Below the pieces are notes generated by a model that was given only the letters and a program-made list of their open reading frames with translations, was not told the DNA's origin and did not search any database. A stretch of 64,000 bases of DNA from Candidatus Hydrogenisulfobacillus filiaventi (GTDB lineage Bacteria > Bacillota > Sulfobacillia > Sulfobacillales > R501). Positions within the stretch are counted from its first letter, which is position 1, and each line of letters opens with the position of its first letter. The DNA lies in contig LR778114.1 of assembly GCA_902809825.1 (NCBI GenBank), forward strand, positions 310,001-374,000, written 5' to 3'. Positions 1 to 64,000 of this stretch are shown piece by piece. The position numbers and the translations under genes were made by a program.

Positions 1-1061
1 GTCAGGTTCGCCAGCAGCAGGCGGGCGATGCGGGGGGCAGCGCGGCCGTCCCCGTAGGGGCTGCCCCGCCGGAAGGGCAGGCGGCCCTTGAGGGCGGCCT
101 CGGCCAGGGCCCGGATGCGGGCGGGGTCGGTGCCGGCCAAGTAGCCGTGCCCGCCGGCCGGTACCTCCGGCCGTTCCGTCTCCTCGCGCAGGATGAGCAG
201 CGGGACCCCTAATACGGGGGCCTCCTCCTGCACCCCGCCCGAGTCGCTCAGCACCAGGTCGGCGGTGCGCAGCGCCGCCAGCCACTCCAGGTAGTCGAGG
301 GGCGGCAGCAGCCGCACCCGGGATCCGGCTAGCCGCTGGGCGGCGGCCTGCACCGCCGGGTGGGGGTGGAGCGGTAGCCAGACCTCGCGGTCGCGGGCGG
401 TGGCCAGCCCGGCCAGGGCGGCGAAGAGCGCGGGCAGACGGGGATGGTTTTCCCGCCGGTGCAGGGTAGCCAGGATCCGGCGCCGGCGGCCCTTGGGGGG
501 CAGAGGCGGGGGCGGCAGCCAGGGGCGGGCGGCCAGAAGGGCGTCCACCACCGGGTTGCCGGTGACCCAAATCCGGCCGGGGGTGCGCTCGGCGGCTAGG
601 TTGGCGGCGGCGCCGGGAGAAGGGGCGAAATTCCAGCGGGCGAAGGCGGCCAGGGTGCGGCGGGCGGTCTCCTCCGGGAAGGGGCGGTCGGGGATGCCGG
701 TGCGCAGCCCCGCCTCCACATGGGCCACCGGAATCCCCAGCAGGAAGGCGGCCAGACCGCCCAGGCAGGCGCTCAGGGTGTCTCCCTGCACCACCACCGC
801 CTCCGGGCGGCGGGCGGCCAGCCAGGCACCCACCTCCTCCAGCACCCGGGCCCCCAGCCGCGGCAGGCTCTGCCCCGGCTCCAGCACCGCCAGGTGCTCC
901 TCGGGCGGCAGCCGCCAGGCGGGAGGTAGATGGGGGATGAGGCGGTCGTGCTGGCCGGTATGGAGCCGGCGCACGCGGCCGGGGGCCAGGGCCTCCAGCG
1001 CTGCCGCCACCGGCGCCAGCTTGATGGCCTCGGGCCGGGTGCCGTAGAGGATCACGATCAC
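1..1061 (-). CDS. wecB: UDP-N-acetylglucosamine 2-epimerase, non-hydrolysing (3' end outside window)
   Basis: Cytoplasmic enzyme that interconverts UDP-GlcNAc and UDP-ManNAc, a precursor step for surface polysaccharides. The GTG start at 1061 gives VIVILYGTRPEAIKLAP, the family's N-terminal signature. QGDT, HVEAGLRTG and PFPEE follow in the middle, and PYGDGRAAPRIARLL lies next to the window edge. About 353 codons are present; the family is usually 370-380 residues, so only the extreme C-terminus is missing. The start overlaps the stop of the upstream methyltransferase by four bases (GTGA), which indicates translational coupling as the last visible gene of a leftward GT2-GT4-methyltransferase-epimerase run. 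The identification is firm; the exact polysaccharide served is not known. Confidence 0.93.
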   Translation of the reverse strand, partial: MIVILYGTRPEAIKLAPVAAALEALAPGRVRRLHTGQHDRLIPHLPPAWRLPPEEHLAVLEPGQSLPRLGARVLEEVGAWLAARRPEAVVVQGDTLSACLGGLAAFLLGIPVAHVEAGLRTGIPDRPFPEETARRTLAAFARWNFAPSPGAAANLAAERTPGRIWVTGNPVVDALLAARPWLPPPPLPPKGRRRRILATLHRRENHPRLPALFAALAGLATARDREVWLPLHPHPAVQAAAQRLAGSRVRLLPPLDYLEWLAALRTADLVLSDSGGVQEEAPVLGVPLLILREETERPEVPAGGHGYLAGTDPARIRALAEAALKGRLPFRRGSPYGDGRAAPRIARLLLANL

Positions 1062-1726
1062 GGGCCGGCCTCCGTCCGCTGCAGCAGGGCCCGGAAGCAG
1101 GACAGGCGCCCCCAGGGGCTGGCGAACACCGCCTCCGGCGGACGCAGGAAATCCACCGGCCCCGCGAACTCGAGTCCCGCCTCCGCTACTAGGAAGTGTA
1201 GGTCCCCGGTCGTCAAGGGGGGCACGTCCACCGTGAGCACCAGCAGTCCCTGCGGCCGCAGCACCCGGGCCAGCTCGCGCAGGGCGGGCAGCTGATCCGC
1301 CTCCGGCAGGTGCTCCAGGGTGGAGAGGCAGAAGACGCGGTCGAAGCTGGCATCCGGCCAGGGCAGGGCGGTCAGGTTACCAACCTGGCGCTCAAGGCGC
1401 TCGGGCCAGGACGGGGGCAGGCGGCGGAGGGCTGCGGCGCCGGCCTCCGCCACCACCGCCGCTCGGATGGCGGCCGGATCGGCTAGGCGGGGGTCGAGGT
1501 CGAGGGCGGCCGCCCGGTGGCAGAAGGCGGCCAGCCAGAACTTGAAGGGATGGGGGATGCCCGCCCCTGCGTCCAGCACCGCCGCCTTCGGTGTGGCGAA
1601 ACGGGCTGCCCAGGCATACTCGTAGGGACGGCTCCACCAGGCGGCGGGCAGGGGATACACAAAATGGGCCGAGCGGGGGTCATCCAGGCGCACAAACCGG
1701 GAGCAGCGGGGATCGGGGTCCCTCAC
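1058..1726 (-). CDS. Class I SAM-dependent methyltransferase
   Basis: Protein of 222 aa with the class I methyltransferase fold. The SAM-binding motif I is VLDAGAGIPHP, with an acidic residue at the end of strand 2 (ALDLDP). The later motif LEHLPEADQLPALRELARVLRPQGLLVLTVD is split here only by convention; key elements are LEHLP and the RVLRPQG loop typical of Methyltransf_11/25 proteins. I chose the GTG at 1726 because it overlaps the stop of the upstream glycosyltransferase (GTGA); the longer open frame to 1783 would run into that gene. Lying between a glycosyltransferase and WecB, it probably methylates a sugar or a small glycan intermediate, but the acceptor cannot be read from the sequence. 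Confidence 0.85.
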   Translation of the reverse strand: MRDPDPRCSRFVRLDDPRSAHFVYPLPAAWWSRPYEYAWAARFATPKAAVLDAGAGIPHPFKFWLAAFCHRAAALDLDPRLADPAAIRAAVVAEAGAAALRRLPPSWPERLERQVGNLTALPWPDASFDRVFCLSTLEHLPEADQLPALRELARVLRPQGLLVLTVDVPPLTTGDLHFLVAEAGLEFAGPVDFLRPPEAVFASPWGRLSCFRALLQRTEAGP

Positions 1727-2826
1727 GGTTGCGCCTCCTCCCGCACCGGCGGGCCGTAGACCCGCAGCAGGGTCTCGGCCCACATCCGCCGCCAGCGCTC
1801 ATGGCCGAGGGCCTCTGCGGTGGCGCGGGCAGCCGCGCCCAGCCGCCGGCGCAGGGCGGCATCGGTCAGGAGCTGGGCCAGCGCCCGGGTGAAGTCGGGC
1901 GCACGGGGTGGGACCAGGATGCCGTTGAAGCCGGGGATGACCAGGTTGGTGAGGCCGCCCACCTCGCTCGCCACCACCGCGCACCCGGCCGCCATCGCCT
2001 CCAGGCAGCTGAAGGCGGTGCCCTCGCTGAAGGTGGAGGGGATGACCACGATGTCGGCAGCGGCGTAAAGGGCCGGCATGGCCTCGAAGGGGGCTGGCGC
2101 CAGCTCCACCCGCCCCGTCAGCGGTGGCGCCGCCAGGCGCTCTGCCACCCGGGCGGCCAGCTCGGGGTAGCCGCGGTTGTCGTCCACCGCCATCCGGAAA
2201 CGCGCCTGCGGGAACTCCGCCAGCAGGGGGGTGACGGCGTCCAGGAAGAGTTCCGCCCCCCGCGCCGGGTCGAGGCGGCGGGGGAAGAGCACCAGCGGCG
2301 GGCCGTTACGGGCGGGCGGGGGCCGGAAGCGGGCGGTATCGGCGAAGTTGGGGATGACGCGGATGCGCCCCGCCAGGGCGGGGTACACCGCCCGCACCAC
2401 GTTGGGGAAGTTGTAGTCCACCGCCACCACCTCCACCGGCTGTTCGAGGGCACTGCGCACCGCCTCCAGCTGGGCGGGCACGTCTGCCCCCGGGGTGTCC
2501 CACCACACCCCGTGCGCCACGACCAAGGACCCCGGCCGGTAAACGGTGGTCTCCTGCATCAGCGAGAGGTACACCACCCGGCCGGTGGCGTGATGGATGG
2601 ACTCCCAGGCGGCCAGCCGGTGGAGGCGGGCCAGGCCGTGGCCGCGGATGGGGATGCCGTCCACCACCCGCTGCCAGTCGGCGCTGCCGTACTGGTGCAC
2701 CTCCACCTGGTAGCCGGTATCGCGGGCCACCTCCAGTAGGGCCCAGGCCAGGCGCTCCAGCCCGCCCACCACCTTTCGCTCCCCGTCCCAGGTCAACAGG
2801 TTGGGCAGCACGAATGCCAGGCGCAT
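1723..2826 (-). CDS. Glycosyltransferase family 4 (GT-B fold)
   Basis: Protein of 367 aa, the usual size for a retaining GT4 enzyme. The N-terminal half starts MRLAFVLPNLLTWDGERKVVGG, with a glycine-rich acceptor-side loop. The C-terminal donor domain has RVIPNFADTARF, LVLFPRRLDPARG and the donor-binding stretch EGTAFSCLEAMAAGCAVVASEVGG, which carries the conserved glutamates of the E-x7-E region. It starts three bases after the stop of the GT2 gene and its stop overlaps the methyltransferase start. It resembles the protein at 4291-5427 closely in layout (shared HGV/IYWD and PNF blocks), suggesting paralogues acting on related substrates. Donor sugar unknown. Confidence 0.88.
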   Translation of the reverse strand: MRLAFVLPNLLTWDGERKVVGGLERLAWALLEVARDTGYQVEVHQYGSADWQRVVDGIPIRGHGLARLHRLAAWESIHHATGRVVYLSLMQETTVYRPGSLVVAHGVWWDTPGADVPAQLEAVRSALEQPVEVVAVDYNFPNVVRAVYPALAGRIRVIPNFADTARFRPPPARNGPPLVLFPRRLDPARGAELFLDAVTPLLAEFPQARFRMAVDDNRGYPELAARVAERLAAPPLTGRVELAPAPFEAMPALYAAADIVVIPSTFSEGTAFSCLEAMAAGCAVVASEVGGLTNLVIPGFNGILVPPRAPDFTRALAQLLTDAALRRRLGAAARATAEALGHERWRRMWAETLLRVYGPPVREEAQP

Positions 2827-2829
2827 GCC

Positions 2830-3567
2830 TCACCGCCTTTCCGGCTGCCGGCGGCTCCGGAAGAAGGGCGCCGGTTCCAGGGGAATCCAGGGCTCTAGGG
2901 TGACCCGCGGGGCCAGCACGCTTTCGGTATGGGCACTCACGCGGCCGTACTGGGCCAGGTCCCGCTCCCGGTAGAAGAGGTACTTCGCCAGGTGTTCCCC
3001 GCCCCGCGCCCAGCCGTAATGGCGCACGCGCAGGTGGCTCTGGAAGGTGACCAGCTCCCGGTAGGCCAGGGGCAGGCGGCCGCAATGGATGACCTGATCC
3101 GGCCAGGTATCGGGCAGCTCCGGCCGGTAGCGGACCAGCAAGGGGGAGAAGCGGTTCCAGGGGTTCCAGGCCCCGTCCACCCGCACCTGCTCCTCCCCCT
3201 TCCAGAAGTCGAACAGGCGGAAGGCGACGGCGTCGTAATCCCGGCCGGCCAACAGGGGCGGTAGCTCGGCCAGGGCCCGCTCCTCGAACAGCTCATCCGC
3301 GTCTAGGGCCAGGATCCAGCGCGGCCGGAAGCGCACCGTCAGGCGCCAGAGGTGGTGCCGTAGCTGGGCCTCGTGGCGGGGGAACCAGGGCTGACGGCCC
3401 CGGAAGGCCCGCACCCAGGGGTAGCGGGCGAGCAAGGCAGGGGTAGCGTCGGTGGAGGCATCATCGTAGACCACGATCAGGTCGGCCAGCTGCGAGAGCT
3501 GGTCCAGCACCCGGGGCAGGTAGCGTCCAGCCTCGTTGTGCACCGGCAGCATGGCCACCAGTTCCAC
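2830..3567 (-). CDS. Glycosyltransferase family 2
   Basis: Protein of 245 aa with a GT-A domain. The N-terminus MELVAMLPVHNEAGRY is the nucleotide-binding start of GT2 enzymes, followed by VVYDDASTDATPALL and the metal-binding ALDADELFEE (a DxD-type motif). No transmembrane segment is seen, so it is probably cytosolic and peripheral. The GTG start at 3567 is preceded by GGAAGG. It is the first gene of the leftward operon that runs to wecB, and it faces away from the rightward gene at 3765 across about 200 bp that should hold divergent promoters. Acceptor unknown. Confidence 0.87.
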   Translation of the reverse strand: MELVAMLPVHNEAGRYLPRVLDQLSQLADLIVVYDDASTDATPALLARYPWVRAFRGRQPWFPRHEAQLRHHLWRLTVRFRPRWILALDADELFEERALAELPPLLAGRDYDAVAFRLFDFWKGEEQVRVDGAWNPWNRFSPLLVRYRPELPDTWPDQVIHCGRLPLAYRELVTFQSHLRVRHYGWARGGEHLAKYLFYRERDLAQYGRVSAHTESVLAPRVTLEPWIPLEPAPFFRSRRQPERR

Positions 3568-3764
3568 CCTTCCGGGCCCCCTTCCTGGCAGCGGCGGTTG
3601 CTTCCACGCCCGCAGGGTATGCGGCCCGGAGGCGGTAGCTGGCCTGTCCCCAGGCAGCCGGGATCTGGAACCTTCTGGAGGGGTGGGGGCATAGGCATGG
3701 GATAGCGGGCCCCGGCCCGCCGCCCGTCCGGTGACCGTCTGCTGAATAGGAGGAGGCTCCCGCC

Positions 3765-4232
3765 ATGGCCTTTCTGTTTCAGGTGGTTGACCCCAGCGGC
3801 AACGTCATCGATACCGCCACCGCCTCCCTGGCCGTCTCCCCCACCACCGCCATCATCACCGCTACCAACCTGGTGCCGGGGTCCACCGTGATCGGCACCG
3901 TCAATGTCTCCAACACCGCCGGCGTCGACGAGTTCTACCAGATCACCGCCAACTGGTCCCCCTCCGGCAGTACCGTCAACAGCGCCGCCGCCCGCCTGGT
4001 CAATGAGCTGGTGGTGAGCGTCACCGCCGGCTCCCCCTCCGCCACCGCCACCCCCCTCTTTACCGGCAGCCTGTACGGCCTGGTGGACCAGCCCGCCAGC
4101 CCCGGCCAGGCGCTGCCCCTCTCGGTGGGCAACGAGAACGTGCAGTTCCAGATCACCCTGCCGGCCAACGCCACCTCGGTCTTTCAGGGCATCGACGTCG
4201 GCTTTGACATCGTGTTTGTGGCTTCGGCATAA
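3765..4232 (+). CDS. TasA/CalY-like fibre-type protein without a signal peptide
   Basis: Protein of 155 aa with no cysteine and a predicted all-beta composition. The pattern TNLVPGSTVIGTVNVSNTAGVDE resembles the central block of SipW-dependent TasA/CalY (camelysin) proteins (a PG loop, then a beta strand, then N-T-A/G). The C-terminal block LPANATSVFQGIDVGFDIVF matches the LP-x-N-x-x-Q-G ending of that family. Unlike TasA it begins directly at MAFLFQVVDPSGN: an in-frame TAG lies about five codons upstream inside the GGAGGAGG ribosome binding site, so a signal peptide cannot be added in frame. It sits between divergent glycosyltransferase operons. Export route and function are unknown; the family link is by eye and moderate. 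Confidence 0.55.
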   Translation: MAFLFQVVDPSGNVIDTATASLAVSPTTAIITATNLVPGSTVIGTVNVSNTAGVDEFYQITANWSPSGSTVNSAAARLVNELVVSVTAGSPSATATPLFTGSLYGLVDQPASPGQALPLSVGNENVQFQITLPANATSVFQGIDVGFDIVFVASA

Positions 4233-4290
4233 GCTGAACCGGCTGTCCCGGGATGCGGCGGGCAGAAGCGGCGGGGAAGGAGGCGGGCCG

Positions 4291-5427
4291 GTGAAAGGGC
4301 AGGTGGCGGTGCTGACCTCCAACCACCTGGAGCCTTCGGGGGCGCGCCAGGTGTACGGGGGCGCGGAACGCTATGGGGTGGAGCTCACCCGGCTCCTGCT
4401 CGACCTCGACTACCGGGTGGAATGGTGGCAGGTGGGCGACAACTGGAAGAAGGAGATCCTGCCGGGGGTGCCCATCCGCGGGGTACCGGAGCAGGCCGTC
4501 CCCTACCAGACCATGCCCACCCTGAACCAGATCTTCGCCGAGCAGGCGGTGGATGCCGATTACGCTATCTACTTCGTGACCTTTCTGGCTTATCCCACCG
4601 CCTTTCCCCGCAGCTTGTCCATCTCCCACGGCATCTACTGGGACCATCCCGCCGGGGACAAGTTCCATCCCACCGGACCCGAGCGGGCCGAGTGGCTGCG
4701 GCGCCTGGAACTCGCCATCGGGGCGGTGACGCGGGTGGTCTCGGTGGATACCGCCACCATCAACTGGGTGCGCGCCACCTGGCCCACCCTGGCAGGGAAG
4801 TTCACCTACATCCCCAATTTTGTGGACCTGAAGGCCTTCTCGCCGCCGGTGGAGGAGCGCCCGGGGCGGCCGCTGCGGGTGGCCTTCCCCCGGCGCGCCA
4901 CCAGCGTGCGCGGCATCAACGAGGCGGGCAAGGCTGCCCTCTGGCTGACCGCGGCGCTGCCTGACTTGGAGGTGCACTTTGTGGGGCGGGCCCACGACGA
5001 CGCCATGGAGCGCACCCTCATGGCCTGGGCCGCCTCCCACGACCGGATTTTTTACTACTGGCTGCCCCCGGAGCTGATGCCGGAGCTGTACCGGATGGCG
5101 GATGTAGTGTGGATCCCCTCCAAGTCCAGTGAGGGCACCTCCCTGGCCTGCCTGGAGGCCATGGCCAGCGGCTGCGCCGTCATCACCACCCCGGTCGGCG
5201 GCCTCTCCGACCTGGTGCAGGACGGCTACAGCGGCCTGTTGATCGAGCCTACCGCTGCCGCCCTGGCCGACGCTACCCGCCGCCTCCAGGCCGACCCCGC
5301 CCTGCGGCGGCGCCTGGGCCGGCATGCGCGGGAGGTGGCCGAAACCTTCAACCTCGACCGCTGGCGGGTGGCCTGGAGCCGGGTACTGGAGGAGACCTTC
5401 GGGGGGCGGGTCCGCGAACGGGCGTGA
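4291..5427 (+). CDS. Glycosyltransferase family 4
   Basis: Protein of 378 aa. I chose the GTG at 4291 (VKGQVAVLTSNHLEPSG), which follows GGGAAGGAGG at a good distance; the open frame extends to 4204 but that part lies in the preceding gene and looks non-coding. Donor-domain landmarks are YIPNFVDLKAFSPP, RVAFPRRATSVRG and EGTSLACLEAMASGCAVITTPVGG. The N-terminal domain has the YGGAERYGVELTRLL loop seen in many GT4 enzymes. It shares the SHGIYWDHPAG block with the leftward GT4 at 1723-2826 (HGVWWDTPG), so the two are likely related enzymes. The next gene begins seven bases after its stop. Confidence 0.88.
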   Translation: MKGQVAVLTSNHLEPSGARQVYGGAERYGVELTRLLLDLDYRVEWWQVGDNWKKEILPGVPIRGVPEQAVPYQTMPTLNQIFAEQAVDADYAIYFVTFLAYPTAFPRSLSISHGIYWDHPAGDKFHPTGPERAEWLRRLELAIGAVTRVVSVDTATINWVRATWPTLAGKFTYIPNFVDLKAFSPPVEERPGRPLRVAFPRRATSVRGINEAGKAALWLTAALPDLEVHFVGRAHDDAMERTLMAWAASHDRIFYYWLPPELMPELYRMADVVWIPSKSSEGTSLACLEAMASGCAVITTPVGGLSDLVQDGYSGLLIEPTAAALADATRRLQADPALRRRLGRHAREVAETFNLDRWRVAWSRVLEETFGGRVRERA

Positions 5428-5433
5428 GGACCG

Positions 5434-6005
5434 ATGGCGTTTCTAGGCCTCAACCGGGTGGCGGGTAACCGGCTCAGCACGGTGCCGGTGGTCTACACTT
5501 GTGCCCTGCGGCAGGAGCTCCGCCTCCTGCAATTGGAGCGGGTGGACCTGGTGGTCCCGGCCGCCCCGCCCGGGGGGGACCGCTTCCGGCCCACCCCCCT
5601 GGCGGTGGACCGGGTCCTCCGCCAGCTAGTGCTGGAGCGGCCGGCCCTGGTGGCCTTCACCCCCTCGCGCCGCTGCCCTTTCCCGCCCCCGCCCGCCTGG
5701 CCTGTGTTGCGCCCGTCACGGTCGAGCTGGTCGTGCGCACCGCCCCCGGCTGGGTGCTGGCGGTCTGGACCCTGGGCACCGTGCTGGCCGGCGGGGTGCC
5801 GGCCCGCGCCGCCCCGCAGGTGGTGGGGGTGCCGGTGGCGGCGGCGGAGCGGGGGCGGTGGCAGGGGCTGGTCACCGTCCGCTGTGCCGGCTGCCTGACC
5901 GCAGGGCCGGCGGCGGTCGCCCCGGCCGTACCCCCGGGCGGGGCCTTTACCGCCCTGACCGTGGTCCCGGGCAACCGGATAGGGGTGGGGGACCCTCGCG
6001 CTTAA
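5434..6005 (+). pseudogene. Hypothetical protein, reading frame broken by one base near 5690
   Basis: The first part (from ATG 5434, MAFLGLNRVAGNRLSTVPVV) has strong third-position GC until about 5685. Good coding character then continues one frame back, as VTVELVVRTAPGWVLAVWTLG up to PGNRIGVGDPRA and TAA at 6003-6005. The switch falls in a C-rich run (ccctttcccgcccccgcc), consistent with loss of a single base there. The restored product would be about 190 aa, with a valine-rich, beta-like pattern and one CAGC cysteine pair. I do not recognise a family. It follows the GT4 gene by seven bases and ends tail to tail with the repeat protein on the other strand (stops overlap). Whether the break is real or a sequencing error cannot be told here. 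Confidence 0.5.
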
Positions 6006-6895
6006 GCCTCCGGGGGGTCCGGCGCCTGCGCCGGCTGTTCCGTCCCGAAGCCCGGACAGAAACAGTCATCCGCGGAAAGGGTCACCCGGCGCAGGCGGGT
6101 CCAGGTTTCCCGCACCGCCGCCTCCTGCAGGCGGGTAACCGTCTCCTGGGTGCGGGCCGCCTCTTCCCGCCGCAGCTGGGCCAGGGCGTAGGCCTGCAGA
6201 TGGTCCAGCATGCGGTCCAGGTTGGCATAAATGAGGTCGAGGGCGTGCCGGCGGGAGGCCTCCTCCTCGGCCGGCACCGGCGGGGGCGCCTGCCCGCCGG
6301 CCAGCGCCAGCAGGGCGAGCAGGGTGCGGGAGACCAGGCGGGCCGTCTCCTGGATGAGGACCGACTCGTGCACCACCAGCTGCTCGGTGTAGATCACCAG
6401 CTGAGACTCGTAGACGATGCGGTCCCCGAAGCCCGCGATGCGGTCGGCCATGAACAGGATGCGGTCGGCCATCTCCCCGATCCGGTCCGCCATTTCCCCG
6501 ATGCGGTCGGCCATGACCCCGATCTGGACCGCCATGAACAGCACCCGGTCGGCCATGGGCCCGACCGCCTCGCCCTTGGCGGCAAAGCGGAAGCCGAGGT
6601 CCATGCCGTGGCGGGCGAAGGCGTAGCCGAGGTCCATTCCATGGCGGGCGAAGGCGTAGCTCAGATCCAGCCCGTGGCGGGCGAAGCGCTCGGCCAGCTC
6701 CATCCCCTCGCGGGCCAGGGCCCGCCAGCCTTCCGTCCGTTCCAGGACCTCCTCCAGGAAGTCCTGGCCCTTGCGGCCGGCGCGCGGGGTGAGCAGGAGG
6801 GCGTGGGCGCGGCGGAGGTCCTCCTGGAGGGCGTCCGCCAGCGCCAGCAGCCGGCGTTGGACGGGATCGGGGGCGGGGTCGGGGGTGCGGGGCAT
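6002..6895 (-). CDS. Heptad/hendecad-repeat coiled-coil protein ('MADRI' repeats)
   Basis: Protein of 297 aa with no signal peptide or membrane span. The ATG at 6895 (MPRTPDPAPD) is preceded by GAGGAGG at six bases, better than the ATG five codons upstream. Residues about 70-115 contain three near-identical 11-residue units of the type AFARHGMDLGY. These pass directly into a run of 7-residue units IGVMADR, IGEMADR, IGEMADR, ILFMADR, IAGFGDR and then degenerate heptads (IVYESQL, VIYTEQL, VVHESVL). The product should be a long amphipathic helix or coiled coil that may lie on a membrane or granule surface. The C-terminal 90 residues are helical and end in DDCFCPGFGTEQPA. I recognise no family and assign no function. 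A TATAAC element at 6961-6966 on this strand may be its -10. Confidence 0.72.
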   Translation of the reverse strand: MPRTPDPAPDPVQRRLLALADALQEDLRRAHALLLTPRAGRKGQDFLEEVLERTEGWRALAREGMELAERFARHGLDLSYAFARHGMDLGYAFARHGMDLGFRFAAKGEAVGPMADRVLFMAVQIGVMADRIGEMADRIGEMADRILFMADRIAGFGDRIVYESQLVIYTEQLVVHESVLIQETARLVSRTLLALLALAGGQAPPPVPAEEEASRRHALDLIYANLDRMLDHLQAYALAQLRREEAARTQETVTRLQEAAVRETWTRLRRVTLSADDCFCPGFGTEQPAQAPDPPEA

Positions 6896-7059
6896 GCGTC
6901 GCCTCCTCACGCCCGGGCCGGGGCCCGGGCCTCAATGTCGGGAAAACGGCACCTCGTGGGGTTATATTCCCCGCAGCCGGCGCTTTTCCTGCCCGGCACC
7001 CGTGCAGCGGCGGGGGGCAGGCCATGGCATAATGGGGGACGAAGGACAGGGGGCCGGGT
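6896..7059. promoter_or_regulatory. Divergent promoter region between the coiled-coil gene and a GT4 gene
   Basis: On the + strand TGGCATAAT (TG at 7025-7026, CATAAT at 7028-7033) is an extended -10 element 26 bases before the GT4 start. On the - strand TATAAC occupies 6961-6966, about 65 bases before the coiled-coil gene start. Neither has a convincing -35 hexamer at 17 bp. Assigned by eye. Confidence 0.45.
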
Positions 7060-8163
7060 ATGCGGGTAGCGCTGGTGCACGACTGGCTGGTGACCATGGG
7101 CGGGGCGGAACGGGTGCTGGAGGAGTTTGCCCGCCTGTTTCCGGAGGCGCCCATCTACACGGGCGTGGTCATTCCCGAGCGCCTCTCGCCCCTCCTGCGA
7201 TCCCATCCCATCATCCCCTCGTTCGTGCAGCACTGGCCGGGGGCCCGGCGGCGCTACAACCGCTATCTGCCGTTTTTGGCCTATGCTTTTGAACAGTTCG
7301 ACCTCTCAGGGTACGACCTGGTGCTCTCCAGTTCGGCCTCGGTAGCCAAAGGGGTGCTGACCCGGGCGGAGACGGCGCATGTGAGCTACATCCATACCCC
7401 TATGCGCTACGCCTGGGACCTCTATCCCCGCTACCGCGACCAGGAGGCCAAGGGCCTCACCCGCCGTCTGATGGGACCGGTCTTCCACTGGCTGCGCCTC
7501 TGGGACCGGATGAGCGCCGACCGGCCCGATGTCCTCATCGCCAACTCGCGCACGGTGGAGGCCCGCATTGCTAAGCACTGGCACCGGCGTTCCTATCTTA
7601 TCTGGCCGCCGGTGGACGTCGACCGCATCGGCCTCTCCCGGGAGCCGGGCGAGTATTACCTGGTCCTCTCCCGGCTGGTGGGCTACAAGCGGGTGGACCT
7701 GGCGGTGGCGGCCGCCACCCGCGCCCGCCTGCCCCTGATTGTGGCCGGGGACGGCCCCGACCTGCCCCGGCTGCGCCGGATGGCGGGTCCGGGGGTGCGC
7801 TTCCTGGGGCGGGTGGACGAGGCCACGCGGGTGGCCCTACTGCAGGGGGCCAAGGCCCTGCTCTTCCCGGGCGAGGAGGATTTCGGCATCACCCCGGTGG
7901 AAGCCATGGCCGCCGGCCGCCCCGTCATCGCCTACGGACGTGGGGGGGTGCTGGACAGTGTGGAGCCGGGGGTGAGCGGGGTGTTCTTCCGCGAGCAGAC
8001 GGTAGAGGACCTGCTGACCGCGGTGGAGGCGGCCGAAGCTCTGGAGTGGGACCGCGACCGCATCCGGGCGCAGGCGGAGCGCTTCCGGCCCCAGCGCTTC
8101 CGGGAAGAGCTGACCCGGGTGATCGAGGGGGCGCTGGTGGCCAAGGGCTTGCGGCCGGGTTAG
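7060..8163 (+). CDS. Glycosyltransferase family 4 (WbaZ-like mannosyltransferase type)
   Basis: Protein of 367 aa. The N-terminus MRVALVHDWLVTMGGAERVL and the following FPEAPIYTG are typical of GT4 enzymes annotated as mannosyltransferases in exopolysaccharide clusters. Later blocks are ETAHVSYIHTPMRYAWDLYP, YYLVLSRLVGYKRVDLAVAA and the donor site EEDFGITPVEAMAAGRPVIAY. No membrane span is seen. It stands alone behind its own promoter and converges on the EAL protein gene with a four-base overlap of the 3' ends. The mannose preference is family inference only. Confidence 0.88.
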   Translation: MRVALVHDWLVTMGGAERVLEEFARLFPEAPIYTGVVIPERLSPLLRSHPIIPSFVQHWPGARRRYNRYLPFLAYAFEQFDLSGYDLVLSSSASVAKGVLTRAETAHVSYIHTPMRYAWDLYPRYRDQEAKGLTRRLMGPVFHWLRLWDRMSADRPDVLIANSRTVEARIAKHWHRRSYLIWPPVDVDRIGLSREPGEYYLVLSRLVGYKRVDLAVAAATRARLPLIVAGDGPDLPRLRRMAGPGVRFLGRVDEATRVALLQGAKALLFPGEEDFGITPVEAMAAGRPVIAYGRGGVLDSVEPGVSGVFFREQTVEDLLTAVEAAEALEWDRDRIRAQAERFRPQRFREELTRVIEGALVAKGLRPG

Positions 8164-10367
8164 CCGACGTCCGCGGGCCAGGCGGCGGCCAGGGTGTCGG
8201 CCGCGGCTTCGAGGTCGTGGTAGAGGGCGGGGCTATGGGGGCCGGGCTGGCTCCAGAGCACGGCCAGCACGCCCAGGGGATCCCCGCTGCGGGCCCGCAG
8301 GGCGCGTAGCCAGGCTGAACGCGCCCCCAGCCCGGCCAACGCCGCCAGTTCGGGCCGGTCGGCCGGCACCTGGTCCAGGCGGTCGTAACGCACCGCCCGG
8401 GGGGCGCGCAGGGCGGAGTGGGCCGGGCAATGGCCGCCGGCGTCCTGCTCCCGCCGGGCCACCGCCGCCACGGCGGCCGCCGGTTCCCCCGCCGCCCCCG
8501 CCGGCTCCAGGAGGCCGCGCGCGCCCAGCCGCCAAATCAGGACCGCCGCCGCCCGGCTCTGCTCCTGCAGGCGCCGGGCCCAGGTCTCAAAGGCCGTCCG
8601 CGGGCGGGGCTGGGGGGCGGGACGGGCGGGATGGAGGGCGGTGAGGCGGGCCAGCACCTGGGCCAGGTCCCGGCCCAGGCGGGGGCTGTAGACCTCAGCT
8701 TCCGGGTGGAAGAGGGCCAGCAGGCCGCGCGGCCGCTCCTCCCCCACCGGTACCACCAGCGCGGCCCGGCTGCCGCTCTCCAAGGGCGGGATGCTGGTCT
8801 CCGACCCGGGGGGCAGCTGGTCCAGCACCTGGGTCAGCACGCGCGGGCTCCCCTCCGCCAGGGCCCGGGCCCAGGGGCTGGCCGCGTGCCGGCCCCCACT
8901 CTCCAGCTCGGCGCGCGGGCAGAAGAAGCGCTCCCCGTTGACGGTGGCCCCGCTGAGCCCTTCCGGGGTCCAGTGCCCGTACCAGGCCCAGCGGGAGCCG
9001 GTCAGCACCGCCGCCAGCTGGGCCAGCAGGTGTGCCTGGCGGGGGGCGTCCGCCGGCTCCGCTTCGGGGCCGGGCAGCAGGCGGGCCAGCAGGCCGGCCG
9101 CCCCGCTGCCGAAGAACCGGGGTTGGGCGGCCTGGAAGGCGAGGGCGGCCAGGGCGGTGATCCCCTCCGCCACCTCCACGTGGTCGGGCCCGATGGAATG
9201 GGGTTGGCGCCAGCCGGCCACCAGCAGCCCCCGGGTCACCGTCCAGAGGGCGATGGGCATGACCAATAAGGCGCGCAGCCCCTGGGTGTAGCCGTAGCCG
9301 CCGCCCTCGACGGCCAGGTCCTGGGCGGCGAAGGGGCGGCCGGTGCGCAGGGGCCGGGCCAGGCAGGGGCGCTCCTGCGCCCCCTCCGCCAGGGGCGGCA
9401 CCGCCAGGCCGCGCCGGGCCAGGCAGCGGGCGCCGCCTTCGCTGAGCTCGTACACCGCCACGTGGTCCGGCTGCAGCAGCAGATCGGCCAGCCCCGCCGT
9501 CTCCTCGGCCAGGCTTTCCACCTGGGGGGCGCCGTAGCGCCAGCCCGCCAGGCGGTCCAGCAGCACCGGTCCCAGGGCCTGGGAGGCTACCGGCCGGTTG
9601 ATGAGCACGGGCTGGGTCGCCACCGCCGGTGCCGGTTCCGGCGCGGGACGGGCCCACAGGAAGCCCTGGGCGTACCGGATGCCCAGCTCGGCCAGGGTGC
9701 GGGCCTCCGCCAGCCGCTCCACCCCCTCGGCGATGACGGCCGAATGCTGCCCCAGGCGGCGGGCGAACTCCAGGATGCCGGCGGCCATGGCCGCCTTGGC
9801 CGGCTCCTGGTCGACGTTGCGGATGAGCTCCATGTCCAGTTTCAGCCATTCCGGGGCCACGGTCACGGTGCGGGCCAGGCCGGCGTACCCGCGGCCCAGG
9901 TCGTCGATGCCGATGCGGACGCCGAGGTTGCGGAAGGGGGCCAGCAGCCGTTGCCACTGGTGGGGGTTGCGCTCGGTGTCCCGCTCCGCGATCTCCAGTA
10001 CCACGTGCCGGAGGGGGACGTAGGGGGCCAGCCGTTCCAGCTGGCCCCAAATCCAGGTACGGTCCTCCAGGTTGGCCGGCAAGATGTTGATGAAGAGCAG
10101 GGCGTCGGAGCGGAAGCGGGCGGCGGCGGCCGTCACCACATTGGCGAAGGCCAGGCGGTCGAGCCATTCCAGGCGGCCCTGCTCCGCCGCCGCCCGGAAG
10201 AGGGTTTCCACGTCCAGCGGACGCCCGCCCGGCCCGCGGGGGCGGGACAAGGCCTCGTAGCCCACCACGGTCTGGGTGGAGAGGTCCACGATGGGCTGGA
10301 AGACCACCCCCAGGTCGGCCTGGGGCAGCCAGTCGTCCCAAAGGGCGGTACCCGATGCGCCTGCCAC
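8160..10367 (-). CDS. EAL-domain cyclic-di-GMP phosphodiesterase with GAF-like C-terminal domains
   Basis: Protein of 735 aa from a GTG start at 10367 preceded by AAAAGGAG. The N-terminal 240 residues are an EAL domain: EAL at 38-40 within GYEALSRPRG, then INILPAN, VLEIAERD, GIDDLGRGYAGL, LKLDMELI, IAEGVE and YAQGFLWARP. These supply the metal-binding Glu, Asn, Glu, Asp-Asp, Lys and Glu positions, so it is probably an active hydrolase of c-di-GMP to pGpG, although loop 6 reads DDLGRGY rather than DDFGTGY. The remaining 490 residues look like two or three GAF-type sensor modules without GGDEF. There are no membrane spans. It lies antisense inside the polysaccharide cluster, so it may tune exopolysaccharide or pilus output. 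Confidence 0.88.
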   Translation of the reverse strand: MAGASGTALWDDWLPQADLGVVFQPIVDLSTQTVVGYEALSRPRGPGGRPLDVETLFRAAAEQGRLEWLDRLAFANVVTAAAARFRSDALLFINILPANLEDRTWIWGQLERLAPYVPLRHVVLEIAERDTERNPHQWQRLLAPFRNLGVRIGIDDLGRGYAGLARTVTVAPEWLKLDMELIRNVDQEPAKAAMAAGILEFARRLGQHSAVIAEGVERLAEARTLAELGIRYAQGFLWARPAPEPAPAVATQPVLINRPVASQALGPVLLDRLAGWRYGAPQVESLAEETAGLADLLLQPDHVAVYELSEGGARCLARRGLAVPPLAEGAQERPCLARPLRTGRPFAAQDLAVEGGGYGYTQGLRALLVMPIALWTVTRGLLVAGWRQPHSIGPDHVEVAEGITALAALAFQAAQPRFFGSGAAGLLARLLPGPEAEPADAPRQAHLLAQLAAVLTGSRWAWYGHWTPEGLSGATVNGERFFCPRAELESGGRHAASPWARALAEGSPRVLTQVLDQLPPGSETSIPPLESGSRAALVVPVGEERPRGLLALFHPEAEVYSPRLGRDLAQVLARLTALHPARPAPQPRPRTAFETWARRLQEQSRAAAVLIWRLGARGLLEPAGAAGEPAAAVAAVARREQDAGGHCPAHSALRAPRAVRYDRLDQVPADRPELAALAGLGARSAWLRALRARSGDPLGVLAVLWSQPGPHSPALYHDLEAAADTLAAAWPADVG

Positions 10368-10454
10368 CGTTGGTGTCTCCTTTTGTCGGGCGGCGGGGAA
10401 AGGCCGCGACCGCCGTCGCGTGGGGTGCCGGTGGAAATTTTCGTACGGACAGGA

Positions 10455-10521
10455 ATCGACAGGTCGATGATAGAATGGTGCGCCGGGCCCTGACAAGCGG
10501 ACAGGTCCTGTCAGGCCTTTT
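10455..10521. promoter_or_regulatory. Palindrome, -10-like element and hairpin with T-run upstream of the EAL gene and a GT4 gene
   Basis: A perfect inverted repeat ATCGAC-AG-GTCGAT lies at 10455-10468. It is followed by TAGAAT (10471-10476) and then a hairpin CCTGACA (10489-10495) / TGTCAGG (10509-10515) that runs into CCTTTT. The order on the + strand is operator, -10, short terminator-like hairpin, about 120 bases before the GT4 start at 10644. It could be an attenuator for the rightward operon, or the hairpin may simply separate the two transcription units. Confidence 0.4.
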
Positions 10522-10643
10522 CCCGTCCGGCGCCCGGATCAATTTGGGGCGGGCGCGGGGGACGGGGTTTGTTATCATGGCCCCAGAAACGGTCGCGGGC
10601 CGGGGGAAGGCGGGGAACCGCGCTGGCGGGCAACAGGTTCACG

Positions 10644-11741
10644 GTGGCGATGGATGTTTCCATGCTGGCGGAATGCCGGACCGGAACCGAGGAGTACATG
10701 GAAGGCCTGGTCTGGGGGCTTTCCCGCAACGGGGTCACGGTGGCGGGGGCCGGGCGCCCGCAACGGGCGTTGCTGGCCGACCAGCCCTGCCTGGGCTTGC
10801 CTCCGCGTGCCCGTCCGCGCCCGCTGTCGAAATTGTACTGGGAATGTTGGGGGGTGCACCGGGTCCCGGGCGAAGCCCGCGTGCTGCACATCCCCTACCT
10901 GTCGCATCCCCCCTTCCGCTTGCGGGTCCCGACCCTGGTCACCGTGCACGACCTCATCCCCTTCCGGCTGCCCGACTACCAGCGCCGCTGGCAGGAACGG
11001 GCCTATTTCGGGCTCCTGGCCCGCCGCCTGCCCTTCGCCACCGCCTTCGTGGCCATCTCGCGCGCGACCTACGAGGACCTGCAGGAGCTCTGGCCCCGGC
11101 TGGCGGAGCGCACCACCATCATCCCCAACGGGGTGCACCCCGCCTACTTTACGCCCGTGGATACCGCCCGCCTGGAGGAGGTGCAGCGGCGCTGGGGCCT
11201 GGAGCGGCATCCCCGCCTGTTGTACGTGGGCGGGTACGACCCCCGCAAGAACGTCATCACCCTGATCCGGGCCGCGGCGGTGCTGCTGGAGCGTTGGCAG
11301 GACGGGGAACTGGTGCTGGTGGGGGCGGAGGGTGACCGCAGCGTGCTGGAGGCCGTCGGCCGGGCCGGGATCGGCGACCGCACCATCCTGACCCCGCCGC
11401 TGCCCCGCGAGGATTTGGTGGCACTCTACCAGGCCGCGGACCTCTTTGCCTTCCCCTCCACCTACGAGGGCTTCGGCCTGCCCCCCGCCCAGGCGCTGGC
11501 GGTGGGGGTGCCGGCGGTGGTGGGGCGCACCCCGGCGGTGCTGGAGGTGGTGGGCGAAGCGGCCCTGGCGGTGGACCCGCTGGCGGTGGAGGCGTGGGTG
11601 GAGGCGCTGGACCGTCTGGCTGCCAGCCCGGCCCTGGCCTCGGAGCTGGCAGCCAAGGGCCGGGAGCGGGCGGCCGCCTTCGACTGGCGCATCCTGGCCC
11701 GCCGCTACCGGACCCTCTATGAAAAGGTGGCACAGGGCTGA
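10644..11741 (+). CDS. Glycosyltransferase family 4
   Basis: Protein of about 365 aa. The GTG at 10644 (VAMDVSMLAECRTGTEEYM) fits the usual start of this subgroup, where a hydrophobic strand leads into a D-x-S and then TG-x-E-x-Y. There is no clear ribosome binding site, and a TTG at 10569 would give a longer form. Donor-domain landmarks are TIIPNGVHPAYF, RLLYVGGYDPRKNVITLIRA and STYEGFGLPPAQALAVGVPAVV. It is the first gene of a rightward operon that runs to 18397; its stop shares one base with the next start (TGATG). Sugar specificity unknown. Confidence 0.86.
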   Translation: MAMDVSMLAECRTGTEEYMEGLVWGLSRNGVTVAGAGRPQRALLADQPCLGLPPRARPRPLSKLYWECWGVHRVPGEARVLHIPYLSHPPFRLRVPTLVTVHDLIPFRLPDYQRRWQERAYFGLLARRLPFATAFVAISRATYEDLQELWPRLAERTTIIPNGVHPAYFTPVDTARLEEVQRRWGLERHPRLLYVGGYDPRKNVITLIRAAAVLLERWQDGELVLVGAEGDRSVLEAVGRAGIGDRTILTPPLPREDLVALYQAADLFAFPSTYEGFGLPPAQALAVGVPAVVGRTPAVLEVVGEAALAVDPLAVEAWVEALDRLAASPALASELAAKGRERAAAFDWRILARRYRTLYEKVAQG

Positions 11742-12886
11742 TGCGGGTGCTGATGATCTCCAAGGCGTGCGTCAACGCCCTTTACCGCCGTAAGCTGGAG
11801 GACCTCAACCGGCTGGGGGCGGCGGACGGCATCGAGGTGGGCCTGGTGGTCCCCCCCGCCTGGGGCTCCTTACCCTTTGAACCGGGGCCCGGGGATCATT
11901 ATCCTCTGTTTGTGGAACCGATTTGGTTCTCCGGCCGCAACCATTTTCATCGTTATCCGGGCCTGGGTCGGGTCCTGGACCGCTTCCGGCCCCAGCTCCT
12001 ACACATCGATGAGGAGCATTACAGCTGGGTCACGCGGGAGGCGCTGGGCCTGGCTGCCCGGCGGGGGGTGCCGGCCCTCTTCTTCACCTGGCAGAACCTG
12101 TACAAGCGCTATCCCTGGCCGGTCCGCCGCTGGGAGGCCCAGGTGCTGCAGGGGGCGGCAGGGGCGCTGGCGGGCAACCAGGAGGCGGCGGAGGTCCTGC
12201 GCCGCAAGGGCTACCGGGGTCCGCTGGCGGTGGTGCCCCAGTTCGGCACCGATCCGGCCGTATTCCGGCCCGACCCGGCCCGCCGGCAGGCAGTGCGGGC
12301 GGCTCGGGGCTGGACGGACCGGGTGGTGGTGGGCTACGTGGGGCGCCTGGTGGCGGAGAAGGGCCTCGACGACCTGTGGGCGGCTCTCACCCCGCTGCTG
12401 GCCCGTGACCCGGCCCTGCATCTGGTGTTCATCGGCTCGGGGCCCTGGCAGCCGTCGGTCCCGCCCGGCCTGGCCGGGCAGGTGGAGCAGGTGCCCTGGG
12501 CCCCGTCGGAGGAGATGCCGGGCCTGCTGGGGGCGCTCGACCTGCTGGTGCTGCCCTCGCGGACCACCCCCCGCTGGAAGGAGCAGTTCGGGCGGGTGCT
12601 GACCGAGGCCATGGCGTCGGGCACCCCGGTGGTGGGCTCCTCCAGCGGGGAGATCCCGCATGTGATCGGGCCGGCGGGGGTGGTGTTCCCGGAAGGGGAT
12701 GTAGCCGCCTTGCAGGCGGCGGTGGCGGAACTGGCCGGGGACCCCGCCCGCCGGCGGGCGTTGGGGGAGGCGGGCCGGGCCCGCGTGCGGGAGCGTTTCA
12801 CCACCGAGGCGGTGGCCCGCGCCACCCTCGACTTTTACCGGCGCCTGCTGACGGAGGGCGGGGCGCGGTCCCGAACGGAGGTTTAG
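11741..12886 (+). CDS. Glycosyltransferase family 4
   Basis: Protein of 381 aa starting MRVLMISKACVNALYRRK. The middle has HIDEEHYSWVTREAL, a block found in GT4 enzymes of sugar-nucleotide/xylose-rich clusters. The donor domain shows FGTDPAVFRPD, VGYVGRLVAEKGLDDLW, and KEQFGRVLTEAMASGTPVVG followed by SSSGEIPHVIG. No signal or membrane segment. It lies between another GT4 and the UDP-glucose dehydrogenase gene, whose start follows by three bases, so it is a candidate user of UDP-GlcA or UDP-xylose; that is inference from position. Confidence 0.87.
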   Translation: MRVLMISKACVNALYRRKLEDLNRLGAADGIEVGLVVPPAWGSLPFEPGPGDHYPLFVEPIWFSGRNHFHRYPGLGRVLDRFRPQLLHIDEEHYSWVTREALGLAARRGVPALFFTWQNLYKRYPWPVRRWEAQVLQGAAGALAGNQEAAEVLRRKGYRGPLAVVPQFGTDPAVFRPDPARRQAVRAARGWTDRVVVGYVGRLVAEKGLDDLWAALTPLLARDPALHLVFIGSGPWQPSVPPGLAGQVEQVPWAPSEEMPGLLGALDLLVLPSRTTPRWKEQFGRVLTEAMASGTPVVGSSSGEIPHVIGPAGVVFPEGDVAALQAAVAELAGDPARRRALGEAGRARVRERFTTEAVARATLDFYRRLLTEGGARSRTEV

Positions 12887-12889
12887 GGC

Positions 12890-14266
12890 ATGAACGTGGC
12901 GGTGTTCGGCGCCGGGTATGTGGGCCTGGTGACAGGAGCGGTGCTGGCCGACCTGGGGCACCAGGTGATGCTGGTGGAGGTGGATCAGGACAAGATCGCC
13001 CAGATCCGGGACGGCATCCCCCCCATCTATGAGGCGGGGCTGGCGCCCCTGCTGCGGCGGGTGCGGGACCGGGCGGCGCTGGAGATCACCGACCAGCCCC
13101 TGGTGGCGGTGGCGGAGGCGGAGGTGGTCTTCATCGCGGTGGGTACCCCGCCCCTGCCCAACGGCGACGCCGACCTGCGCTATGTGAAGGCGGCGGCCCT
13201 GGCCATCGGGCGGGGGCTGGACGGCCACCATCGGCGGGTGATCGTGAACAAGGCCACCGTCCCCATCGGCTCCGCCAACCTGGTGGAGGTCTGGATTGCG
13301 GACGGCTACCGGGAGGTGCACGGCGAGGAACCCCCGGCCGCCTGGTACACGGTGGCCTCCAACCCGGAGTTCCTGCGCGAGGGGTCGGCGGTGGCCGACA
13401 CCCTCTACCCGGACCGCATCGTGCTAGGGGCGGACGTGCCCTGGGCCTTTACCGTCCTGCGCGAGCTTTACCGGCCCATCATCGAGCAGAGCTTCGAGGC
13501 CCCCCTGGAGACCCCCCGCCCACGGGGGCTGACCCAGGTGCCGGTGATGGAGACGGGACGGGTCTCGGCCGAGATGATCAAGTACGCCGCCAACGCCTTC
13601 CTGGCCACCAAGATCTCCTTCGCCAACGAGATCGCCAACATCTGCGAGCGGGTAGGGGCGGACGTGGGGGAGGTCATGTACGGCATCGGGCTGGATTCCC
13701 GCATCGGCACCCGCTTCCTGCAGGCCGGGGTGGGCTGGGGCGGCAGCTGCTTCGGCAAGGACCTCTCCGCCCTGGTCTTCACCAGCCGGGAGTACGGCTA
13801 TGTCCCCGAGATCCTGGAGGCCACGGCGGCGGTCAACGCCCGCCAGCGGCAGCGGGTGGTCAGCCTGCTGCAGGAGGAGCTCAAGCCCATTCATGGCCGG
13901 CGGGTCACGATCTGGGGGCTGGCCTTCAAGCCCGGGACCGACGACCTGCGCGACGCCCCCGCCCTGACCGTGATCGAGGCCCTCCTGCGCCTGGGGGTGC
14001 GGGTGACCGCCTACGATCCGGTGGCGGCCGAGAACTGCCGGCGCCAGCATCCTGACTGGCCCCTCACTTACGCCCCCGATCCGCTGGCGGCGGCGGAGGG
14101 GGCGGAGGCGGTGGTGCTGATGACGGAATGGCCCCAGGTGCGGGAGGTGGACCTGGAGCGGCTGGCGGCGGTGATGCGGCGGCCGGTCCTCATCGACGGC
14201 CGCAATGTGTTCGACCCGGCGGCGGCCCGGCGGGCGGGCTTTGCCTACCACAGCATCGGCCGCTAG
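12890..14266 (+). CDS. ugd: UDP-glucose 6-dehydrogenase
   Basis: Protein of 458 aa that oxidises UDP-glucose to UDP-glucuronate with two NAD+. The N-terminal Rossmann motif is VAVFGAGYVGLVTGAVLADLG. The invariant block VGTPPLPNGDADLRYV follows, then SNPEFLREGSAV, the central-helix Lys-Asn in MIKYAANAFLATKISFANEI, and the catalytic cysteine at residue 287 in GWGGSCFGKD. The C-terminal UDP-binding domain has WGLAFKPGTDDLRDAP. Size and motif order are full length. It is directly upstream of a UDP-glucuronate decarboxylase gene, so the pair should deliver UDP-xylose to the neighbouring glycosyltransferases. Confidence 0.96.
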   Translation: MNVAVFGAGYVGLVTGAVLADLGHQVMLVEVDQDKIAQIRDGIPPIYEAGLAPLLRRVRDRAALEITDQPLVAVAEAEVVFIAVGTPPLPNGDADLRYVKAAALAIGRGLDGHHRRVIVNKATVPIGSANLVEVWIADGYREVHGEEPPAAWYTVASNPEFLREGSAVADTLYPDRIVLGADVPWAFTVLRELYRPIIEQSFEAPLETPRPRGLTQVPVMETGRVSAEMIKYAANAFLATKISFANEIANICERVGADVGEVMYGIGLDSRIGTRFLQAGVGWGGSCFGKDLSALVFTSREYGYVPEILEATAAVNARQRQRVVSLLQEELKPIHGRRVTIWGLAFKPGTDDLRDAPALTVIEALLRLGVRVTAYDPVAAENCRRQHPDWPLTYAPDPLAAAEGAEAVVLMTEWPQVREVDLERLAAVMRRPVLIDGRNVFDPAAARRAGFAYHSIGR

Positions 14267-14294
14267 CCGGGCGGGATTGGAAAGGGGGGGCGGT

Positions 14295-15278
14295 GTGAAG
14301 ACGGCATTGGTGACCGGCGCGGCCGGGTTTATGGGCAGTCATCTGACCGACCGCCTGGTGGCGGAAGGCTGGCAGGTCTGGGCGGTGGACAACCTCGCCA
14401 CCGGCAGCTGGGACAACCTCGACCCGGCCTACCGGGAGCGGGGGGTGGTCACCGCCCTCGAATGGGACGTCACCCGCGACCTCTCGCCGGAGGCGCTGCG
14501 GGCGGCGGGGCTGGAGCACCTGGACCTGGTGGTGCACCTGGCCTCCGCTGCCTCGCCGGTGCACTACCGGCGGCTGGCGCTGGAGACGCTGTGGGTCAAT
14601 TCCAAGGGCACCGGCAACGCCCTGGAGGTGGCGCGGGCTTACGGGGCGCGCTTCCTGCTGGGGTCGACCTCGGAGGCTTACGGCGACCCCGAGGTCTCCC
14701 CCCAGCCCGAGACCTACTGGGGGCACGTGAACCCGGTGGGGCCCCGGGCCTGCTATGACGAATCCAAGCGCTTCGGCGAGGCCCTGACCATGGAGTATGT
14801 GCGCCAGTACGGGCTGGATGCCCGCATCCTGCGCTTCTTCAACTGCTACGGCCCGCGCATGCAGGTGGGCGACGGGCGGGTGGTGCCCAACTTCGTGAGC
14901 CAGGCCTTGCAGGGGGAGCCCCTCACCGTGTATGGGGACGGCAGCCAGACCCGCAGCTTCTGCTACGTCTCCGACGAGGTGGAGGCCATCTGGCGCATCG
15001 CCAACGCGCCCGGCCTGGCCGGGGAGATCTTCAACGTCGGCAACCCCGAGGAGCGCACCATCCTCGATTTCGCGCGCGCGGTGGCGGCGGTGGCGGGGGT
15101 GGAGCTCAAGGTGACCTACCGGCCCCTGCCCCCCGACGACCCCACCAACCGCTGCCCGGACATCTCCAAGGCCCGGCGCCTGTTGGGCTGGGAGCCGGTG
15201 GTGAGCCTGGAGGAGGGGCTGGCGGCCACCTTTGCCTACTTCCGGGCGCTGCCGGCGGTGGGGGGACGCCAGGGATGA
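14295..15278 (+). CDS. uxs: UDP-glucuronate decarboxylase (UDP-xylose synthase)
   Basis: Extended short-chain dehydrogenase of 327 aa. The GTG at 14295 (VKTALVTGAAGFMGSHL) follows AAAGGGGGGG; the frame upstream overlaps ugd and is ignored. NAD-binding TGAAGFMGSH is followed by ASAASPVHY, TSEAYGDP, QPETYWG and the catalytic pair in CYDESKRFGE (YxxxK). HVNPVGPRACYDESKR is diagnostic for the UXS subgroup rather than GalE or RmlB. It converts UDP-GlcA to UDP-xylose. It lies 28 bases after ugd and its stop overlaps the start of the GT2 gene (ATGA), so supply and use of the sugar appear to be coupled. Confidence 0.93.
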   Translation: MKTALVTGAAGFMGSHLTDRLVAEGWQVWAVDNLATGSWDNLDPAYRERGVVTALEWDVTRDLSPEALRAAGLEHLDLVVHLASAASPVHYRRLALETLWVNSKGTGNALEVARAYGARFLLGSTSEAYGDPEVSPQPETYWGHVNPVGPRACYDESKRFGEALTMEYVRQYGLDARILRFFNCYGPRMQVGDGRVVPNFVSQALQGEPLTVYGDGSQTRSFCYVSDEVEAIWRIANAPGLAGEIFNVGNPEERTILDFARAVAAVAGVELKVTYRPLPPDDPTNRCPDISKARRLLGWEPVVSLEEGLAATFAYFRALPAVGGRQG

Positions 15279-16294
15279 CCGCCCCGGCCGGGGAGGGCCT
15301 CACGGTCTCGGTGGTGATCCCGGCCTACAATCAGGGGCCCTACCTGGCCCGCACCCTGGAGGCCCTCTGGGCCCAGACCCGGCTGCCGGACGAGGTGATT
15401 GTGGTGGACGATGGCTCCACCGACGACACCCCGGCCGTGCTGGAGGCGGTGCAGGCCGCCGGGACGCCGGTGCCGCTGCTGGTCATCCGGCAACCCAACC
15501 GGGGTCCGGGCGCGGCCCGCAACCGGGGGGTGGCGGCTGCCCGCGGCGCCATCCTCGCCTTCACCGACGCGGATGCTGTCCCCCGCCCGGAGTGGATTCA
15601 GGAAGGTCTCCAGCCCTTTTTGCACCACCCGGACGTGGCCGGGGTAGAGGGACGGGTGTACGATGACGCCCAACCGGAGGCGCGCCCGCGTCCCTTCACC
15701 CATCAGGTGCGCAACCTCTACGGGGGACAGTACCTGACCTGCAACATGTTCTACCGCCGGGAGGCCCTGGAGCGGGCGGGGGGCTTCGATGACCGCTTCC
15801 CGGTCCCCTTCCGGGAGGACACCGACCTGGCGCTGACCGTGCTGGAACAGGGCGGGCGCATCGTCTTCCAGCCGCGGGCGGTGGTGGACCATCCGCCTCG
15901 GCCCAGCAGCATCCGGGGGGTGCTGGGGGAGGCCCGCCGCCACATGGCGGACGCCCGCCTCTGGGCCAAGCACGGGGCCCGGCTGCGGGCGGGGCTGGGC
16001 GGCTTCCTGCCCCCCAGCGAGTTGCTGGTGACCGCCGGCGACCTGCTGGTGCCGGCCGGGGCGGTTCTGGGGTCCTGGGTGCTGGTGCTGGCCGGCAGCC
16101 TGGCCTGGCTGTTCGGGGTGCCGCGGGTGGTGCTGGGCTGGCTGGAGGGCAAGGCGTACGACGTGCGCGAGTACGCGCTGGTAGTGGGGCTTTCTCTGGT
16201 GCTGCCGGTGTTGTGCCTGGGCTACCGCTTGGCGGGCTGGGTGCAGCTCAAGGCCGGGGGGGCGCTGGCCGCCCCCCGGCCGCCGGTGCTGTAA
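15275..16294 (+). CDS. Membrane-anchored glycosyltransferase family 2
   Basis: Protein of 339 aa. The GT-A domain starts VSVVIPAYNQGPYLARTLEA, with VDDGSTDDTP, RGPGAARNRGVAAARG and the metal site FTDADAVP. The acceptor region has FREDTDLALTVLEQG (the ED motif near the base). Two or three hydrophobic segments after about residue 245 (LLVPAGAVLGSWVLVLAGSL and LVVGLSLVLPVLCLGY) anchor it in the membrane. It is translationally coupled to uxs by an ATGA overlap, which suggests transfer of xylose or a related sugar to a lipid-linked acceptor; this is not shown by the sequence itself. Confidence 0.88.
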   Translation: MTAPAGEGLTVSVVIPAYNQGPYLARTLEALWAQTRLPDEVIVVDDGSTDDTPAVLEAVQAAGTPVPLLVIRQPNRGPGAARNRGVAAARGAILAFTDADAVPRPEWIQEGLQPFLHHPDVAGVEGRVYDDAQPEARPRPFTHQVRNLYGGQYLTCNMFYRREALERAGGFDDRFPVPFREDTDLALTVLEQGGRIVFQPRAVVDHPPRPSSIRGVLGEARRHMADARLWAKHGARLRAGLGGFLPPSELLVTAGDLLVPAGAVLGSWVLVLAGSLAWLFGVPRVVLGWLEGKAYDVREYALVVGLSLVLPVLCLGYRLAGWVQLKAGGALAAPRPPVL

Positions 16295-16307
16295 AGGAGG
16301 CGGTGGC

Positions 16308-17249
16308 GTGCGGGTGGTGGTGACGGGGGGGGCCGGCTTCATTGGCTCCCACCTGGTGCCGCGCCTGGTGGCCCGCGGCCATCAGGTGACGGTGGTGGAC
16401 AACCTGTCTGCGGGGCGCCGGGAGCGGGTGCCGGAGGGGGCCCGCCTGCTGGTGGCCGACGTGCGGCTGACCGCCGCCTGGGTGCCGCGGCTGCCGGAAG
16501 GGGCGGACGTGCTCATCCACTTGGCCGCCCAGGCCAGCGTCCCCTTGGGCGAGGCCCATCCGCGCGAGGATTTCGCCGCCAACGCCGAGGGTACGCTGGC
16601 CGCCCTGGAGGCGGCCCTGACGCTGGGCGTACGTGAGGTCCGCTTCGCCTCCAGTGCCGCCGTCTACGGGGATCCGGCCCGCTTGCCGGTGCCGGAGGAG
16701 GCCCCGACCGTGCCCCGCTCCTTCTACGGGGTGCATAAGCTCCTGGGCGAGGGGCTGGTGGCGCACTGGGGGGAGCGTTACGGCATGCGCACCGTCATCC
16801 TACGCCTGGCCAATGTCTACGGCCCCGGCCAGGGCGTGACGGGGGAAGGCGGGGTGGTGGCGGTCTTCTTGGACGCCCTGCGACGGGGACGGCTGCCGGT
16901 GCTGCACGGCGACGGCCGCCAGACGCGGGACTTCGTGGCGGTGGAGGACGTGGCTGCCGCCTTCCTGCATCGGCTGGGGGAGAGCCCCAGCGTGCGGGTC
17001 AACGTGGCGACCGGCATCGGCACCTCCATTGGGGAGCTGTGGCAACAGATGGCGGCGCTGGCGGGGGTGGACCCGGCGCGGGTGCGGCGGGGGCCGGCCC
17101 GGGTGGGGGACATCCGCCACAGCCGGCTGGACCCGGAACGGGCGCGGGCCTGGGGCTTTGCGCCCCGCATCCGGCTGGAGGACGGCCTCCGGCGCTTGTG
17201 GGAGACGGCGGCGCCGGCGGTGGCGGCGGGAGAGGAGCAGCAGCTATGA
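16308..17249 (+). CDS. NAD-dependent sugar-nucleotide epimerase/dehydratase (GalE-like)
   Basis: Protein of 313 aa from a GTG preceded by AAAGGAGG. Rossmann motif VVVTGGAGFIGSHLVPRL, then HLAAQASVPLGEAHP, FASSAAVYGDP and the catalytic SFYGVHKLLGE (Y-x3-K). The subgroup resembles UDP-glucose 4-epimerases of the archaeal/thermophile type, which are about 310 aa, but dTDP-glucose dehydratase-like or GDP-sugar activities cannot be excluded. It lies between the GT2 and a GT4 gene and its stop overlaps the next start (ATGA). It probably supplies UDP-galactose or a related sugar. Confidence 0.88.
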   Translation: MRVVVTGGAGFIGSHLVPRLVARGHQVTVVDNLSAGRRERVPEGARLLVADVRLTAAWVPRLPEGADVLIHLAAQASVPLGEAHPREDFAANAEGTLAALEAALTLGVREVRFASSAAVYGDPARLPVPEEAPTVPRSFYGVHKLLGEGLVAHWGERYGMRTVILRLANVYGPGQGVTGEGGVVAVFLDALRRGRLPVLHGDGRQTRDFVAVEDVAAAFLHRLGESPSVRVNVATGIGTSIGELWQQMAALAGVDPARVRRGPARVGDIRHSRLDPERARAWGFAPRIRLEDGLRRLWETAAPAVAAGEEQQL

Positions 17250-18397
17250 GTGTAGCGGCAGCGGCGGCGTCGGTGTCCACGGTCTGGGTCCTGCCCCACG
17301 CGGGCTTCGACCAGGCGGCCTGGCTGGCCTCCTGGGCCGCGCCTGCCCTGGCGGCGGAAGGGATGGCCCTTACGGTGGTGCCCATGCGCCCGCGGCCGGC
17401 GGGGCGGGCCCCCCTGCCCCCCCTGCCGGGGGTGACGGTGCTGGACCCGCCCCTGGGCTCGGGTCCCTTGTCGGGTCTGGCTATGACCGGCCTCCTGCGG
17501 CGCATCCTGGGGCAGTACGACCAGGTGCTGGTGAGCCAGGACCTGGCCCTGGAGGTGGCGGCCCTCACCGCCGCCCGGGGGCTGCGCCGGCGGGGGCACC
17601 TGGTGCTGGTGGCCCACCTGGCCCTGAATCACCTGCTGTCGGCCCAGGGCGAGCACCGGGTCGGACGCCTGCGGGCGCAGCTGAAGAAGCTCTACCCCAC
17701 CTTCGACCGGGTGTTCACGGTCAGCCGGGCGGTGACGGACGACCTGCATGACGAGTTTGATGTCTGCAAGGGGCGCCAGCAGGTGCTCACCCCGCCCGTG
17801 CCCGAGGACCTGAAGACGGCCCGCGAGCGGCCGCTGCCGGCCGGCTGGCCTGGCGATAAGGGCCGGCCGGTCACGGTCACCCTGGGCGACCTCGATGTCG
17901 GCCGGGGTGTGCCGGTGCTGCTGGAGGCGGCGGCGCGGCTCGCGCAGCAGGGCCGGCCCCTCATCGTGGCCGTGCTGGGTGAGGGGCCGGAGCGGGGGGC
18001 CCTGGAGGCGCGGGCCCGCGAGCTGGGGCTGGATGCCGTCTTCCCCAGTTGGCCGGCGGATTGGGCGGCCTGGCTGGGCCATGCCGACCTCTATGTGGGC
18101 CCCCAGTACTGGGACGGGGCCGGCCTCGATTACTGGGCGGCCATGGCGGCCGGGGTCCCGGCGGTGGGGACCGATGCGCCGGTGGCCATCCGGGAGGTGA
18201 CGGGCGGCGCCGCCGAACTGGTGGAGATCGGGGAGCCGGAGGCGCTGGCCGCGGCCATGGCCCATGTCCTGGACCATCCTGACCTGGCCCGGCGGCAGGT
18301 GGAATTTGGTCGCGTGCGCGCGGCCAAGGCCTTCGCATCCGCCCGTCAGGGATGGCTGGAAGCGGCTGTGAAGCCGTTTGTGCAACAACCGGTCTAG
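17246..18397 (+). CDS. Glycosyltransferase family 4-like protein
   Basis: Protein of 383 aa. The ATG at 17246 overlaps the stop of the epimerase gene; the longer frame to 17039 is a shadow. The C-terminal half shows a GT-B donor domain: GRPVTVTLGDLDVGRGVPVLLEA is the strand after the linker (no more than its key residues LGDLDVGRG are needed), then VAVLGEGPERGALEARA and a divergent donor site AGLDYWAAMAAGVPAVGTDA. The N-terminal half is less conserved. It is the last gene of the operon that began at 10644; no terminator is evident in the 100 bases that follow. Donor unknown. Confidence 0.82.
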   Translation: MSVAAAAASVSTVWVLPHAGFDQAAWLASWAAPALAAEGMALTVVPMRPRPAGRAPLPPLPGVTVLDPPLGSGPLSGLAMTGLLRRILGQYDQVLVSQDLALEVAALTAARGLRRRGHLVLVAHLALNHLLSAQGEHRVGRLRAQLKKLYPTFDRVFTVSRAVTDDLHDEFDVCKGRQQVLTPPVPEDLKTARERPLPAGWPGDKGRPVTVTLGDLDVGRGVPVLLEAAARLAQQGRPLIVAVLGEGPERGALEARARELGLDAVFPSWPADWAAWLGHADLYVGPQYWDGAGLDYWAAMAAGVPAVGTDAPVAIREVTGGAAELVEIGEPEALAAAMAHVLDHPDLARRQVEFGRVRAAKAFASARQGWLEAAVKPFVQQPV

Positions 18398-18920
18398 GCG
18401 GTTGGGGTCGTATTCTTCAGCCAGCCTTCAGGACGGTTAGGGTAAAAATTACCGCAAACAAATTCGTCTCCCGTTCATGGAAAATTCGTGAACGGGAGTT
18501 ATAATTTTCGCGGCTGGAATCCCTGCCAATCCGCCAAAAATCATGATCCCGAGGCAGGAGATTCCTCCCGGACGTCGTATAACTCATGGCGAACGAGGGG
18601 CGAGTTGCTGTTAAGTCTGCCTGGTGCGTCCCCTCGACGGCAACGGTGTGGGGAGCCGGAGCCGGTCCCTCCCAGGCAGGGGAAACAGGGGCTACATAGA
18701 CGCACATTGGTCCGAAGGACGTTGTGACGACGTTCCGAAGGATTGGGGTCGCAGCTGCGTTCCGGATTTTCGGAAGTCGGTTCGTATGGAATCCGGGAAC
18801 CGGCGCCGGGAACGGCGGCGATGGGAGCGCCCCGTCCGCCCCGCGGACGCAAGAGCCTCTGCGGGCCTGGTTCCCATAAAAGTAAGGACTATTCCCCACA
18901 AGGAGGTCCAAAACTCGCCT
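18398..18920 (+). promoter_or_regulatory. S-layer gene promoter, operator-like palindromes and long structured leader
   Basis: This 523-base stretch has no convincing gene. GGTAA-AAA-TTACC (18441-18453) is a short palindrome. CTCCCGTTCA (18468-18477) and TGAACGGGAG (18489-18498) form a perfect 10-bp inverted repeat with an 11-base spacer, ending one base before TATAAT (18500-18505). Transcription from there would give a leader of about 410 bases. The leader contains CTGCCTGG (18617-18624) pairing with CCAGGCAG (18672-18679), a direct repeat TCCGAAGGA (18711-18719 and 18734-18742) and the hairpin TTCCG-gatttt-CGGAA (18760-18775). AGGAGG at 18901-18906 serves the S-layer ATG. No known riboswitch consensus was recognised. 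Confidence 0.6.
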
Positions 18921-21900
18921 ATGGCTAAGAAACTGCGCGGACGTCGGACCGCACTGAGCCTCCTTTCCGCCTTGAGCATGGGCGCCATGATGGCGGCTCC
19001 TGCAGCCTCGGCGATGGCGGCTTCGCCGGCGGATGTTTCGGCCACCCAGTTGGCCGGCAACACCCGCTACGGGACGGCGGTCAAGATCGCCGAACAGATG
19101 TACCCGGGCGGGCCGTCCAGCCACACCGTCGTCATTACTTCCGGAGCCGATGCCAACCTGGTGGACGCGCTCACGGCGGCGCCGCTGGCGCGGGCTCTGC
19201 ACGCACCCATCCTACTGGCCCAAAGCCCGACGGAACTTGGCTCTGATGTATTGAGCTACATCTCGTCGAACGGCATCACCAAGGTGGTCCTGATTGGGGC
19301 GGTGGGTGCCAACGCGTCCACCATCGAAAGCCAGCTTCCCAGCGGAGTAAGCGTGGTCGGCAACTATTCGGGCGCGACCCGCTTCCAGACGGCGGCGGCA
19401 ATCGCTGAGGCTCTCCTCAGCCTCGAAGGGAAGACGTCCTTCTCGACGGTGTTTGTGGCCTCCGGTGAACAGAACAACCTCATCGATGCCCTGGCCGGGG
19501 ATCCGGTGGCAGCGCGCCTTGGCGACCCCATCCTGCTGGCGGCGAGCTCTGGTAGCACGCTGCCGTCCGCCCGGGAGCAGAGCCTGCTGAGCGGAAGCTC
19601 CCAGCAGTTTGTCTTGGGTGCGGCGGCGAGCTACCCGGTGACCACGACCATGAATGGTGCGGTAAAGCTGTTCGGCAACAGCCGTTTCAGCACCGCCACG
19701 GCCATCGACACCTACAGCGCGTTCGTGCCCAGTGGTGGCTACTCAACCATCGTGGTAGCCAACGGGGCCCAGAGTCACCTGGTGGATGCCATTGCGGGCG
19801 GGCCCTTGGCAGCCAAGGATAACGCGGCCCTGGTGCTGGTGAACGACAGCGCCGTGCCAGATAGCACCAGCTTGTTCCTTCAGAACTCCACCTACGACCA
19901 GGCGAGCACCCTCCTGGTACTGGGTGGCCCGGCCTCTATCCCCAGCAGCACCGTACAGGCGGTTTCCGGCCTGGTCGGCTTGACTACCAACCAGCAGCAG
20001 GTCCCGGCTGAAGTGAAGCTGACGGCGGCCAGCGCCAATCTGCTTGCCGACGGCTCGGCGAAGGACACGATCACGGTATCGGTGCTTGACGCTAACGGCA
20101 ACGTCGTCCGGAACTTCAACGGCAGCGTCACGGTGGCTAGCACTACGAATGACATTTATAAGGCCACGGGCAACGTGTCCTCGACGACCGTCAACATCAC
20201 TAACGGTGTCGGGACCTTCCAGGTCGAGGCCGGCACTTCTGTGGGAGAAAGCATCAGCCTGACGCCGTCGGCCTTGTCGCCAGTGACGACGACCAACAAC
20301 ATCGTCTACAGCGCGGTGACTGTGACCGAGACGGCTCCGTCGGCGACCCAGCTGGCCCTGACGGTGGAAACCGGCTCGCCCACGGCGCTGAGCGCGAACA
20401 CCCAGACCCCGACGACGCTGGTTCTGTCGGTGGAAGACGCGGCCGGCAACACCTTCAGCGGGGCGCCGGGCGAGTACGTAACGGTGTCGGTTGCGGGGCA
20501 GGGGACCCTCGTAGGCGGGGCGACCTCGGAGACGGTCTTTGTGAGCCAGACTTCCACCGTGGTAGTGGAAAGTGTCACCGGCACAGCGGGGACCATTACG
20601 GTCGCGGCGGGCGCCTCCGGCCTAACCTCCGCTTCGCTGAGCATTCCCACCTACGTGAACACCGCGCCGGCGTCGCTGGCCATCTCGGCCACGACGGGCA
20701 CGGATTCCAACGGCAACCCGTACACCGAGTACACGGTGAGCGTGCTTGATACCAACGGCCACCTCATCAGCTACGACTCAGGTACTATTAACGTCTCGGC
20801 TAATGTACCGGTGAACCTTGCTAGCCCGTCTAGCATCACGACGTCGTCTCCCAGCATTTTCCTCGGTAGCGTGTCATCCACCGGAACGTTTACCTCTGCG
20901 ACGGTTGTGAGTGGCACGTTGCAGGCGACATTCCAGAATGGCGTGTACACGTTTGCGGTGGAGACTGACAAGGTGGGTAGCTCGCCGGTCACAATCACCG
21001 TAAAGGACACTACCGACAACCTGACCGCCTCGGCCAGCTATACCCTCGTGCCTGGCGCGGCGACGGGGGTCACGGTGACGCCGTCGAGCACGGCAGTCTA
21101 CGACGTGGAGCCCGGACAGTCGTTTACCTTCATGGCCCAGCTCGTCGACGCATATCAAAACGCCGTATCGGAAGCCGGCCAGAGCGTAGTGTTCGGCTTC
21201 ACCGGCACTAACAGCGCTGGTGCCACCCTTCCGAACGGCCTCAGCTCGGGCACGTACACAGTAACCACGGGCAGCAGCGGCACGGCTGCGGTAACAGTGA
21301 CTGTTCCGTCCGGCGCCAGTGCAGGCACTTCCTTCCAGCTCGAAGCGACCTACAACAGTGGCAGTGTGAGCGGGCCTACTATCACGGTAGTCTCGCCCGT
21401 AGCCTACGTGAACCTGCTTGCGGTGACAGGAACCCCGACGCAGCCGGTAACCGCCGGGTACGCCGTGCCTACGTTCTACGTCTCCAGCGAGTACGCAGCC
21501 GGGGTATTCACCTCGGGTGCGTCTACCGGTGACACGCTCCAGATCACGACGTCGAACTCGGGTGTGGTAACACTGGAGTCTGGCGGAGTTGCAGTAACGG
21601 CGTTGACCGTTACCGCGACCGCGAGCTCCAATGGCGTGGCCGTTACCTCAACAACGGGGCCGTCCGCATGGGGCCTTAGTGCCGAGCAGGCCGGCACGGC
21701 GACCATCACGGTTACGGACATCTCCAACCCGAGCAAGCCGAGCGTGTCCTTCACCGTGTCGGTTGAGCCTGGACAGGCCACCACCAGCCCGTTGATCGAG
21801 TACAATGGCAAACCAATCAGCAGCACCAACGAGCTTACGGTGGCTGCCAACACGCCGGTGGCACTGCAGCTGGTGAATGTCGACGCCGGTGGCAACCCGG

Positions 21901-22388
21901 TACCTGTAGCCGGCAGCGAGCCGCTGTGGGTGGCGCTGTCTGCCGCGGTTGGCAACTTCGAGGCCACCGATGGCGGGGCTACGGTCAACGCGGTCTACAT
22001 CCCGGCCGGACAGGACAGCACCACGATTTACTTCGTAGCGCCGACGGCTACCACCATAAGTGGCGGTCTCAACGCTGGTGACATCACGGTAACGGTGGCC
22101 CCGGCCGCGGCGACGCTCAATACCACCACACCGAGCGGGACGTTCACGATAACGGTGGCGGCGCCTTCCTGGAGCACGGTATCCGTGAGTGGGCTGACGC
22201 TGGTGCTTAGCGAAGTGTACTCGAGCGGAGCCACCTTGGCGATTAGCCCCAGCAGCACGCTTACTACCAACAGCAGCGGGCAGGCAACCTTCACTGCTAC
22301 AGCTGGCTCCAGCCCGGCCGGTTCCGTGACCGTGTACGCAACTATCAGTGGAACCTCCAACGCAGGGATGACTGACATCACTGAGTAA
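18921..22388 (+). CDS. S-layer / cell-wall protein with three CWB2 repeats and Ig-like domains
   Basis: Protein of 1155 aa, exported. Residues 1-34 are a Sec signal peptide: MAKKLRGRR, a hydrophobic core, then cleavage near ASAMA. Residues about 40-335 hold three cell-wall-binding type 2 repeats, each with an A-x-R-Y/F-x-T-A start (AGNTRYGTAVKIAEQ, GATRFQTAAAIAEAL, GNSRFSTATAIDTYS) and VVLIGAVGA/VLGGPASIP-type ends. CWB2 triplets bind anionic secondary wall polymers. The remaining 800 residues are Thr/Ser/Val-rich beta-sandwich repeats of invasin/Big type (for example VTVSVLDANGNVV, TVSVLDTNGHLIS). Codon use is less GC-biased than in neighbours. It stands alone, with a long leader before it and a strong terminator after it, as expected for an abundant protein. 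It is likely the main S-layer protein and a glycosylation target. Confidence 0.9.
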   Translation: MAKKLRGRRTALSLLSALSMGAMMAAPAASAMAASPADVSATQLAGNTRYGTAVKIAEQMYPGGPSSHTVVITSGADANLVDALTAAPLARALHAPILLAQSPTELGSDVLSYISSNGITKVVLIGAVGANASTIESQLPSGVSVVGNYSGATRFQTAAAIAEALLSLEGKTSFSTVFVASGEQNNLIDALAGDPVAARLGDPILLAASSGSTLPSAREQSLLSGSSQQFVLGAAASYPVTTTMNGAVKLFGNSRFSTATAIDTYSAFVPSGGYSTIVVANGAQSHLVDAIAGGPLAAKDNAALVLVNDSAVPDSTSLFLQNSTYDQASTLLVLGGPASIPSSTVQAVSGLVGLTTNQQQVPAEVKLTAASANLLADGSAKDTITVSVLDANGNVVRNFNGSVTVASTTNDIYKATGNVSSTTVNITNGVGTFQVEAGTSVGESISLTPSALSPVTTTNNIVYSAVTVTETAPSATQLALTVETGSPTALSANTQTPTTLVLSVEDAAGNTFSGAPGEYVTVSVAGQGTLVGGATSETVFVSQTSTVVVESVTGTAGTITVAAGASGLTSASLSIPTYVNTAPASLAISATTGTDSNGNPYTEYTVSVLDTNGHLISYDSGTINVSANVPVNLASPSSITTSSPSIFLGSVSSTGTFTSATVVSGTLQATFQNGVYTFAVETDKVGSSPVTITVKDTTDNLTASASYTLVPGAATGVTVTPSSTAVYDVEPGQSFTFMAQLVDAYQNAVSEAGQSVVFGFTGTNSAGATLPNGLSSGTYTVTTGSSGTAAVTVTVPSGASAGTSFQLEATYNSGSVSGPTITVVSPVAYVNLLAVTGTPTQPVTAGYAVPTFYVSSEYAAGVFTSGASTGDTLQITTSNSGVVTLESGGVAVTALTVTATASSNGVAVTSTTGPSAWGLSAEQAGTATITVTDISNPSKPSVSFTVSVEPGQATTSPLIEYNGKPISSTNELTVAANTPVALQLVNVDAGGNPVPVAGSEPLWVALSAAVGNFEATDGGATVNAVYIPAGQDSTTIYFVAPTATTISGGLNAGDITVTVAPAAATLNTTTPSGTFTITVAAPSWSTVSVSGLTLVLSEVYSSGATLAISPSSTLTTNSSGQATFTATAGSSPAGSVTVYATISGTSNAGMTDITE

Positions 22389-22417
22389 GGGCGCAGGTCG
22401 GGCGATTCGTAGGTCAG

Positions 22418-22448
22418 CAACGGGGGAGGATGGATGCCTCCCCCGTTG
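22418..22448 (+). terminator. Intrinsic-type terminator after the S-layer gene
   Basis: Perfect 12-bp inverted repeat: CAACGGGGGAGG (22418-22429) and CCTCCCCCGTTG (22437-22448) with a 7-base loop, 30 bases after the stop. It is followed only by TTGATGG, so the T-run is weak. Confidence 0.75.
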
Positions 22449-22507
22449 TTGATGGTGGGGACCGTTGTGCTATTCGAAGTGATTAACGGGGTCAGAGGAG
22501 GGAACCT

Positions 22508-23959
22508 ATGGCCAGCACTGATTCCATGAAAGACTTGCTGTTAGCCCGGGATTACCGGCGCGCGGTAGATGAGGGCCGGGCCCTTCTTGCGGAGGATCCC
22601 CGCAACGCGCAAGCGTGGGTCTTTCTTGGGGAGGGGCTTGAGCAACTTGGGCAGAAACGAGCGGCCTGGGCGTGTTACAACCGGGGCTGGATGCTTGACC
22701 CGGCTGCCGGATGGGTCGAGGCAGCCAAGGCGCGGCTTTTCCCCTTGGCAATGGGCCCGTTGCCGGGCTGGCTCGAAGAGCTCCTGGCCGTGCCCCGGGT
22801 AACCGTTGCAGCCGCTCTTATCGTCCACAATGAGGAGAAGACCCTTTCCAAGGTGCTTGAGGCGGTGAAACCTGCGGTCGATGACATCGTAGTCGTAGAC
22901 ACGGGCAGTCAGGACGCGACGGTGGAGATCGCTAAAGCAGCGGGCGCCCGGGTGTTCTCGGTAGAGTGGCAGGATGACTTCAGTGCCGCCCGTAACGCAG
23001 CACTGGCTCAGGTGACCTCGGATTGGGTCCTGTGGGTGGATGGCGATGAGGTGCTGGATTCCGAAGACGTGGAGGTTCCGCGGACGGTAGCGGGGCTGTT
23101 CGACGGGTTACCGGAGCCGGTGATCATGCGGATTGTCCAGGTAAACCGGTTGGGGAACCGCTGGGAACCCAACTACGATATGTCCCGCCTTCATCCCGCT
23201 CGGTTCGGTATTCGCTGGTGGGGCCGCATTCATGAGCAACTCGGCCCGCCCGAGGGCGGGGTGTACGCCAAAAGCTATCCGCGTCCAGTGGTGCGCATCC
23301 GGCTGATCCACGAGGGCTATCAACCCGAGGTGATGAAGGCCAAAGGGAAGCTGGAGCGAAACGTCCGGCTATTGGAGAAGAGCGTTCAGGACGATCCCAA
23401 CGATGTGGCGTCTTGGGGTTTCCTCGGCCGGGAACGTTACTTTTTGGGCCAACTAGATGAGGCCATCGACGCGCTGTATCGCGCCGAGCAATTGGCGGCG
23501 CAAAATCCCAGCTACGGTCGGGTGGCAGAGGTGCGGCAGTTCCTGACCGAGGCACTGCTGGCACGGGATCGGGTGGATGAGGCCCTGGCCGTGGCCGAGC
23601 GGGCCGTCGCCGAGTCGGCGAATTTCCCGGCGGCATGGTACCTTTTGGGGAAGGCCAGGTTAACCAAGGCGCTTGCGCTGTTACGGGGCGCGAAAGAAGC
23701 GTTTGGGAAGTCGCTTGAGACGGCGCCGACGTATCGGGGGATTGTGTCCTTTGATTCGGACATCGCGCGCTGGAAGGCCCCTGCCGCCATCGCGGACGTG
23801 CTGAAGCTTTCAGGGGACTGGGTCGGCGCTAGGGCGGGTTACGAGCGGGTGCTGTCGACTGCGCCGGAACTGGAGATTGTCAGGAAACAACTGGAACAGA
23901 TGGATCGCCAAATCGCTGCCCTGGCCCACAACGTGGCTATAACCAAGGCAAAGGGGTGA
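22508..23959 (+). CDS. Family 2 glycosyltransferase with TPR domains
   Basis: Protein of 483 aa with a good GAGGAGGG ribosome binding site. Residues 1-90 form TPR-like helices (AQAWVFLGEGLEQLGQKRAA). The GT-A domain starts VTVAAALIVHNEEKTLSKVL, with DDIVVVDTGSQDATVEIA, DDFSAARNAALAQ and the metal site LWVDGDEVLD. From about residue 280 TPR units follow (ASWGFLGRERYFLGQLDEAI, PAAWYLLGKARLTKALALL). This arrangement occurs in SunS-like and protein-glycosylating GT2 enzymes of Bacillota. Placed straight after the S-layer gene and sharing its less GC-rich codon use, it is a reasonable candidate for S-layer glycosylation; that link is inference. The next gene starts nine bases later. Confidence 0.86.
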   Translation: MASTDSMKDLLLARDYRRAVDEGRALLAEDPRNAQAWVFLGEGLEQLGQKRAAWACYNRGWMLDPAAGWVEAAKARLFPLAMGPLPGWLEELLAVPRVTVAAALIVHNEEKTLSKVLEAVKPAVDDIVVVDTGSQDATVEIAKAAGARVFSVEWQDDFSAARNAALAQVTSDWVLWVDGDEVLDSEDVEVPRTVAGLFDGLPEPVIMRIVQVNRLGNRWEPNYDMSRLHPARFGIRWWGRIHEQLGPPEGGVYAKSYPRPVVRIRLIHEGYQPEVMKAKGKLERNVRLLEKSVQDDPNDVASWGFLGRERYFLGQLDEAIDALYRAEQLAAQNPSYGRVAEVRQFLTEALLARDRVDEALAVAERAVAESANFPAAWYLLGKARLTKALALLRGAKEAFGKSLETAPTYRGIVSFDSDIARWKAPAAIADVLKLSGDWVGARAGYERVLSTAPELEIVRKQLEQMDRQIAALAHNVAITKAKG

Positions 23960-23968
23960 TGGCGGCGG

Positions 23969-25036
23969 ATGCGGGTCGCCTTCGTTGCTGGTCATATGAC
24001 GGGCCGGGGGGGTTCAGAAAGCCTTCTTAAAGCAGTGGTGCCGCGTTTGGAGGCGCGAGGCCACTTGGTGTCCTGCTGGATTTCCGATCGGTCCGATGAT
24101 CCGAACTGGGAGGAGATGGTTCACCCCCGTTATTATGTTTCTCCCGAAGAGCCCGTCTGCCGATCCCTGTTGGGCGCCGATTGGCATTGGGCTCACGCTG
24201 CATGCCTCCAAGAGCGCTTGGCCCGCGCCGGGACGGCACCGGACGTAGCCGTGGTCATGTCGCCGGTGCTTGCACCGGTCGCTCGGCTGGCAGTTGGCAG
24301 GCGGACACCCGTTCTCACGTGGATGCAGGCGACGGTACGGGCATTCGGTGACATGGTGCGCTTCTTGCGATTTGCGGACGGGCACCTAGCGATCGCTCGG
24401 GGACTTGAGGAGGAGCTGAAGCAGGTAACCCCAGAAATACCAGTGCACTATGTGCCACTAGGCGTGAGTCAGGATGCGGCCCCGGTCACTCGGGCAGCGC
24501 GTACGACCTTTCTCTACATCGGACGCCTGGACAACCGGCAAAAGCGCTTGGACAAGTTGCTTCGCGCCTTGCAACCGTTCCGGGGCCAATCCTGGGAGCT
24601 TCGCGTGATCGGAGATGGGGCCGACCGAGCGGCCCTTCAGCAACTGGCCACGCAACTTGGGATTGATACTCACGTGCACTGGGAGGGCTTTCACCCAGAC
24701 CCCTGGACCCTGGTTCAAGCGGCTACAGCCCTAGTTCTCCCGTCCGACTGGGAAGGGTTCGGACTGGTTTTGGTTGAATCCTTGGTGCGCGGTGTGCCCG
24801 TCGTGGCTAGCGATTGCCCGGTAGGACCGGGGGACATTGTCAGGCACGGGGAAAACGGCTGGCTGTTTCCTCCCCAGGATGTCGGCGCGTTGCAACGCCT
24901 CCTAGGCGGCATTATCGGGGGGCACGTGCGTCTTCCCCAGCCTGAGGTATGCCGGGCATCAGCGGCGCGATTCTCGGTAGAGGACATGGTAAGTAAATTA
25001 GAAAACGTGTTCAACAACGTCGTGGCTTTGCGCTAG
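23969..25036 (+). CDS. Glycosyltransferase family 4
   Basis: Protein of 355 aa. N-terminus MRVAFVAGHMTGRGGSESLL, linker YVPLGVSQDAAPV, strand TFLYIGRLDNRQKRLDKLLRAL, and donor site SDWEGFGLVLVESLVRGVPVV followed by ASDCPVGPGDIVRHGENG. The last block is typical of RfaB/1,6-galactosyltransferase-like GT4 enzymes. Base composition is clearly lower in GC at third positions than in the genes before 18 kb and after 25.3 kb, as in the S-layer gene, so the three genes may have moved together. Donor sugar unknown. Confidence 0.87.
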   Translation: MRVAFVAGHMTGRGGSESLLKAVVPRLEARGHLVSCWISDRSDDPNWEEMVHPRYYVSPEEPVCRSLLGADWHWAHAACLQERLARAGTAPDVAVVMSPVLAPVARLAVGRRTPVLTWMQATVRAFGDMVRFLRFADGHLAIARGLEEELKQVTPEIPVHYVPLGVSQDAAPVTRAARTTFLYIGRLDNRQKRLDKLLRALQPFRGQSWELRVIGDGADRAALQQLATQLGIDTHVHWEGFHPDPWTLVQAATALVLPSDWEGFGLVLVESLVRGVPVVASDCPVGPGDIVRHGENGWLFPPQDVGALQRLLGGIIGGHVRLPQPEVCRASAARFSVEDMVSKLENVFNNVVALR

Positions 25037-25126
25037 AACCTGTGGGATCGGGCTCGGCAAGCCGGAAAACGAAGGAAGCACGTCCAATGGTGGTAGTGAC
25101 CAACTTCCGCCCAAAGGAGTGCTTTC

Positions 25127-25261
25127 ATGTCCGAGTCTATCACAGCCATCCTGGGTCTGGCACAGGAGACCATCGAGCACGTCACGCAGCAGGCCGATCG
25201 GTGGATCGTCACGGTGCAGCCGCCGGCGCCCGGGCCCGCTCTACAGCCGCTGGCGGGGTAG
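25127..25261 (+). CDS. Small ORF of 44 aa, function unknown
   Basis: ATG at 25127 follows AAAGGAG with a seven-base spacer, a better ribosome binding site than many real genes here. The predicted peptide starts MSESITAILGLAQETIEH and ends in a proline-rich tail PPAPGPALQPLAG. The middle (HVTQQADRWIVTVQ) resembles the very N-terminus of HtrA-like proteases in Bacillota, so this may be either a small protein or the stump of a lost gene. It lies between two convergent glycosyltransferase genes. Confidence 0.4.
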   Translation: MSESITAILGLAQETIEHVTQQADRWIVTVQPPAPGPALQPLAG

Positions 25262-25280
25262 GGGACGTCCGAACGGCGGA

Positions 25281-26468
25281 TCAGCGCCGGGAAGCGACTG
25301 CTTGAGCCACGCGCTCCAATACCTCATCAAAACTCCGAATCCGTTCCTCCCAGGTATGGCCTTGAGCTTCTTCCACCCGCGCCTGCACCGCTTCCGGATT
25401 GTCCGTCGCGCGGGCAGCGCGCACAGCGGCGGCGAAGGCTGCGGGCGTGTCGGCGAAGCGCACCAGGCTGATGTCGCGGATGGCGGGCAGAGGGGTGGCC
25501 ACGACGGGCCGGCCGGCCGCCAGGTATTCGTAGAGCTTCATAGGGAAGCTGGCGGTGGTGTAGTCGGAAAGGCGGTGAGGGATGAGGGCGACGTCCATGC
25601 CCTTGAGGTAGGCGGGCACCTCCCGGTAGGGCACCGCCCCCAGCAGGTGGACGTTGGGCAGGCCGGCCAGGTCGCCGAGGTCGGTGGAGGGCTGCCCCTG
25701 GCCCACCGGGCCGACCAGGGCAAAGGACCAGTCGGGCAGCAGGCGTGCCACCTCGGCCAGGAAGGGGAAGTCCACCTTGTAGGCGTCGAGGGCCCCCACG
25801 TAGCCGGCCACCGGCCGGGGTAGGGCGGCCACCGCCGGAGCCACGGGCGTCTCTGGTTTGAGGGCCTTGCCGAAGTGCTCGGCGTCGGCCACGTTGGAGA
25901 AATAGAAGGTATGGGGGTTCTTGCCCTTGCGGGCCTCATAGAGGGCCTTGGAGGTGGTGAGCACCGCGTCCGCCATCCCTAGGAAGTGCTCCTCCATCTC
26001 CGCCACCGCCCGGCTGGGGACGCCGGTGATGCTGGCCAGGTCGTCCACGCAGTGATAGACCACCAGTTGTTCGTCGAGGTGACCCACCAGGGCGTAGGCG
26101 TTGGGTACGTAGCTCCAGAGAATGGGACGCCGCATGCCCAGACGCCGGGCTGCCCGCTGCACCTCCCGCCGCAGCAGGCGGTTGTTAATCTCCCGCACTC
26201 GCCGCTCGGCGTAATACGGCACCAGCAGGGGGGAGAACACGTAGAGGTTGGGAATGACGCGGCGGGGGCCGGCGAAATAGTGCTTCAGCCGGCGGGCCAG
26301 GCGGGCGCGGTCGTGCGGGGCCAGGGTAGGCGTGCGCAGGCCTACCGATTCCACATACAGCACCCGGTTGTTCTCGGCCAGGCGCGACATAAGGTGCTGC
26401 TTGTTGGTCCAAAGCGGTGCGTCCCAGTCCGCGGACGAGATACAAATGATGTCCTGCCCTTTTAGCAA
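25281..26468 (-). CDS. Glycosyltransferase (GT4-like, GT-B fold)
   Basis: Protein of 395 aa. The TTG start at 26468 sits behind AAGGAG and overlaps the end of the upstream gene by seven bases, so it is translationally coupled. N-terminus DIICISSADWDAPLWTNKQH and RVLYVESVGLRTP are typical of the GT4 group that includes TuaH-like and cell-surface sugar transferases. Further landmarks are YHCVDDLASITGVP, ADAVLTTSKALYEARK, VAGYVGALDAYKVDFPFLAE and the donor site FPMKLYEYLAAGRPVVATPL. Second gene of a leftward pair with the GT4 at 26462-27586. Confidence 0.86.
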   Translation of the reverse strand: MLKGQDIICISSADWDAPLWTNKQHLMSRLAENNRVLYVESVGLRTPTLAPHDRARLARRLKHYFAGPRRVIPNLYVFSPLLVPYYAERRVREINNRLLRREVQRAARRLGMRRPILWSYVPNAYALVGHLDEQLVVYHCVDDLASITGVPSRAVAEMEEHFLGMADAVLTTSKALYEARKGKNPHTFYFSNVADAEHFGKALKPETPVAPAVAALPRPVAGYVGALDAYKVDFPFLAEVARLLPDWSFALVGPVGQGQPSTDLGDLAGLPNVHLLGAVPYREVPAYLKGMDVALIPHRLSDYTTASFPMKLYEYLAAGRPVVATPLPAIRDISLVRFADTPAAFAAAVRAARATDNPEAVQARVEEAQGHTWEERIRSFDEVLERVAQAVASRR

Positions 26469-27586
26469 CCGCTGCTCCTTCCGCCGCCGGCCTGCCGCCC
26501 CGCCGGCGCCGACAGCTCCCGATACAGGCGTTCCAGGCCCGAAAGATGTTGATCAAAAGTATAATACGTCGCCACATGCCTTCGCACCCCGTCGGGGTCG
26601 GCCGGAGGGACCCGGAGCGCTGTGCGGATGGCCTCCGCCCAGGCCGCGACCCCTGCCGCTGGTGGCAGCGGCACCAGCCGGGCCCACCGTCCGCCGGCCG
26701 TGATCTCTCGGAAGGCAGGGATGTCGGCCGCTACCAGCGGCCGGCCCCAGGCCATCGCCTCCAGGGCGGCCAGCCCGAAGCCCTCCCGGCGGGAGGGCAG
26801 CACCACCAGGTCAAGCCCGCCCCACAACCGGGCGGGGTCCTCCACCCAGCCCGCCCACTCCACCCGCCCGGCGATGCCGAGTCGGCGGGCGGCCGCCCGC
26901 AGGGCGGGCCCGGCGGGTCCGTCCCCCGCCACTACCGCCGTCACGGCGGGGTCCTCCGCCATCACCCGGGCCATCGCGGCCAGGAACAGGTCCCCGCCCT
27001 TGTCGGGATGCAGCCGCCCCACCAGGCCCACCCGGCCGCGCCCGGGCCGGGGCGGGACCCGGGGCGGGAGGTCCACGCCGTGCGGTAGCACGTGGAAGCG
27101 ATCCCGGGGGATGCCCTCCTGGCGGGCGGTGAAATCCGCCACCCACTGCGAAACCGCCACCACCCCCGTGGTCCGCAGGGCCAGGGTCCGGTCCAGACGG
27201 CGGGCGGCCCAGCGCTTGCCGAAGTAGCTGGAATGCTCGGTGGCCAGCACGACCGGCACGCCCGCCCGTAACGCCGCCAGGCGTCCGACCGTATTGCCGA
27301 GGAAGAGGTGGGTGTGGACCACATCGGGGTGGAGCGCCCGCAGCCGGTGGGCCAGGGCCGCCACGGCCGCCGGCCGCGGCCACTTGAGGCTCCCCATCCG
27401 GCCGACGGCGGGCAGGTAGGTCCAGGGGATCCCCTGCGCCGTCAGCTTCGCCAGCAGCCGTCCGCGCCCGCTCACCAGCACCAGGTGCACCTGGTGCCCC
27501 CGGCTCTGCAGCGCCGGCAGCAGGCGCAGCAGGTAGGTCTGCACTCCGCCCCCGTCCAGGTCGTTGGTAATGTGCACGATACGCAC
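26462..27586 (-). CDS. Glycosyltransferase family 4
   Basis: Protein of 374 aa. N-terminus MRIVHITNDLDGGGVQTYLL with the glycine-rich acceptor loop, then DVVHTHLFLGNTVGRLAALR, ATEHSSYFGKRWAARR, HVLPHGVDLPPRV, GLVGRLHPDKGGDLFLAAMA and the donor site SRREGFGLAALEAMAWGRPLVAAD. It starts a leftward two-gene unit. The start is divergent from the WbaP-like gene across 245 bp that carry a clear -10 element for the rightward gene. Sugar specificity unknown. Confidence 0.88.
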   Translation of the reverse strand: MRIVHITNDLDGGGVQTYLLRLLPALQSRGHQVHLVLVSGRGRLLAKLTAQGIPWTYLPAVGRMGSLKWPRPAAVAALAHRLRALHPDVVHTHLFLGNTVGRLAALRAGVPVVLATEHSSYFGKRWAARRLDRTLALRTTGVVAVSQWVADFTARQEGIPRDRFHVLPHGVDLPPRVPPRPGRGRVGLVGRLHPDKGGDLFLAAMARVMAEDPAVTAVVAGDGPAGPALRAAARRLGIAGRVEWAGWVEDPARLWGGLDLVVLPSRREGFGLAALEAMAWGRPLVAADIPAFREITAGGRWARLVPLPPAAGVAAWAEAIRTALRVPPADPDGVRRHVATYYTFDQHLSGLERLYRELSAPAGRQAGGGRSSGC

Positions 27587-27757
27587 GCCCGTCCCCCGCC
27601 TTGCCCGTCCTGCCTTGCAGTGTAAGCGCCGGGGCCCGTTTCCACAACGCCATGGGTAACCGGCCGCAGCCTGCCGGCGTCTTCATCACCGGGACAGGTT
27701 CTACCGGGTCCGGGTCCGGATCCGGTTGCTACCGGTTCCGGGATGGAGCGGAAGGAT

Positions 27758-27766
27758 TGCTATAAT
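27758..27766 (+). promoter_or_regulatory. Extended -10 promoter for the WbaP-like gene
   Basis: TGCTATAAT matches the extended -10 consensus TGnTATAAT exactly. It lies 66 bases before the gene start at 27832; no good -35 hexamer is seen, as is usual for extended -10 promoters. Confidence 0.65.
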
Positions 27767-27831
27767 GAATCGGGTCCGGCCCGCCCGGCCGGGGCCAGAC
27801 TGGCGCATGGCATGGAGGCGTATCGCGACTG

Positions 27832-29238
27832 ATGTGGAGAAAGGCCTGGACCACCAAGTGGGACGAACTGGCGGTGCTGGTGGATTCGGGCGCGGCCTAC
27901 CTGGCCTATGTGCTCGCGGTTCACTTCTACCTCACGGTCCTGAATCCCCGCGTCGCCACCGTACAGCTGGTTACATACTATTTCAACTTTGCCTTCGTGA
28001 TCCTGGTCTCCTCCTGGCTGGCGCTCAAGCTCAACTTTAAAGGTTACAGCCGGCGCTGGAACCAGTTGCCGGCGGAAATGTCCATGCTGTTTGTGGCCAA
28101 CCTGGAGGCCGGGGTGGCGCTGGCACTCCTCATCTTCGCCATGAAGGCCACCTGGTTCTCGCGCGTGATCTTCCTCCTCTACCCCGCCACTGCCTTCGGC
28201 CTGCAGACCCTGCTGCATGCCGCCATCAAGGTCAGCCTCAGCCGGTTCCGGGTGGCGGGCAAGGACCAGCGGCGGCTGGTGGTGCTGGGCCATCCCAACC
28301 GGGTGGCGGTGTTCGCGCATACCGTGCGGGTAGTGCCCGAAGCAGGTATGCAGGTGGTGGAGGAGATGCCGCTGCCGCTGGGGGACGACCGCGCTGGGGA
28401 GGAGGCCCTGCGCCGGCTCCGCCAAGTGCTGGCGGAGCAGGTAGTGGACACGGTGGTGGTGGCGCTGCCGGTCAGCGACGAGGTGATGGTGGGGGCCCTC
28501 AACCTGGCCCGCCGCCAGGGCAAGGAAGTGCGCATGGTGCTGGACGAGATCGGGGCCCTGGCCCGCGACTCCCGCCTCTACGACTTCTACGGCAACTCGG
28601 TGCTGGCCGTGCCGGCCTCCGTCTCCCACCAGGGGCCGGGGGCGGTGGTCAAGCGGGTCATGGACGTGGTCCTGGCCAGCCTGGGCATCGTGGTCACCCT
28701 GCCGGTGATGATCCTGGTGGCCCTGGCCATCAAGCTGACCGACCCCGCCGGGCCGGTGCTGTTCGTGCAGGAGCGCGTGGGCCTGAACGGCCGGCGCTTC
28801 CCCTGCCTCAAGTTCCGCACCATGGTGCCGGGGGCGGAGCGGCTGAAGGCCCAGCTGGCCCACCTCAACATCATGTCGGGGCCGGTGTTTAAGATCCCGG
28901 ACGACCCCCGCGTCACCCCCATCGGCCGTTTCCTGCGCAAGACCAGCCTGGACGAGCTGCCCCAGCTGTTCAATGTGCTGGCCGGCCACATGAGCCTGGT
29001 GGGCCCGCGCCCGGCCCTGCCCGAGGAAGTCGCCCAATATGGGGACGACTACCGGAAACGGTTGTCGGTGCGGCCGGGGCTGACCTGCCTCTGGCAGGTC
29101 TCGGGGCGCAACCAGGTTGACTTTCAGGAGTGGATGCGCCTGGACATGGAGTATATCGACAGCTGGTCGCTGGGGCTGGACCTGAAGATCCTGGCCAAGA
29201 CCATCCCCGCCGTGTTGGCCCAGCGCGGGGCTCATTAG
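27832..29238 (+). CDS. Polyprenyl-phosphate sugar-1-phosphate transferase (WbaP/WcaJ type)
   Basis: Protein of 468 aa that would start glycan assembly by moving a sugar-1-phosphate from a UDP-sugar to undecaprenyl phosphate. Four hydrophobic segments lie in residues 10-125, followed by a Rossmann-like central domain (RRLVVLGHPNRVAVFAH) and one more membrane helix (MDVVLASLGIVVTLPVMILV). The catalytic C-terminal domain has VLFVQERVGLNGRRFPCLKF, the Asp-Glu of RKTSLDELPQL, and MSLVGPRPALPEEV, then RPGLTCLWQVSGRN. All are diagnostic for the monotopic phosphoglycosyltransferase family. It probably initiates the repeat unit built by the surrounding glycosyltransferases. Confidence 0.94.
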   Translation: MWRKAWTTKWDELAVLVDSGAAYLAYVLAVHFYLTVLNPRVATVQLVTYYFNFAFVILVSSWLALKLNFKGYSRRWNQLPAEMSMLFVANLEAGVALALLIFAMKATWFSRVIFLLYPATAFGLQTLLHAAIKVSLSRFRVAGKDQRRLVVLGHPNRVAVFAHTVRVVPEAGMQVVEEMPLPLGDDRAGEEALRRLRQVLAEQVVDTVVVALPVSDEVMVGALNLARRQGKEVRMVLDEIGALARDSRLYDFYGNSVLAVPASVSHQGPGAVVKRVMDVVLASLGIVVTLPVMILVALAIKLTDPAGPVLFVQERVGLNGRRFPCLKFRTMVPGAERLKAQLAHLNIMSGPVFKIPDDPRVTPIGRFLRKTSLDELPQLFNVLAGHMSLVGPRPALPEEVAQYGDDYRKRLSVRPGLTCLWQVSGRNQVDFQEWMRLDMEYIDSWSLGLDLKILAKTIPAVLAQRGAH

Positions 29239-29262
29239 ACGGCGGGTCTGGGCGGGAGGCGG

Positions 29263-29733
29263 GTGAGGCGGATGGACGGGGTGGAACTGGTGGCCTCCCC
29301 CGGGGAGACCCCGGAGGGGCTGTGGGGCTGGTTTTCCCACCCCCGCCGCGGGCTGTTGTCGGTGCTGGTGCCGCGGACCCTCTGGCGGCTGGCCGGCCGC
29401 CGGGACCCGTTCACCAGCCCGCCGCGCCTGCTGGAGGAGTTGGGGCGGCGGGCGCTGGCCCGGGCTGCGGTCGCGGGCGACGTGTCCGACCCGGTGGTGG
29501 TGACGGCCGCCGACCTGCCCGGGGGTTCCCCCTTTGACCCGGCCTGGGCGGCACAGCTGCACTGCTGCCCGCATTGCGGGGCCGCCCTGCCCCCCGGGGA
29601 GGTGGCCGAAGGGCTGCAGAACGCCCTGGCACCGGACGAGGCGGGGGAGACCGAAGTGCGGGTCTTCTGTCCCGCCTGCCGCCAGACGGGGCGGTTCCGG
29701 TTGAGTCCCTGGGGACTGGTCGACGGGGGCTAG
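29263..29733 (+). CDS. Small protein with a zinc-ribbon-like cysteine pair set
   Basis: Protein of 156 aa (GTG 29263; ATG 29272 is an alternative start). CPHCG near residue 103 and CPACR near residue 134 form a likely four-cysteine zinc site in the C-terminal third; a further CC precedes the first pair. The N-terminal part includes GLWGWFSHPRRGLLSVLVPR. No family recognised. It follows the WbaP-like gene by 24 bases and precedes a small membrane protein by 13, so the three may be one transcription unit. Confidence 0.65.
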   Translation: MRRMDGVELVASPGETPEGLWGWFSHPRRGLLSVLVPRTLWRLAGRRDPFTSPPRLLEELGRRALARAAVAGDVSDPVVVTAADLPGGSPFDPAWAAQLHCCPHCGAALPPGEVAEGLQNALAPDEAGETEVRVFCPACRQTGRFRLSPWGLVDGG

Positions 29734-29746
29734 GGAGGCGGACGCC

Positions 29747-30025
29747 ATGATACGGGGGCGTTGGCCGCGGCGCCTGGTCCGGCGGCTGACCCTGGTGGGG
29801 GCGACCGGCGGGCTCTCGGCCTATGCCGGGGAGCCCATCCCCCGTTCCCACCTCCTGCTCCTGGCCTCGGGGGTCCTCCTCTTCCTCTGGATGACGTGGG
29901 CCAGCGGCGGCCCCCGGCGCTTGCGGGCCAACGCCGCCTTTGCCTTTTATGTAGGCCTCTCCCTGAGCTCCATCCTCATCATCCTCCTCTCCCCCGGCCG
30001 CTGGTGGCGGCGGCCGCGGGGTTGA
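29747..30025 (+). CDS. Small membrane protein, function unknown
   Basis: Protein of 92 aa with a GGGAGG ribosome binding site. It starts with a strongly basic segment (MIRGRWPRRLVRR). Two hydrophobic helices follow (HLLLLASGVLLFLWMTWA and FAFYVGLSLSSILIILL) and it ends in a basic tail WWRRPRG. The topology should put both ends in the cytoplasm. No family recognised; third-position GC supports coding. Confidence 0.6.
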   Translation: MIRGRWPRRLVRRLTLVGATGGLSAYAGEPIPRSHLLLLASGVLLFLWMTWASGGPRRLRANAAFAFYVGLSLSSILIILLSPGRWWRRPRG

Positions 30026-30113
30026 ATCTTCCCCGGCCTGGGGAAGGAGATCGGGCGGGCGGGTGGAATCTGCCCGGCAGCGGGGCATAGGCGCCGGACA
30101 GGGAGGGATGGCC

Positions 30114-30479
30114 ATGGCGACGACACAGGTGGCGGTGGCGGGCCTGGGCCGCGTGGGCGGGCGGTTCCTGGAGGCCCTGCTGGAGGCGGGTGTGACCGTG
30201 GCAGCAGTGGCGCAGCCGGGGGACACACCCGGCAAGGCCTTCGCCCGCGCGCACGGCATTCCGGTGATGGAGGACGCCCTCGACCTCCTGGAGCTGCCGG
30301 AGGTGGAGGTGCTGTTCGACCTCACCGGCTCGGAGGCGGTGCGCCGGCGTCTGCGCGAGCGGCTGGCCGCGCGGGGGGACACGCGGGTGGTGGTGGCCCC
30401 GGAAAGCGTGGCCCGGCTGGTATGGCAACTGGTGGCGGGCGATCGCCGCTGGCCGGAGCTCCATTCCGACCGCTACTGA
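30114..30479 (+). CDS. Short Rossmann-fold NAD(P)-binding protein
   Basis: Protein of 121 aa. The ATG at 30114 follows GGGAGGG by seven bases; an ATG six bases upstream is also possible. VAVAGLGRVGGRFLEALLEAG is the dinucleotide-binding glycine-rich loop (its key residues are GLGRVGG). It is followed by a strand/helix pattern ending VLFDLTGSEAVRRRL and RVVVAPESVARLVW. It matches only the cofactor domain of dihydrodipicolinate reductase/homoserine dehydrogenase-like enzymes; no catalytic domain follows. It may be a redox or NAD(H) sensor partner, or a trimmed enzyme. Confidence 0.68.
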   Translation: MATTQVAVAGLGRVGGRFLEALLEAGVTVAAVAQPGDTPGKAFARAHGIPVMEDALDLLELPEVEVLFDLTGSEAVRRRLRERLAARGDTRVVVAPESVARLVWQLVAGDRRWPELHSDRY

Positions 30480-30494
30480 GGCGGGCGTAAGCGG

Positions 30495-30523
30495 CGCCGC
30501 CCCCGGGCATCTCGGGGGCGGCG
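30495..30523. terminator. Bidirectional hairpin terminator between convergent genes
   Basis: CGCCGCCCCCG (30495-30505) pairs perfectly with CGGGGGCGGCG (30513-30523) across a 7-base loop. It lies between the stops of the Rossmann protein (+) and the M61 peptidase (-). There is no T-run on either side. Confidence 0.7.
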
Positions 30524-30533
30524 TGCCTTGCGC

Positions 30534-32333
30534 CTAGAGCCGTTCCGGCCAGGGGGTCTTCATCCACTCTGCAAAGCGCGCCTTCTGCTCCTCGCTGGGC
30601 TCGGGCAGCGGGCTCAGCTTGACCTTGGTGGGCGGGGCCGCGCCCAGCACCACCGGCACGGTCAAAAGCTCCCCCCGCCGGAAGAGCGCCACCAGGGCGG
30701 TGTCGCCGGGGGCGAAGTCGCGCTTCAGGCGGTCGGCCAGTTCGGTAGCTCCCTGAATCCGGAAGCCGTTCAAGGCCACGATCTCATCCTCCGGGTAGAG
30801 GAGGTCGGCCGAAGGGCCGGGGTCGTAGGCCGTCCGCACCATCAACCGGGTCTGGTCCTCCAACCGGGTCTCAATGCCTAGCCAGGCCGGCGGGGACCCG
30901 CTCAGCTGGTCGCCCTCGCCGCCCCCGTTCTCCTTCTCCTCCGGCTCGTAGCCGCGCTGCACCTGGATGCCCACCGTCTCCAGGTAGCGGTCGACCGGCA
31001 GAGGGTCTGTGCCGTCGATATAGCTGCGGAAGAAGTCGGCAAAGGAGCTTTCCCCCACCTCCTCCACCGTTTCCTGGTATACCTGCTCCGGGAAGCCGAT
31101 CCCCTTGGCGGCGTAGCGCTCATACAGGCGGCGGAGGACGTCGTCCAGGGAGGCCCGGCCCTGGGTGCGCCGCCGGATCTCCAGGTCCAGGCACAAGCCG
31201 ACCAGTTCCCCTTTGAGGTAGTAGGAGATGGTGCGGTTAGGGCTGTCAGGGTCGGGCTTGTAGAACTTCTGCCAGGTCTCGAAACTGGCGTCGGACAGGC
31301 TCTGCACGAACCGGCCCGGCAGCTTCTCATAGGCCTTGATGCGGTCGCCCAGGGTGTTGAGGTATTCCTTCACCGTCCACAGCCCGCTGCGGGCCAGCGC
31401 CAGGGAGCCGTAGTAGTCGGTGAAGCCTTCCATGGCCCAAAGCAGGTGGGTGTAGACCTCCTGGTTGTAGTCGAAGGGCCCCAGCATCTCCGGCCGGATG
31501 CGCTTCACATTCCAGAGATGGAAGAATTCGTGGGAGATGAGGTCGAGCACCCGGCGGTAGTTCTTGCGGGGCTTGAACAGGAAGCGGTTGACCCCGCAGG
31601 TGGTGGAGTTGAGGTGCTCCAGCCCGCCCAGGTTTTTGTCGGTCAGGTGCAGGATGAGGGTGTAGTGCTCATAGGGCAGCGACCCGAACAGCTCCTTGTG
31701 GGCGCGCACGATGCGCTCGATGTCCCCCACCAGCCGGGTCTGGTCCTCATTGCCATGGCCCCAGACCGCCACCGTGTGGGTCTTGCCGTCCACCTCGAAG
31801 CTCCAGGCAGGGTGGGTGCCGACCTCGACCGGGCAGTCGAGCAGCACATCGTAGTTGGGGGCGGTATAGGTGAAGGCCTCCTGCCCGCCGGGTTCGAGCC
31901 CGGTGGACACCCGCCAGCCGGGCGGGGCCTCGATGTGCACCGTCACCGGCAGCTCCTTGTAGTCGTCCAGCAGCAGGAAGAGCTGCGCCCCGTTCCAGTA
32001 GGCATGGGTGGCGTCCAGGTGGCTGGCGCTCACCCCCAGCTTGAAGGCCCAGACCCGCCAGCGCACCTCCAGGCGTTCGACCGCTTCCTGGAGGGTAAAG
32101 CTCCACACGTTCTTGCGCACCTGGGTGAGGGGAACCGGTCCCTCCGGGGAGGCGGCCGACAGGTCGAAGAGGTTGCGGGCAAAGTCCCGCACCTCATAGG
32201 AACCCGGCGTCCAGACCGGCAGGCTCAGCTGATGGAGCCCGGCCGGCAGGTGCTCCACGGTCAGGGTCAGGTCATAGACATGTCGGCCGGGGTCAAGGAA
32301 GCGGACCGTATACCGGATTGTCGGCTGTTCCAC
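30534..32333 (-). CDS. M61 family metallopeptidase (glycyl aminopeptidase type) with PDZ domain
   Basis: Protein of 599 aa from the GTG at 32333 (VEQPTIRYTV), which follows AAGGAGG; the upstream extension to 32744 is not coding-like. The N-terminal 170 residues form the M61 beta domain (SLPVWTPGSYEVRDFARNL). The catalytic domain has GLEH, then the zinc site HEFFH at residues 268-272 in SHEFFHLWNVKRIRP. WAMEGFTDYYGSLALAR provides the third ligand and WQKFYKPDPDSPNRTISYY the substrate face. A C-terminal PDZ domain covers about 500-570 (LGIETRLEDQ, PGPSADLLYPEDEIVALNG). No signal peptide, so it is probably cytosolic. Confidence 0.93.
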   Translation of the reverse strand: MEQPTIRYTVRFLDPGRHVYDLTLTVEHLPAGLHQLSLPVWTPGSYEVRDFARNLFDLSAASPEGPVPLTQVRKNVWSFTLQEAVERLEVRWRVWAFKLGVSASHLDATHAYWNGAQLFLLLDDYKELPVTVHIEAPPGWRVSTGLEPGGQEAFTYTAPNYDVLLDCPVEVGTHPAWSFEVDGKTHTVAVWGHGNEDQTRLVGDIERIVRAHKELFGSLPYEHYTLILHLTDKNLGGLEHLNSTTCGVNRFLFKPRKNYRRVLDLISHEFFHLWNVKRIRPEMLGPFDYNQEVYTHLLWAMEGFTDYYGSLALARSGLWTVKEYLNTLGDRIKAYEKLPGRFVQSLSDASFETWQKFYKPDPDSPNRTISYYLKGELVGLCLDLEIRRRTQGRASLDDVLRRLYERYAAKGIGFPEQVYQETVEEVGESSFADFFRSYIDGTDPLPVDRYLETVGIQVQRGYEPEEKENGGGEGDQLSGSPPAWLGIETRLEDQTRLMVRTAYDPGPSADLLYPEDEIVALNGFRIQGATELADRLKRDFAPGDTALVALFRRGELLTVPVVLGAAPPTKVKLSPLPEPSEEQKARFAEWMKTPWPERL

Positions 32334-32503
32334 GGATGAGAGGACCTCCTTGCGGGAATGCCATGCCGCCCCGGCCCGCGCGGGGCGGGGTGTTACCCGG
32401 CGGTATTCGCCTTCCGGGCCGGGGGTTCCTGCCCGGCATTGTACCGCACCCGCAAAGCCCCCATGCGGGCCGCGGGCGGCTGCGGTGCAGACGGCGGCAG
32501 AGC

Positions 32504-32509
32504 TATAAT
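32504..32509 (+). promoter_or_regulatory. -10 element for the GGDEF gene
   Basis: TATAAT, an exact consensus match, 50 bases before the ATG at 32560, in the space between two divergent genes. The -35 region is GC-rich and weak. Confidence 0.55.
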
Positions 32510-32559
32510 CGGGACGTAGGAGTGCAGCGGGCGGCACCGGGCGGAAGGAAGGCGCGGCC

Positions 32560-33591
32560 ATGGCGGACCCCCCCGGAAGGACGCGCTGGGAGACCCTGCT
32601 GGACTGGTCGGATGCCGAACAGTCCGGGCTGGCCGCGGCGCTCGACGGCCGCTGGCCGCAGCTGGCCGATCGGTTTGCGGAGCTGGTCACGACCTTCATT
32701 GCCGCCCATCCCCCTGCCCGGGCGTTAGTGGAACGCCATCTCACCCTGGAGGAGCACGCGGCCCGGGTGCGGGCGCATGTGGCCGCCCTGGCTGAAGACC
32801 CCCGCTCGCCGGCAGCGGCCTGCCGCAGCCGGAACCTGGGTCTGGCCCTGGTGCGGGCCGGGGTGCGGCCTTCCTGGTTCCTGGCCGCCTATCAGCGCTT
32901 CTTTGCGGCCGTCCATGAGTGCGCACTGCCGGTACCCCTGGACCTCCTGCGCCGGCGTTGGCAGTGGGACTCCCTGACGGCGGTCGACGCCTATTTCACC
33001 GAGCTGCAGACGGTATGGGCGGAAGAGCGCGGACGCTGGCAGGACACCCTCCGCACCTGGCAGGAGGAGGCGCTGACCGACCCCCTCACCGGCCTCGCCA
33101 ACCGGCGGGCGGCGGAGCGATGGCCCGCCTTCGGGAGGGAACATCCCGGGCTGCGGGCGGCATTGGTATTGTTGGACCTGGACGGCTTCAAGGCGGTCAA
33201 CGACCGCTATGGCCACCTTACCGGGGACCAGGTGCTGCGGCGGGTGGCGGCCGGCCTGGCGGCCGGGGTGCGGCGCGGGGACGCGGTGGCACGCCTGGGC
33301 GGGGATGAGTTCTGCCTGTGGCTGCCCGGGATCCGCAGCCCCGTGCAGGCCTGGGCGCGGCTGCGGGCCCTGCGGGCCCGGTTGCCGCTAAGCCTGTGGG
33401 GACTCGATGTCTCCGCCGGCCTGGCCTGGTTCCCGGAGCAGGGCACCCGCTTCGAAACCCTGTATCATGCGGCCGACGAAGCCTTGTACCGCATCAAGCA
33501 GCACGGCAAGCGGGGGCTGGCGGTGGCAGGGGTGGAGCGCTTCTACCGCTGGGAGGCCGGAGCCGGCCCGCCGCCCGCGCCCGGTCCCTAA
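32560..33591 (+). CDS. Diguanylate cyclase with globin-coupled-sensor-like N-terminus
   Basis: Protein of 343 aa. The C-terminal GGDEF domain starts DPLTGLANRRAAE and contains LLDLDGFKAVNDRYGH. The active site GGDEF is at residues 247-251, with an RxxD inhibitory site (RRGD) exactly five residues before it, so it should make c-di-GMP and be product-inhibited. Residues 1-165 are all-helical, with FAELVTTFIAAHPPARALVE and RNLGLALVRAGVRPSWFLAAYQ. This matches the protoglobin/globin-coupled sensor type of oxygen- or NO-sensing input, although a proximal histidine cannot be proven by eye. With the EAL protein at 8160 the window encodes both halves of c-di-GMP turnover. Confidence 0.88.
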   Translation: MADPPGRTRWETLLDWSDAEQSGLAAALDGRWPQLADRFAELVTTFIAAHPPARALVERHLTLEEHAARVRAHVAALAEDPRSPAAACRSRNLGLALVRAGVRPSWFLAAYQRFFAAVHECALPVPLDLLRRRWQWDSLTAVDAYFTELQTVWAEERGRWQDTLRTWQEEALTDPLTGLANRRAAERWPAFGREHPGLRAALVLLDLDGFKAVNDRYGHLTGDQVLRRVAAGLAAGVRRGDAVARLGGDEFCLWLPGIRSPVQAWARLRALRARLPLSLWGLDVSAGLAWFPEQGTRFETLYHAADEALYRIKQHGKRGLAVAGVERFYRWEAGAGPPPAPGP

Positions 33592-33684
33592 CCGCATGCC
33601 TGCACCGGAGAGAGCACACCCGTCAGGTCTTATTCCCCACCCGGCACGCCCGGGATCGGACCCGGCCGGCTGCGGCCGTCGGTG

Positions 33685-33936
33685 ATGGCCGGCCTGGCCT
33701 ACCTGCTCGGAGTTGTCAGCGGGCTGGTCGTCCTGCTGCTCGAGCCCCGGGACCGTTTTGTGCGCTTTGCCGCCCTGGAGTCCATCCTGCTTTCGGTGGC
33801 TGTCGCTCACCACCCTCCTGGGTCTGCGGTGGTGGCGGTCTGGCTGGTGTGCATGGTGCGGGCCTTCCAGGGGCGGACCGTGCGCCGGCCGTTCCCGGCT
33901 GAGTGGGCGGACCGCTGGGCGGGGCCGGCGTTCTGA
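33685..33936 (+). CDS. Short DUF4870/Tic20-like membrane protein
   Basis: Protein of 83 aa (ATG 33685, or GTG 33682). GLAYLLGVVSGLVVLLLEPRDRFVRFAALES matches the start of DUF4870/Tic20-like proteins; the key residues are the LE and RFVRF-x-A-x-x-S block. The end LVCMVRAFQGRTVRRPF matches their A-x-x-G-x-x-x-x-x-P ending. The middle is shorter than in the family and reads VAHHPPGSAVV. The neighbouring frame there reads LTTLLGL, so two small compensating indels are possible. No clear ribosome binding site. Confidence 0.55.
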   Translation: MAGLAYLLGVVSGLVVLLLEPRDRFVRFAALESILLSVAVAHHPPGSAVVAVWLVCMVRAFQGRTVRRPFPAEWADRWAGPAF

Positions 33937-33944
33937 CCCGGCCC

Positions 33945-35228
33945 CTACCGGGCCGGGGACCCGGCCGGACGGGCCAGGCCTAACCCGGGCAGGAGGGGGG
34001 CCGGGGTGAGGCCGCGGGCCTTGAGCACGGGCAGCAGCGTTGCGACCGCCCGCCCCACCCCCGGCACCCAGTGCAGGAGGATGATGTCCCCGGCCTGGAT
34101 CGGGCCATGGTTCCAGGTGGCGAAGCCCCGGCCCGGTGTCCACTCCACGCTCCACATCACGAGGGCGCGCAGTCCGGCCAGGCGGGCGGCGGTGCGTATC
34201 GTCCCGTTCACCGCCCCGTAGGGGGGACGCCCTACCAGTGGGGTCTGGCCGAACCACTGCCGGTAGGCGGCAATGGGGGCGGCCCATTGGGAGAGGGCCG
34301 CGGCCGGGCTCACCCGGGTGAGGGCGGGATGGCTGCGGGTGTGGTCCTCGATGACACCGCCGGCGGCCACGAAGGCCCGCCAGTAGGCGGGGTCGCGGAC
34401 CGCCGCCTCCTGGATCAGGAAGGCGGTCACCGGCAGATGGTCCCGTTGCATTAGGGCCAGCAGGCGGGCGCTAGGCACCCAGCCGTCGTCCACGGTCAGG
34501 TAGACCCGCCCCCCGGCCGGCGACCCGAACCAGAGCAGGGGCACTGGCCGTGCTGGCGGTACCGACACCCGCCAGACGCTCCAGGTCCCGTCCCGGCCCT
34601 CCACCCGCACCTCCAGGGTGCGGGGGGTGAGGCCCCGGGGCACCACCAGCCGGCGGCTGCCAACGCGGGTGACGGTTCCTCCCGACACAGCGGCCGCAGT
34701 CAGGGGCTGATCGGCGGTCAGAGCCAGGGTGGTGGCGGTGCGGGTTTCGGCTACCAGCCGCGGCCCGGCGGGGACGGTGAGGGTGATGAATCCCGCCAGG
34801 GGGGCGGGCCCTTGCGCCCGCACCCGCCAGCGCACCCGCGCGTTCGGCGGCAGGGTTCGCACAAAGGGGCGCGTGGCGGAGCCCGCAGTATAGGGGCCCA
34901 CCTGCCAGCGGTCCAGCTGCCACAGCTGCCGGCCCAGCCAGCCGGGCCTGGGTTCCAGCCGGACGGTGAGGCGGTCGTCCGCCGGGGTGAAGTGCCACTG
35001 CAGGCGGGGAGGCAGGAGACCGCCCGCCGCCCGGAGACCGCCCGCGATCCCCAGTACCATCACCGCGGCTGCTGCCGCTATCCCCCACGCTTTCCGCCGG
35101 CGCTGGCGGCGCCGTTCCGCAATGCGCTGACGCCGGCTGAGCACTTGTGCCACGCTTCCCGCCTGCTTTCTTTGGTACCTCTTTTTCTTTACCCTGCCGG
35201 GGAACGTCGCATGGGGGTCAAAGGGCAC
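33945..35228 (-). CDS. Membrane-anchored polysaccharide deacetylase family protein
   Basis: Protein of up to 427 aa. A basic N-terminus (RRQRIAERRRQRRRKAW) precedes a single membrane helix (GIAAAAAVMVLGIAGGL), so the enzyme domain faces outside. Residues 65-230 are beta-rich and unrecognised. The carbohydrate esterase 4 (NodB) domain has VYLTVDDGWVPSA (the metal Asp-Asp motif, with TVDDG instead of TFDDG), the zinc pair HTRSH and RPPYGAVN, then GDIILLHW. It probably removes acetyl groups from peptidoglycan or exopolysaccharide. The start is uncertain: GTG 35228 has no ribosome binding site and GTG 35153 or 35144 are alternatives. The first 40 codons lie inside a sequence duplicated at 36078-36192. 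Confidence 0.82.
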   Translation of the reverse strand: MPFDPHATFPGRVKKKRYQRKQAGSVAQVLSRRQRIAERRRQRRRKAWGIAAAAAVMVLGIAGGLRAAGGLLPPRLQWHFTPADDRLTVRLEPRPGWLGRQLWQLDRWQVGPYTAGSATRPFVRTLPPNARVRWRVRAQGPAPLAGFITLTVPAGPRLVAETRTATTLALTADQPLTAAAVSGGTVTRVGSRRLVVPRGLTPRTLEVRVEGRDGTWSVWRVSVPPARPVPLLWFGSPAGGRVYLTVDDGWVPSARLLALMQRDHLPVTAFLIQEAAVRDPAYWRAFVAAGGVIEDHTRSHPALTRVSPAAALSQWAAPIAAYRQWFGQTPLVGRPPYGAVNGTIRTAARLAGLRALVMWSVEWTPGRGFATWNHGPIQAGDIILLHWVPGVGRAVATLLPVLKARGLTPAPLLPGLGLARPAGSPAR

Positions 35229-35243
35229 ACATTGTCGAAAACT
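35128..35243. repeat. Direct repeat, copy 1 (overlaps the deacetylase 5' end)
   Basis: A block of 40 identical bases (35128-35167) recurs at 36078-36117. It is followed by about 65 diverged bases and then a second identical block TTGTCGAAAACT (35232-35243; other copy 36181-36192). The two copies differ by one base in spacing and are 950 bp apart. Copy 1 contains the N-terminal coding part and upstream region of the deacetylase gene. Confidence 0.8.
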
Positions 35244-35264
35244 TGTTAACGGACCCTAAAGGCT

Positions 35265-35806
35265 TTGACAGCTTGCCAGGACTTCCTCAGGTCTTCCGTA
35301 GCCCCGCAAGGGGAGGATAGGCAGCATGGCCCGGTGTCAAGTGCAACCCGCGGGGAGTGGCGATGGATCCTGATGGAGCTAATTGAGGGGGAAACGCTGC
35401 GGGCATGGATGGGTCGGATGCGGGGCCGGGAGGCGTCGCGGATAGCGGAGAATCTGCGGAAGTGTCAGGAGCTTTGCCGGTTGGTGGAGGCTCTCCATAG
35501 TGTGGGGATTCTGCATCGCGATCTTAACCGGAAAACATTCTGCTGGACAGGGGGCGGTTCCGGCTAATTGCTCTGGGCCTTTCACTGCTTCCGCAACGCT
35601 CAGGCGAGGGAACCGCGGGGTACCGCGCCCCTGAGCAGGAGGTGGCGGCGGTAGCGGACCAGTTTGAACCGGTCGGCGAGACGACGGACGTCTTTGCCTT
35701 GGGCCTCATCTGTACCGAGTTGCTGACAGGAAGGCGACCAGAAATGAGCCGGGATTATCACGGCGGATGGGATCTGGCTGCCATCGAGGCGCTTGAGCAC
35801 AGATAG
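35265..35806 (+). pseudogene. Remnant of a Ser/Thr protein kinase
   Basis: The 5' part (frame of 35265) reads ILMELIEGETLRAWM, the kinase hinge, and VEALHSVGILHRDLNRKTF, the catalytic loop HRDLN. The frame then breaks near 35540. It continues one base over as LLDRGRFRLIALGLSL, GTAGYRAPEQ (the APE motif) and TTDVFALGLICTELLTG (subdomain IX), and stops at TAG 35804-35806. The glycine loop and the lysine of the N-lobe are missing, since the sequence before about 35340 does not look like kinase. One missing base in the CATTCTGCTGG stretch would restore the join. The frame after the break is the same as that of the helicase fragment that follows, so one fused kinase-helicase gene is possible. Confidence 0.8.
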
Positions 35807-35821
35807 GCCCGTTCTGGTTGG

Positions 35822-36044
35822 TTGGAGCCGGCCATGGGGGAAGCGCGTTTCCGACCCCTGGGGAACCAGGGCGCAGATGCGCCCGGTCATTACAATCCAG
35901 CTCAGGCTGACGCTATCCGGCGTGGTACTCGGGGGCAGGATGTGTTTCTGGTCTGGGGTCCTCCAGGGACCGGGAAGACGACGGTTATTGGCGAATGGGT
36001 CCGCTATTTCACTCAGCAAGGCCGTCGCATGTTAGTTTCCAGCG
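35822..36044 (+). pseudogene. Truncated superfamily 1 (DNA2/NAM7-type) helicase fragment
   Basis: After the possible start MGEARFRPLG (ATG 35834) the sequence reads YNPAQADAIRRG, the Q motif, then DVFLVWGPPGTGKTTVIGEW, the Walker A of SF1A helicases. RRMLVSS, motif Ia, follows. Homology then stops abruptly, just before the direct repeat that begins at 36078; the frame runs on to 36229 without helicase character. Some 400-1000 residues of the usual protein are absent. Together with the kinase remnant it represents a ruined kinase/helicase locus of the type often found in defence islands. Confidence 0.75.
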
Positions 36045-36077
36045 GCGGTGCGGCACTATCGCTGTTCCACCATCCAT

Positions 36078-36192
36078 TGACGCCGGCTGAGCACTTGTGC
36101 CACGCTTCCCGCCTGCTCTCCCTGTACCCCTATTTTCATTCCCTGCCAGGTAACACCCTCCCCCGGCCGGGGGCTACCGGTTGTCGAAAACT
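36078..36192. repeat. Direct repeat, copy 2 (abuts the truncated helicase)
   Basis: Second copy of the 35128-35243 repeat: 40 identical bases, about 64 diverged bases, then TTGTCGAAAACT at 36181-36192. On the - strand it would encode a stump of the deacetylase N-terminus (GSVAQVLSRRQ) and then loses the frame. It therefore looks like a duplicated 5' end left by the event that brought in or deleted the kinase/helicase DNA. Confidence 0.78.
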
Positions 36193-36291
36193 GGTGGCCC
36201 GCGACCCCCGGGGGGTGCCGGGGGCGTGACCGTGAGCGGCCGCGCGCCGTGCATGCTAAGGGGAGCCTTCGCCGGGAAGGGGGTTGCGGAC

Positions 36292-37854
36292 GTGGACGGG
36301 AGCAGCCTGCTCCGGAGAGGGGGACGCCTGCTGTTCTGGCTGCTGCCGGGGTTGGAGCTGGTCGTGCTCTGGCATCTCGACCAGGTGCACCGCCTGGTCA
36401 GCGGCAGTGCCACCCCCGTCCTGGAGGCGGCGTCCATCCTGCAGCATGGTAACGGGCTCCTGCGGGGCTGGTTCGTGAGCAGCGACGCTTATCTCTTCAC
36501 CGACCTGCCGTTCTATGTGGCCGGGGTCGCCCTCGGCGGGGTCTCGGCCCCGGTGGCCCACGCCGTCACCTGGGTGGTGACGGTGGTCAACCTGGCCGGT
36601 TTCTGGGTGCTGATGCGCCGGGCGGCGGGGGCGCGGGCCGCCTGGGCGGCCGTGACCGCCTGGTTGGGCCTCTCGCCTGTGGTGCTGTGGCTGGCCGGAT
36701 TCGGCAACATCCACGTGGGGACCATCGGCCTGGGGTGGTGGCTGTGGACGGCCGCGACCGCCTTTCTGTACCCGCAGGGCCCCCGGGCGGGCGGGGCCTG
36801 GGGCAGCCTGACGGCAGCCGGGGTGCTGGCGTGGCTGGTGGCGGTCTCCGATCCCTACGCCTGGGTGGTGGTGCTGCTGCCGGCGGTGGCCGCGACCTGG
36901 CTGGACGGCCGCGCACGGCCCGCCTGGTGGCGTCAGGTCCTGATGGCCGTCCTGCTGCTGGCGGGAGCGGCCGCCTCGGAGGCCCGGACCTGGCTCGACC
37001 ACCACGGGGTGGTAATGGCCACCCTGCCGGCGGCCTTCGTCCCCTGGGCCCAGGTGGGCCCCCACCTGGGCCGCACCCTCGCCGGTCTGTGGCAGTTGAC
37101 GGGCGGGTGGGTGCTGGGCCGGCCGCTGACGGAGGCGGGCACCATGCTGCGCCTGATCCGCCTGCTGCTGGCGGGGGTGGCGGGATGGGGCTGGGCCGGC
37201 TTTTTCCGCAGCCGGCCCCGCGGGCCGGCCCGCTGGTGGGCCTCCGCCCTGCTGGCGGCCGCCGGCTTTACCGCCCTGGCCGGCACCTTCAGCACCCTGG
37301 GCGGCCCGGTGCGCTACCTGTGGCCCTGGTCCTGGTGGGAGGCAGCGGGCTTAGGCCTATGGGTCGCCCGTCTCACCCGCCGTGATTGGGGCCGGGAGGG
37401 CTGGGTGGTCCTGGTAGGGGCGGCGGTGGTGGCCGCAGGCCTGGTGCAAGGCTGGCAGAAGCCGGCCTCGGCCTACACCCGGGCCCGGGAGCAGCTGCTG
37501 CAGGTCCTGACGGCGGCCCGCATCCCGGCGGTGCTGTCCACCGCTTATGAATGGGGCAACGACCTCACCGTCCAGAGCCGCGGGCGGCTGCGGGCCCTGT
37601 CGGTGGCCTTCCGGGGCGGGCGCCTGGTACCCTTCAATTGGGAGGCGGATGTGCGCTGGTACCGCCCGCAGGCGGGACCGGTGCCGGCCCTGCTGCTCAG
37701 CCGGGGCCAGGGCCGGCGCGAAGGGGCGGCGATCCGCCGCCAGTTCGGGCCGCCGCTGCGGGTGCTGCGGGTGGCGGACAAGACGGTCTGGGTATGGTCC
37801 TCCAGCCTGACTCCGCGCCTGGGTCCGCCCTGGTTCCGGGTGCCGGGGGATTAG
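36292..37854 (+). CDS. Multi-spanning membrane protein, possible GT-C-type glycosyltransferase
   Basis: Protein of about 520 aa. The GTG at 36292 (VDGSSLLRRGGRLLF) follows GGGAAGGGGG; ATG 36253 is an alternative. About ten hydrophobic segments run from residue 10 to 410, for example LLFWLLPGLELVVLWHL and VAHAVTWVVTVVNLAGFWVL. A soluble C-terminal domain of about 110 residues follows (AYEWGNDLTVQSRGRLRALS). A first extracytoplasmic loop with VSSDAYLFTDLPFY carries acidic residues, as expected of a GT-C enzyme acting on lipid-linked sugars. I cannot name a family. The next gene starts 18 bases later. Confidence 0.7.
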   Translation: MDGSSLLRRGGRLLFWLLPGLELVVLWHLDQVHRLVSGSATPVLEAASILQHGNGLLRGWFVSSDAYLFTDLPFYVAGVALGGVSAPVAHAVTWVVTVVNLAGFWVLMRRAAGARAAWAAVTAWLGLSPVVLWLAGFGNIHVGTIGLGWWLWTAATAFLYPQGPRAGGAWGSLTAAGVLAWLVAVSDPYAWVVVLLPAVAATWLDGRARPAWWRQVLMAVLLLAGAAASEARTWLDHHGVVMATLPAAFVPWAQVGPHLGRTLAGLWQLTGGWVLGRPLTEAGTMLRLIRLLLAGVAGWGWAGFFRSRPRGPARWWASALLAAAGFTALAGTFSTLGGPVRYLWPWSWWEAAGLGLWVARLTRRDWGREGWVVLVGAAVVAAGLVQGWQKPASAYTRAREQLLQVLTAARIPAVLSTAYEWGNDLTVQSRGRLRALSVAFRGGRLVPFNWEADVRWYRPQAGPVPALLLSRGQGRREGAAIRRQFGPPLRVLRVADKTVWVWSSSLTPRLGPPWFRVPGD

Positions 37855-37872
37855 GGCGGAGGAGAAGGAGGG

Positions 37873-39009
37873 ATGGCTGTGGTGGCGGCGGTGCCACGGC
37901 AGGGATGGCCCTGGAGGCCCTGGGCTGCGCATCTGGTCCTGCTCCTGGCCGCCAGCCTCTGGCCCTACCCCGAGGTGCCGGCGGCCGTGGCCCGGGCCAG
38001 CGAGAACTTTGCCGGCCAGGCCTGGGGCTGGCTGCGCTGGGACGCCCTCTGGTACTGGCACCTCGCCCGCCACGGGTATAGCCCCCACGACCCCTCCACC
38101 GCCTTCTTCCCCCTGCTGCCCTGGCTGCTGCGCCCGTTCCCCGACGCCCTGACCGCGCTGGTGGCGGTGCAGGGGCTCTTCCTGCTGACCCTGCGCCAGT
38201 GGCAGCGGTTCCTGGCCGACCTGGCCGTACCGCCGGCGGTGGCTTCCGCGGCGGTCTGGAGCCTGGCCTTGGGGCCGGATGCCATCTTCTTCTCCTCCCT
38301 GTACACGGAGGGCTTGACCCTCTTCCTGGTGCTGACCGCCCTCCGTTACGGTCTGGCCGGCCGCAGCGGGTATGCCGCTATCGCCGGGGGTCTGGCGGCC
38401 CTCAGCTATCCGGCCGGCTTGCTGGCCGGAGCCTGGCCCCTGACCCTGGCCGTGGCCGCGCTGGCGGACCGGGACGGCCGGCGGCTGGGACGGGCCCTGG
38501 GCTGGGGTCTGGGGGTGCTGGGCGGCTTTCTGGTATACCCCCTCTGGCTCTGGACCCGCTTCGGGCAACCGCTGCTCTTCCTACACGCCCAGGCGGCCTG
38601 GGCCCTGGAGCGGGTATGGCCCTGGGCGCAATGGCCGGCGCTCCTGCAGCTGGCGGAGCGGTATCCCCCGGGGCGGATTGCGCCCCTGCTCCTCAGCGGG
38701 ACGGGCAGCCTCCTGTTTCTGGCCGCGCTGGTGCCCCTGGCGCGGGCCATGCGTCCCTGGCCCGGCTGGTTGCGGGCGGGGACCTGGCTGTACGCCGGCC
38801 TCGCCACCCTCTCCGCCTTGAGCCTGGAAGCCCAGCATGTGCCTTTTTTCAGCACCCTGCGCTGGTTGGGGGACCTGTTCCCCTTCTACCTGGGTATGGG
38901 GCAGTGGGCGGGCGGCAGCCGGTGCCGGACGGGCCTGGTCCTGGGGGTGATGGCGGTCATGGGCGGGGCGGGGGCGGTATGGTTCAGCCACGGCTGGTGG
39001 TACCAGTAG
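37873..39009 (+). CDS. PIG-V-like mannosyltransferase family membrane protein
   Basis: Protein of 378 aa with about nine membrane helices. RWDALWYWHLARHGYSP followed by STAFFPLLPWLLR is the luminal-loop signature of PIG-V-like GT-C enzymes (R-W-D-x-x-W-Y, then F-F-P-L-x-P). The later EGLTLFLVLTALRYGLAG and SYPAGLLAGAW also fit. Bacterial members are thought to move a sugar from a polyprenyl-phosphate carrier onto an acceptor on the outside of the membrane. It follows the previous membrane protein in the same direction, so the two probably form a pair. Confidence 0.83.
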   Translation: MAVVAAVPRQGWPWRPWAAHLVLLLAASLWPYPEVPAAVARASENFAGQAWGWLRWDALWYWHLARHGYSPHDPSTAFFPLLPWLLRPFPDALTALVAVQGLFLLTLRQWQRFLADLAVPPAVASAAVWSLALGPDAIFFSSLYTEGLTLFLVLTALRYGLAGRSGYAAIAGGLAALSYPAGLLAGAWPLTLAVAALADRDGRRLGRALGWGLGVLGGFLVYPLWLWTRFGQPLLFLHAQAAWALERVWPWAQWPALLQLAERYPPGRIAPLLLSGTGSLLFLAALVPLARAMRPWPGWLRAGTWLYAGLATLSALSLEAQHVPFFSTLRWLGDLFPFYLGMGQWAGGSRCRTGLVLGVMAVMGGAGAVWFSHGWWYQ

Positions 39010-39377
39010 CCGGGCCGGCCGCCGCTCCGGGGCCGGTTCCTGTCGAATACTTGTGGGCCCGGAAGCCGCTAAAAAAGTGGTAAAACGAGCCCGGATTTGT
39101 ATAATGCCTCCAAAGCCCTACCGGAAAGGTTGTCGGACTGGGGGATCCTCAGTCGGGACCGCGCGCAGGGGGGCATCGACATCCCGGGCCGGCACCACGC
39201 CCTGCCACGACACGCTTCACGCCTTCCAATTCCCTGCTGATGGCCGTCCTCGTCCGTGCAGGCCGCATCCCGGCCTTCCTGGTCCCGGCCGGCGTGGCCA
39301 AGGGGACCTCCTCCTGTCCGGTAGCGTGCTCCGTGCTTCCCGCTGCGGATGGTCGCCAGAGGAAGGGGCGGATCCAG
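39010..39377 (+). promoter_or_regulatory. Promoter and about 270-base leader of the Cmr operon
   Basis: TATAAT at 39100-39105, preceded by TTTG and an A-rich stretch (aaaaaagtggtaaaac), is the likely -10; the -35 is weak. From there a leader of about 270 bases leads to ATG 39378, which is served by GGAAGGGG. TGTCGAATACTTGTGGGCC at 39040-39058 resembles the motif found in both copies of the direct repeat at 35 kb and 36 kb. I see no CRISPR repeats and no small gene with coding character in this gap. Confidence 0.55.
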
Positions 39378-40622
39378 ATGGGCAGGGTTCTGGTGAGCTT
39401 TTTAGGCCGGCCGGCGCAGGGACGGTATCAGTCCACGGTGTACGAACTGGACGGCCAGGCGTTACCGGGCGCCACCTTTGCCTTGGCGGTCCTGCCGGCG
39501 ATCCGGCCGGACCGTCTCGTTTTTTTAGGGACGGAGGGTAGCGGTTGGGACATCCTGCCCCTGGCAGGCAGCGGTCTGGACCTTCCGGAGCGGGTTGCGG
39601 CTGCGGTCCAGCAAGAGGCCATGACCGCCGCCCTCCTGAAGGAACTGGAGCCGGCCGTGGCGGCGGCGCTGAATATTCCGGTAAGCCTGGGGCTCATCCG
39701 CCCGGGGCGGGATGTGGAGGAACAGATCGGGATCCTGGAGTTCATCGACGGCGCCCTGCGCAAGGCCGGGTTCCTGGACGCCAGTCATGAGGTGATCCTG
39801 GATGTCACCCATGGGTTCCGCCATCTGCCCCTGCTGGGCGTATTAAGCGCATGGTATTTGCAGCAGGTGCGCCATCTGCAGATCGGGGCCGTGTATTACG
39901 GGGCCTTTGAAATGCGGAGGGACGGTCGGACCCCGGTGCTCAACCTGCTGGGCCTCCTCAACCTTCTGCAATGGGTCAACGCCCTGGCCCGTTTCGAGGA
40001 GAGTGCCAATCCCGGCGTATTTGTGCCCCTGCTCCAGGACCTGCCGGAAGCTGACGCCCTGGCGGAAGGTGCCTTCCGGGAGCGGATCCACGACATCCCC
40101 GGGGCGGTGGAGCAGCTTAAACGCTTCGGGGAGGCCAATGCCGAGCTCTCGTTACCCCATGCCGGAAGCCTGTTCACAGATGCATTCCGTGAGCGCCTGC
40201 AGTGGGCAGAGGCCCGCTCCTACGCCCACCGGCACCGGCTGCTGGCGGAGCACTTCCGGAAAAGCGGTGACTACCTGCGCGCTACGCTCTACCTGCGCGA
40301 GGCCTTCGTGTCTTGGCTCACGCTGCAGGATGGAGGCGACCCCGCCCGGCGCGAGGACCGGGAAAAAAGCCGGAAGGCGTTCGAAAAGCGTTATCCGGCT
40401 CCCCCCAAAGATGTGGTAGACACGCCGGACACCGCGATGTGGGAGTACTGGCTGCTTACCAACCTCCGCAATACCCTCGCCCACAGTGCGGAATCCGATT
40501 GGCCCTGGGTCCGGGAACGGTTGACCTCCCGGGAACGCTTCCAGGAGACCTTGGACGCGCTGTTTGCCTGGGAGGCGGAGCAGACCGGCGGCCCCGGGCC
40601 GGAGCAGGAGGCCCGGGCATGA
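39378..40622 (+). CDS. csx2: Csx2/TM1812-family CARF-HEPN ribonuclease
   Basis: Protein of 414 aa. The N-terminal CARF domain starts MGRVLVSFLGRPAQGRYQSTVY and carries DVTHGFR at residues 142-148, the hallmark of the TM1812 (TIGR02221) family. CARF domains bind cyclic oligoadenylate made by Cas10. The C-terminal helical part has LLTNLRNTLAHS, with R364 and H369 forming the HEPN Rx4H catalytic motif. It is therefore likely an accessory RNase switched on during infection. ATG 39378 is chosen over the longer frame from 39240 because of the GGAAGG site and the motif start. It is the first gene of the operon and overlaps cmr1 (ATGA). Confidence 0.9.
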   Translation: MGRVLVSFLGRPAQGRYQSTVYELDGQALPGATFALAVLPAIRPDRLVFLGTEGSGWDILPLAGSGLDLPERVAAAVQQEAMTAALLKELEPAVAAALNIPVSLGLIRPGRDVEEQIGILEFIDGALRKAGFLDASHEVILDVTHGFRHLPLLGVLSAWYLQQVRHLQIGAVYYGAFEMRRDGRTPVLNLLGLLNLLQWVNALARFEESANPGVFVPLLQDLPEADALAEGAFRERIHDIPGAVEQLKRFGEANAELSLPHAGSLFTDAFRERLQWAEARSYAHRHRLLAEHFRKSGDYLRATLYLREAFVSWLTLQDGGDPARREDREKSRKAFEKRYPAPPKDVVDTPDTAMWEYWLLTNLRNTLAHSAESDWPWVRERLTSRERFQETLDALFAWEAEQTGGPGPEQEARA

Positions 40623-41629
40623 GCCTGGCACGGGAAGCCGAGCTGCAGCTGGTGACCCCCCTCTTCCTGGGGGAGACCGACCCCCGGGGCGCCCTGCCGG
40701 ACCTGGTGCGCCCGCCGGCGGTGAAGGGGGCCCTCCGGTTCTGGTGGCGGGCCCTGGCCTGGGCGCGGTGGGGGGCCCAGGCGCAGGATCCCGCCAGCCG
40801 GCAGGAAGTCCTGAACGCGTTGCGGGCGCGGGAAGGGGAGCTGTTCGGGGCGGTGGCGCCCCGGGCGCGCCAGAGCCGGGTGCTGCTCCAGGTGACGTGG
40901 CTCAAGCAGCCGGGGGAGTTCGACGACTGGCCCCGCAATCCGGTACCGGGGCAGCTGGACGGGAGCACCTATCTGGGCTGGGGGATTGTGGCCTCCGGGA
41001 GAGGCGCAAATGCCCAGCCCCATCGCACCGGCTGGAGGGAGGGCGGGAGCTTCCGGTTGGTGCTGCAGTTTGCCCCCCGTACGGACGAGGCGGTGGTGGA
41101 TGAGGTGTGCCGGGCCCTGGAGGCGTGGAGCCTGTTCGGCGGCCTGGGGGCGCGCTCCCGGCGGGGGTTCGGATCTGTTGCGCTGACCACTCTGGACGGG
41201 CAGTCCCGCCTGCTGGAAACCTTGGCCGATTATAAGGCGCGGGTCCGGTCCTTGCTGGAGGCAGCGGCCGGGGCGCCGGAGCCGCCGTATACCGCCTTCA
41301 GCCGGGGGGCGCGGTGGGCGGTGGTAGTGGAAGAGGGGAAGGACCCGCGCGAGACGCACCGGCGGTTGGGTGAAGCCTACCGCACCGCCGTGGGACAGGT
41401 GGGGGCGGCCCTGCGTCCCGCACTGGGCCTGCCCATTCCCGCCCGGCAGCTATCCCAGCGGCGCGCCAGTCCCCTGCTGCTGCACATCCATCCGCTGGCG
41501 ACGGGGGACTACGTGGGCGCAGCGCTGTGGCTGCCCTCGGATCCCTTCCTGCCGGATGGGATGGCGGTCGACTTGCAGCAGGTGCGGGAGGGCCTGGGCT
41601 GGTTCCAGGCGGAAGGGGGGCAGGCCTGA
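40619..41629 (+). CDS. cmr1: Type III-B CRISPR RAMP protein Cmr1
   Basis: Protein of 336 aa. The N-terminus has TPLFLGETDPRGALPDLVRP, then AVKGALRFWWRALAW, the Cmr1 signature that ends in the F/W-W-x-R block. A G-rich loop GGLGARSRRGFGSV follows the first ferredoxin-like fold. Cmr1 caps the 3' end of the crRNA backbone and helps capture target RNA. It is coupled at both ends: ATGA overlap with csx2, TGATG overlap with cas10. Full length for the family. Confidence 0.93.
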   Translation: MSLAREAELQLVTPLFLGETDPRGALPDLVRPPAVKGALRFWWRALAWARWGAQAQDPASRQEVLNALRAREGELFGAVAPRARQSRVLLQVTWLKQPGEFDDWPRNPVPGQLDGSTYLGWGIVASGRGANAQPHRTGWREGGSFRLVLQFAPRTDEAVVDEVCRALEAWSLFGGLGARSRRGFGSVALTTLDGQSRLLETLADYKARVRSLLEAAAGAPEPPYTAFSRGARWAVVVEEGKDPRETHRRLGEAYRTAVGQVGAALRPALGLPIPARQLSQRRASPLLLHIHPLATGDYVGAALWLPSDPFLPDGMAVDLQQVREGLGWFQAEGGQA

Positions 41630-43569
41630 TGCAACTGTTCCAGTTTGCCCTGGGGCCGGTGCAGAGTTTTGTGGCCCAGGCCCGCCGCACCCGCGACTTC
41701 TGGGCGGGCTCTTTCCTGCTCTCCTGGCTGGCCGGGGTGGCCATCCTGGCCACCCGCCGGCAGGACGGCCGCCTCCGGTTTCCGGTGGTGCCGGAGAGTG
41801 TCCTGGAGTGTCTGGAGGGCCGGGGAGGGGATTGCCCCGGGTACGGTGGCATTCCCAACCGCTTCGAAGCCCTGGTGCCGGACGGCTTTGACCCGGAGCG
41901 GGTGGTGCAGGTGATCCGCCAGGCCTGGGCCGGGTTGGGGGAGGAGGTCTGGCAGGCCGACCTCGCCCCCCTGCGGGAGCTGTCCGGCGGGGACACCCGC
42001 GTTATCTGGGAACGCCAGATGGGGGCCTTCTGGGACGTGCAATGGGTGTTGACCCCTGACCTCGATGACCATGCCGCCCTCGACCGCCGCAAGAACTGGC
42101 GCGGGCGGCCACTGCTGCCCGAAGGGGGCGTGTCCTGCCACCTCATGGAGGGCTGGCAGGAGCTGTCCGGTGCTACGGGCCCCCGGGATCCCCGCCTGCC
42201 CGCGTTCTGGGCCGCAGTGCGCAAGCGGGTGGGCCCGGCCATCCGGGAGGGGGAATACCTGTCCGCCCCGGCTCTGGTCAAGCGCCGCTTTGCCGGGGTA
42301 TTTCCGCGCTTCCGGCTACCGGTGGACGACGGCTGGATCCTGCGCGGTTGGGAGGTGGGGCAGCACGGCCCCTCGGTGGACCTGGTGGCGGCCTACCCCT
42401 GGCTGCAGCAGCTGTTTACGCTGGCGCAGGCCGACCGGGCCGTGGCGAGAGCGGTTGACCGTCTGGTGCAGGCGGGCCGGGCCTTGACCGGCGGGCACGG
42501 GGAGGAGGACTGGCCGGGGGAGCTGCGGGGGTCGGTGGAGGAGCCGGTGCGGCGCTGGCGGGCGGCCCCGGCCAGTGTGTGGTTCCCTACCCAGCTGGCC
42601 AATCCCCGGGTATGGGACGAGCCGGATCCGGAGCGCCTGGAAGAGGCGCAGCAGGCGTTGCAGCAGGTGGGGCGGCTGGTGGCTGATCGCCTGCCGCGGG
42701 CGCCGGCCCCTTTTTATGCGGTGCTGGTCATGGACGGGGACGAGATGGGGGCCCTCCTGCGGCAGGAGAAGCCGGAAGAAGTCAGCGCGGCGTTGGCGGC
42801 GTTCACGGGGGCGGTGCCCGGCCTGGTGGAAGAGGCGGGCGGCTGGACGGTCTACGCCGGGGGCGACGATGTGGTGGCCTTTCTGCCCCTGCCTTCAGCG
42901 CTGGATGCCGCGGCGCGCCTGCGGGAGCAGTACCGGGCGGCCTTCCGGGAGCGGGGCATGACCGCCACCATCTCGGCAGCGGTGGTGTATCCCCACATCA
43001 CCCTCCCCCTGATGACGGTCCTGGCTGCGGGCCACAGCCTGCTGGACACGGTGGCCAAGGCGGATCGCGGTCGGGACGCGGTGGCCTGTGAGGTTCTGCT
43101 CCCGGGCGGGGCCGGTCCCCGGTGGGCCATGCCCTGGGAACGGGCTTTGCGTGCGGGGCGGGTGCTGCTGGCCGAACTGGCCGATGCCTTCGCCGGCGGG
43201 GATGCCGTGATGGCCGGGATGACCAGTCGCTTCTTTTACCGCCTGCGGGAGCGCTGGCAGGAGCTGGTCCGGGAGCCCCGCCCGGCAATGGCCGGGGCGG
43301 GGCCGGACCCCGGCAGCGGGGAACCGGTCCTAGACCCCGAGGTGTTCGGGGAGGTGCTGGCGATGGAGTATCTGCAGGCGGGGGAAAACCGCAGCGGCCT
43401 GAGCCGGGAGGAGGCCCGGCAACGGGTGGGATGGTTGCTGGATCAATGCCGGGTGGTGCGCCGGCGGCGGGGGCCGGCCGGGGTGCAGTGGCAGGAGGAG
43501 CGGCGCTGGGAGCTGGACGGGGCCCTGCTCCTGCGCTTCCTGGCCTTGCGGGGGAGGGAGGGCGTATGA
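41629..43569 (+). CDS. cas10: Cas10/Cmr2 with active cyclase motif and no HD domain
   Basis: Protein of 646 aa, the large subunit that makes cyclic oligoadenylate when target RNA is bound. It begins at once with the palm-1 region (MQLFQFALGPVQSFVAQARR, then TRDFWAGSFLLSWLAG). The first palm motif DGDEMG is at 369-374 and the catalytic GGDD at 411-414 (YAGGDDVVAFLP), so the cyclase should work. The N-terminal HD nuclease domain of many Cas10 proteins is absent and the protein is correspondingly short. No DNase activity is expected, and immunity would rely on target RNA cleavage plus second-messenger signalling. It overlaps cmr1 and cmr3 by a few bases. Confidence 0.95.
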   Translation: MQLFQFALGPVQSFVAQARRTRDFWAGSFLLSWLAGVAILATRRQDGRLRFPVVPESVLECLEGRGGDCPGYGGIPNRFEALVPDGFDPERVVQVIRQAWAGLGEEVWQADLAPLRELSGGDTRVIWERQMGAFWDVQWVLTPDLDDHAALDRRKNWRGRPLLPEGGVSCHLMEGWQELSGATGPRDPRLPAFWAAVRKRVGPAIREGEYLSAPALVKRRFAGVFPRFRLPVDDGWILRGWEVGQHGPSVDLVAAYPWLQQLFTLAQADRAVARAVDRLVQAGRALTGGHGEEDWPGELRGSVEEPVRRWRAAPASVWFPTQLANPRVWDEPDPERLEEAQQALQQVGRLVADRLPRAPAPFYAVLVMDGDEMGALLRQEKPEEVSAALAAFTGAVPGLVEEAGGWTVYAGGDDVVAFLPLPSALDAAARLREQYRAAFRERGMTATISAAVVYPHITLPLMTVLAAGHSLLDTVAKADRGRDAVACEVLLPGGAGPRWAMPWERALRAGRVLLAELADAFAGGDAVMAGMTSRFFYRLRERWQELVREPRPAMAGAGPDPGSGEPVLDPEVFGEVLAMEYLQAGENRSGLSREEARQRVGWLLDQCRVVRRRRGPAGVQWQEERRWELDGALLLRFLALRGREGV

Positions 43570-44753
43570 GCGTCGCCACCCTCCGCTTTCAGGCGGTGGA
43601 CAGCTGGTTCTTCCGCAACGCCCGGCCCTATGACGTGCTGGGCGGGATGGACCTGGAGGGCCGCTTTCCGCCCCCGGCGCGCACCCTGGCCGGCGCCGTC
43701 CGCACCCTGCTCGGCGACGCCTGGGGCGTCGACTGGGAGGCCTTTGCCCGTCATCCGGACACGTACCGGATCGCGGGGCAGCGGTTGCGGGACCGCATCG
43801 GCTGGGGTCCGGACCCTGGCCCCCTGCGCTTTAGCGGTCCCTGGCTGATCCGGGAGGGCCAGCGCCTGTATCCGGCTCCCCGCTTCCTCTTTTGGAGCGG
43901 TGGCCTCCCGGAGGCGGCCGGGGATGCCCCGGCGGGCGGGCGCTGGTGGCGGGCCCGTATCGGGCCGCCGGTGCGCTCCGACCGCGGCCTGGTCCGGCTG
44001 CCGGTGCTGCCGCCGGATGCGGCAGGGGCCGCTCCCGTGGAGGGGGTCTGGCTGACCGCGGCCGGTATGGCGCGGGTCCTGGCGGGCGGCCTGCCGCAGC
44101 GGGGGGAGTGGTACCCGGAATCGCAATTGTGGGCCTATGAGCGGCATTTCGGCATCGCCCGCTTCCGGGACCGGCGCACGGTGCAGCCCGGGCTGCTCTA
44201 TCATGCCACGCATGTGCGCCCGGACTCCCGGGTGGCGCTGGAGCTGGAGGTGAGGGGAGGGCCGGAGCGGTGGCCGCTGCCGGCCTGGGTGCGCCTGGGC
44301 GGGGACGGGCGGGCGGCGATGGTGGAGGCGGTCGACCGCGCCGCCTGGCCCCGGCTGCCGGCTTGCCGGCAGGGCGGCCTGGTGCTGATGCTGGCCACCC
44401 CGGGCACCTGGGACGGCGACTTGGGGGTGCTGCCGGGCTTTGTGCCCGCGGAGCGGGCCGGGGTCCGCAGCTGGGTGGGCAGCCTGCTGGGCATCCGCCT
44501 GCGGCTCCACGCGGCGGTGATGGATCCCCCCGTCCGCGAGGGCGGCTGGGACCTGGCCCGGGGCCGTCCGGTAGCCCGCCGTGCCTACGTGCCGGCCGGC
44601 AGCAGCTGGTATGTCACCGTCGAGGGCGGTTCCGGCCTTGAGGAGGCGGTCAGCCGCTTGCACGGGGGGATGATCGGGGAGGAAACGGAATACGGCCGGG
44701 GTCATCTCTTGGCCGGGTGCTGGCCGCTGGAGGAAGGCTGCCCGCAGGGATGA
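43566..44753 (+). CDS. cmr3: Type III-B CRISPR protein Cmr3
   Basis: Protein of 395 aa. The start SVATLRFQAVDSWFFRNARP has the F-x-P/A-x-D-x-W-F-F-R block of Cmr3, and PPPARTLAGAVRTLLGD supplies the first RAMP glycine loop. The C-terminal GEETEYGRGHLLAGC is the second G-rich loop. Cmr3 binds the 5' tag of the crRNA and contacts Cas10. ATG 43566 overlaps the cas10 stop; the much longer frame back to 43122 is inside cas10 and is a shadow. A 24-base gap separates it from cmr4. Confidence 0.92.
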   Translation: MSVATLRFQAVDSWFFRNARPYDVLGGMDLEGRFPPPARTLAGAVRTLLGDAWGVDWEAFARHPDTYRIAGQRLRDRIGWGPDPGPLRFSGPWLIREGQRLYPAPRFLFWSGGLPEAAGDAPAGGRWWRARIGPPVRSDRGLVRLPVLPPDAAGAAPVEGVWLTAAGMARVLAGGLPQRGEWYPESQLWAYERHFGIARFRDRRTVQPGLLYHATHVRPDSRVALELEVRGGPERWPLPAWVRLGGDGRAAMVEAVDRAAWPRLPACRQGGLVLMLATPGTWDGDLGVLPGFVPAERAGVRSWVGSLLGIRLRLHAAVMDPPVREGGWDLARGRPVARRAYVPAGSSWYVTVEGGSGLEEAVSRLHGGMIGEETEYGRGHLLAGCWPLEEGCPQG

Positions 44754-44777
44754 AGGAAGAAGGGAAGGGGAATCCGC

Positions 44778-45689
44778 ATGCACGCGGCCCACGCCATCAT
44801 GGGATTGTATTGTGAATCCCCCTTGCATGCCGGCACTGGCCAGGCGATGGGGGTGGTAGACCTCCCTATTCAGCGGGAGGCCCACACCGGCTGGCCCTGC
44901 GTCTACGGGTCCGGGGTGAAAGGGGCCCTGCGCGACCACGCGGTGGAGGCGGGGCTGGATGCGGCCGTCGTGGCTGCCATATTCGGACCGGATGTGCAGC
45001 ATGCCTCAGATCACGCCGGCGCCCTCACCGTGAGCGATGCCCGCCTGCTCCTGCTGCCGGTGCGATCCCTCACCGGCATCTTCCGCTGGGTCACGGCGCC
45101 CGAGCCCCTGCACCGCCTGCAGCGCGATGCCCGGCGGCTGGGGATTGCCCTGGTACCCGAGACAGCCGTCCTGCTGCCCGACCCCGCCCAGGACCAGGCC
45201 TGGGTGGCAGGCGGCGGGGAAGGACCGGTGGATGTCTTCCTGGAGGAGTATTACCTGCAGGCGGAGCCCCGGCAGGAGCTGGGCCCCTGGCTGGATGCCC
45301 TGGCGGCGCTGATGGGCCGGGAGGATGCCCGCCCGCAGCTGGAGCGGCGGCTGGTGGTGGTGAGCAATGACCTCTTCAGCTTCCTGGCCCAGCATGCCAC
45401 CCCGGTGGCGGCACACGTGCGCCTGGACCCCGGGACCAAAACGGTGGCGCGGGGGGCACTCTGGTACGAGGAGACCCTGCCCCCCGACACCGTGCTCTAT
45501 ACCCTGCTGTCGGCCGGTCCCGACCGCCGCCCGGAATCCGCCGGGGACCGTGTGAGCCCGGAAGCCCTGCGGGAGCAGGCCCTGACCGGGTTGGACGCCA
45601 TGCCCTACCTGCAATTGGGGGGCAACGAGACGGTGGGTATGGGCTGGTGCCGGGTGACGCTGGTGCGGCCGGAAGGGGGGCAGGGCTGA
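44778..45689 (+). CDS. cmr4: Type III-B CRISPR backbone nuclease Cmr4
   Basis: Protein of 303 aa. GLYCESPLHAGTGQAMGVVD leads into LPIQREAHTGWP and VYGSGVKGALRD, the classic Cmr4 N-terminus. Asp28 in VVDLPIQRE is at the place of the catalytic aspartate that cuts target RNA at 6-nt intervals. The thumb region VSDARLLLLPVRSLTGIFRW and the C-terminal LQLGGNETVGMGWC complete the family pattern. Several copies form the helical backbone. It has an AAGGGAAGGGG ribosome binding site, and its stop overlaps cmr5 (TGATG). Confidence 0.95.
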   Translation: MHAAHAIMGLYCESPLHAGTGQAMGVVDLPIQREAHTGWPCVYGSGVKGALRDHAVEAGLDAAVVAAIFGPDVQHASDHAGALTVSDARLLLLPVRSLTGIFRWVTAPEPLHRLQRDARRLGIALVPETAVLLPDPAQDQAWVAGGGEGPVDVFLEEYYLQAEPRQELGPWLDALAALMGREDARPQLERRLVVVSNDLFSFLAQHATPVAAHVRLDPGTKTVARGALWYEETLPPDTVLYTLLSAGPDRRPESAGDRVSPEALREQALTGLDAMPYLQLGGNETVGMGWCRVTLVRPEGGQG

Positions 45690-46117
45690 TGGACCGGACC
45701 CTGGCGCAACGGCGGGCGCGTTGGGCCCTGGAACAGGTGCAGGCGGTCCAGGACCTGGCGTACGCGGGGGAGTTTAAGGCCCATGCGGCGGAGCTGCCGG
45801 CCCTGATTCATATGGCCGGCCTGGGGCAGACGGCAGCCTTCTATGCGACTAAGGCGGGGCCGGCACGGTCCCTAGGCGGCGGCAACCCGGATGCCAAGGC
45901 CGGCGGCCGGGAGCAGGCCTACGGGCGGCTCTATCAGGCCCTTTCCGGCTGGCTGACGGGGCCGGGGATGCCGCTGGGCGGCCGGAAGGACCTCCTGGAA
46001 GGCATCACGGCGGTGGACCAGGAGCGTTACCGCTGGGCCCAGGCGGAGGCCCAGGCGCTGGCGGTGTGGATCGCCCGCCTGGCCAAGGCCCTGATTGCAA
46101 AGGAGGCCGAGGCATGA
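45689..46117 (+). CDS. cmr5: Type III-B CRISPR small subunit Cmr5
   Basis: Helical protein of 142 aa. LAQRRARWALEQVQAVQDL, FKAHAAELPALIHMAGLGQT and AAFYATKAG fit the small-subunit family, where the L-x-G-L-x-Q-x-x-A-F block is diagnostic. The end ALAVWIARLAKALIAKEAEA also matches (L-x-W-L-x-R-x-A). Cmr5 forms the minor filament that lines the target RNA. It is coupled by overlaps to cmr4 and cmr6. Confidence 0.92.
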   Translation: MDRTLAQRRARWALEQVQAVQDLAYAGEFKAHAAELPALIHMAGLGQTAAFYATKAGPARSLGGGNPDAKAGGREQAYGRLYQALSGWLTGPGMPLGGRKDLLEGITAVDQERYRWAQAEAQALAVWIARLAKALIAKEAEA

Positions 46118-47313
46118 ACGCCCCCTTGCCCGCCCCTGCCCGGCAATGGCTGCAGGACCACGCCTTTGAGCCGGCGCGCATGCATGCCGGCTTGCGCTTC
46201 ACCCTCTTCGACCGCTACCAGCCCGGGCGATGGACGCTGGAGGAGGGGAAGAAGGAGAAAAAGGGCCGGAACCCGAAGCAGGAGTGGCTGCAGCAGTTCG
46301 ACAGCAAGCGGGTTGGCGAGGCCGCCGAGCTGGAGCGCCGGCGGCGGTGGCTGGTGGAGCTGGTGGAACGGCAGGGCGGACGCTGGGGGGTCTTCCGCAA
46401 CACCTGGCGGTTCGCCACCGGGCTTGGGCTACCCCACCCGGTGGAAAACGGCTTCCACTGGCATCCCACCCTGGGGGTGCCCTACCTGCCGGGGGCGGCG
46501 GTCAAGGGGATGGCCCGCGCCTGGCTCACCGCCGGCTGGGACGGGGCCCCGCAGCCCGATCGGGAGCAGCTGGCGCGCTGGTTCGGGCGCCCCTTTCCCG
46601 GTGAGGAGGAGCCGGACCGGGTTCCCGCCGAACGCGGCCGTTGGGTCTTTTTCGATGCCCTGCCGGTGGAGCCGGTGATGCTGCGGGTGGACATCATGAC
46701 CCCGCATCAGCAGGAGTGGTACACCCGTGCACAGCCGGCCCAGCCCCTCGACAGCCGGTGGGTGCCGGGGGACTGGCAGGACACGCAGCCCCTGCCGTTC
46801 CTGGTCAGCGAGCATGCAGCCCTGCTGGTGGCGGTGGCGCCCCGGCAGCCGGGTGCCGGGGGGGACGAGGTGGAGCAGGTCTGGGCGGTCCTGACCCGGG
46901 CCCTGGAGATGCCGGGGGCGGGCGCCAAGACGGCGGTCGGGTACGGCCGCTTTGAACCCGACCGCGACCAGGAGACGCGGTTGCGGCGGGACTGGCAGGA
47001 GCAGGAGCAGGCCCGGGCGGCGGCGGCGCGTCTGGCCGCCATTGCCGATCCCCTGGAACGGGAGCTGGAAGAGCTGGTAGCCGCTGTTCAGGCCAGGGAG
47101 CCCGGCAAAGAACCGTGGCTGATCTGGTGGGAGGCGCTGAAACAGGGCCGGTGGCAGGGTTGCGACCGGGTGCGGGTGGCCCGCCGGCTGCGGGATGAAC
47201 TGATGCGCCTCAAGAAATGGCCACAACAGTCGCCGAAAAAGGCCAAGCAGAACAAGGACTGGACGCGGGCGGAGACCATCCGGCAATGGCTGGAGGAGGC
47301 GGACTGCCCATGA
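46114..47313 (+). CDS. cmr6: Type III-B CRISPR RAMP protein Cmr6
   Basis: Protein of 399 aa, somewhat long. NTWRFATGLGLPHPVENGFH, GVPYLPGAAVKGMARAW, FFDALPVEPVMLRVDIMTPH and GAGAKTAVGYGRF are Cmr6 landmarks, including both RAMP glycine loops. The N-terminal 90 residues include a Lys-rich segment (EEGKKEKKGRNPKQ). The last 90 residues are a charged helical extension (RDWQEQEQARAAAARLA and onward) beyond the usual end. Cmr6 caps the complex next to Cmr1. The stop overlaps the csx16 start (ATGA). Confidence 0.92.
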   Translation: MNAPLPAPARQWLQDHAFEPARMHAGLRFTLFDRYQPGRWTLEEGKKEKKGRNPKQEWLQQFDSKRVGEAAELERRRRWLVELVERQGGRWGVFRNTWRFATGLGLPHPVENGFHWHPTLGVPYLPGAAVKGMARAWLTAGWDGAPQPDREQLARWFGRPFPGEEEPDRVPAERGRWVFFDALPVEPVMLRVDIMTPHQQEWYTRAQPAQPLDSRWVPGDWQDTQPLPFLVSEHAALLVAVAPRQPGAGGDEVEQVWAVLTRALEMPGAGAKTAVGYGRFEPDRDQETRLRRDWQEQEQARAAAARLAAIADPLERELEELVAAVQAREPGKEPWLIWWEALKQGRWQGCDRVRVARRLRDELMRLKKWPQQSPKKAKQNKDWTRAETIRQWLEEADCP

Positions 47314-47648
47314 CCGTGTGGCTGGTCAGCCGGCATCCGGGGGCGGGGGAGTGGGTCCGCCGGCAGGGGATCAGGGTGGACCGCCAGGTGGAGGAGCTGG
47401 ATCCTGCCCAGGTGGCGGCGGGGGATGTGGTGTTGGGTACCCTGCCCTTGCACCTGGCGGCAGCGGTGTGCGAGCGGGGGGCCCGGTTCTGGGCCCTGTC
47501 CCTGGATGTGCCCCGGGAGTGGCGGGGCCGGGAGCTGTCGGCCGGGGACATGGACCGCCTGGGGGCCCGGCTGGAGGAGTTCCGGGTGGAGCGGCGGCCT
47601 GGTACCCGGCCGGAGCCAGCGGCTGCCGGAGAGGAGGAGGGTCGATGA
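47310..47648 (+). CDS. csx16: Csx16 family protein, probable ring nuclease
   Basis: Protein of 112 aa. TVWLVSRHPGAGEWVRRQG, GDVVLGTLPLHLAAAVCERG, ARFWALSLDVP and RGRELSAGDMDRLGARLEEF match the Csx16 (VVA1548) family along its whole length. Csx16 occurs only with type III systems, and recent work groups it with ring nucleases that break down cyclic oligoadenylate; I recall this and did not derive it from the sequence. Placed between cmr6 and a CARF effector and coupled to both by overlaps, it would limit the signal. It has an RH pair and several arginines but no metal-binding motif. Confidence 0.88.
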   Translation: MTVWLVSRHPGAGEWVRRQGIRVDRQVEELDPAQVAAGDVVLGTLPLHLAAAVCERGARFWALSLDVPREWRGRELSAGDMDRLGARLEEFRVERRPGTRPEPAAAGEEEGR

Positions 47649-48775
47649 ATCCGCCCCGCTTTGTGCTCTCGTCCTGCGGCACCAGCGTGTTCAGTAATGG
47701 GGCGCCGGACGCGATGCGGGAACTGGTCAACCGCCACGCCAACGACGCCAGCCTGAGCGGGGAGGAGGGCGCCAAGCTGGAGAGCTGGCTGGCGGAGGTG
47801 GAGCGCACCTTCCCGGCCATTGCGCCGGAGGAGGCCCGGCGCCGGAGTGCGGAACTGAACGGGCTTCTGGGCATCTACGGCGCCCAGTGGCCGGAGGGCG
47901 CGCGCCAGGATTACTTGGTGCTGGTGCACACGGACACCGCCCTTGGCCGCAGGGCGGCCCGGGTGGTGGCCGGCTGGCTGGAGGCGCGGGGGTTTGCCCC
48001 CGACCTGGTGGGCCCGGATGGGCTCAACACCCGCTCGGAGGAGGAGTTCCGGTACGGCATCGCCGCCCTCATTTCCTGGCTGGAGGAACAGTACCTGCCG
48101 GAATGGGCGGCGAAAGGGAGCCGCCCCATTTTCAATCTCCTCGGTGGATTTAAGGCGGTGCATGCCTATCTCACGGTGTTGGGGATGGTCTATGGGGCGG
48201 AGGTGGTCTATCAGTTCGAAGGCAGCCAGGAACTGCTGCACATCCCACCGTTGCCCGGGGTGGCGGGCAGCCTGGCGGCAACCGCCCGCCGCTACCTGGA
48301 GCAGGATTTTCCCCGGTTCCGGCGGCTGGCCCTGCACCTGCCGGTGACCGACTGGACCGACCCGCCGGAGACGCTGGTGCTAACCGACGCCCACGGTCTC
48401 CTGTTGTCGCCCTGGGGGGAATTAGTCTGGCTCCGTTTGTCCCCTGATTTCTATCAGCGACAGCTGTGGGACCCGCCCGATCCGCGTGTCCGCTTCAGCC
48501 GCCGGTTTGTGGGCCAAGCCCGCGCCTATGCCGGCACGGCGCAGATGGCGGCGCTCAATCGCCACATCGATGACCTGGTGCGCTACCTCGTCGACCGGGA
48601 GCGCACAGGGACCGCAGCCATCCCCGAGCGGCTGAATCTCAAGCCCATCCGCTCCCCGCGCCCGCCTTCGACCCACGAGTTCTATGCCTGGTCCGACAAG
48701 GACGCGCGGCGGGTGTATCTGCACTTTGAGGACGGCAACCGGGCGGTGCTGGACGAGCTGGGCAAGCACCTGTAA
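47645..48775 (+). CDS. APE2256-type CARF protein with RelE/HigB-like C-terminal domain
   Basis: Protein of 376 aa. The N-terminal half is a CARF domain of the APE2256/TIGR02619 type: RFVLSSCGTSVFSNGAP, VLVHTDTALGRRAARVV, then PIFNLLGGFKAVHAYLTVLG and EVVYQFEGSQELLHIPPLP, the diagnostic G-G-F-K and F-E-G-S blocks. The middle is helical. The last 75 residues (LKPIRSPRPPSTHEFYAWSD, then ARRVYLHFEDGNRAVLDELG, KHL) have the order and spacing of a RelE/HigB-type toxin fold: an H/W-E-F/L-R-like strand, R-x-x-Y, D-G, then a terminal K-H. This would make it a Cami1-like effector that cuts mRNA in ribosomes when cyclic oligoadenylate binds. CARF is firm; the toxin part is inference. Confidence 0.82.
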   Translation: MNPPRFVLSSCGTSVFSNGAPDAMRELVNRHANDASLSGEEGAKLESWLAEVERTFPAIAPEEARRRSAELNGLLGIYGAQWPEGARQDYLVLVHTDTALGRRAARVVAGWLEARGFAPDLVGPDGLNTRSEEEFRYGIAALISWLEEQYLPEWAAKGSRPIFNLLGGFKAVHAYLTVLGMVYGAEVVYQFEGSQELLHIPPLPGVAGSLAATARRYLEQDFPRFRRLALHLPVTDWTDPPETLVLTDAHGLLLSPWGELVWLRLSPDFYQRQLWDPPDPRVRFSRRFVGQARAYAGTAQMAALNRHIDDLVRYLVDRERTGTAAIPERLNLKPIRSPRPPSTHEFYAWSDKDARRVYLHFEDGNRAVLDELGKHL

Positions 48776-48800
48776 GCGGTTCCGCTGCCGGCCCGGGAGT

Positions 48801-48850
48801 TTAACCGCATCCTAACCGCATCCTAACCGGCGCATTATCCACCCTTAACC
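48801..48850 (+). promoter_or_regulatory. Phased 11-bp repeats resembling a Pho box, upstream of uppP
   Basis: TTAACC at 48801, CTAACC at 48812, CTAACC at 48823 and TTAACC at 48845 all fall on one 11-bp phase; the slot at 48834 holds a degenerate ATTATC. The first two spacers are identical (GCATC). Direct hexamers at 11-bp steps are the binding pattern of PhoP/PhoB-type response regulators (Bacillus PhoP consensus TTAACA or close). It ends about 90 bases before the uppP start. Confidence 0.6.
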
Positions 48851-48941
48851 TTTACCCGCTACCGTGACGGCAGGCCATGCGGCCCTGGCGACGGCCACGA
48901 CCGGGCGGGGCCGGATTTCAGGGACCGGAGGGGATGGGCGG

Positions 48942-49760
48942 ATGCAGTGGTGGCTGGCCTTAGGTCTCGGAGTCCTGCAGGGGTTTGCGGAATTGTTCCC
49001 GTTTTCCAGCCTGGGGCTGCTGATTGTCCTCCCCCGCCTGCTGGCCCTGCCGGTGCCGGTCACGGGCGCCCGCTACCTGCCGTTCCTGGTGGCCTTGCAT
49101 GTGGGCACCGCACTGGCCCTGGCCTGGCTGTTCCGGCGGGAGTGGGCCGCCCTTATCACCGGTTGGGTGCACTGGCTCCGCGGCCGGCGGACGCCGGAGG
49201 GGCACCTGGCCTGGCTGCTGATCTGGGGCACGGTGCCGGTGGGGCTGCTGGGATGGCTGTTGCAGCACCGCCTGGCGGCGCTGTTCGGGAATGCCCCCCT
49301 GGCGGCGGCCTTCCTGGTCCTTAACGGGGGGATCATGTTCCTGGCTGACCGCTTCGCCCGCCGGCGGGCGGGCCGCCGGAGCCGGCAGGCCCTGGGGGTG
49401 CAGGACGCGCTCGGCATCGGCCTCTGGCAGGTGTTTGCCCTGATACCCGGCCTCTCCCGCTCCGGCCTCACCATTGCCGGCGGGGTGGGGCGCGGACTGG
49501 GCTTTGCCGAGGCGGCCCATTTCAGTTTCCTGCTCGCGACCCCGGTTATCCTGGCCGCGGGGCTGGTGGAACTGCCGAAGCTGGCGCACGGGGGGGCGCA
49601 CGGCCTGGGACCGGCGGCATTAACGGGCGGGCTGGCGGCCGCCATCACGGCCTGGCTGTCGGCCCGTTACCTGCTGCGCTACTTCCGCACCCATAACCTC
49701 TTCTGGTTCGCGGTGGCCTCCACGGCCGCCGGCGGCCTGGCGCTGCTGCTGCTAGTTTAG
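48942..49760 (+). CDS. uppP: Undecaprenyl-diphosphate phosphatase (UppP/BacA)
   Basis: Integral membrane protein of 272 aa that recycles undecaprenyl diphosphate to the monophosphate carrier used for peptidoglycan and polysaccharide export. The first consensus is GVLQGFAELFPFSSLGLL (Q-G-x-x-E-x-x-P-x-S-S, with Phe in place of the usual Ile/Val). The second is IPGLSRSGLTIAGGVGRGLG, with the essential arginine. About eight membrane helices are seen. ATG 48942 follows GGAGGGG; the frame to 48864 is not needed. It follows the Cmr operon but has its own upstream repeats, so it is probably an independent unit. Confidence 0.93.
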   Translation: MQWWLALGLGVLQGFAELFPFSSLGLLIVLPRLLALPVPVTGARYLPFLVALHVGTALALAWLFRREWAALITGWVHWLRGRRTPEGHLAWLLIWGTVPVGLLGWLLQHRLAALFGNAPLAAAFLVLNGGIMFLADRFARRRAGRRSRQALGVQDALGIGLWQVFALIPGLSRSGLTIAGGVGRGLGFAEAAHFSFLLATPVILAAGLVELPKLAHGGAHGLGPAALTGGLAAAITAWLSARYLLRYFRTHNLFWFAVASTAAGGLALLLLV

Positions 49761-50674
49761 GAGCCGGCCGGGTCTGCCGGGGGCACCCCTTCCGCCAGGC
49801 GCCGGTCCCAGGCTTCGTAGTCGTGGTAGCCGAGGAGGGCGTACAGCTCCGCACGGGTCTGCATGGCCTCCAGCATGCCGGCCTGGCTGCCGGTCTCGCG
49901 CAGGAGGCGGAAGAGCCGCTCCACCGCCTTGGCCGCCACCCGCAGGCTGGAGACGGGGTAGAGGACCATCCGGTAGCCCCAGCGTTCAAAATCGGCGGCG
50001 TTGAAGTAGGGGGTCTTGCCGAATTCGGTCATGTTGGCCAGCAGGGGGGCCGGTACCGCCCGGGCGAAGGCCTGGAACTCCTCCGCGCTGGTGAGGGCTT
50101 CAGGAAAGATCGCGTCGGCCCCCGCGGCCAGGTAGCGGCGGGCGCGCGCTACCGCCCCTTCCAGGCCCTCCACTGCCCGGGCATCGGTCCGCGCCACCAC
50201 CAGCAGGCCGGGCGCCGTGGCCTTGATGGCCCGGACCTTGGCGGCCATCTCCTCCGGCGGCACCAGCCGCGTGCCGTCCAGGTGCCCGCACCGCTTGGGC
50301 AGTTCCTGGTCCTCGATCTGCACCGCCGCCACCCCGGCCGCCACCATGCGGCGGGCGGCGCGGGCGGCGTTGAACACGCCCCCGTAGCCGGTGTCCAGGT
50401 CCACCAGCAGGGGCAGGCCGGTGGCGGCCACGATGGTGGCGGCCCAGTCCGCCATTTCGCTGCCCTCAATCAGGCCCAGGTCCGGCAGGCCCCGGGCGGC
50501 GGTGAAGGCCGCCCCGGACAGATACAGGGCCTCAAAGCCAGCCTGCCGGGCCAGCAGGCCGGTGAGGGCGTCGTGGGCGCCCGGGATTTGCAGGATCGGG
50601 CCCCGGCTCCAGCGGGCGGCCAAACGGGCCGCCAGCTCCTGCTGGGCGGGGGCGGGATGTTCCATCCAGGCCAT
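49757..50674 (-). CDS. prpB: 2-methylisocitrate lyase (PrpB)
   Basis: Protein of 305 aa of the isocitrate lyase/PEP mutase superfamily. It cleaves 2-methylisocitrate to pyruvate and succinate. IPGAHDALTGLLARQAGFEA, YLSGAAFTA, LVDLDTGYGG, VQIEDQELPKRCGHLDG (with the catalytic KRCGH loop) and VARTDARAVEGLEGA are all PrpB hallmarks. It is the third gene of a leftward prpC-prpD-prpB operon, 30 bases after prpD, with GGAGG before its ATG. Its 3' end overlaps that of uppP by four bases. Confidence 0.95.
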   Translation of the reverse strand: MAWMEHPAPAQQELAARLAARWSRGPILQIPGAHDALTGLLARQAGFEALYLSGAAFTAARGLPDLGLIEGSEMADWAATIVAATGLPLLVDLDTGYGGVFNAARAARRMVAAGVAAVQIEDQELPKRCGHLDGTRLVPPEEMAAKVRAIKATAPGLLVVARTDARAVEGLEGAVARARRYLAAGADAIFPEALTSAEEFQAFARAVPAPLLANMTEFGKTPYFNAADFERWGYRMVLYPVSSLRVAAKAVERLFRLLRETGSQAGMLEAMQTRAELYALLGYHDYEAWDRRLAEGVPPADPAGS

Positions 50675-50704
50675 GCCGGTCCTCCTTTCCTCCGGTGGCG
50701 GCGG

Positions 50705-52111
50705 TCAGGGCACCCACAGATCCAGGAAGGCGTCCGCCGCCATCGCCTCCAGCCGTTCCTGGTCCAGGGTGGCCTCCAGGATGGCCTCTAGGCGCCCGCC
50801 CTGGAAGCGGGTGGCCAGGTTGGCGCGGTATTTGGCCTCCAGCAGCGGCCAGGCCTCCTCCCGTCGCCGGCGGTGGCCGAGGGGGAAATCCACCCGCACC
50901 GTCTCCGTGCGGGTGCCGTCGCGGAAGTGCACGGTGAGGGCGTTGGGGATGGCACGCAGCTCGGGATCGTAGTAGGCACGGGTGAACTCGGGGTTCTCCT
51001 CCACCTGCATCCGGCTGCGCAGGAGGTCGATGCGGGGATCCATGGCCGCCTGGTCCTGGTAGTCGTCCGCGGTCAGGTTGCCCTTGAGCAGGGCCACCGC
51101 CACCATGTACTGCAGGCAGTGGTCGCGATCGGCGGGGTTGGCCAAAGGCCCCGTCTTGTCGATGATGCGGATGGCCGGTTCCTGGGTGGCGATTTCGATG
51201 CGCTCCACCGCCTCCCAGCGGGGCGCCACCCGGGGGGAGAGGCGTACCGCCGCCTCGACCGCGGTCTGGCCGTGGAACTCGGCCGGGTAGCTGATCTTGA
51301 ACAGCACGTTCTCCATCACATAGCTGCCCAGGGTGCGGGTGAGGGTCAGGGGCTGGCCTCCCAGCACCGCGTCCTCGAAGCCCCATTCGGGGGCGGTGAG
51401 GGCGGTGGGGTAGCCCGGCTCTCCGGCGACCGACATCAGGGCCAGGCGCACCGCCCGGCCGGCCGCGTCCCCGGCGGCCCAGGACTTGCGGGGGCCGGTG
51501 TTGGGCGCATGCCGGTAGGTACGCAGGGGGGCATTGTCGATGAAGGCCTGGGACAGGGCATTGATGACCTGGGCCTCGGTGCCGCCCAACAGGGCCGTGG
51601 CCACGGCGGCGGAGGCCACCTTCACAAACAGCACGTGGTCCAGTCCTACCCGGTTGAGGCTGTTGCTGAGGGCCAGCACCCCCTGGATCTCATGGGCCTG
51701 AATCATGGCCCGCAGCACGTCGCGCATGGTGATGGCGCGGCCGTGGCGCGCTAGCCAGTCGGCCACCGCCAGGATGGCGCCCAGGTTGTCGGAGGGATGG
51801 CCCCATTCCGCCGCCAGCCAGGTGTCGTTGTAGTCCAGCCAGCGGTTCATGGTGGAGATGTTGCAGGCGGCCTGGACCGGATCCAGCACGTAGGCGGTGC
51901 CGGGGACCCGGGCGCCGGTGTGCACGGAGGCTCCCGGGACCACCGGTCCCAGGTGGCGGCGGCATTCGGGATAGCGCAGGGCCAGCATCCCCACCCCCAG
52001 GGTGTCGTTCAGCACCCAGCGGGCGGTATGATAGGCCGCCGGGGGGAACTCGGGGGGATGGACGGCGTATTCCGCCAGGCTGGCCAGGACGGCGTCGGGT
52101 TCCGGTCTCAC
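50705..52111 (-). CDS. prpD: 2-methylcitrate dehydratase (MmgE/PrpD family)
   Basis: Protein of 468 aa. The GTG at 52111 ([17 protein letters not shown]) overlaps the stop of the synthase gene (GTGA); the longer frame to 52369 is a shadow. Family blocks are [73 protein letters not shown] and [15 protein letters not shown]. It converts 2-methylcitrate to 2-methyl-cis-aconitate. The whole MmgE/PrpD fold is present at normal length. Confidence 0.94.
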
Positions 52112-53253
52112 GCGCGGTCGTCCCTTCCGGAGCGGGATGGGGGGTGCTTCCCCCGGGGGCCGGTGTAGCGCACCCGGGGCCGGAACAGCCGGTTGGCGGC
52201 GTGCTGTTCCAGCACATGGGCGGCCAGGCCCACCGAGCGGGCGGCGAAGAACAGGGGGGTGAACAGGGGGGTCGGCACCCCCAGCAGGTGGTAGACGGGG
52301 GCGGCGTAGTAGTCGAGGTTGGGGTAGAGTCCCTTCTCCCGCGCCATCACCCGCTCCCCCTCCTCGCACAGGGCCACCAAGTCCATGCGCCCCAACGGCC
52401 CCGCCAGCTCCTTCAGGGTCTCCTTCATCAGCAGGGCGCGGGGATCGGGGCGGTTGCGGTAGACCCGGTGCCCGAACCCCATCACCCGCTCCTTGCGGGC
52501 CAGCTTGTCCAAAAGGTAGGCCTCGAACCGCCCCGGTTCCCCCACCGCCTCCAGCATGTACATCACCGCCTCATTGGCACCGCCGTGCAGGGTACCCTTG
52601 AGGGAGGCGGCGGCGCCGGTAAAGGCCCCGTAGATGTCCGCCCGCGTAGAGGCGATGACGCGGGCGGTGAAGGTGGAGTTGGGCATCTCATGTTCGGCGT
52701 AGGCGATGAGCAGCCGGTCGAAGGCGCGCACGGCCGGCTCGGGGGGGTGGGGATCCCCGGTGATGAGGGACAGGAAGGCGGCGCTGTAGGCCTGGTCCGG
52801 GTCGGGCGCTACCGGCTCGTGGCCCTGCCGGATGCGCCAGCCGTTTGCCACCAGCTGCGGGATGCGGGCCAGCAGCCGGATGGCCATGCGCCGCTCCGCC
52901 TCCGGACCCGCCTGGTCCAGGTCGGGGTCGAAGGGGGCCAGGGCGGAGAGGGCAGTGCGCAGGGTGTTCATGGGATGGGTGCCGGCGGGCAGTTCGCCCA
53001 TGATCCGCCAGATGGCCGGCGGCACCGCCGCCGCCTGCCGGAGCTCCCCGGCGAAGTGGTGCAGTTCCTCGGGGCCGGGCAGCTCCCCGTCCAGGATGAG
53101 GCGCGCCACCTCCAGGTAGGAGCAGCTCCGGGCCAGCTCGATGAGGTCGTAGCCCCGGATCACGATGGCCTCCTGCTCCGGATCCAGCAGGGAGATGGCG
53201 GTCTCGAGCGCAATAACCCCTTCCAGGCCCGGGCGATAGTCGCCGTCGGTCAT
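52108..53253 (-). CDS. prpC: 2-methylcitrate synthase / citrate synthase
   Basis: Protein of 381 aa. ATG 53253 follows AAGGAGG by seven bases. Active-site histidines are in [12 protein letters not shown] and [14 protein letters not shown], with [15 protein letters not shown] and the late arginine in [13 protein letters not shown]. Type II-like small citrate synthases and 2-methylcitrate synthases share these motifs; the prpD and prpB genes coupled behind it make propionyl-CoA the likely substrate. It is the first gene of the operon, divergent from the DUF2231 gene across 187 bp. Confidence 0.92.
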
Positions 53254-53440
53254 CCATCTGCCTCCTTGCCAAGTCTGCGGGACCGTACCTACTTCGCCTC
53301 CACCCGGCCAAGTTCCTGCCGCAGGGGCCGGAGGGCCATCCGCCAGGTTTTTCCCATCCCGCTCTCATTAAACCGGCGTAGGGTGGCAGCGGGATTCCAA
53401 TACAGGCTGTAGTTATATCAGATTGTGAAAGGGGGAGGGT
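53254..53440. promoter_or_regulatory. Intergenic region between the prp operon and the DUF2231 gene
   Basis: No gene seen. AT-rich TTATATC at 53413-53419 may be the -10 for the rightward gene, about 22 bases before its start. GGGGGAGGG directly before ATG 53441 is its ribosome binding site with unusually short spacing. No clear operator was found for the prp side. Confidence 0.35.
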
Positions 53441-54025
53441 ATGGGGGTTCTCCGGGCGTTGTGGGTGGGGTTGCTGGGGGCCTGGGTCCGCGTGGGCACC
53501 CGCCTCTTTCCGCCGACCATCCATCCCATGGTGGTGCACTTCCCGATTGCCCTCCTGTGGGTGACCCTGCTCATCGACCTGCTGGCCTGGGTCGGCGGGA
53601 GCCGGGACCGCTTCCTGGACCGGGCCGGCTTCTGGATGCTGAGCCTGTCGCTGCTGGCCATTGTGGGGGCGGGGGCGGCGGGGGTGCTGTCCGAGCAGTA
53701 TGTGCGCTGGACCCCCGCCACCCGCGCCATCCTCTCGGCTCACCAGCGCGATGCCGCCCTGACCGGGGTGTTCGCCCTGGGCGCCTGGCTGGTGCGCTGG
53801 GCGGCGCGCTATCCGGCCCCGGCCCGGGGCGAGCGCGCCGGCTGGTCCCTGGCCGGCAGCGGCCGCGGGCGGCGCACCTGGCTCTCCACCCTGCTGGTGC
53901 TGGGGGCCACCATCATGGTCAGCATCACCGGTACCCTGGGGGGCAGCATGGTCTACGGCCACGGTGTGGGCATTCCTACCCGCGTGCTGGCGCACGCCCC
54001 CGGGACGCGGACGCCCCGGAGCTGA
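53441..54025 (+). CDS. DUF2231 family membrane protein
   Basis: Protein of 194 aa with four hydrophobic helices. FPPTIHPMVVHFPIALLWVT is the DUF2231 signature (H-P-x-x-V-H-F-P), and the terminal GGSMVYGHGVGI also belongs to the family (G-G-x-x-V-Y-x-H-G-V). The conserved histidines could bind haem or metal, but the function of the family is unsettled. The middle helices are LLIDLLAWVGGS and MLSLSLLAIVGAGAAGVL. It stands alone before the tRNA on the other strand. Confidence 0.86.
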   Translation: MGVLRALWVGLLGAWVRVGTRLFPPTIHPMVVHFPIALLWVTLLIDLLAWVGGSRDRFLDRAGFWMLSLSLLAIVGAGAAGVLSEQYVRWTPATRAILSAHQRDAALTGVFALGAWLVRWAARYPAPARGERAGWSLAGSGRGRRTWLSTLLVLGATIMVSITGTLGGSMVYGHGVGIPTRVLAHAPGTRTPRS

Positions 54026-54057
54026 TCCGGGCAAAGGGTGGGGGAAGCGGGACAAGC

Positions 54058-54151
54058 TGGAGGCGGCCGTTGGGAATCGAACCCAACCGGCCGGCAGCGC
54101 CGGCCGCCGATCGGTTTGCAGCCGATGGAGGGCACCAGCCCCAAGACCGCC
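54058..54151 (-). tRNA. tRNA-Cys (GCA) with a SelC-like long variable arm and 13-bp acceptor/T branch
   Basis: Length 94 nt including an encoded CCA (54058-54060). Acceptor GGCGGTC (5') pairs with GGCCGCC (3', one G-U). The D-arm is GGGGC-TGGT-GCCCT with a four-base loop. The anticodon arm is ATCGG-CTGCAAA-CCGAT, anticodon GCA at 54117-54119. The variable arm is a perfect 7-bp stem GGCCGGC-GCT-GCCGGCC (54089-54105 on the + strand). The T-arm is GTTGGG-TTCGATT-CCCAAC, six pairs, so acceptor plus T stem is 13 bp as in tRNA-Sec. The discriminator base is U, the CysRS identity base. Normal tRNA-Cys has a short variable loop and a 12-bp branch, so this is a SelC-shaped cysteine tRNA. The anticodon argues against tRNA-Sec (UCA), and U73 against Ser, Leu and Tyr. 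Confidence 0.85.
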
Positions 54152-54157
54152 GGCCGC

Positions 54158-54163
54158 AATATA
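54158..54163 (-). promoter_or_regulatory. Possible -10 element of the tRNA gene
   Basis: TATATT on the - strand ends six bases before the mature 5' end at 54151, so transcription would start at or next to the first tRNA base. A TGGCTG about 17 bp further upstream is a weak -35. Confidence 0.45.
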
Positions 54164-54241
54164 CGCATTTTGCAGAGATTCAGCCAGGACTTATGCGGAT
54201 TTAGTATGTCTCCGGCCGGTGCCGGAGAAAGGGGGTAGCCT

Positions 54242-55123
54242 GTGAACCGGAAACACGCGATCCGTCTGGCCGGGGCGGCAGCCCTGGCCGTGAGTGCCGC
54301 CGGCTGCGGCCCGGTTGCCGCAGGCAGTCATACGCAACCGGCGGCAGCCGCCTCCCGCGCGCCCGCGCCGGTCACCCTCCTCACCGCGGCGCCAACCGGG
54401 ATGGTGGTCCCGGCCGGGCAGGCGGCGACCTTCACCGTGACCGCCTATACCGCCGGGATGCACCCGGCCGCCGGGCGTTCGGTGACTTTCTTCATCGGAC
54501 CCATGACCCCCTTGAGCGGGGTGCCTCCCAAGGCCTGGTACCCTACCGGCAGCGCCGGGGCTCAGCGCTACGTGAGCGGGTTCAGCACCCGGACCGACGC
54601 CCGCGGCCAGGCCACCATCACTTTGAAGCCACAGGGGGCCGGGGTGATGGAAATGGTGGGGATCGATGTCGGCAATCTCAAGACCTACGACTCCGCCAGC
54701 GGGCGCCCCCTGGCTAGCCTTGATGCCTGGTGGACCACGGCCGCCGCCACGCCGCATACCCCGCCTGGCTCCAGCCTGACCGTCAGCCCCTGGGTGGCGG
54801 TGGCGGCTCCCCACAGCCGGGTGCCGCTTGAGGTCACGGCGGCGGGGCCGGCCGGGCCCGTGGCAGAAGCCGCGGTCACCATTACCTCCCCCCTGCTGGG
54901 ACAAAGCGCGGGCATGACCGCTAACGGCACTATGCTGACCACCAGCCGGACCGGGCAGGCCCGGATGAGCCTGGCTATGGGCCCGGCGGCCGGCTATCCC
55001 GTCCGGATTGTGGCCACCTGGCCCGACGGGGCCCGGGTGGCCGGCGGGATCAACGCTGCCTTGCTGGCAGGCGCCCATCCCCGCTTCACCGGAGCCGCCA
55101 CCGGCAGTCGGGGCGGCATGTAG
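54242..55123 (+). CDS. Lipoprotein with Ig-like domains
   Basis: Protein of 293 aa from GTG 54242, preceded by AAAGGGGG and a small hairpin CTCCGG-ccggtg-CCGGAG. Residues 1-22 form a lipoprotein signal ending in the lipobox SAAGC, so the mature protein would be anchored to the outer face of the membrane. Two beta-sandwich modules follow: TGMVVPAGQAATFTVTAYTA to about residue 145, and SPWVAVAAPHSRVPLEVTA to about 270. Both have the DARGQATITL/RTGQARMSL end pattern of Ig-like adhesin or transport-associated domains. No enzyme motif; function unknown. Confidence 0.78.
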   Translation: MNRKHAIRLAGAAALAVSAAGCGPVAAGSHTQPAAAASRAPAPVTLLTAAPTGMVVPAGQAATFTVTAYTAGMHPAAGRSVTFFIGPMTPLSGVPPKAWYPTGSAGAQRYVSGFSTRTDARGQATITLKPQGAGVMEMVGIDVGNLKTYDSASGRPLASLDAWWTTAAATPHTPPGSSLTVSPWVAVAAPHSRVPLEVTAAGPAGPVAEAAVTITSPLLGQSAGMTANGTMLTTSRTGQARMSLAMGPAAGYPVRIVATWPDGARVAGGINAALLAGAHPRFTGAATGSRGGM

Positions 55124-55270
55124 CCGGCTGTCGGGGATCTTCCGCGAGTTGCCCCATCCGGGGAGGTTACGGGGCCGGAGGCGGTTGCCGCCCTCCGGCC
55201 CCTGATCCACAATGGGCCTGATTACGCGCTGGGGAGGGCCCGTGCTCCCGGGCGCCGAGGAGGGGACGGC

Positions 55271-55747
55271 ATGGACACGTCACGGCCGCGCGGAACCAGG
55301 ATCCTATACCTGCTGGAGGCGGTCTGGGCCCTGGTGGCCTTTGCCCTGGTGCGGGCGCTGGGGGCGGTGACCCGGGTTGCCTCCCTGACCCAGAACCTGG
55401 CCCTGGTGGCCGGGCTGGTGATAGCCGGCTGGGCAGGGCGGCGGGCCCGGCGCCTGGGGGGACGGTCCTGGGCAGCGGGGCTGGGGGTGGGGAGCGTCTA
55501 CGGGCTCCTGAACGGCCTCGCCTCCGCCCTGCTGCCCGTGCCGGCGCCCGTGCTGCGGCGGGCGTATCTGCACCTGCTCCACCAGCCGCCGGCTCTGGTC
55601 AACCAGGCGGTTCGCGCGGTGGAGTCGCCTGCCGGCCGCGTCCTGGGGGTGGTGGCGGCGCTGGTGACCGCCGCTGTCCTGGGTCTGGTGGCGGGGATTC
55701 TGGGCGGGCTGACCGCCCCGCCGAAGGAGGATCGCCGTGCCGTCTGA
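55271..55747 (+). CDS. Membrane protein of unknown function
   Basis: Protein of 158 aa with GAGGAGGGG before its ATG. Four hydrophobic helices can be seen: LLEAVWALVAFALVRALGAV, NLALVAGLVIAGWAG, AAGLGVGSVYGLLNGLASAL and VLGVVAALVTAAVLGLVAGI. It is glycine- and alanine-rich, like many Bacillota membrane accessory proteins. Its end overlaps the ABC exporter start by 11 bases, and that gene's AAGGAGG lies inside it, so the two are co-translated. It may be a partner of the exporter. Confidence 0.68.
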   Translation: MDTSRPRGTRILYLLEAVWALVAFALVRALGAVTRVASLTQNLALVAGLVIAGWAGRRARRLGGRSWAAGLGVGSVYGLLNGLASALLPVPAPVLRRAYLHLLHQPPALVNQAVRAVESPAGRVLGVVAALVTAAVLGLVAGILGGLTAPPKEDRRAV

Positions 55748-57752
55748 AGTCACGGGTCTGCCGGTCGAATTGGAGGATGTTTCCCGGACCTACCGCCGGG
55801 GGCAGGAGGTGGTGCGGGCGCTCGACCAGGTGAGCCTGACCCTCTGGCCCGGCCAGCTCACCCTTATCCTCGGCCCCTCGGGGGGCGGCAAGTCCACCTT
55901 GCTGCATCTTCTGGGCGGCATGGACCGCCCGGATGGCGGCCACATCCGGGTAGGGGGGACCGACCTCACCGCCCTGGGCCCGGCGGCGCTGTCGGCCTGG
56001 CGCCGGCGCACGGTGGGCTTCGTCTTTCAGGCTTTCCATCTCCTGCCCGGGACCACCGCCGCCGATAACGTGGCCCTGCCCCTGTGGCTGGACGGCTGGA
56101 GCCGGCGGCGGGCGCGCGAAACGGCGGAGGCGGAGCTGACCCGGATGGGGCTCGGGGACCGGGCCCGGCATACCCCGGAGGAGCTCTCGGGAGGGCAGGC
56201 GCAGCGGGTGGCCATCGCCCGTGCCCTGGTGCACGGCCCTGCTCTCATCCTGGCCGATGAGCCTACCGGGGACCTGGACACCGCCAATGGGCAGCAGGTG
56301 ATGGAGGAGCTGGCGGCCCTGGCTCACCGCGACGGGCGCACGGTGGTGGTGGTGACCCACAACGAGGCCTATATCCCGCTGGCGGACCGGGTGATCCGGC
56401 TGCAGGACGGCCACATCCTCGCGGACAGCGGGGCGGCTGTTCCGGCGGCGGCGTCCGACCCGGCGCCGGCTCCCGCCCCCCGCGGGGCCCGCGGCCCGCG
56501 GGCGGGGGCACTGCTGGCGGCCGCCGGCGGCAACGTCCGCCGCCGGCCCTGGCGGGCGGCCCTGACCGGGCTGGGGGTGGCGATCGGGGTGGCGGCGCTG
56601 GTGCTGCTGGTGTCCATCGGGGCGGGACTCAAGGCCAAGGTAGTGCGGGCGGTGCTGGCACAGGTGGCGCTGGATACCATTCAGGTCACCCCCCATCCCT
56701 TTCAGACCGGCGGGCTGTTCTCCCCGCCGGTGACGGCGGCCACGGCCCAGGGCCTGAGCGCGGACGCGGTGCGGCGGCTGGGCCGCCTGCCAGGGGCACG
56801 GGGGGCCTACGGGACCACCAGCTGGCTGGCCCAGGCCAGCCGGGACGGCAAGAGCGTCAGCCTGCTGCTGGAAGGGCTCCCGCCGCGCAGCCTGGAGGCG
56901 GGGGCCAGCCTGCCCCATCTGGTGGCGGGGCATCTGCCCCACGGATCGGGGGCGGCGGTGGTGCTGCCGCAGCCGGTGGTGGATACCCTCTTCGGGCTGC
57001 GGCGGGGTCAAGAGGCCCGGGCGCTGGGCCGGACCGTCACCCTGGAGGTGACCCTCACCTATGCGGAAGGGCAGACGCCGGCGGCGGTGCAGGGGGCCCT
57101 GGCCAAGCCCCGGCCCATGCGGGTGGTGGGGGTGGCGAACCCTCTGTTCGGGGCCTCCTTCGGCTACCTGAGCCACGCCGAGACCGACCACCTGGTGGCA
57201 CTGGGTACCCCCCAGGGGCAGGTGCCGACCTATGCGGGGGCGGTGGTGGTGGCGCGGAGCACGACCGGGGTGTCCGCTCTGGCGGCCCGCATCCGCCGCA
57301 TGGGCTACGGGGCGGTGACGGCGGGCAGCGTCTTGAAGCAGGTGGGCACCGCCTTTGCCGCCATCGAGGCCGGGCTGGGGGCCGTGGGCGGCATCGCCCT
57401 GGTGGTGGCGGCGCTCATGATCGGGGTGGTCACCAGCATGACCGTGCTGGAGCGGCGGCGGGAGATCGGGATCTGGCGGGCGCTGGGCGCCCGCCAGCGG
57501 GACATCTTCACCCTGTTTGTGAGCGAGGCGGCGGTGATCGGCCTGGCCGGCGGCCTGGTGGGGGATGCCCTGGGCTGGGGCATCGGGGTGCTGGCGCAAA
57601 AGATCCTACATGTGGGCGCTATCTTCCTGGTCCCTGCCTGGCTGATCCTGGGGGGCCTGGTGCTGGGGGTGGGGGTGGCGGCGGTGGCGGCCCTGCTGCC
57701 GGCCTCCCATGCCGCCCGCCTCAACCCGGTGGACGCCCTGCGGACGGAATAA
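55737..57752 (+). CDS. MacB-like ABC exporter, ATPase fused to permease
   Basis: Protein of 671 aa from GTG 55737. Residues 1-235 are the ATPase: Walker [11 protein letters not shown]-loop [20 protein letters not shown], signature LSGGQAQR, Walker [13 protein letters not shown] and the switch histidine VVTHNEAY. After a proline/alanine linker ([10 protein letters not shown]) the permease has one helix near residue 275 ([20 protein letters not shown]), a large extracytoplasmic domain, and three C-terminal helices. The last part is the FtsX/MacB domain ([20 protein letters not shown]). This order is typical of type VII ABC mechanotransmission systems such as MacB. The substrate could be a peptide or lipoprotein. 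Confidence 0.92.
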
Positions 57753-57974
57753 GCCGGGAGCTGGCCGTCACCCGCTGGCCGGAGGGACGGATAACGCCCG
57801 GGCCGACCCCCCCGGGGGCTGGGATCGGCCGGGGCGCGGGCCGGCGCCTGCCGGGGAGGGGGGGTCCGGCCGGCGAGTTGGGGATGGGCTCGGGAAGGGA
57901 TCCGGAAACCCCCGGAATACTGCTGGCGGGTGGACCCCCCGGAATGGTGCCGGGCAACACGGTTGTAACGTAAC
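57753..57974. other. Intergenic region, nothing assigned
   Basis: GC-rich 222 bases between convergent genes. Repeated CCGGAA/CCCCCGG strings (around 57900-57945) can form small hairpins, but no clear terminator, promoter or gene is visible. Confidence 0.3.
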
Positions 57975-58120
57975 TCAGGGGCGCCGACGGCGCCGGCCGG
58001 GGTCACCGTGCCGGGGCTGCCGGTCAGCGCCCCGTCCCGGGCCGGACCGATTGCACCAGCGTGAATGGCCGCGCTCAACGTGGCGGCGCACAGGGCAACG
58101 GCCGGCTTCCGGGTCCGGGG

Positions 58121-58637
58121 TCAGGCCCCATCCCCGGCCGCGCCGGCGAACGGGGCGCCGGGGGCGCGGGTCGGGGGCGGCTCGTCCAGCAGCCGGAAGG
58201 CGGCCACCGCCCGGGTCAGCCGGGCGGTGGCGGTCGTGGTGGCGTGGGCGGCTTCTGCCACCGCCTGCCAGGCGGTATTCGACGGCGCCGGCCTGTTCGC
58301 GCAGGGTGGCCACGGTGGCGGCCAGTTCCTTCGCCTGGGCGGTGTGATCGGTGGTGACGGCGAGGATGGCGTCCACCGCCGTGGCCGCCTCCGCGGCGGT
58401 GCGGCAGGTGGTGCCACCCGTGCGGATGCGGGCTAAGGCCCGGCCGAGGGCGGCCGTCACCCGGGCCATATGGGCATTGGGCAGCAGGGCCAGGAAAAAG
58501 GCGTGGGCCTGGGTGTCGTCCAGCAGCGCGTTGACTCCGCCAGCGCGTCCGCCCGTTGGGGCGGTGACGGCGATGTGGGAGACCCGCGAGACGACCCCTA
58601 GGCCGCCGGTGCCGCCGCCGGCCACCCGGATCATCAC
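58121..58637 (-). pseudogene. Hypothetical helical protein, reading frame broken near 58270
   Basis: From ATG 58637 (MMIRVAGGGTGGLGVVSRVS) the frame codes for a helical protein: FFLALLPNAHMARVTAALG and ALAATVATLREQAGAV-like stretches, with high third-position GC. Near 58270 the coding character moves by one base. It continues as NTAWQAVAEAAHATTTATAR and LTRAVAAFRLLDEPPPTRAP, ending at the TGA at 58121. One extra base in TCGAATACC would explain this. The joined product would be about 171 aa, a coiled-coil protein rich in Ala and Thr, somewhat like the signalling helix of chemoreceptors. It lies before the tad cluster. No family recognised. Confidence 0.5.
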
Positions 58638-58745
58638 AATGCCAGCACGGAATAGGGCAACAGCAATGTGGTCTGGACCGACCAGCGGCCCACCGGCTCA
58701 AGGGGGGAGCGGCTGCGGCCATGCGGGCACCCTCCGGGCCGGCTC

Positions 58746-59930
58746 CTAGCGGGGACCACCGTCGGGCAGGACTGCGGGCCGGGGCCGGGCTGCGCGGTGA
58801 CTGCGGCGGCCGGGCCGGGGGCCGGGAGCCCGGGTGGCCACCAGGCGGCGGGCCCAACTCTGGATGGCCCGGGCCAGGGGGGAGGCCGGCGCCTCCCATA
58901 GCAGGGGTACACCGTGGTTCATGGCTCGGGTGGGCCAGGGCCCTCCACTGGGGAGGGCGGCAGACACCGGGGCACCCAGGGCTTGCTCCACCACCGGCAG
59001 GGCCAGCCCGCCCGCTGCATCGGCCCGGTTCAGGACCAGCACCACCTTGCCCGCAGGGTAGTTGAGGCCCTCCCGGAACAGGGTCAGGGCCCGCTTGGCG
59101 CTGCGCAGGGAGGCCATGTCCGGCTGGGTGACCAGGAAGACCCGCTCCGCAAGGTCCAGGGCCGCCAGGGTGACATCGCCGTAGTTCTGGGGGGCGTCCA
59201 GCAGGACCACCGGGTAATGGGCACGCAAGGTCTCCACCGTCTGCCGCAGGTGGTCGGGGGAGAGGCTGCCGCCCCCGGCGAGGGGATAGGCGCGCAGGAT
59301 CCCGGCCGTGGAATGGGGGACGGGGATCACCGCCGGCAGCAACCCGGGAAAGCTGAGGGGGCCGGCCGCCGCCAAGTCGGCCAGGGTGAGCCGGGGGCGC
59401 TGCCCGATGAGGTCGGCGGCCCCGCCGTCATCCGGGTCGAGGTCCACCAGGATGGCGGTATGCCCCTTGAGCAGGGAGAGGGCCACCGCCAGGTTCACGG
59501 CCAGGGTGGTGCGGCCGCTGCCCCCGCGGGGGGAAAAGAAGGCCCACACCGTGCCCCGGTCGGGGTTATCCTGCCCCAGGGGACGGGCGTGCTCCAGCAC
59601 CGCCGCCCGCCAGGTTTCGGGATCCGTCTCCAGGGGCAGGATGTCCCGCGCTCCCAAGGCCGCCGCGCGGCGCACCACCCCCCAGTCGGGGGCGGCCGCC
59701 AGCAGCAGGATGGGCAGCCCCAGTTCCGCCACGGCCGGGATGAGGCCGCTCTCCCGCTCCACGGCCGGGTCCGCCAGCAGCAGCAGGCCGGGCAGGGGCC
59801 GCTGCAGGAAGGCCAGCGCCTCCCGCACATGGTCCACCTGGCCCACCACCGTGATCTCCGGGGAGGCTTCCAGCGCCGCTCGCAGGCGGTCCCGGAGGGG
59901 GGGATCCGCTACCAGGAAGACTGTCCGCAT
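58746..59930 (-). CDS. tadZ: TadZ/CpaE-like pilus localisation ATPase
   Basis: Protein of 394 aa; ATG 59930 follows GGAGGCGGGC, and the longer frame to 60221 is a shadow. Residues 1-120 form a receiver-like domain (MRTVFLVADPPLRDRLRAAL, LLLLADPAV, PILLLAAAPDW). The ParA/MinD-type ATPase has the deviant Walker A FFSPRGGSGRTTLAVNLAVA, then ILVDLDPDDGGAADLI and VVLLDAPQNYGDVTLAALDL. Such proteins place the Tad pilus machine at the cell surface or pole. It is divergent from the TadG-like gene across about 210 bases, which probably hold the promoters of the cluster. Confidence 0.88.
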   Translation of the reverse strand: MRTVFLVADPPLRDRLRAALEASPEITVVGQVDHVREALAFLQRPLPGLLLLADPAVERESGLIPAVAELGLPILLLAAAPDWGVVRRAAALGARDILPLETDPETWRAAVLEHARPLGQDNPDRGTVWAFFSPRGGSGRTTLAVNLAVALSLLKGHTAILVDLDPDDGGAADLIGQRPRLTLADLAAAGPLSFPGLLPAVIPVPHSTAGILRAYPLAGGGSLSPDHLRQTVETLRAHYPVVLLDAPQNYGDVTLAALDLAERVFLVTQPDMASLRSAKRALTLFREGLNYPAGKVVLVLNRADAAGGLALPVVEQALGAPVSAALPSGGPWPTRAMNHGVPLLWEAPASPLARAIQSWARRLVATRAPGPRPGRRSHRAARPRPAVLPDGGPR

Positions 59931-60141
59931 GCCCGCCTCCGCCCTCTTGTGGAACCCCGCCGGGAAATGCCCTACCGATGTCGGAACCTGTCGGGACCCA
60001 TGATACACTGGCGCCGGAAAATCCTCACGTTCTAGGGCGGCTCCGGGCGGGCACGGGCGGTCCTCCGTGGATACGGTGCCGGCGGCAGGCGGGGTGGACG
60101 CCGCTGCCCGTCGGGAGCGGGCGGCAACGGAGGTGGGGCTC

Positions 60142-61209
60142 ATGCGGCGCGGGCAATCCCTGGTCTGGTTCGTGCTGATGCTCCCGGTCCTGATCGGGAT
60201 GGCGGGCGCGGCCATCACCATGGGGGTGGTCTACGCCGCCCAGGCCCGCCTGCAGAATGCGGTGGACGCCGCTGCCCTGGCCGGGGCCCAGGTGGCGGCC
60301 CAAGGCGGAGACCCCGCCAGCCAGGCCGGCCTTATCCCGCAGGATGACCCCGGGGCTACGGGCTCGGTGACCGCCGGGCCCCGGACGGGCCAGGTCACCG
60401 CTTCCGGCGTCGCCGCCGCCCCCGGCGGGCTCCTGCGCCTGTTCGGGTTTGATCGCTTCGGGATCCGGGCGCGGGCGGTGGCCGCCTATGGTCCCGGCTA
60501 TCCCTTTGACTTCGCCCTCCTCCAGGGTGGCACCACCACCCCGCTGGACCTCAACGGCGATGTCTCCGTAGACGGCAACGCCCACAGCAACAGCACGGTG
60601 GTGGCCAACGGCAATGTCTGCGTCACCGGCGCCTTCACCGCCGCCCAGGGTGGCTCCATTACCAACGGGCCCCACCGCAGCGGCTGTACCGCCACCGTGG
60701 GCATCGGGCCGGTGGTGCCGCTGCCGGCCTGGACGGCCTCCCAGCTGACCCGCCACGGGTCGTGGACCATCATCGGCTCGCCCGAGGATCCCGCCGGCTG
60801 GACCGTCAACGGGAGCACCACCCTCTCCGGCAATGTGCTGGTGTACGGGAATGTGACCCTGAACGGCGACGTGCACGGCACCGGGGCCATTGTGGCCATG
60901 GACGGCAACCTCACCCTCAACGGCAATGTGGACGACACCGGGGGGACCGGCGTCACCCTGGCCGCCCTGGCCGCCCGCGGGCAGGGGGCCGACGGCACCG
61001 GCCAGCAAGGCAACGTGATTGAGAACGGCAATGTCCGCATCACCGGCATCCTGTATGCCCCGGAGGGGGAGGTGGTGCTGAACGGCAACCCTCAGGCCCA
61101 GGGCTCCGTCATCGGCCGCCGTATTGTGCTGAACGGCAACGTCGGCATCACCTACGACCCCAGCGTGCTCACCTCGGTGCCGGTGCAGACGGCGGTGCTG
61201 ATCCAATGA
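60142..61209 (+). CDS. TadG-like pilus protein with NGNV beta-helix repeats
   Basis: Protein of 355 aa. ATG 60142 follows GGAGG. The N-terminal hydrophobic segment (GQSLVWFVLMLPVLIGMAGA) and AARLQNAVDAAALAGAQ-like sequence are typical of TadE/TadG minor pilins. From about residue 135 the chain is made of short units around N-G-N-V or N-G-D-V (VVANGNVCVTG, LSGNVLVYGNVTLNGDVHGTG, AMDGNLTLNGNVDDTGG, VIENGNVRITG, RRIVLNGNVGIT). This pattern suggests a right-handed beta-helix exposed outside the cell. Two cysteines lie in the middle. Its stop overlaps the tadE start (ATGA). It may be a pilus tip adhesin or scaffold. Confidence 0.82.
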   Translation: MRRGQSLVWFVLMLPVLIGMAGAAITMGVVYAAQARLQNAVDAAALAGAQVAAQGGDPASQAGLIPQDDPGATGSVTAGPRTGQVTASGVAAAPGGLLRLFGFDRFGIRARAVAAYGPGYPFDFALLQGGTTTPLDLNGDVSVDGNAHSNSTVVANGNVCVTGAFTAAQGGSITNGPHRSGCTATVGIGPVVPLPAWTASQLTRHGSWTIIGSPEDPAGWTVNGSTTLSGNVLVYGNVTLNGDVHGTGAIVAMDGNLTLNGNVDDTGGTGVTLAALAARGQGADGTGQQGNVIENGNVRITGILYAPEGEVVLNGNPQAQGSVIGRRIVLNGNVGITYDPSVLTSVPVQTAVLIQ

Positions 61210-61730
61210 AGCGGCGGGGACAGGCGCTGGTGGAGTTTGCGCTGGTGCTGCCGGTGCTGGTCCTGCTGCTGGTGGCCATCATCAGTCTGGGGCTCACCTT
61301 CAATGCCGAGCTCACCCTCACCCAGGCGGCGCGGGCGGCGGCGCGGGCGGCGGCCCTCGGCTACCCCTTAGGACAGCCGGGCGACGTCAATCCGCCCGCT
61401 TCCGGCTGCGCCACCATTTACGGCGCAGCGGACGTGGTCATCGTGGAGGGGCTGGGGCTCACCATGGCCGATCTATCCATTCCCGCCGCTTATGTGGAGG
61501 GCAGCACCGCCGGCGGCAGTCCCGTGCCTCCCGACGCCCAGGTGACCGTGGTCCTGCAGTACGCCTACCGCCCGCTGCTGCCCATTCCGGGGGTGCTGCC
61601 CGCCAGCCTGCTGCTCAGCCAGACCTATACCATGATGGCCCAGGACCCGGTGCCGGTGAGCCAAAATCCGCCGCCGGAGCCTCTGCCTCCCGGGGCCCAG
61701 CCCATTGCCGTCCACTGTCCCGATAACTGA
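61206..61730 (+). CDS. tadE: TadE-like minor pilin
   Basis: Protein of 174 aa. MKRRGQALVEFALVLPVLVL is the TadE signature (R-G-Q-A-x-V-E-F-A-L-x-x-P), with the glutamate at +5 of the processing site and a 20-residue hydrophobic helix. TQAARAAARAAALGYPLG follows, then a periplasmic-type beta region with one cysteine (SGCATIY) and a C-terminal cysteine (VHCPDN). It probably assembles with the TadG-like protein encoded just before it. Confidence 0.88.
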   Translation: MKRRGQALVEFALVLPVLVLLLVAIISLGLTFNAELTLTQAARAAARAAALGYPLGQPGDVNPPASGCATIYGAADVVIVEGLGLTMADLSIPAAYVEGSTAGGSPVPPDAQVTVVLQYAYRPLLPIPGVLPASLLLSQTYTMMAQDPVPVSQNPPPEPLPPGAQPIAVHCPDN

Positions 61731-61838
61731 CCGGGTTAAGGGCCCAAAAATTTCGACCCGGCTCGCTGGCGGTGCTAAGGTGGGGCCAGCAGACCGACGT
61801 CCGCCGTCCGCGGGGGATGACAGGAAGGGAGGCAGACG

Positions 61839-62567
61839 ATGGCCACGGCTTGGTTGCGCCTGCGGGCCTTTGTGCTGGTGAACCGGTGGATCCTGCTGGC
61901 GGCGCTGCTGGCGGCGGCAGCGGCGGAGGCCACCCTGCTCGCCCTGCATCCGCGCACCGCGGCCGTGCCGGCCGCGCCCGCGCCGGGGGTCCGGCTGGCG
62001 GTGCTGACGCGCCCCGTGGGGCCGGACCAGCCCATTCCCGCCTCGGCGGTGGCCTGGCAGACCTATCCGCTCCGCCTGGTGCCCCCCGGTGCCATCCGCA
62101 GCCCCGCGGCCCTGGCCGGGGCCTGGAGCGCGGAAGCCCTGACCCCGGGCGTCCCCCTTACGGCCGCTGAAGTGTTCCGGCCGCGGGAGGCCAATGTCCT
62201 GGCAGCCCGGGTGGCGCCCGGCACCGAGGCGCTGGCGGTGCCGGTCAGTGCGGACAATGCCGTGGACGGGATGGTCAGCCCGGGGGACCGCATCAGCCTC
62301 TACACCACCGTGACCGGGCCGGGCGGCCACCCCCGCACGGTGCAGGTCTTCCGGGAGCTGCCGGTGCTGGCTGTGGACGGCAGCCTGAGCCCGGCCGCCC
62401 CCACCCCGGGGCGCGGCTTCACCCTGCTGCTGGCCCTGCCCCCCTCCGCGGTTACCGAGCTCCTCTACATCATGCAGCATGGCCCTCTGACCGTGACCCT
62501 GGACGGGCCATCGCCGGCCCCGAAGCCCGCCCCCTTCGGGCAGGCCCAGTGGGAGAACCTGCACTAG
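61839..62567 (+). CDS. cpaB: CpaB/RcpC-like pilus assembly protein (SAF domain)
   Basis: Protein of 242 aa with GGAAGGGAGG before its ATG. One N-terminal membrane helix (WILLAALLAAAAAEATLLAL) is followed by a SAF domain: TRPVGPDQPIPASAVAWQTY and EALTPGVPLTAAEVF. The RcpC domain follows with VAPGTEALAVPVSADNAVDG, MVSPGDRISLYTTVT and TLLLALPPSAVTELLY. The PGDR/VDG motif is conserved in CpaB proteins, which link the Tad machine to the cell envelope. It is the first gene after a 108-base gap, so it may start its own transcript. Confidence 0.88.
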   Translation: MATAWLRLRAFVLVNRWILLAALLAAAAAEATLLALHPRTAAVPAAPAPGVRLAVLTRPVGPDQPIPASAVAWQTYPLRLVPPGAIRSPAALAGAWSAEALTPGVPLTAAEVFRPREANVLAARVAPGTEALAVPVSADNAVDGMVSPGDRISLYTTVTGPGGHPRTVQVFRELPVLAVDGSLSPAAPTPGRGFTLLLALPPSAVTELLYIMQHGPLTVTLDGPSPAPKPAPFGQAQWENLH

Positions 62568-62588
62568 CCGGGGAAAGGGGTAGACGGC

Positions 62589-63497
62589 GTGAGCTGGCGC
62601 ATCCTGGTCCCCCTGCTGTGGGCGGCGGCCCTGCCGGCGGCGTGGGTGGCAGCCGCCGACTGGCGGTTGCGCCGGCGGCTATGGCGGGTGCTGGGGGAGG
62701 AACGGGAACCGGGGCCGGTGGCGCCCTGGCGCTTGCACTGGCAGGCCTTCGAGACCCGCTGGCGGCAGAGCCCCCGGGCGGCCGCCCTGCAGTTGAAGCC
62801 GCAGGAGTATTACGGCCTGCTGGCGGCGGCCGTGGGGGTGCCGGGGCTGGCCGGCGCCCTCTGGCGGGGGCCGTTGGGGGCCCTGGTGCTGGGCCTGGTC
62901 GGGGGCTTGGCCACCTTAAGCTGGTTCCGCTACCGGCAGGCGCAGTGGCTGGCGGCGGCCACCGCCGCCCTGCCCGCCCTCTTCCGTTCCCTGAGCGCTG
63001 CCCTGCGGGCCGGGTCCAACATCACCCAGGGGCTGGCCCTGGTGGCGGCCCAGACGCCGGAGCCCTTGCGGACGGAGGTCCAGCGCGCCCTGAAACGCCT
63101 GGCGGTGGGGTACGACTTCGACGCCGTGCTGGAGGAACTCTCCCGGCGCATCCCCTCCCGCGACCTGGAGCTGGCGGTGCTGGCCATCACCGTGCAGCGG
63201 GAGGTCGGCGGATCCCTGGCTGATATCCTGGATCATCTGGTCACCACCATTGAGGAGCGGCAGCAGCTGCAGCGGGAGGTTCGCGCCCTCACCGCCCAGG
63301 GCCGTTTCTCCGGCTGGGTGCTAGCGGCCCTGCCCCCGTTGGTGGCAGGCGCCATCATCCTGCTCAACCCCGGCTATCTCACCCCCATGCTGCACCGCCT
63401 GTCCGGCTGGGCGGCCCTGGCCTACGCGGCGGTGTCGCTGGTGGTGGGGATGGTGGTCATCCGCATGCTGGTGGACGGGGCGGCGCGGGGGGTCTAG
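62589..63497 (+). CDS. tadB: TadB-like pilus platform protein (type II secretion F domain)
   Basis: Protein of 302 aa from GTG 62589. An N-terminal membrane pair (residues 5-25 and 75-115) precedes the T2SF domain: LPALFRSLSAALRAGSNITQ, ALAVLAITVQREVGGSLADI-type core with the key residues QREVGG, LDHLVTTIEERQQLQREVRA and LTAQGRFSGWVL. Two C-terminal helices follow (LPPLVAGAIILLNPGYL, AYAAVSLVVGMVVIRMLV). It is the inner-membrane platform on which the pilus is polymerised. The usual TadA/CpaF ATPase gene is not found between cpaB and this gene. Confidence 0.9.
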   Translation: MSWRILVPLLWAAALPAAWVAAADWRLRRRLWRVLGEEREPGPVAPWRLHWQAFETRWRQSPRAAALQLKPQEYYGLLAAAVGVPGLAGALWRGPLGALVLGLVGGLATLSWFRYRQAQWLAAATAALPALFRSLSAALRAGSNITQGLALVAAQTPEPLRTEVQRALKRLAVGYDFDAVLEELSRRIPSRDLELAVLAITVQREVGGSLADILDHLVTTIEERQQLQREVRALTAQGRFSGWVLAALPPLVAGAIILLNPGYLTPMLHRLSGWAALAYAAVSLVVGMVVIRMLVDGAARGV

Positions 63498-63510
63498 GAG
63501 GGGGCGGGGC

Positions 63511-64000
63511 ATGGCGGCGTGGGCGGTGGTGCTGTGGGCGCTGGCGGCGGCCGCAGCCGTGCTGGGCCTGCGGGCCCGGCGGAGGGCCTGGCTCATCCGG
63601 CAGGTGACGGCCGCGGCGCCGGTGCGCCCGCGGGAGGATCCTGACTTCGCAGGGTCTTTCCTGGACCGTCTGGGCGCCCTGACTTGGCGGCGGTGGACCC
63701 GGGGCCTGAGCCGGCGGCTACTCCCCTCCGCGGCCCGCCGCCAGCTGGAGCACCGCCTGCGTCTGGCGGGATCGGCCCGTACCCCGGAGGCCTTTTTTGC
63801 TGGCCGCTTAGTCCTGGCCCTGGTCGGGGCGGTAGCCGGGGCCGGTCTGGGCCTGCTCGAGGCCCATGGGGAGGGGCGCTGCTGGGGGCGGGGGCGGGGA
63901 CCGCCTTCGGGTACCTGTGGCCGGGGGTGCACCTCAACACCCAGGTGCAGCAGCGCCGCCGGGCCCTGCTGGCGGAGCTGCCGGAGGTGTTCGACCTCCT
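63511..64000 (+). CDS. tadC: TadC-like pilus platform protein (3' end outside window, frame break near 63863)
   Basis: ATG 63511 follows GGAGGGGGCGGGG. The N-terminus is a membrane helix (AAWAVVLWALAAAAAVLGLR), then ARRQLEHRLRLAGSARTPEA and FFAGRLVLALVGAVAGAGLG. Near 63863 the frame stops making sense. In the frame one base back it continues PWGGALLGAGAGTAFGYLWP and LLAELPEVFDLL, the conserved TadC block (L-P-E-x-x-D-L-L). One missing C in GAGGCCCATGG would restore the gene. The T2SF domain itself lies beyond the window. TadC pairs with TadB. Confidence 0.78.
   Translation, partial: MAAWAVVLWALAAAAAVLGLRARRRAWLIRQVTAAAPVRPREDPDFAGSFLDRLGALTWRRWTRGLSRRLLPSAARRQLEHRLRLAGSARTPEAFFAGRLVLALVGAVAGAGLGLLEAHGEGRCWGRGRGPPSGTCGRGCTSTPRCSSAAGPCWRSCRRCSTS

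Follow-up and report, generated by a model that had tools for sequence, protein, structure and literature searches.

What does a bacterium do with a tRNA that carries a cysteine anticodon on the body of a selenocysteine tRNA? One such gene lies in the 64,000-nucleotide stretch of DNA from Candidatus Hydrogenisulfobacillus filiaventi that was analysed here (the window). An earlier sequence-only reading took it for an extra cysteine tRNA of a kind whose job is unclear. The name tRNA-ReC ('recoding with Cys') for tRNAs of this sort, and the idea that they safeguard selenoproteins, reportedly come from Vargas-Rodriguez et al. in 2018 (RNA Biol 15:471).

tRNA-Cys species of the selC* type occur in Firmicutes, Thermodesulfobacteria, Nitrospirae and Proteobacteria (PMC7609411), and a role in selenium scarcity has been stated for CysRS*/SelC* (PMC9437257). 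In Desulfotomaculum nigrificans, a tRNA-Sec-like tRNA-Cys with a GCA anticodon is delivered by SelB, not EF-Tu, and decodes selenocysteine UGA codons with cysteine, and in Aeromonas salmonicida the GCA anticodon belongs to a tRNA-Sec, which brings selenocysteine to UGC codons (PMC11415595). A job has therefore been reported for one SelC-like cysteine tRNA, that of D. nigrificans, and because of it 'probable tRNA-ReC' suits the window tRNA better than a description as one more reader of cysteine codons.

Cysteine identity on a tRNA-Sec-like body

ARAGORN finds a single tRNA in the window, a tRNA-Cys(gca) on the minus strand (Table 1). Its first half reads, 5´ to 3´, GGCGGUC-UU-GGGGC-UGGU-GCCCU-CC-AUCGG-CUGCAAA-CCGAU-CGG, followed by CGGCCGGC-GCU-GCCGGCCG-GUUGGG-UUCGAUU-CCCAAC-GGCCGCC-U-CCA. 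Both cysteine identity elements, U73 and the GCA anticodon, are present, as the sequence-only reading had stated. The body is tRNA-Sec-like, with a long variable arm, a 4-base D loop and a lengthened branch. Rfam assigns the molecule to the tRNA-Sec family RF01852 at 56.0 bits (gathering score 47), and it is absent from the genome-wide matches to the general tRNA family RF00005. The minimum-energy fold is a tRNA-Sec-like cloverleaf (-55.7 kcal/mol, z -3.3; as stable in none of 200 shuffles) in which U8 is unpaired and the anticodon stem has 5 bp. The acceptor and T stems together give 13 stacked pairs. The fold bears out the selenocysteine-tRNA body, the four-base D loop and the 13-bp branch claimed earlier from the letters, and shows neither the short variable loop nor the 12-bp branch that had been named as speaking against them; the variable arm is long as claimed, with 8 bp in place of 7. 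Promoter and terminator scans at the gene gave no consensus match.

Table 1. Features of the window tRNA (positions in the window)
Feature	Position	Strand	Basis
SelC-like tRNA-Cys(GCA), probable tRNA-ReC	54058..54151	-	ARAGORN; Rfam RF01852, 56 bits; fold; model R1, 77.8 bits
Acceptor stem (7 bp), 5´ strand GGCGGUC	54145..54151	-	fold
D arm: 5-bp stem GGGGC/GCCCU, tRNA-Sec-type 4-base loop UGGU	54129..54142	-	fold; alignment A1
Anticodon GCA within loop CUGCAAA	54117..54119	-	sequence; ARAGORN
Variable arm, long, 8 bp (CGGCCGGC/GCCGGCCG), 3-base loop GCU	54088..54106	-	fold
T arm: 6-bp stem GUUGGG/CCCAAC, loop UUCGAUU	54069..54087	-	fold
Acceptor stem, 3´ strand GGCCGCC, adjoining U73	54062..54068	-	fold
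U73	54061	-	encoded
CCA	54058-54060	-	encoded

Several known classes can be set beside this molecule. Canonical tRNA-Cys, with its 7/5 branch and short variable loop, does not match in the RF00005 search or the fold; the genome's own canonical tRNA-Cys shares the GCA anticodon, the CUGCAAA loop and U73 with the window tRNA but has this shorter branch and loop and lacks the tRNA-Sec D arm. Allo-tRNAs, which have a 12-bp branch (8/4 or 9/3) and serine identity, were likewise rejected against 13 pairs and U73. Like the tRNA-ReC of D. nigrificans, the window tRNA combines GCA, U73 and a tRNA-Sec-like body and occurs beside a canonical tRNA-Sec and SelB, although it belongs to another lineage and its 7+6 branch lacks the bulge that the T stem shows in the Desulfotomaculia sequences examined. 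With the selC* of Syntrophobacterales and Desulfobacterales (Mukai et al., 2017, in PMC7609411) it shares the nature of a tRNA-Sec-like tRNA-Cys with U73. Those molecules, however, have an 8-bp acceptor stem, a 4-bp T stem and a bulged A51a, features that the window tRNA lacks, and some have a UCA anticodon and A1:U72 (PMC7609411). They also come with a second SelB (selB*) and a second CysRS (cysS*), whereas no such linked paralogues were seen in the window's genome, which has one of each, elsewhere.

Genome context: a probable user of selenocysteine

The window's genome is complete (2.57 Mb). The absence of any other tRNA-Cys had been named as a point that would tell against the sequence-only reading, and an ordinary tRNA-Cys(GCA) is found at G000:C1:828690, within a Gly-Cys-Val cluster. 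A true tRNA-Sec(UCA) with G73 lies at 721712, SelB occurs once, at 1372828 (342.9 bits), and one CysRS exceeds the cut-off, at 2268100; no second SelB or CysRS passed the family cut-off. The window tRNA coexists with canonical tRNA-Sec, SelB and tRNA-Cys. Of the selenium genes that the earlier reading had proposed to look for, selB and selD are both present, and selD (L195, G000:C1:633392-634324) contains a single in-frame UGA where the active-site residue usually lies, in the motif MTSKSG-U-GCKLGP (MTSKSG-U-GCKLGPGDLDEA), with a 7-bp hairpin that begins 9 bases after it. The gene for formate dehydrogenase alpha (L198, G000:C1:1783580-1785442) also has one in-frame UGA (NRT-U-HAPSVVGL), and its SECIS candidate folds no better than shuffles. 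A search by motif, joined for some of these ORFs by a family scan, found no selA near selB, selD, tRNA-Sec or formate dehydrogenase.

With tRNA-Sec(UCA), SelB and UGA-containing genes for selD and formate dehydrogenase, the organism very probably uses selenocysteine. Since tRNA-Cys(GCA) and tRNA-Sec(UCA) are separate genes, in a genome with one CysRS and one SelB, the window tRNA is an extra gene in this probable selenocysteine user. To that extent the idea of an additional tRNA of cysteine identity, separate from the tRNA-Cys and tRNA-Sec that the genome also has, stands; what changes is its label, which is better given as a probable UGA-recoding tRNA.

Distribution and conservation

A pattern of a tRNA-Sec body with a GCA anticodon matched in 6 of 61 genomes, one of which is the genome of the window. 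A covariance model made from 27 homologues extended this search and found a SelC-like GCA tRNA in at least 13 of the 42 genomes from the window's order (G000, G004, G006, G008, G010, G012, G017, G019, G023, G024, G025, G034 and G035), as well as in one further genome of the class. Outside the order, a SelC-like tRNA with GCA and U73 is found at L225, in a genome (G173) that belongs to a different family of the class. The same pattern gave 59 loci in named genomes, 44 of them SelC-like by eye; the other fifteen, among them matches in Actinoplanes, Bacteroidota and archaea, were discounted as chance matches or unrelated tRNAs. The named carriers in Bacillota are Desulfotomaculia (Desulfofundulus, Desulfovirgula, Desulfoscipio) and Bacillota MAGs, and others belong to Nitrospirota, Thermosulfurimonas (Thermodesulfobacteria), deltaproteobacteria, an Elusimicrobia MAG, a Planctomycetota MAG and Cloacimonadota. 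The window tRNA is homologous to sequences from the reported host groups, Firmicutes, Nitrospirae, Thermodesulfobacteria and Proteobacteria.

In the alignment of 27, standard pairs fill 96.3% of pair cells and double changes occur at 15 of 23 pairs, with 121 double-change cells against a shuffle mean of 32.7; no shuffle reaches the covariation score. This covariation indicates that the structure has been kept. The anticodon loop is intact across phyla, and U73 and a mostly encoded CCA are kept. U73 was called in 37 of the 40 sequences from outside Cloacimonadota; three sequences in which CCA is missing from its expected position were called C automatically, and inspection by eye gave U73 for two of them. 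A tRNA-Sec(UCA) is also present in 36 of these 40 carrier genomes. selD with an in-frame UGA was found in 32 of 34 carrier genomes of the named scan (the other two gave a C-terminal fragment only or no match). In the window's order all 38 genomes with selD have the UGA form, which is therefore general background there and not a mark of tRNA-ReC carriers.

Neighbouring genes

The earlier view that the window tRNA stands alone among unrelated genes agrees with its ten flanking ORFs, none of which is a selenium gene. The same holds for its relatives in the order; all adjoin genes for DUF2231, Nramp, peptidase or other proteins. At the named loci from outside Cloacimonadota, a selenium gene lies within about 2.3 kb in 22 of 39 cases, and its strand is nearly always that of the tRNA. 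These neighbours are YedF (TIGR03527), seleno_YedE (TIGR04112), the regulator LysR_Sec_metab (NF040786) and SelB (TIGR00475), their names checked on representatives and the rest assigned via cluster models.

In fifteen loci (L066, L070, L075, L090, L097, L098, L101, L102, L105, L106, L107, L111, L115, L116 and L122) the tRNA shares its strand with yedE or yedF, which it often directly precedes, and/or lies behind the selenium-associated LysR regulator. The arrangement suggests co-expression of tRNA-ReC with selenium uptake; we did not meet this linkage in the review literature, and it is possibly already in primary papers. A SelB homologue follows about 100 bases downstream of the tRNA in L065, L069, L076 and L092; L069 comes from a MAG labelled Nitrospira and falls outside the pair of deltaproteobacterial groups that the review names. 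In the Nitrospirota loci L101, L107 and L122, a gene for a split-Soret cytochrome c-like C_GCAxxG_C_C protein lies a short way downstream of the tRNA, and at two of these loci it comes between the tRNA and yedF.

Proposed role

We regard the window tRNA, with good confidence and by analogy with D. nigrificans, as a tRNA-ReC (selC*-type tRNA-Cys) that would insert cysteine at UGA via SelB; it is a real and conserved molecule, and probably a functional one. Given U73 and the GCA anticodon, the single CysRS of the cell would recognise the tRNA and load it with cysteine. Its 13-bp branch and long variable arm may, as in the D. nigrificans homologue, keep it off EF-Tu and let SelB carry it to UGA codons with a following SECIS hairpin, where cysteine would replace selenocysteine despite the mismatch between GCA anticodon and UGA codon. 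Candidate targets in this genome are the UGA codons of selD and a formate dehydrogenase. The likely role, again by analogy, is to serve as a back-up that puts cysteine into selenoproteins during a shortage of selenium, so that selenoenzymes would stay full-length and partly active. More speculatively, since SelD is one of the selenoproteins, a version of it with cysteine might allow the selenium pathway to start up again. It is conceivable, if doubtful, that in this order tRNA-ReC mainly bootstraps the selenium pathway via cysteine at the selD UGA, the 7+6 branch being a further SelB-readable architecture. A selenoprotein needed for selenocysteine synthesis would then be made without selenocysteine. 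Against tRNA-ReC we count that no selenium gene is adjacent, that there is no promoter or terminator match and no 8/4 bulge, and that selA was not located where sought.

The kind of molecule is already known; what the window tRNA adds is a new, conserved case from a single bacterial lineage, with a branch that differs slightly. It extends the range of tRNA-ReC by a further order of Bacillota, with complete genomes, and offers clear target codons in selD and formate dehydrogenase. The position of such tRNAs beside genes for selenium uptake and regulation across phyla links them with the supply of selenium and opens the back-up idea to testing.

Alternative explanations

An auxiliary cysteine tRNA that reads ordinary UGC and UGU codons through EF-Tu would account for GCA, which pairs perfectly with both, and for U73, which suits CysRS. 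We consider it improbable, however, as the genome already has a canonical tRNA-Cys, the 13-bp branch is of the tRNA-Sec type, a homologue is reported to lack EF-Tu interaction (PMC11415595), and homologues adjoin selenium genes, selB among them. In other lineages the tRNA directly precedes yedF or yedE and shares its strand, which could instead point to a non-decoding RNA, either a cysteine donor for a tRNA-dependent enzyme or a regulator of selenium genes. The intact anticodon loop, U73 and mostly encoded CCA kept across phyla speak against this, as does the lack of a candidate target gene adjoining the tRNA in the window's order, and we give it little credence. Least probable of all is a decaying, functionless duplicate of tRNA-Sec or tRNA-Cys: a stand-alone gene with no promoter match would fit, but perfect stems, compensatory changes and retention in at least 13 genomes of the order would not.

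Such tRNAs with tRNA-Sec bodies and GCA anticodons do exist (PMC11415595), and the window tRNA, which has both, could accordingly be a tRNA-Sec that brings selenocysteine to chosen UGC or UGU codons as in A. salmonicida. This, too, we judge very unlikely. tRNA-Sec has G73 for serylation, and G73 is what the examined tRNA-Sec(UCA) genes have, whereas the window tRNA has U73; its genome also has a UCA tRNA-Sec and selenoprotein genes with UGA. The sequences that do fit differ at exactly these points. At five loci in Cloacimonadota MAGs (L074, L099, L100, L114 and L120) the tRNA is SelC-like with a GCA anticodon and G73, and these genomes show no second match, hence no UCA tRNA-Sec, over the Rfam tRNA-Sec cut-off. 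Their selD is without UGA and has UGC at the active site in the two that were read (L244 and L245). The Cloacimonadota tRNAs appear to be tRNA-Sec(GCA), the second GCA class that is known, and UGC may be a selenocysteine codon in these bacteria.
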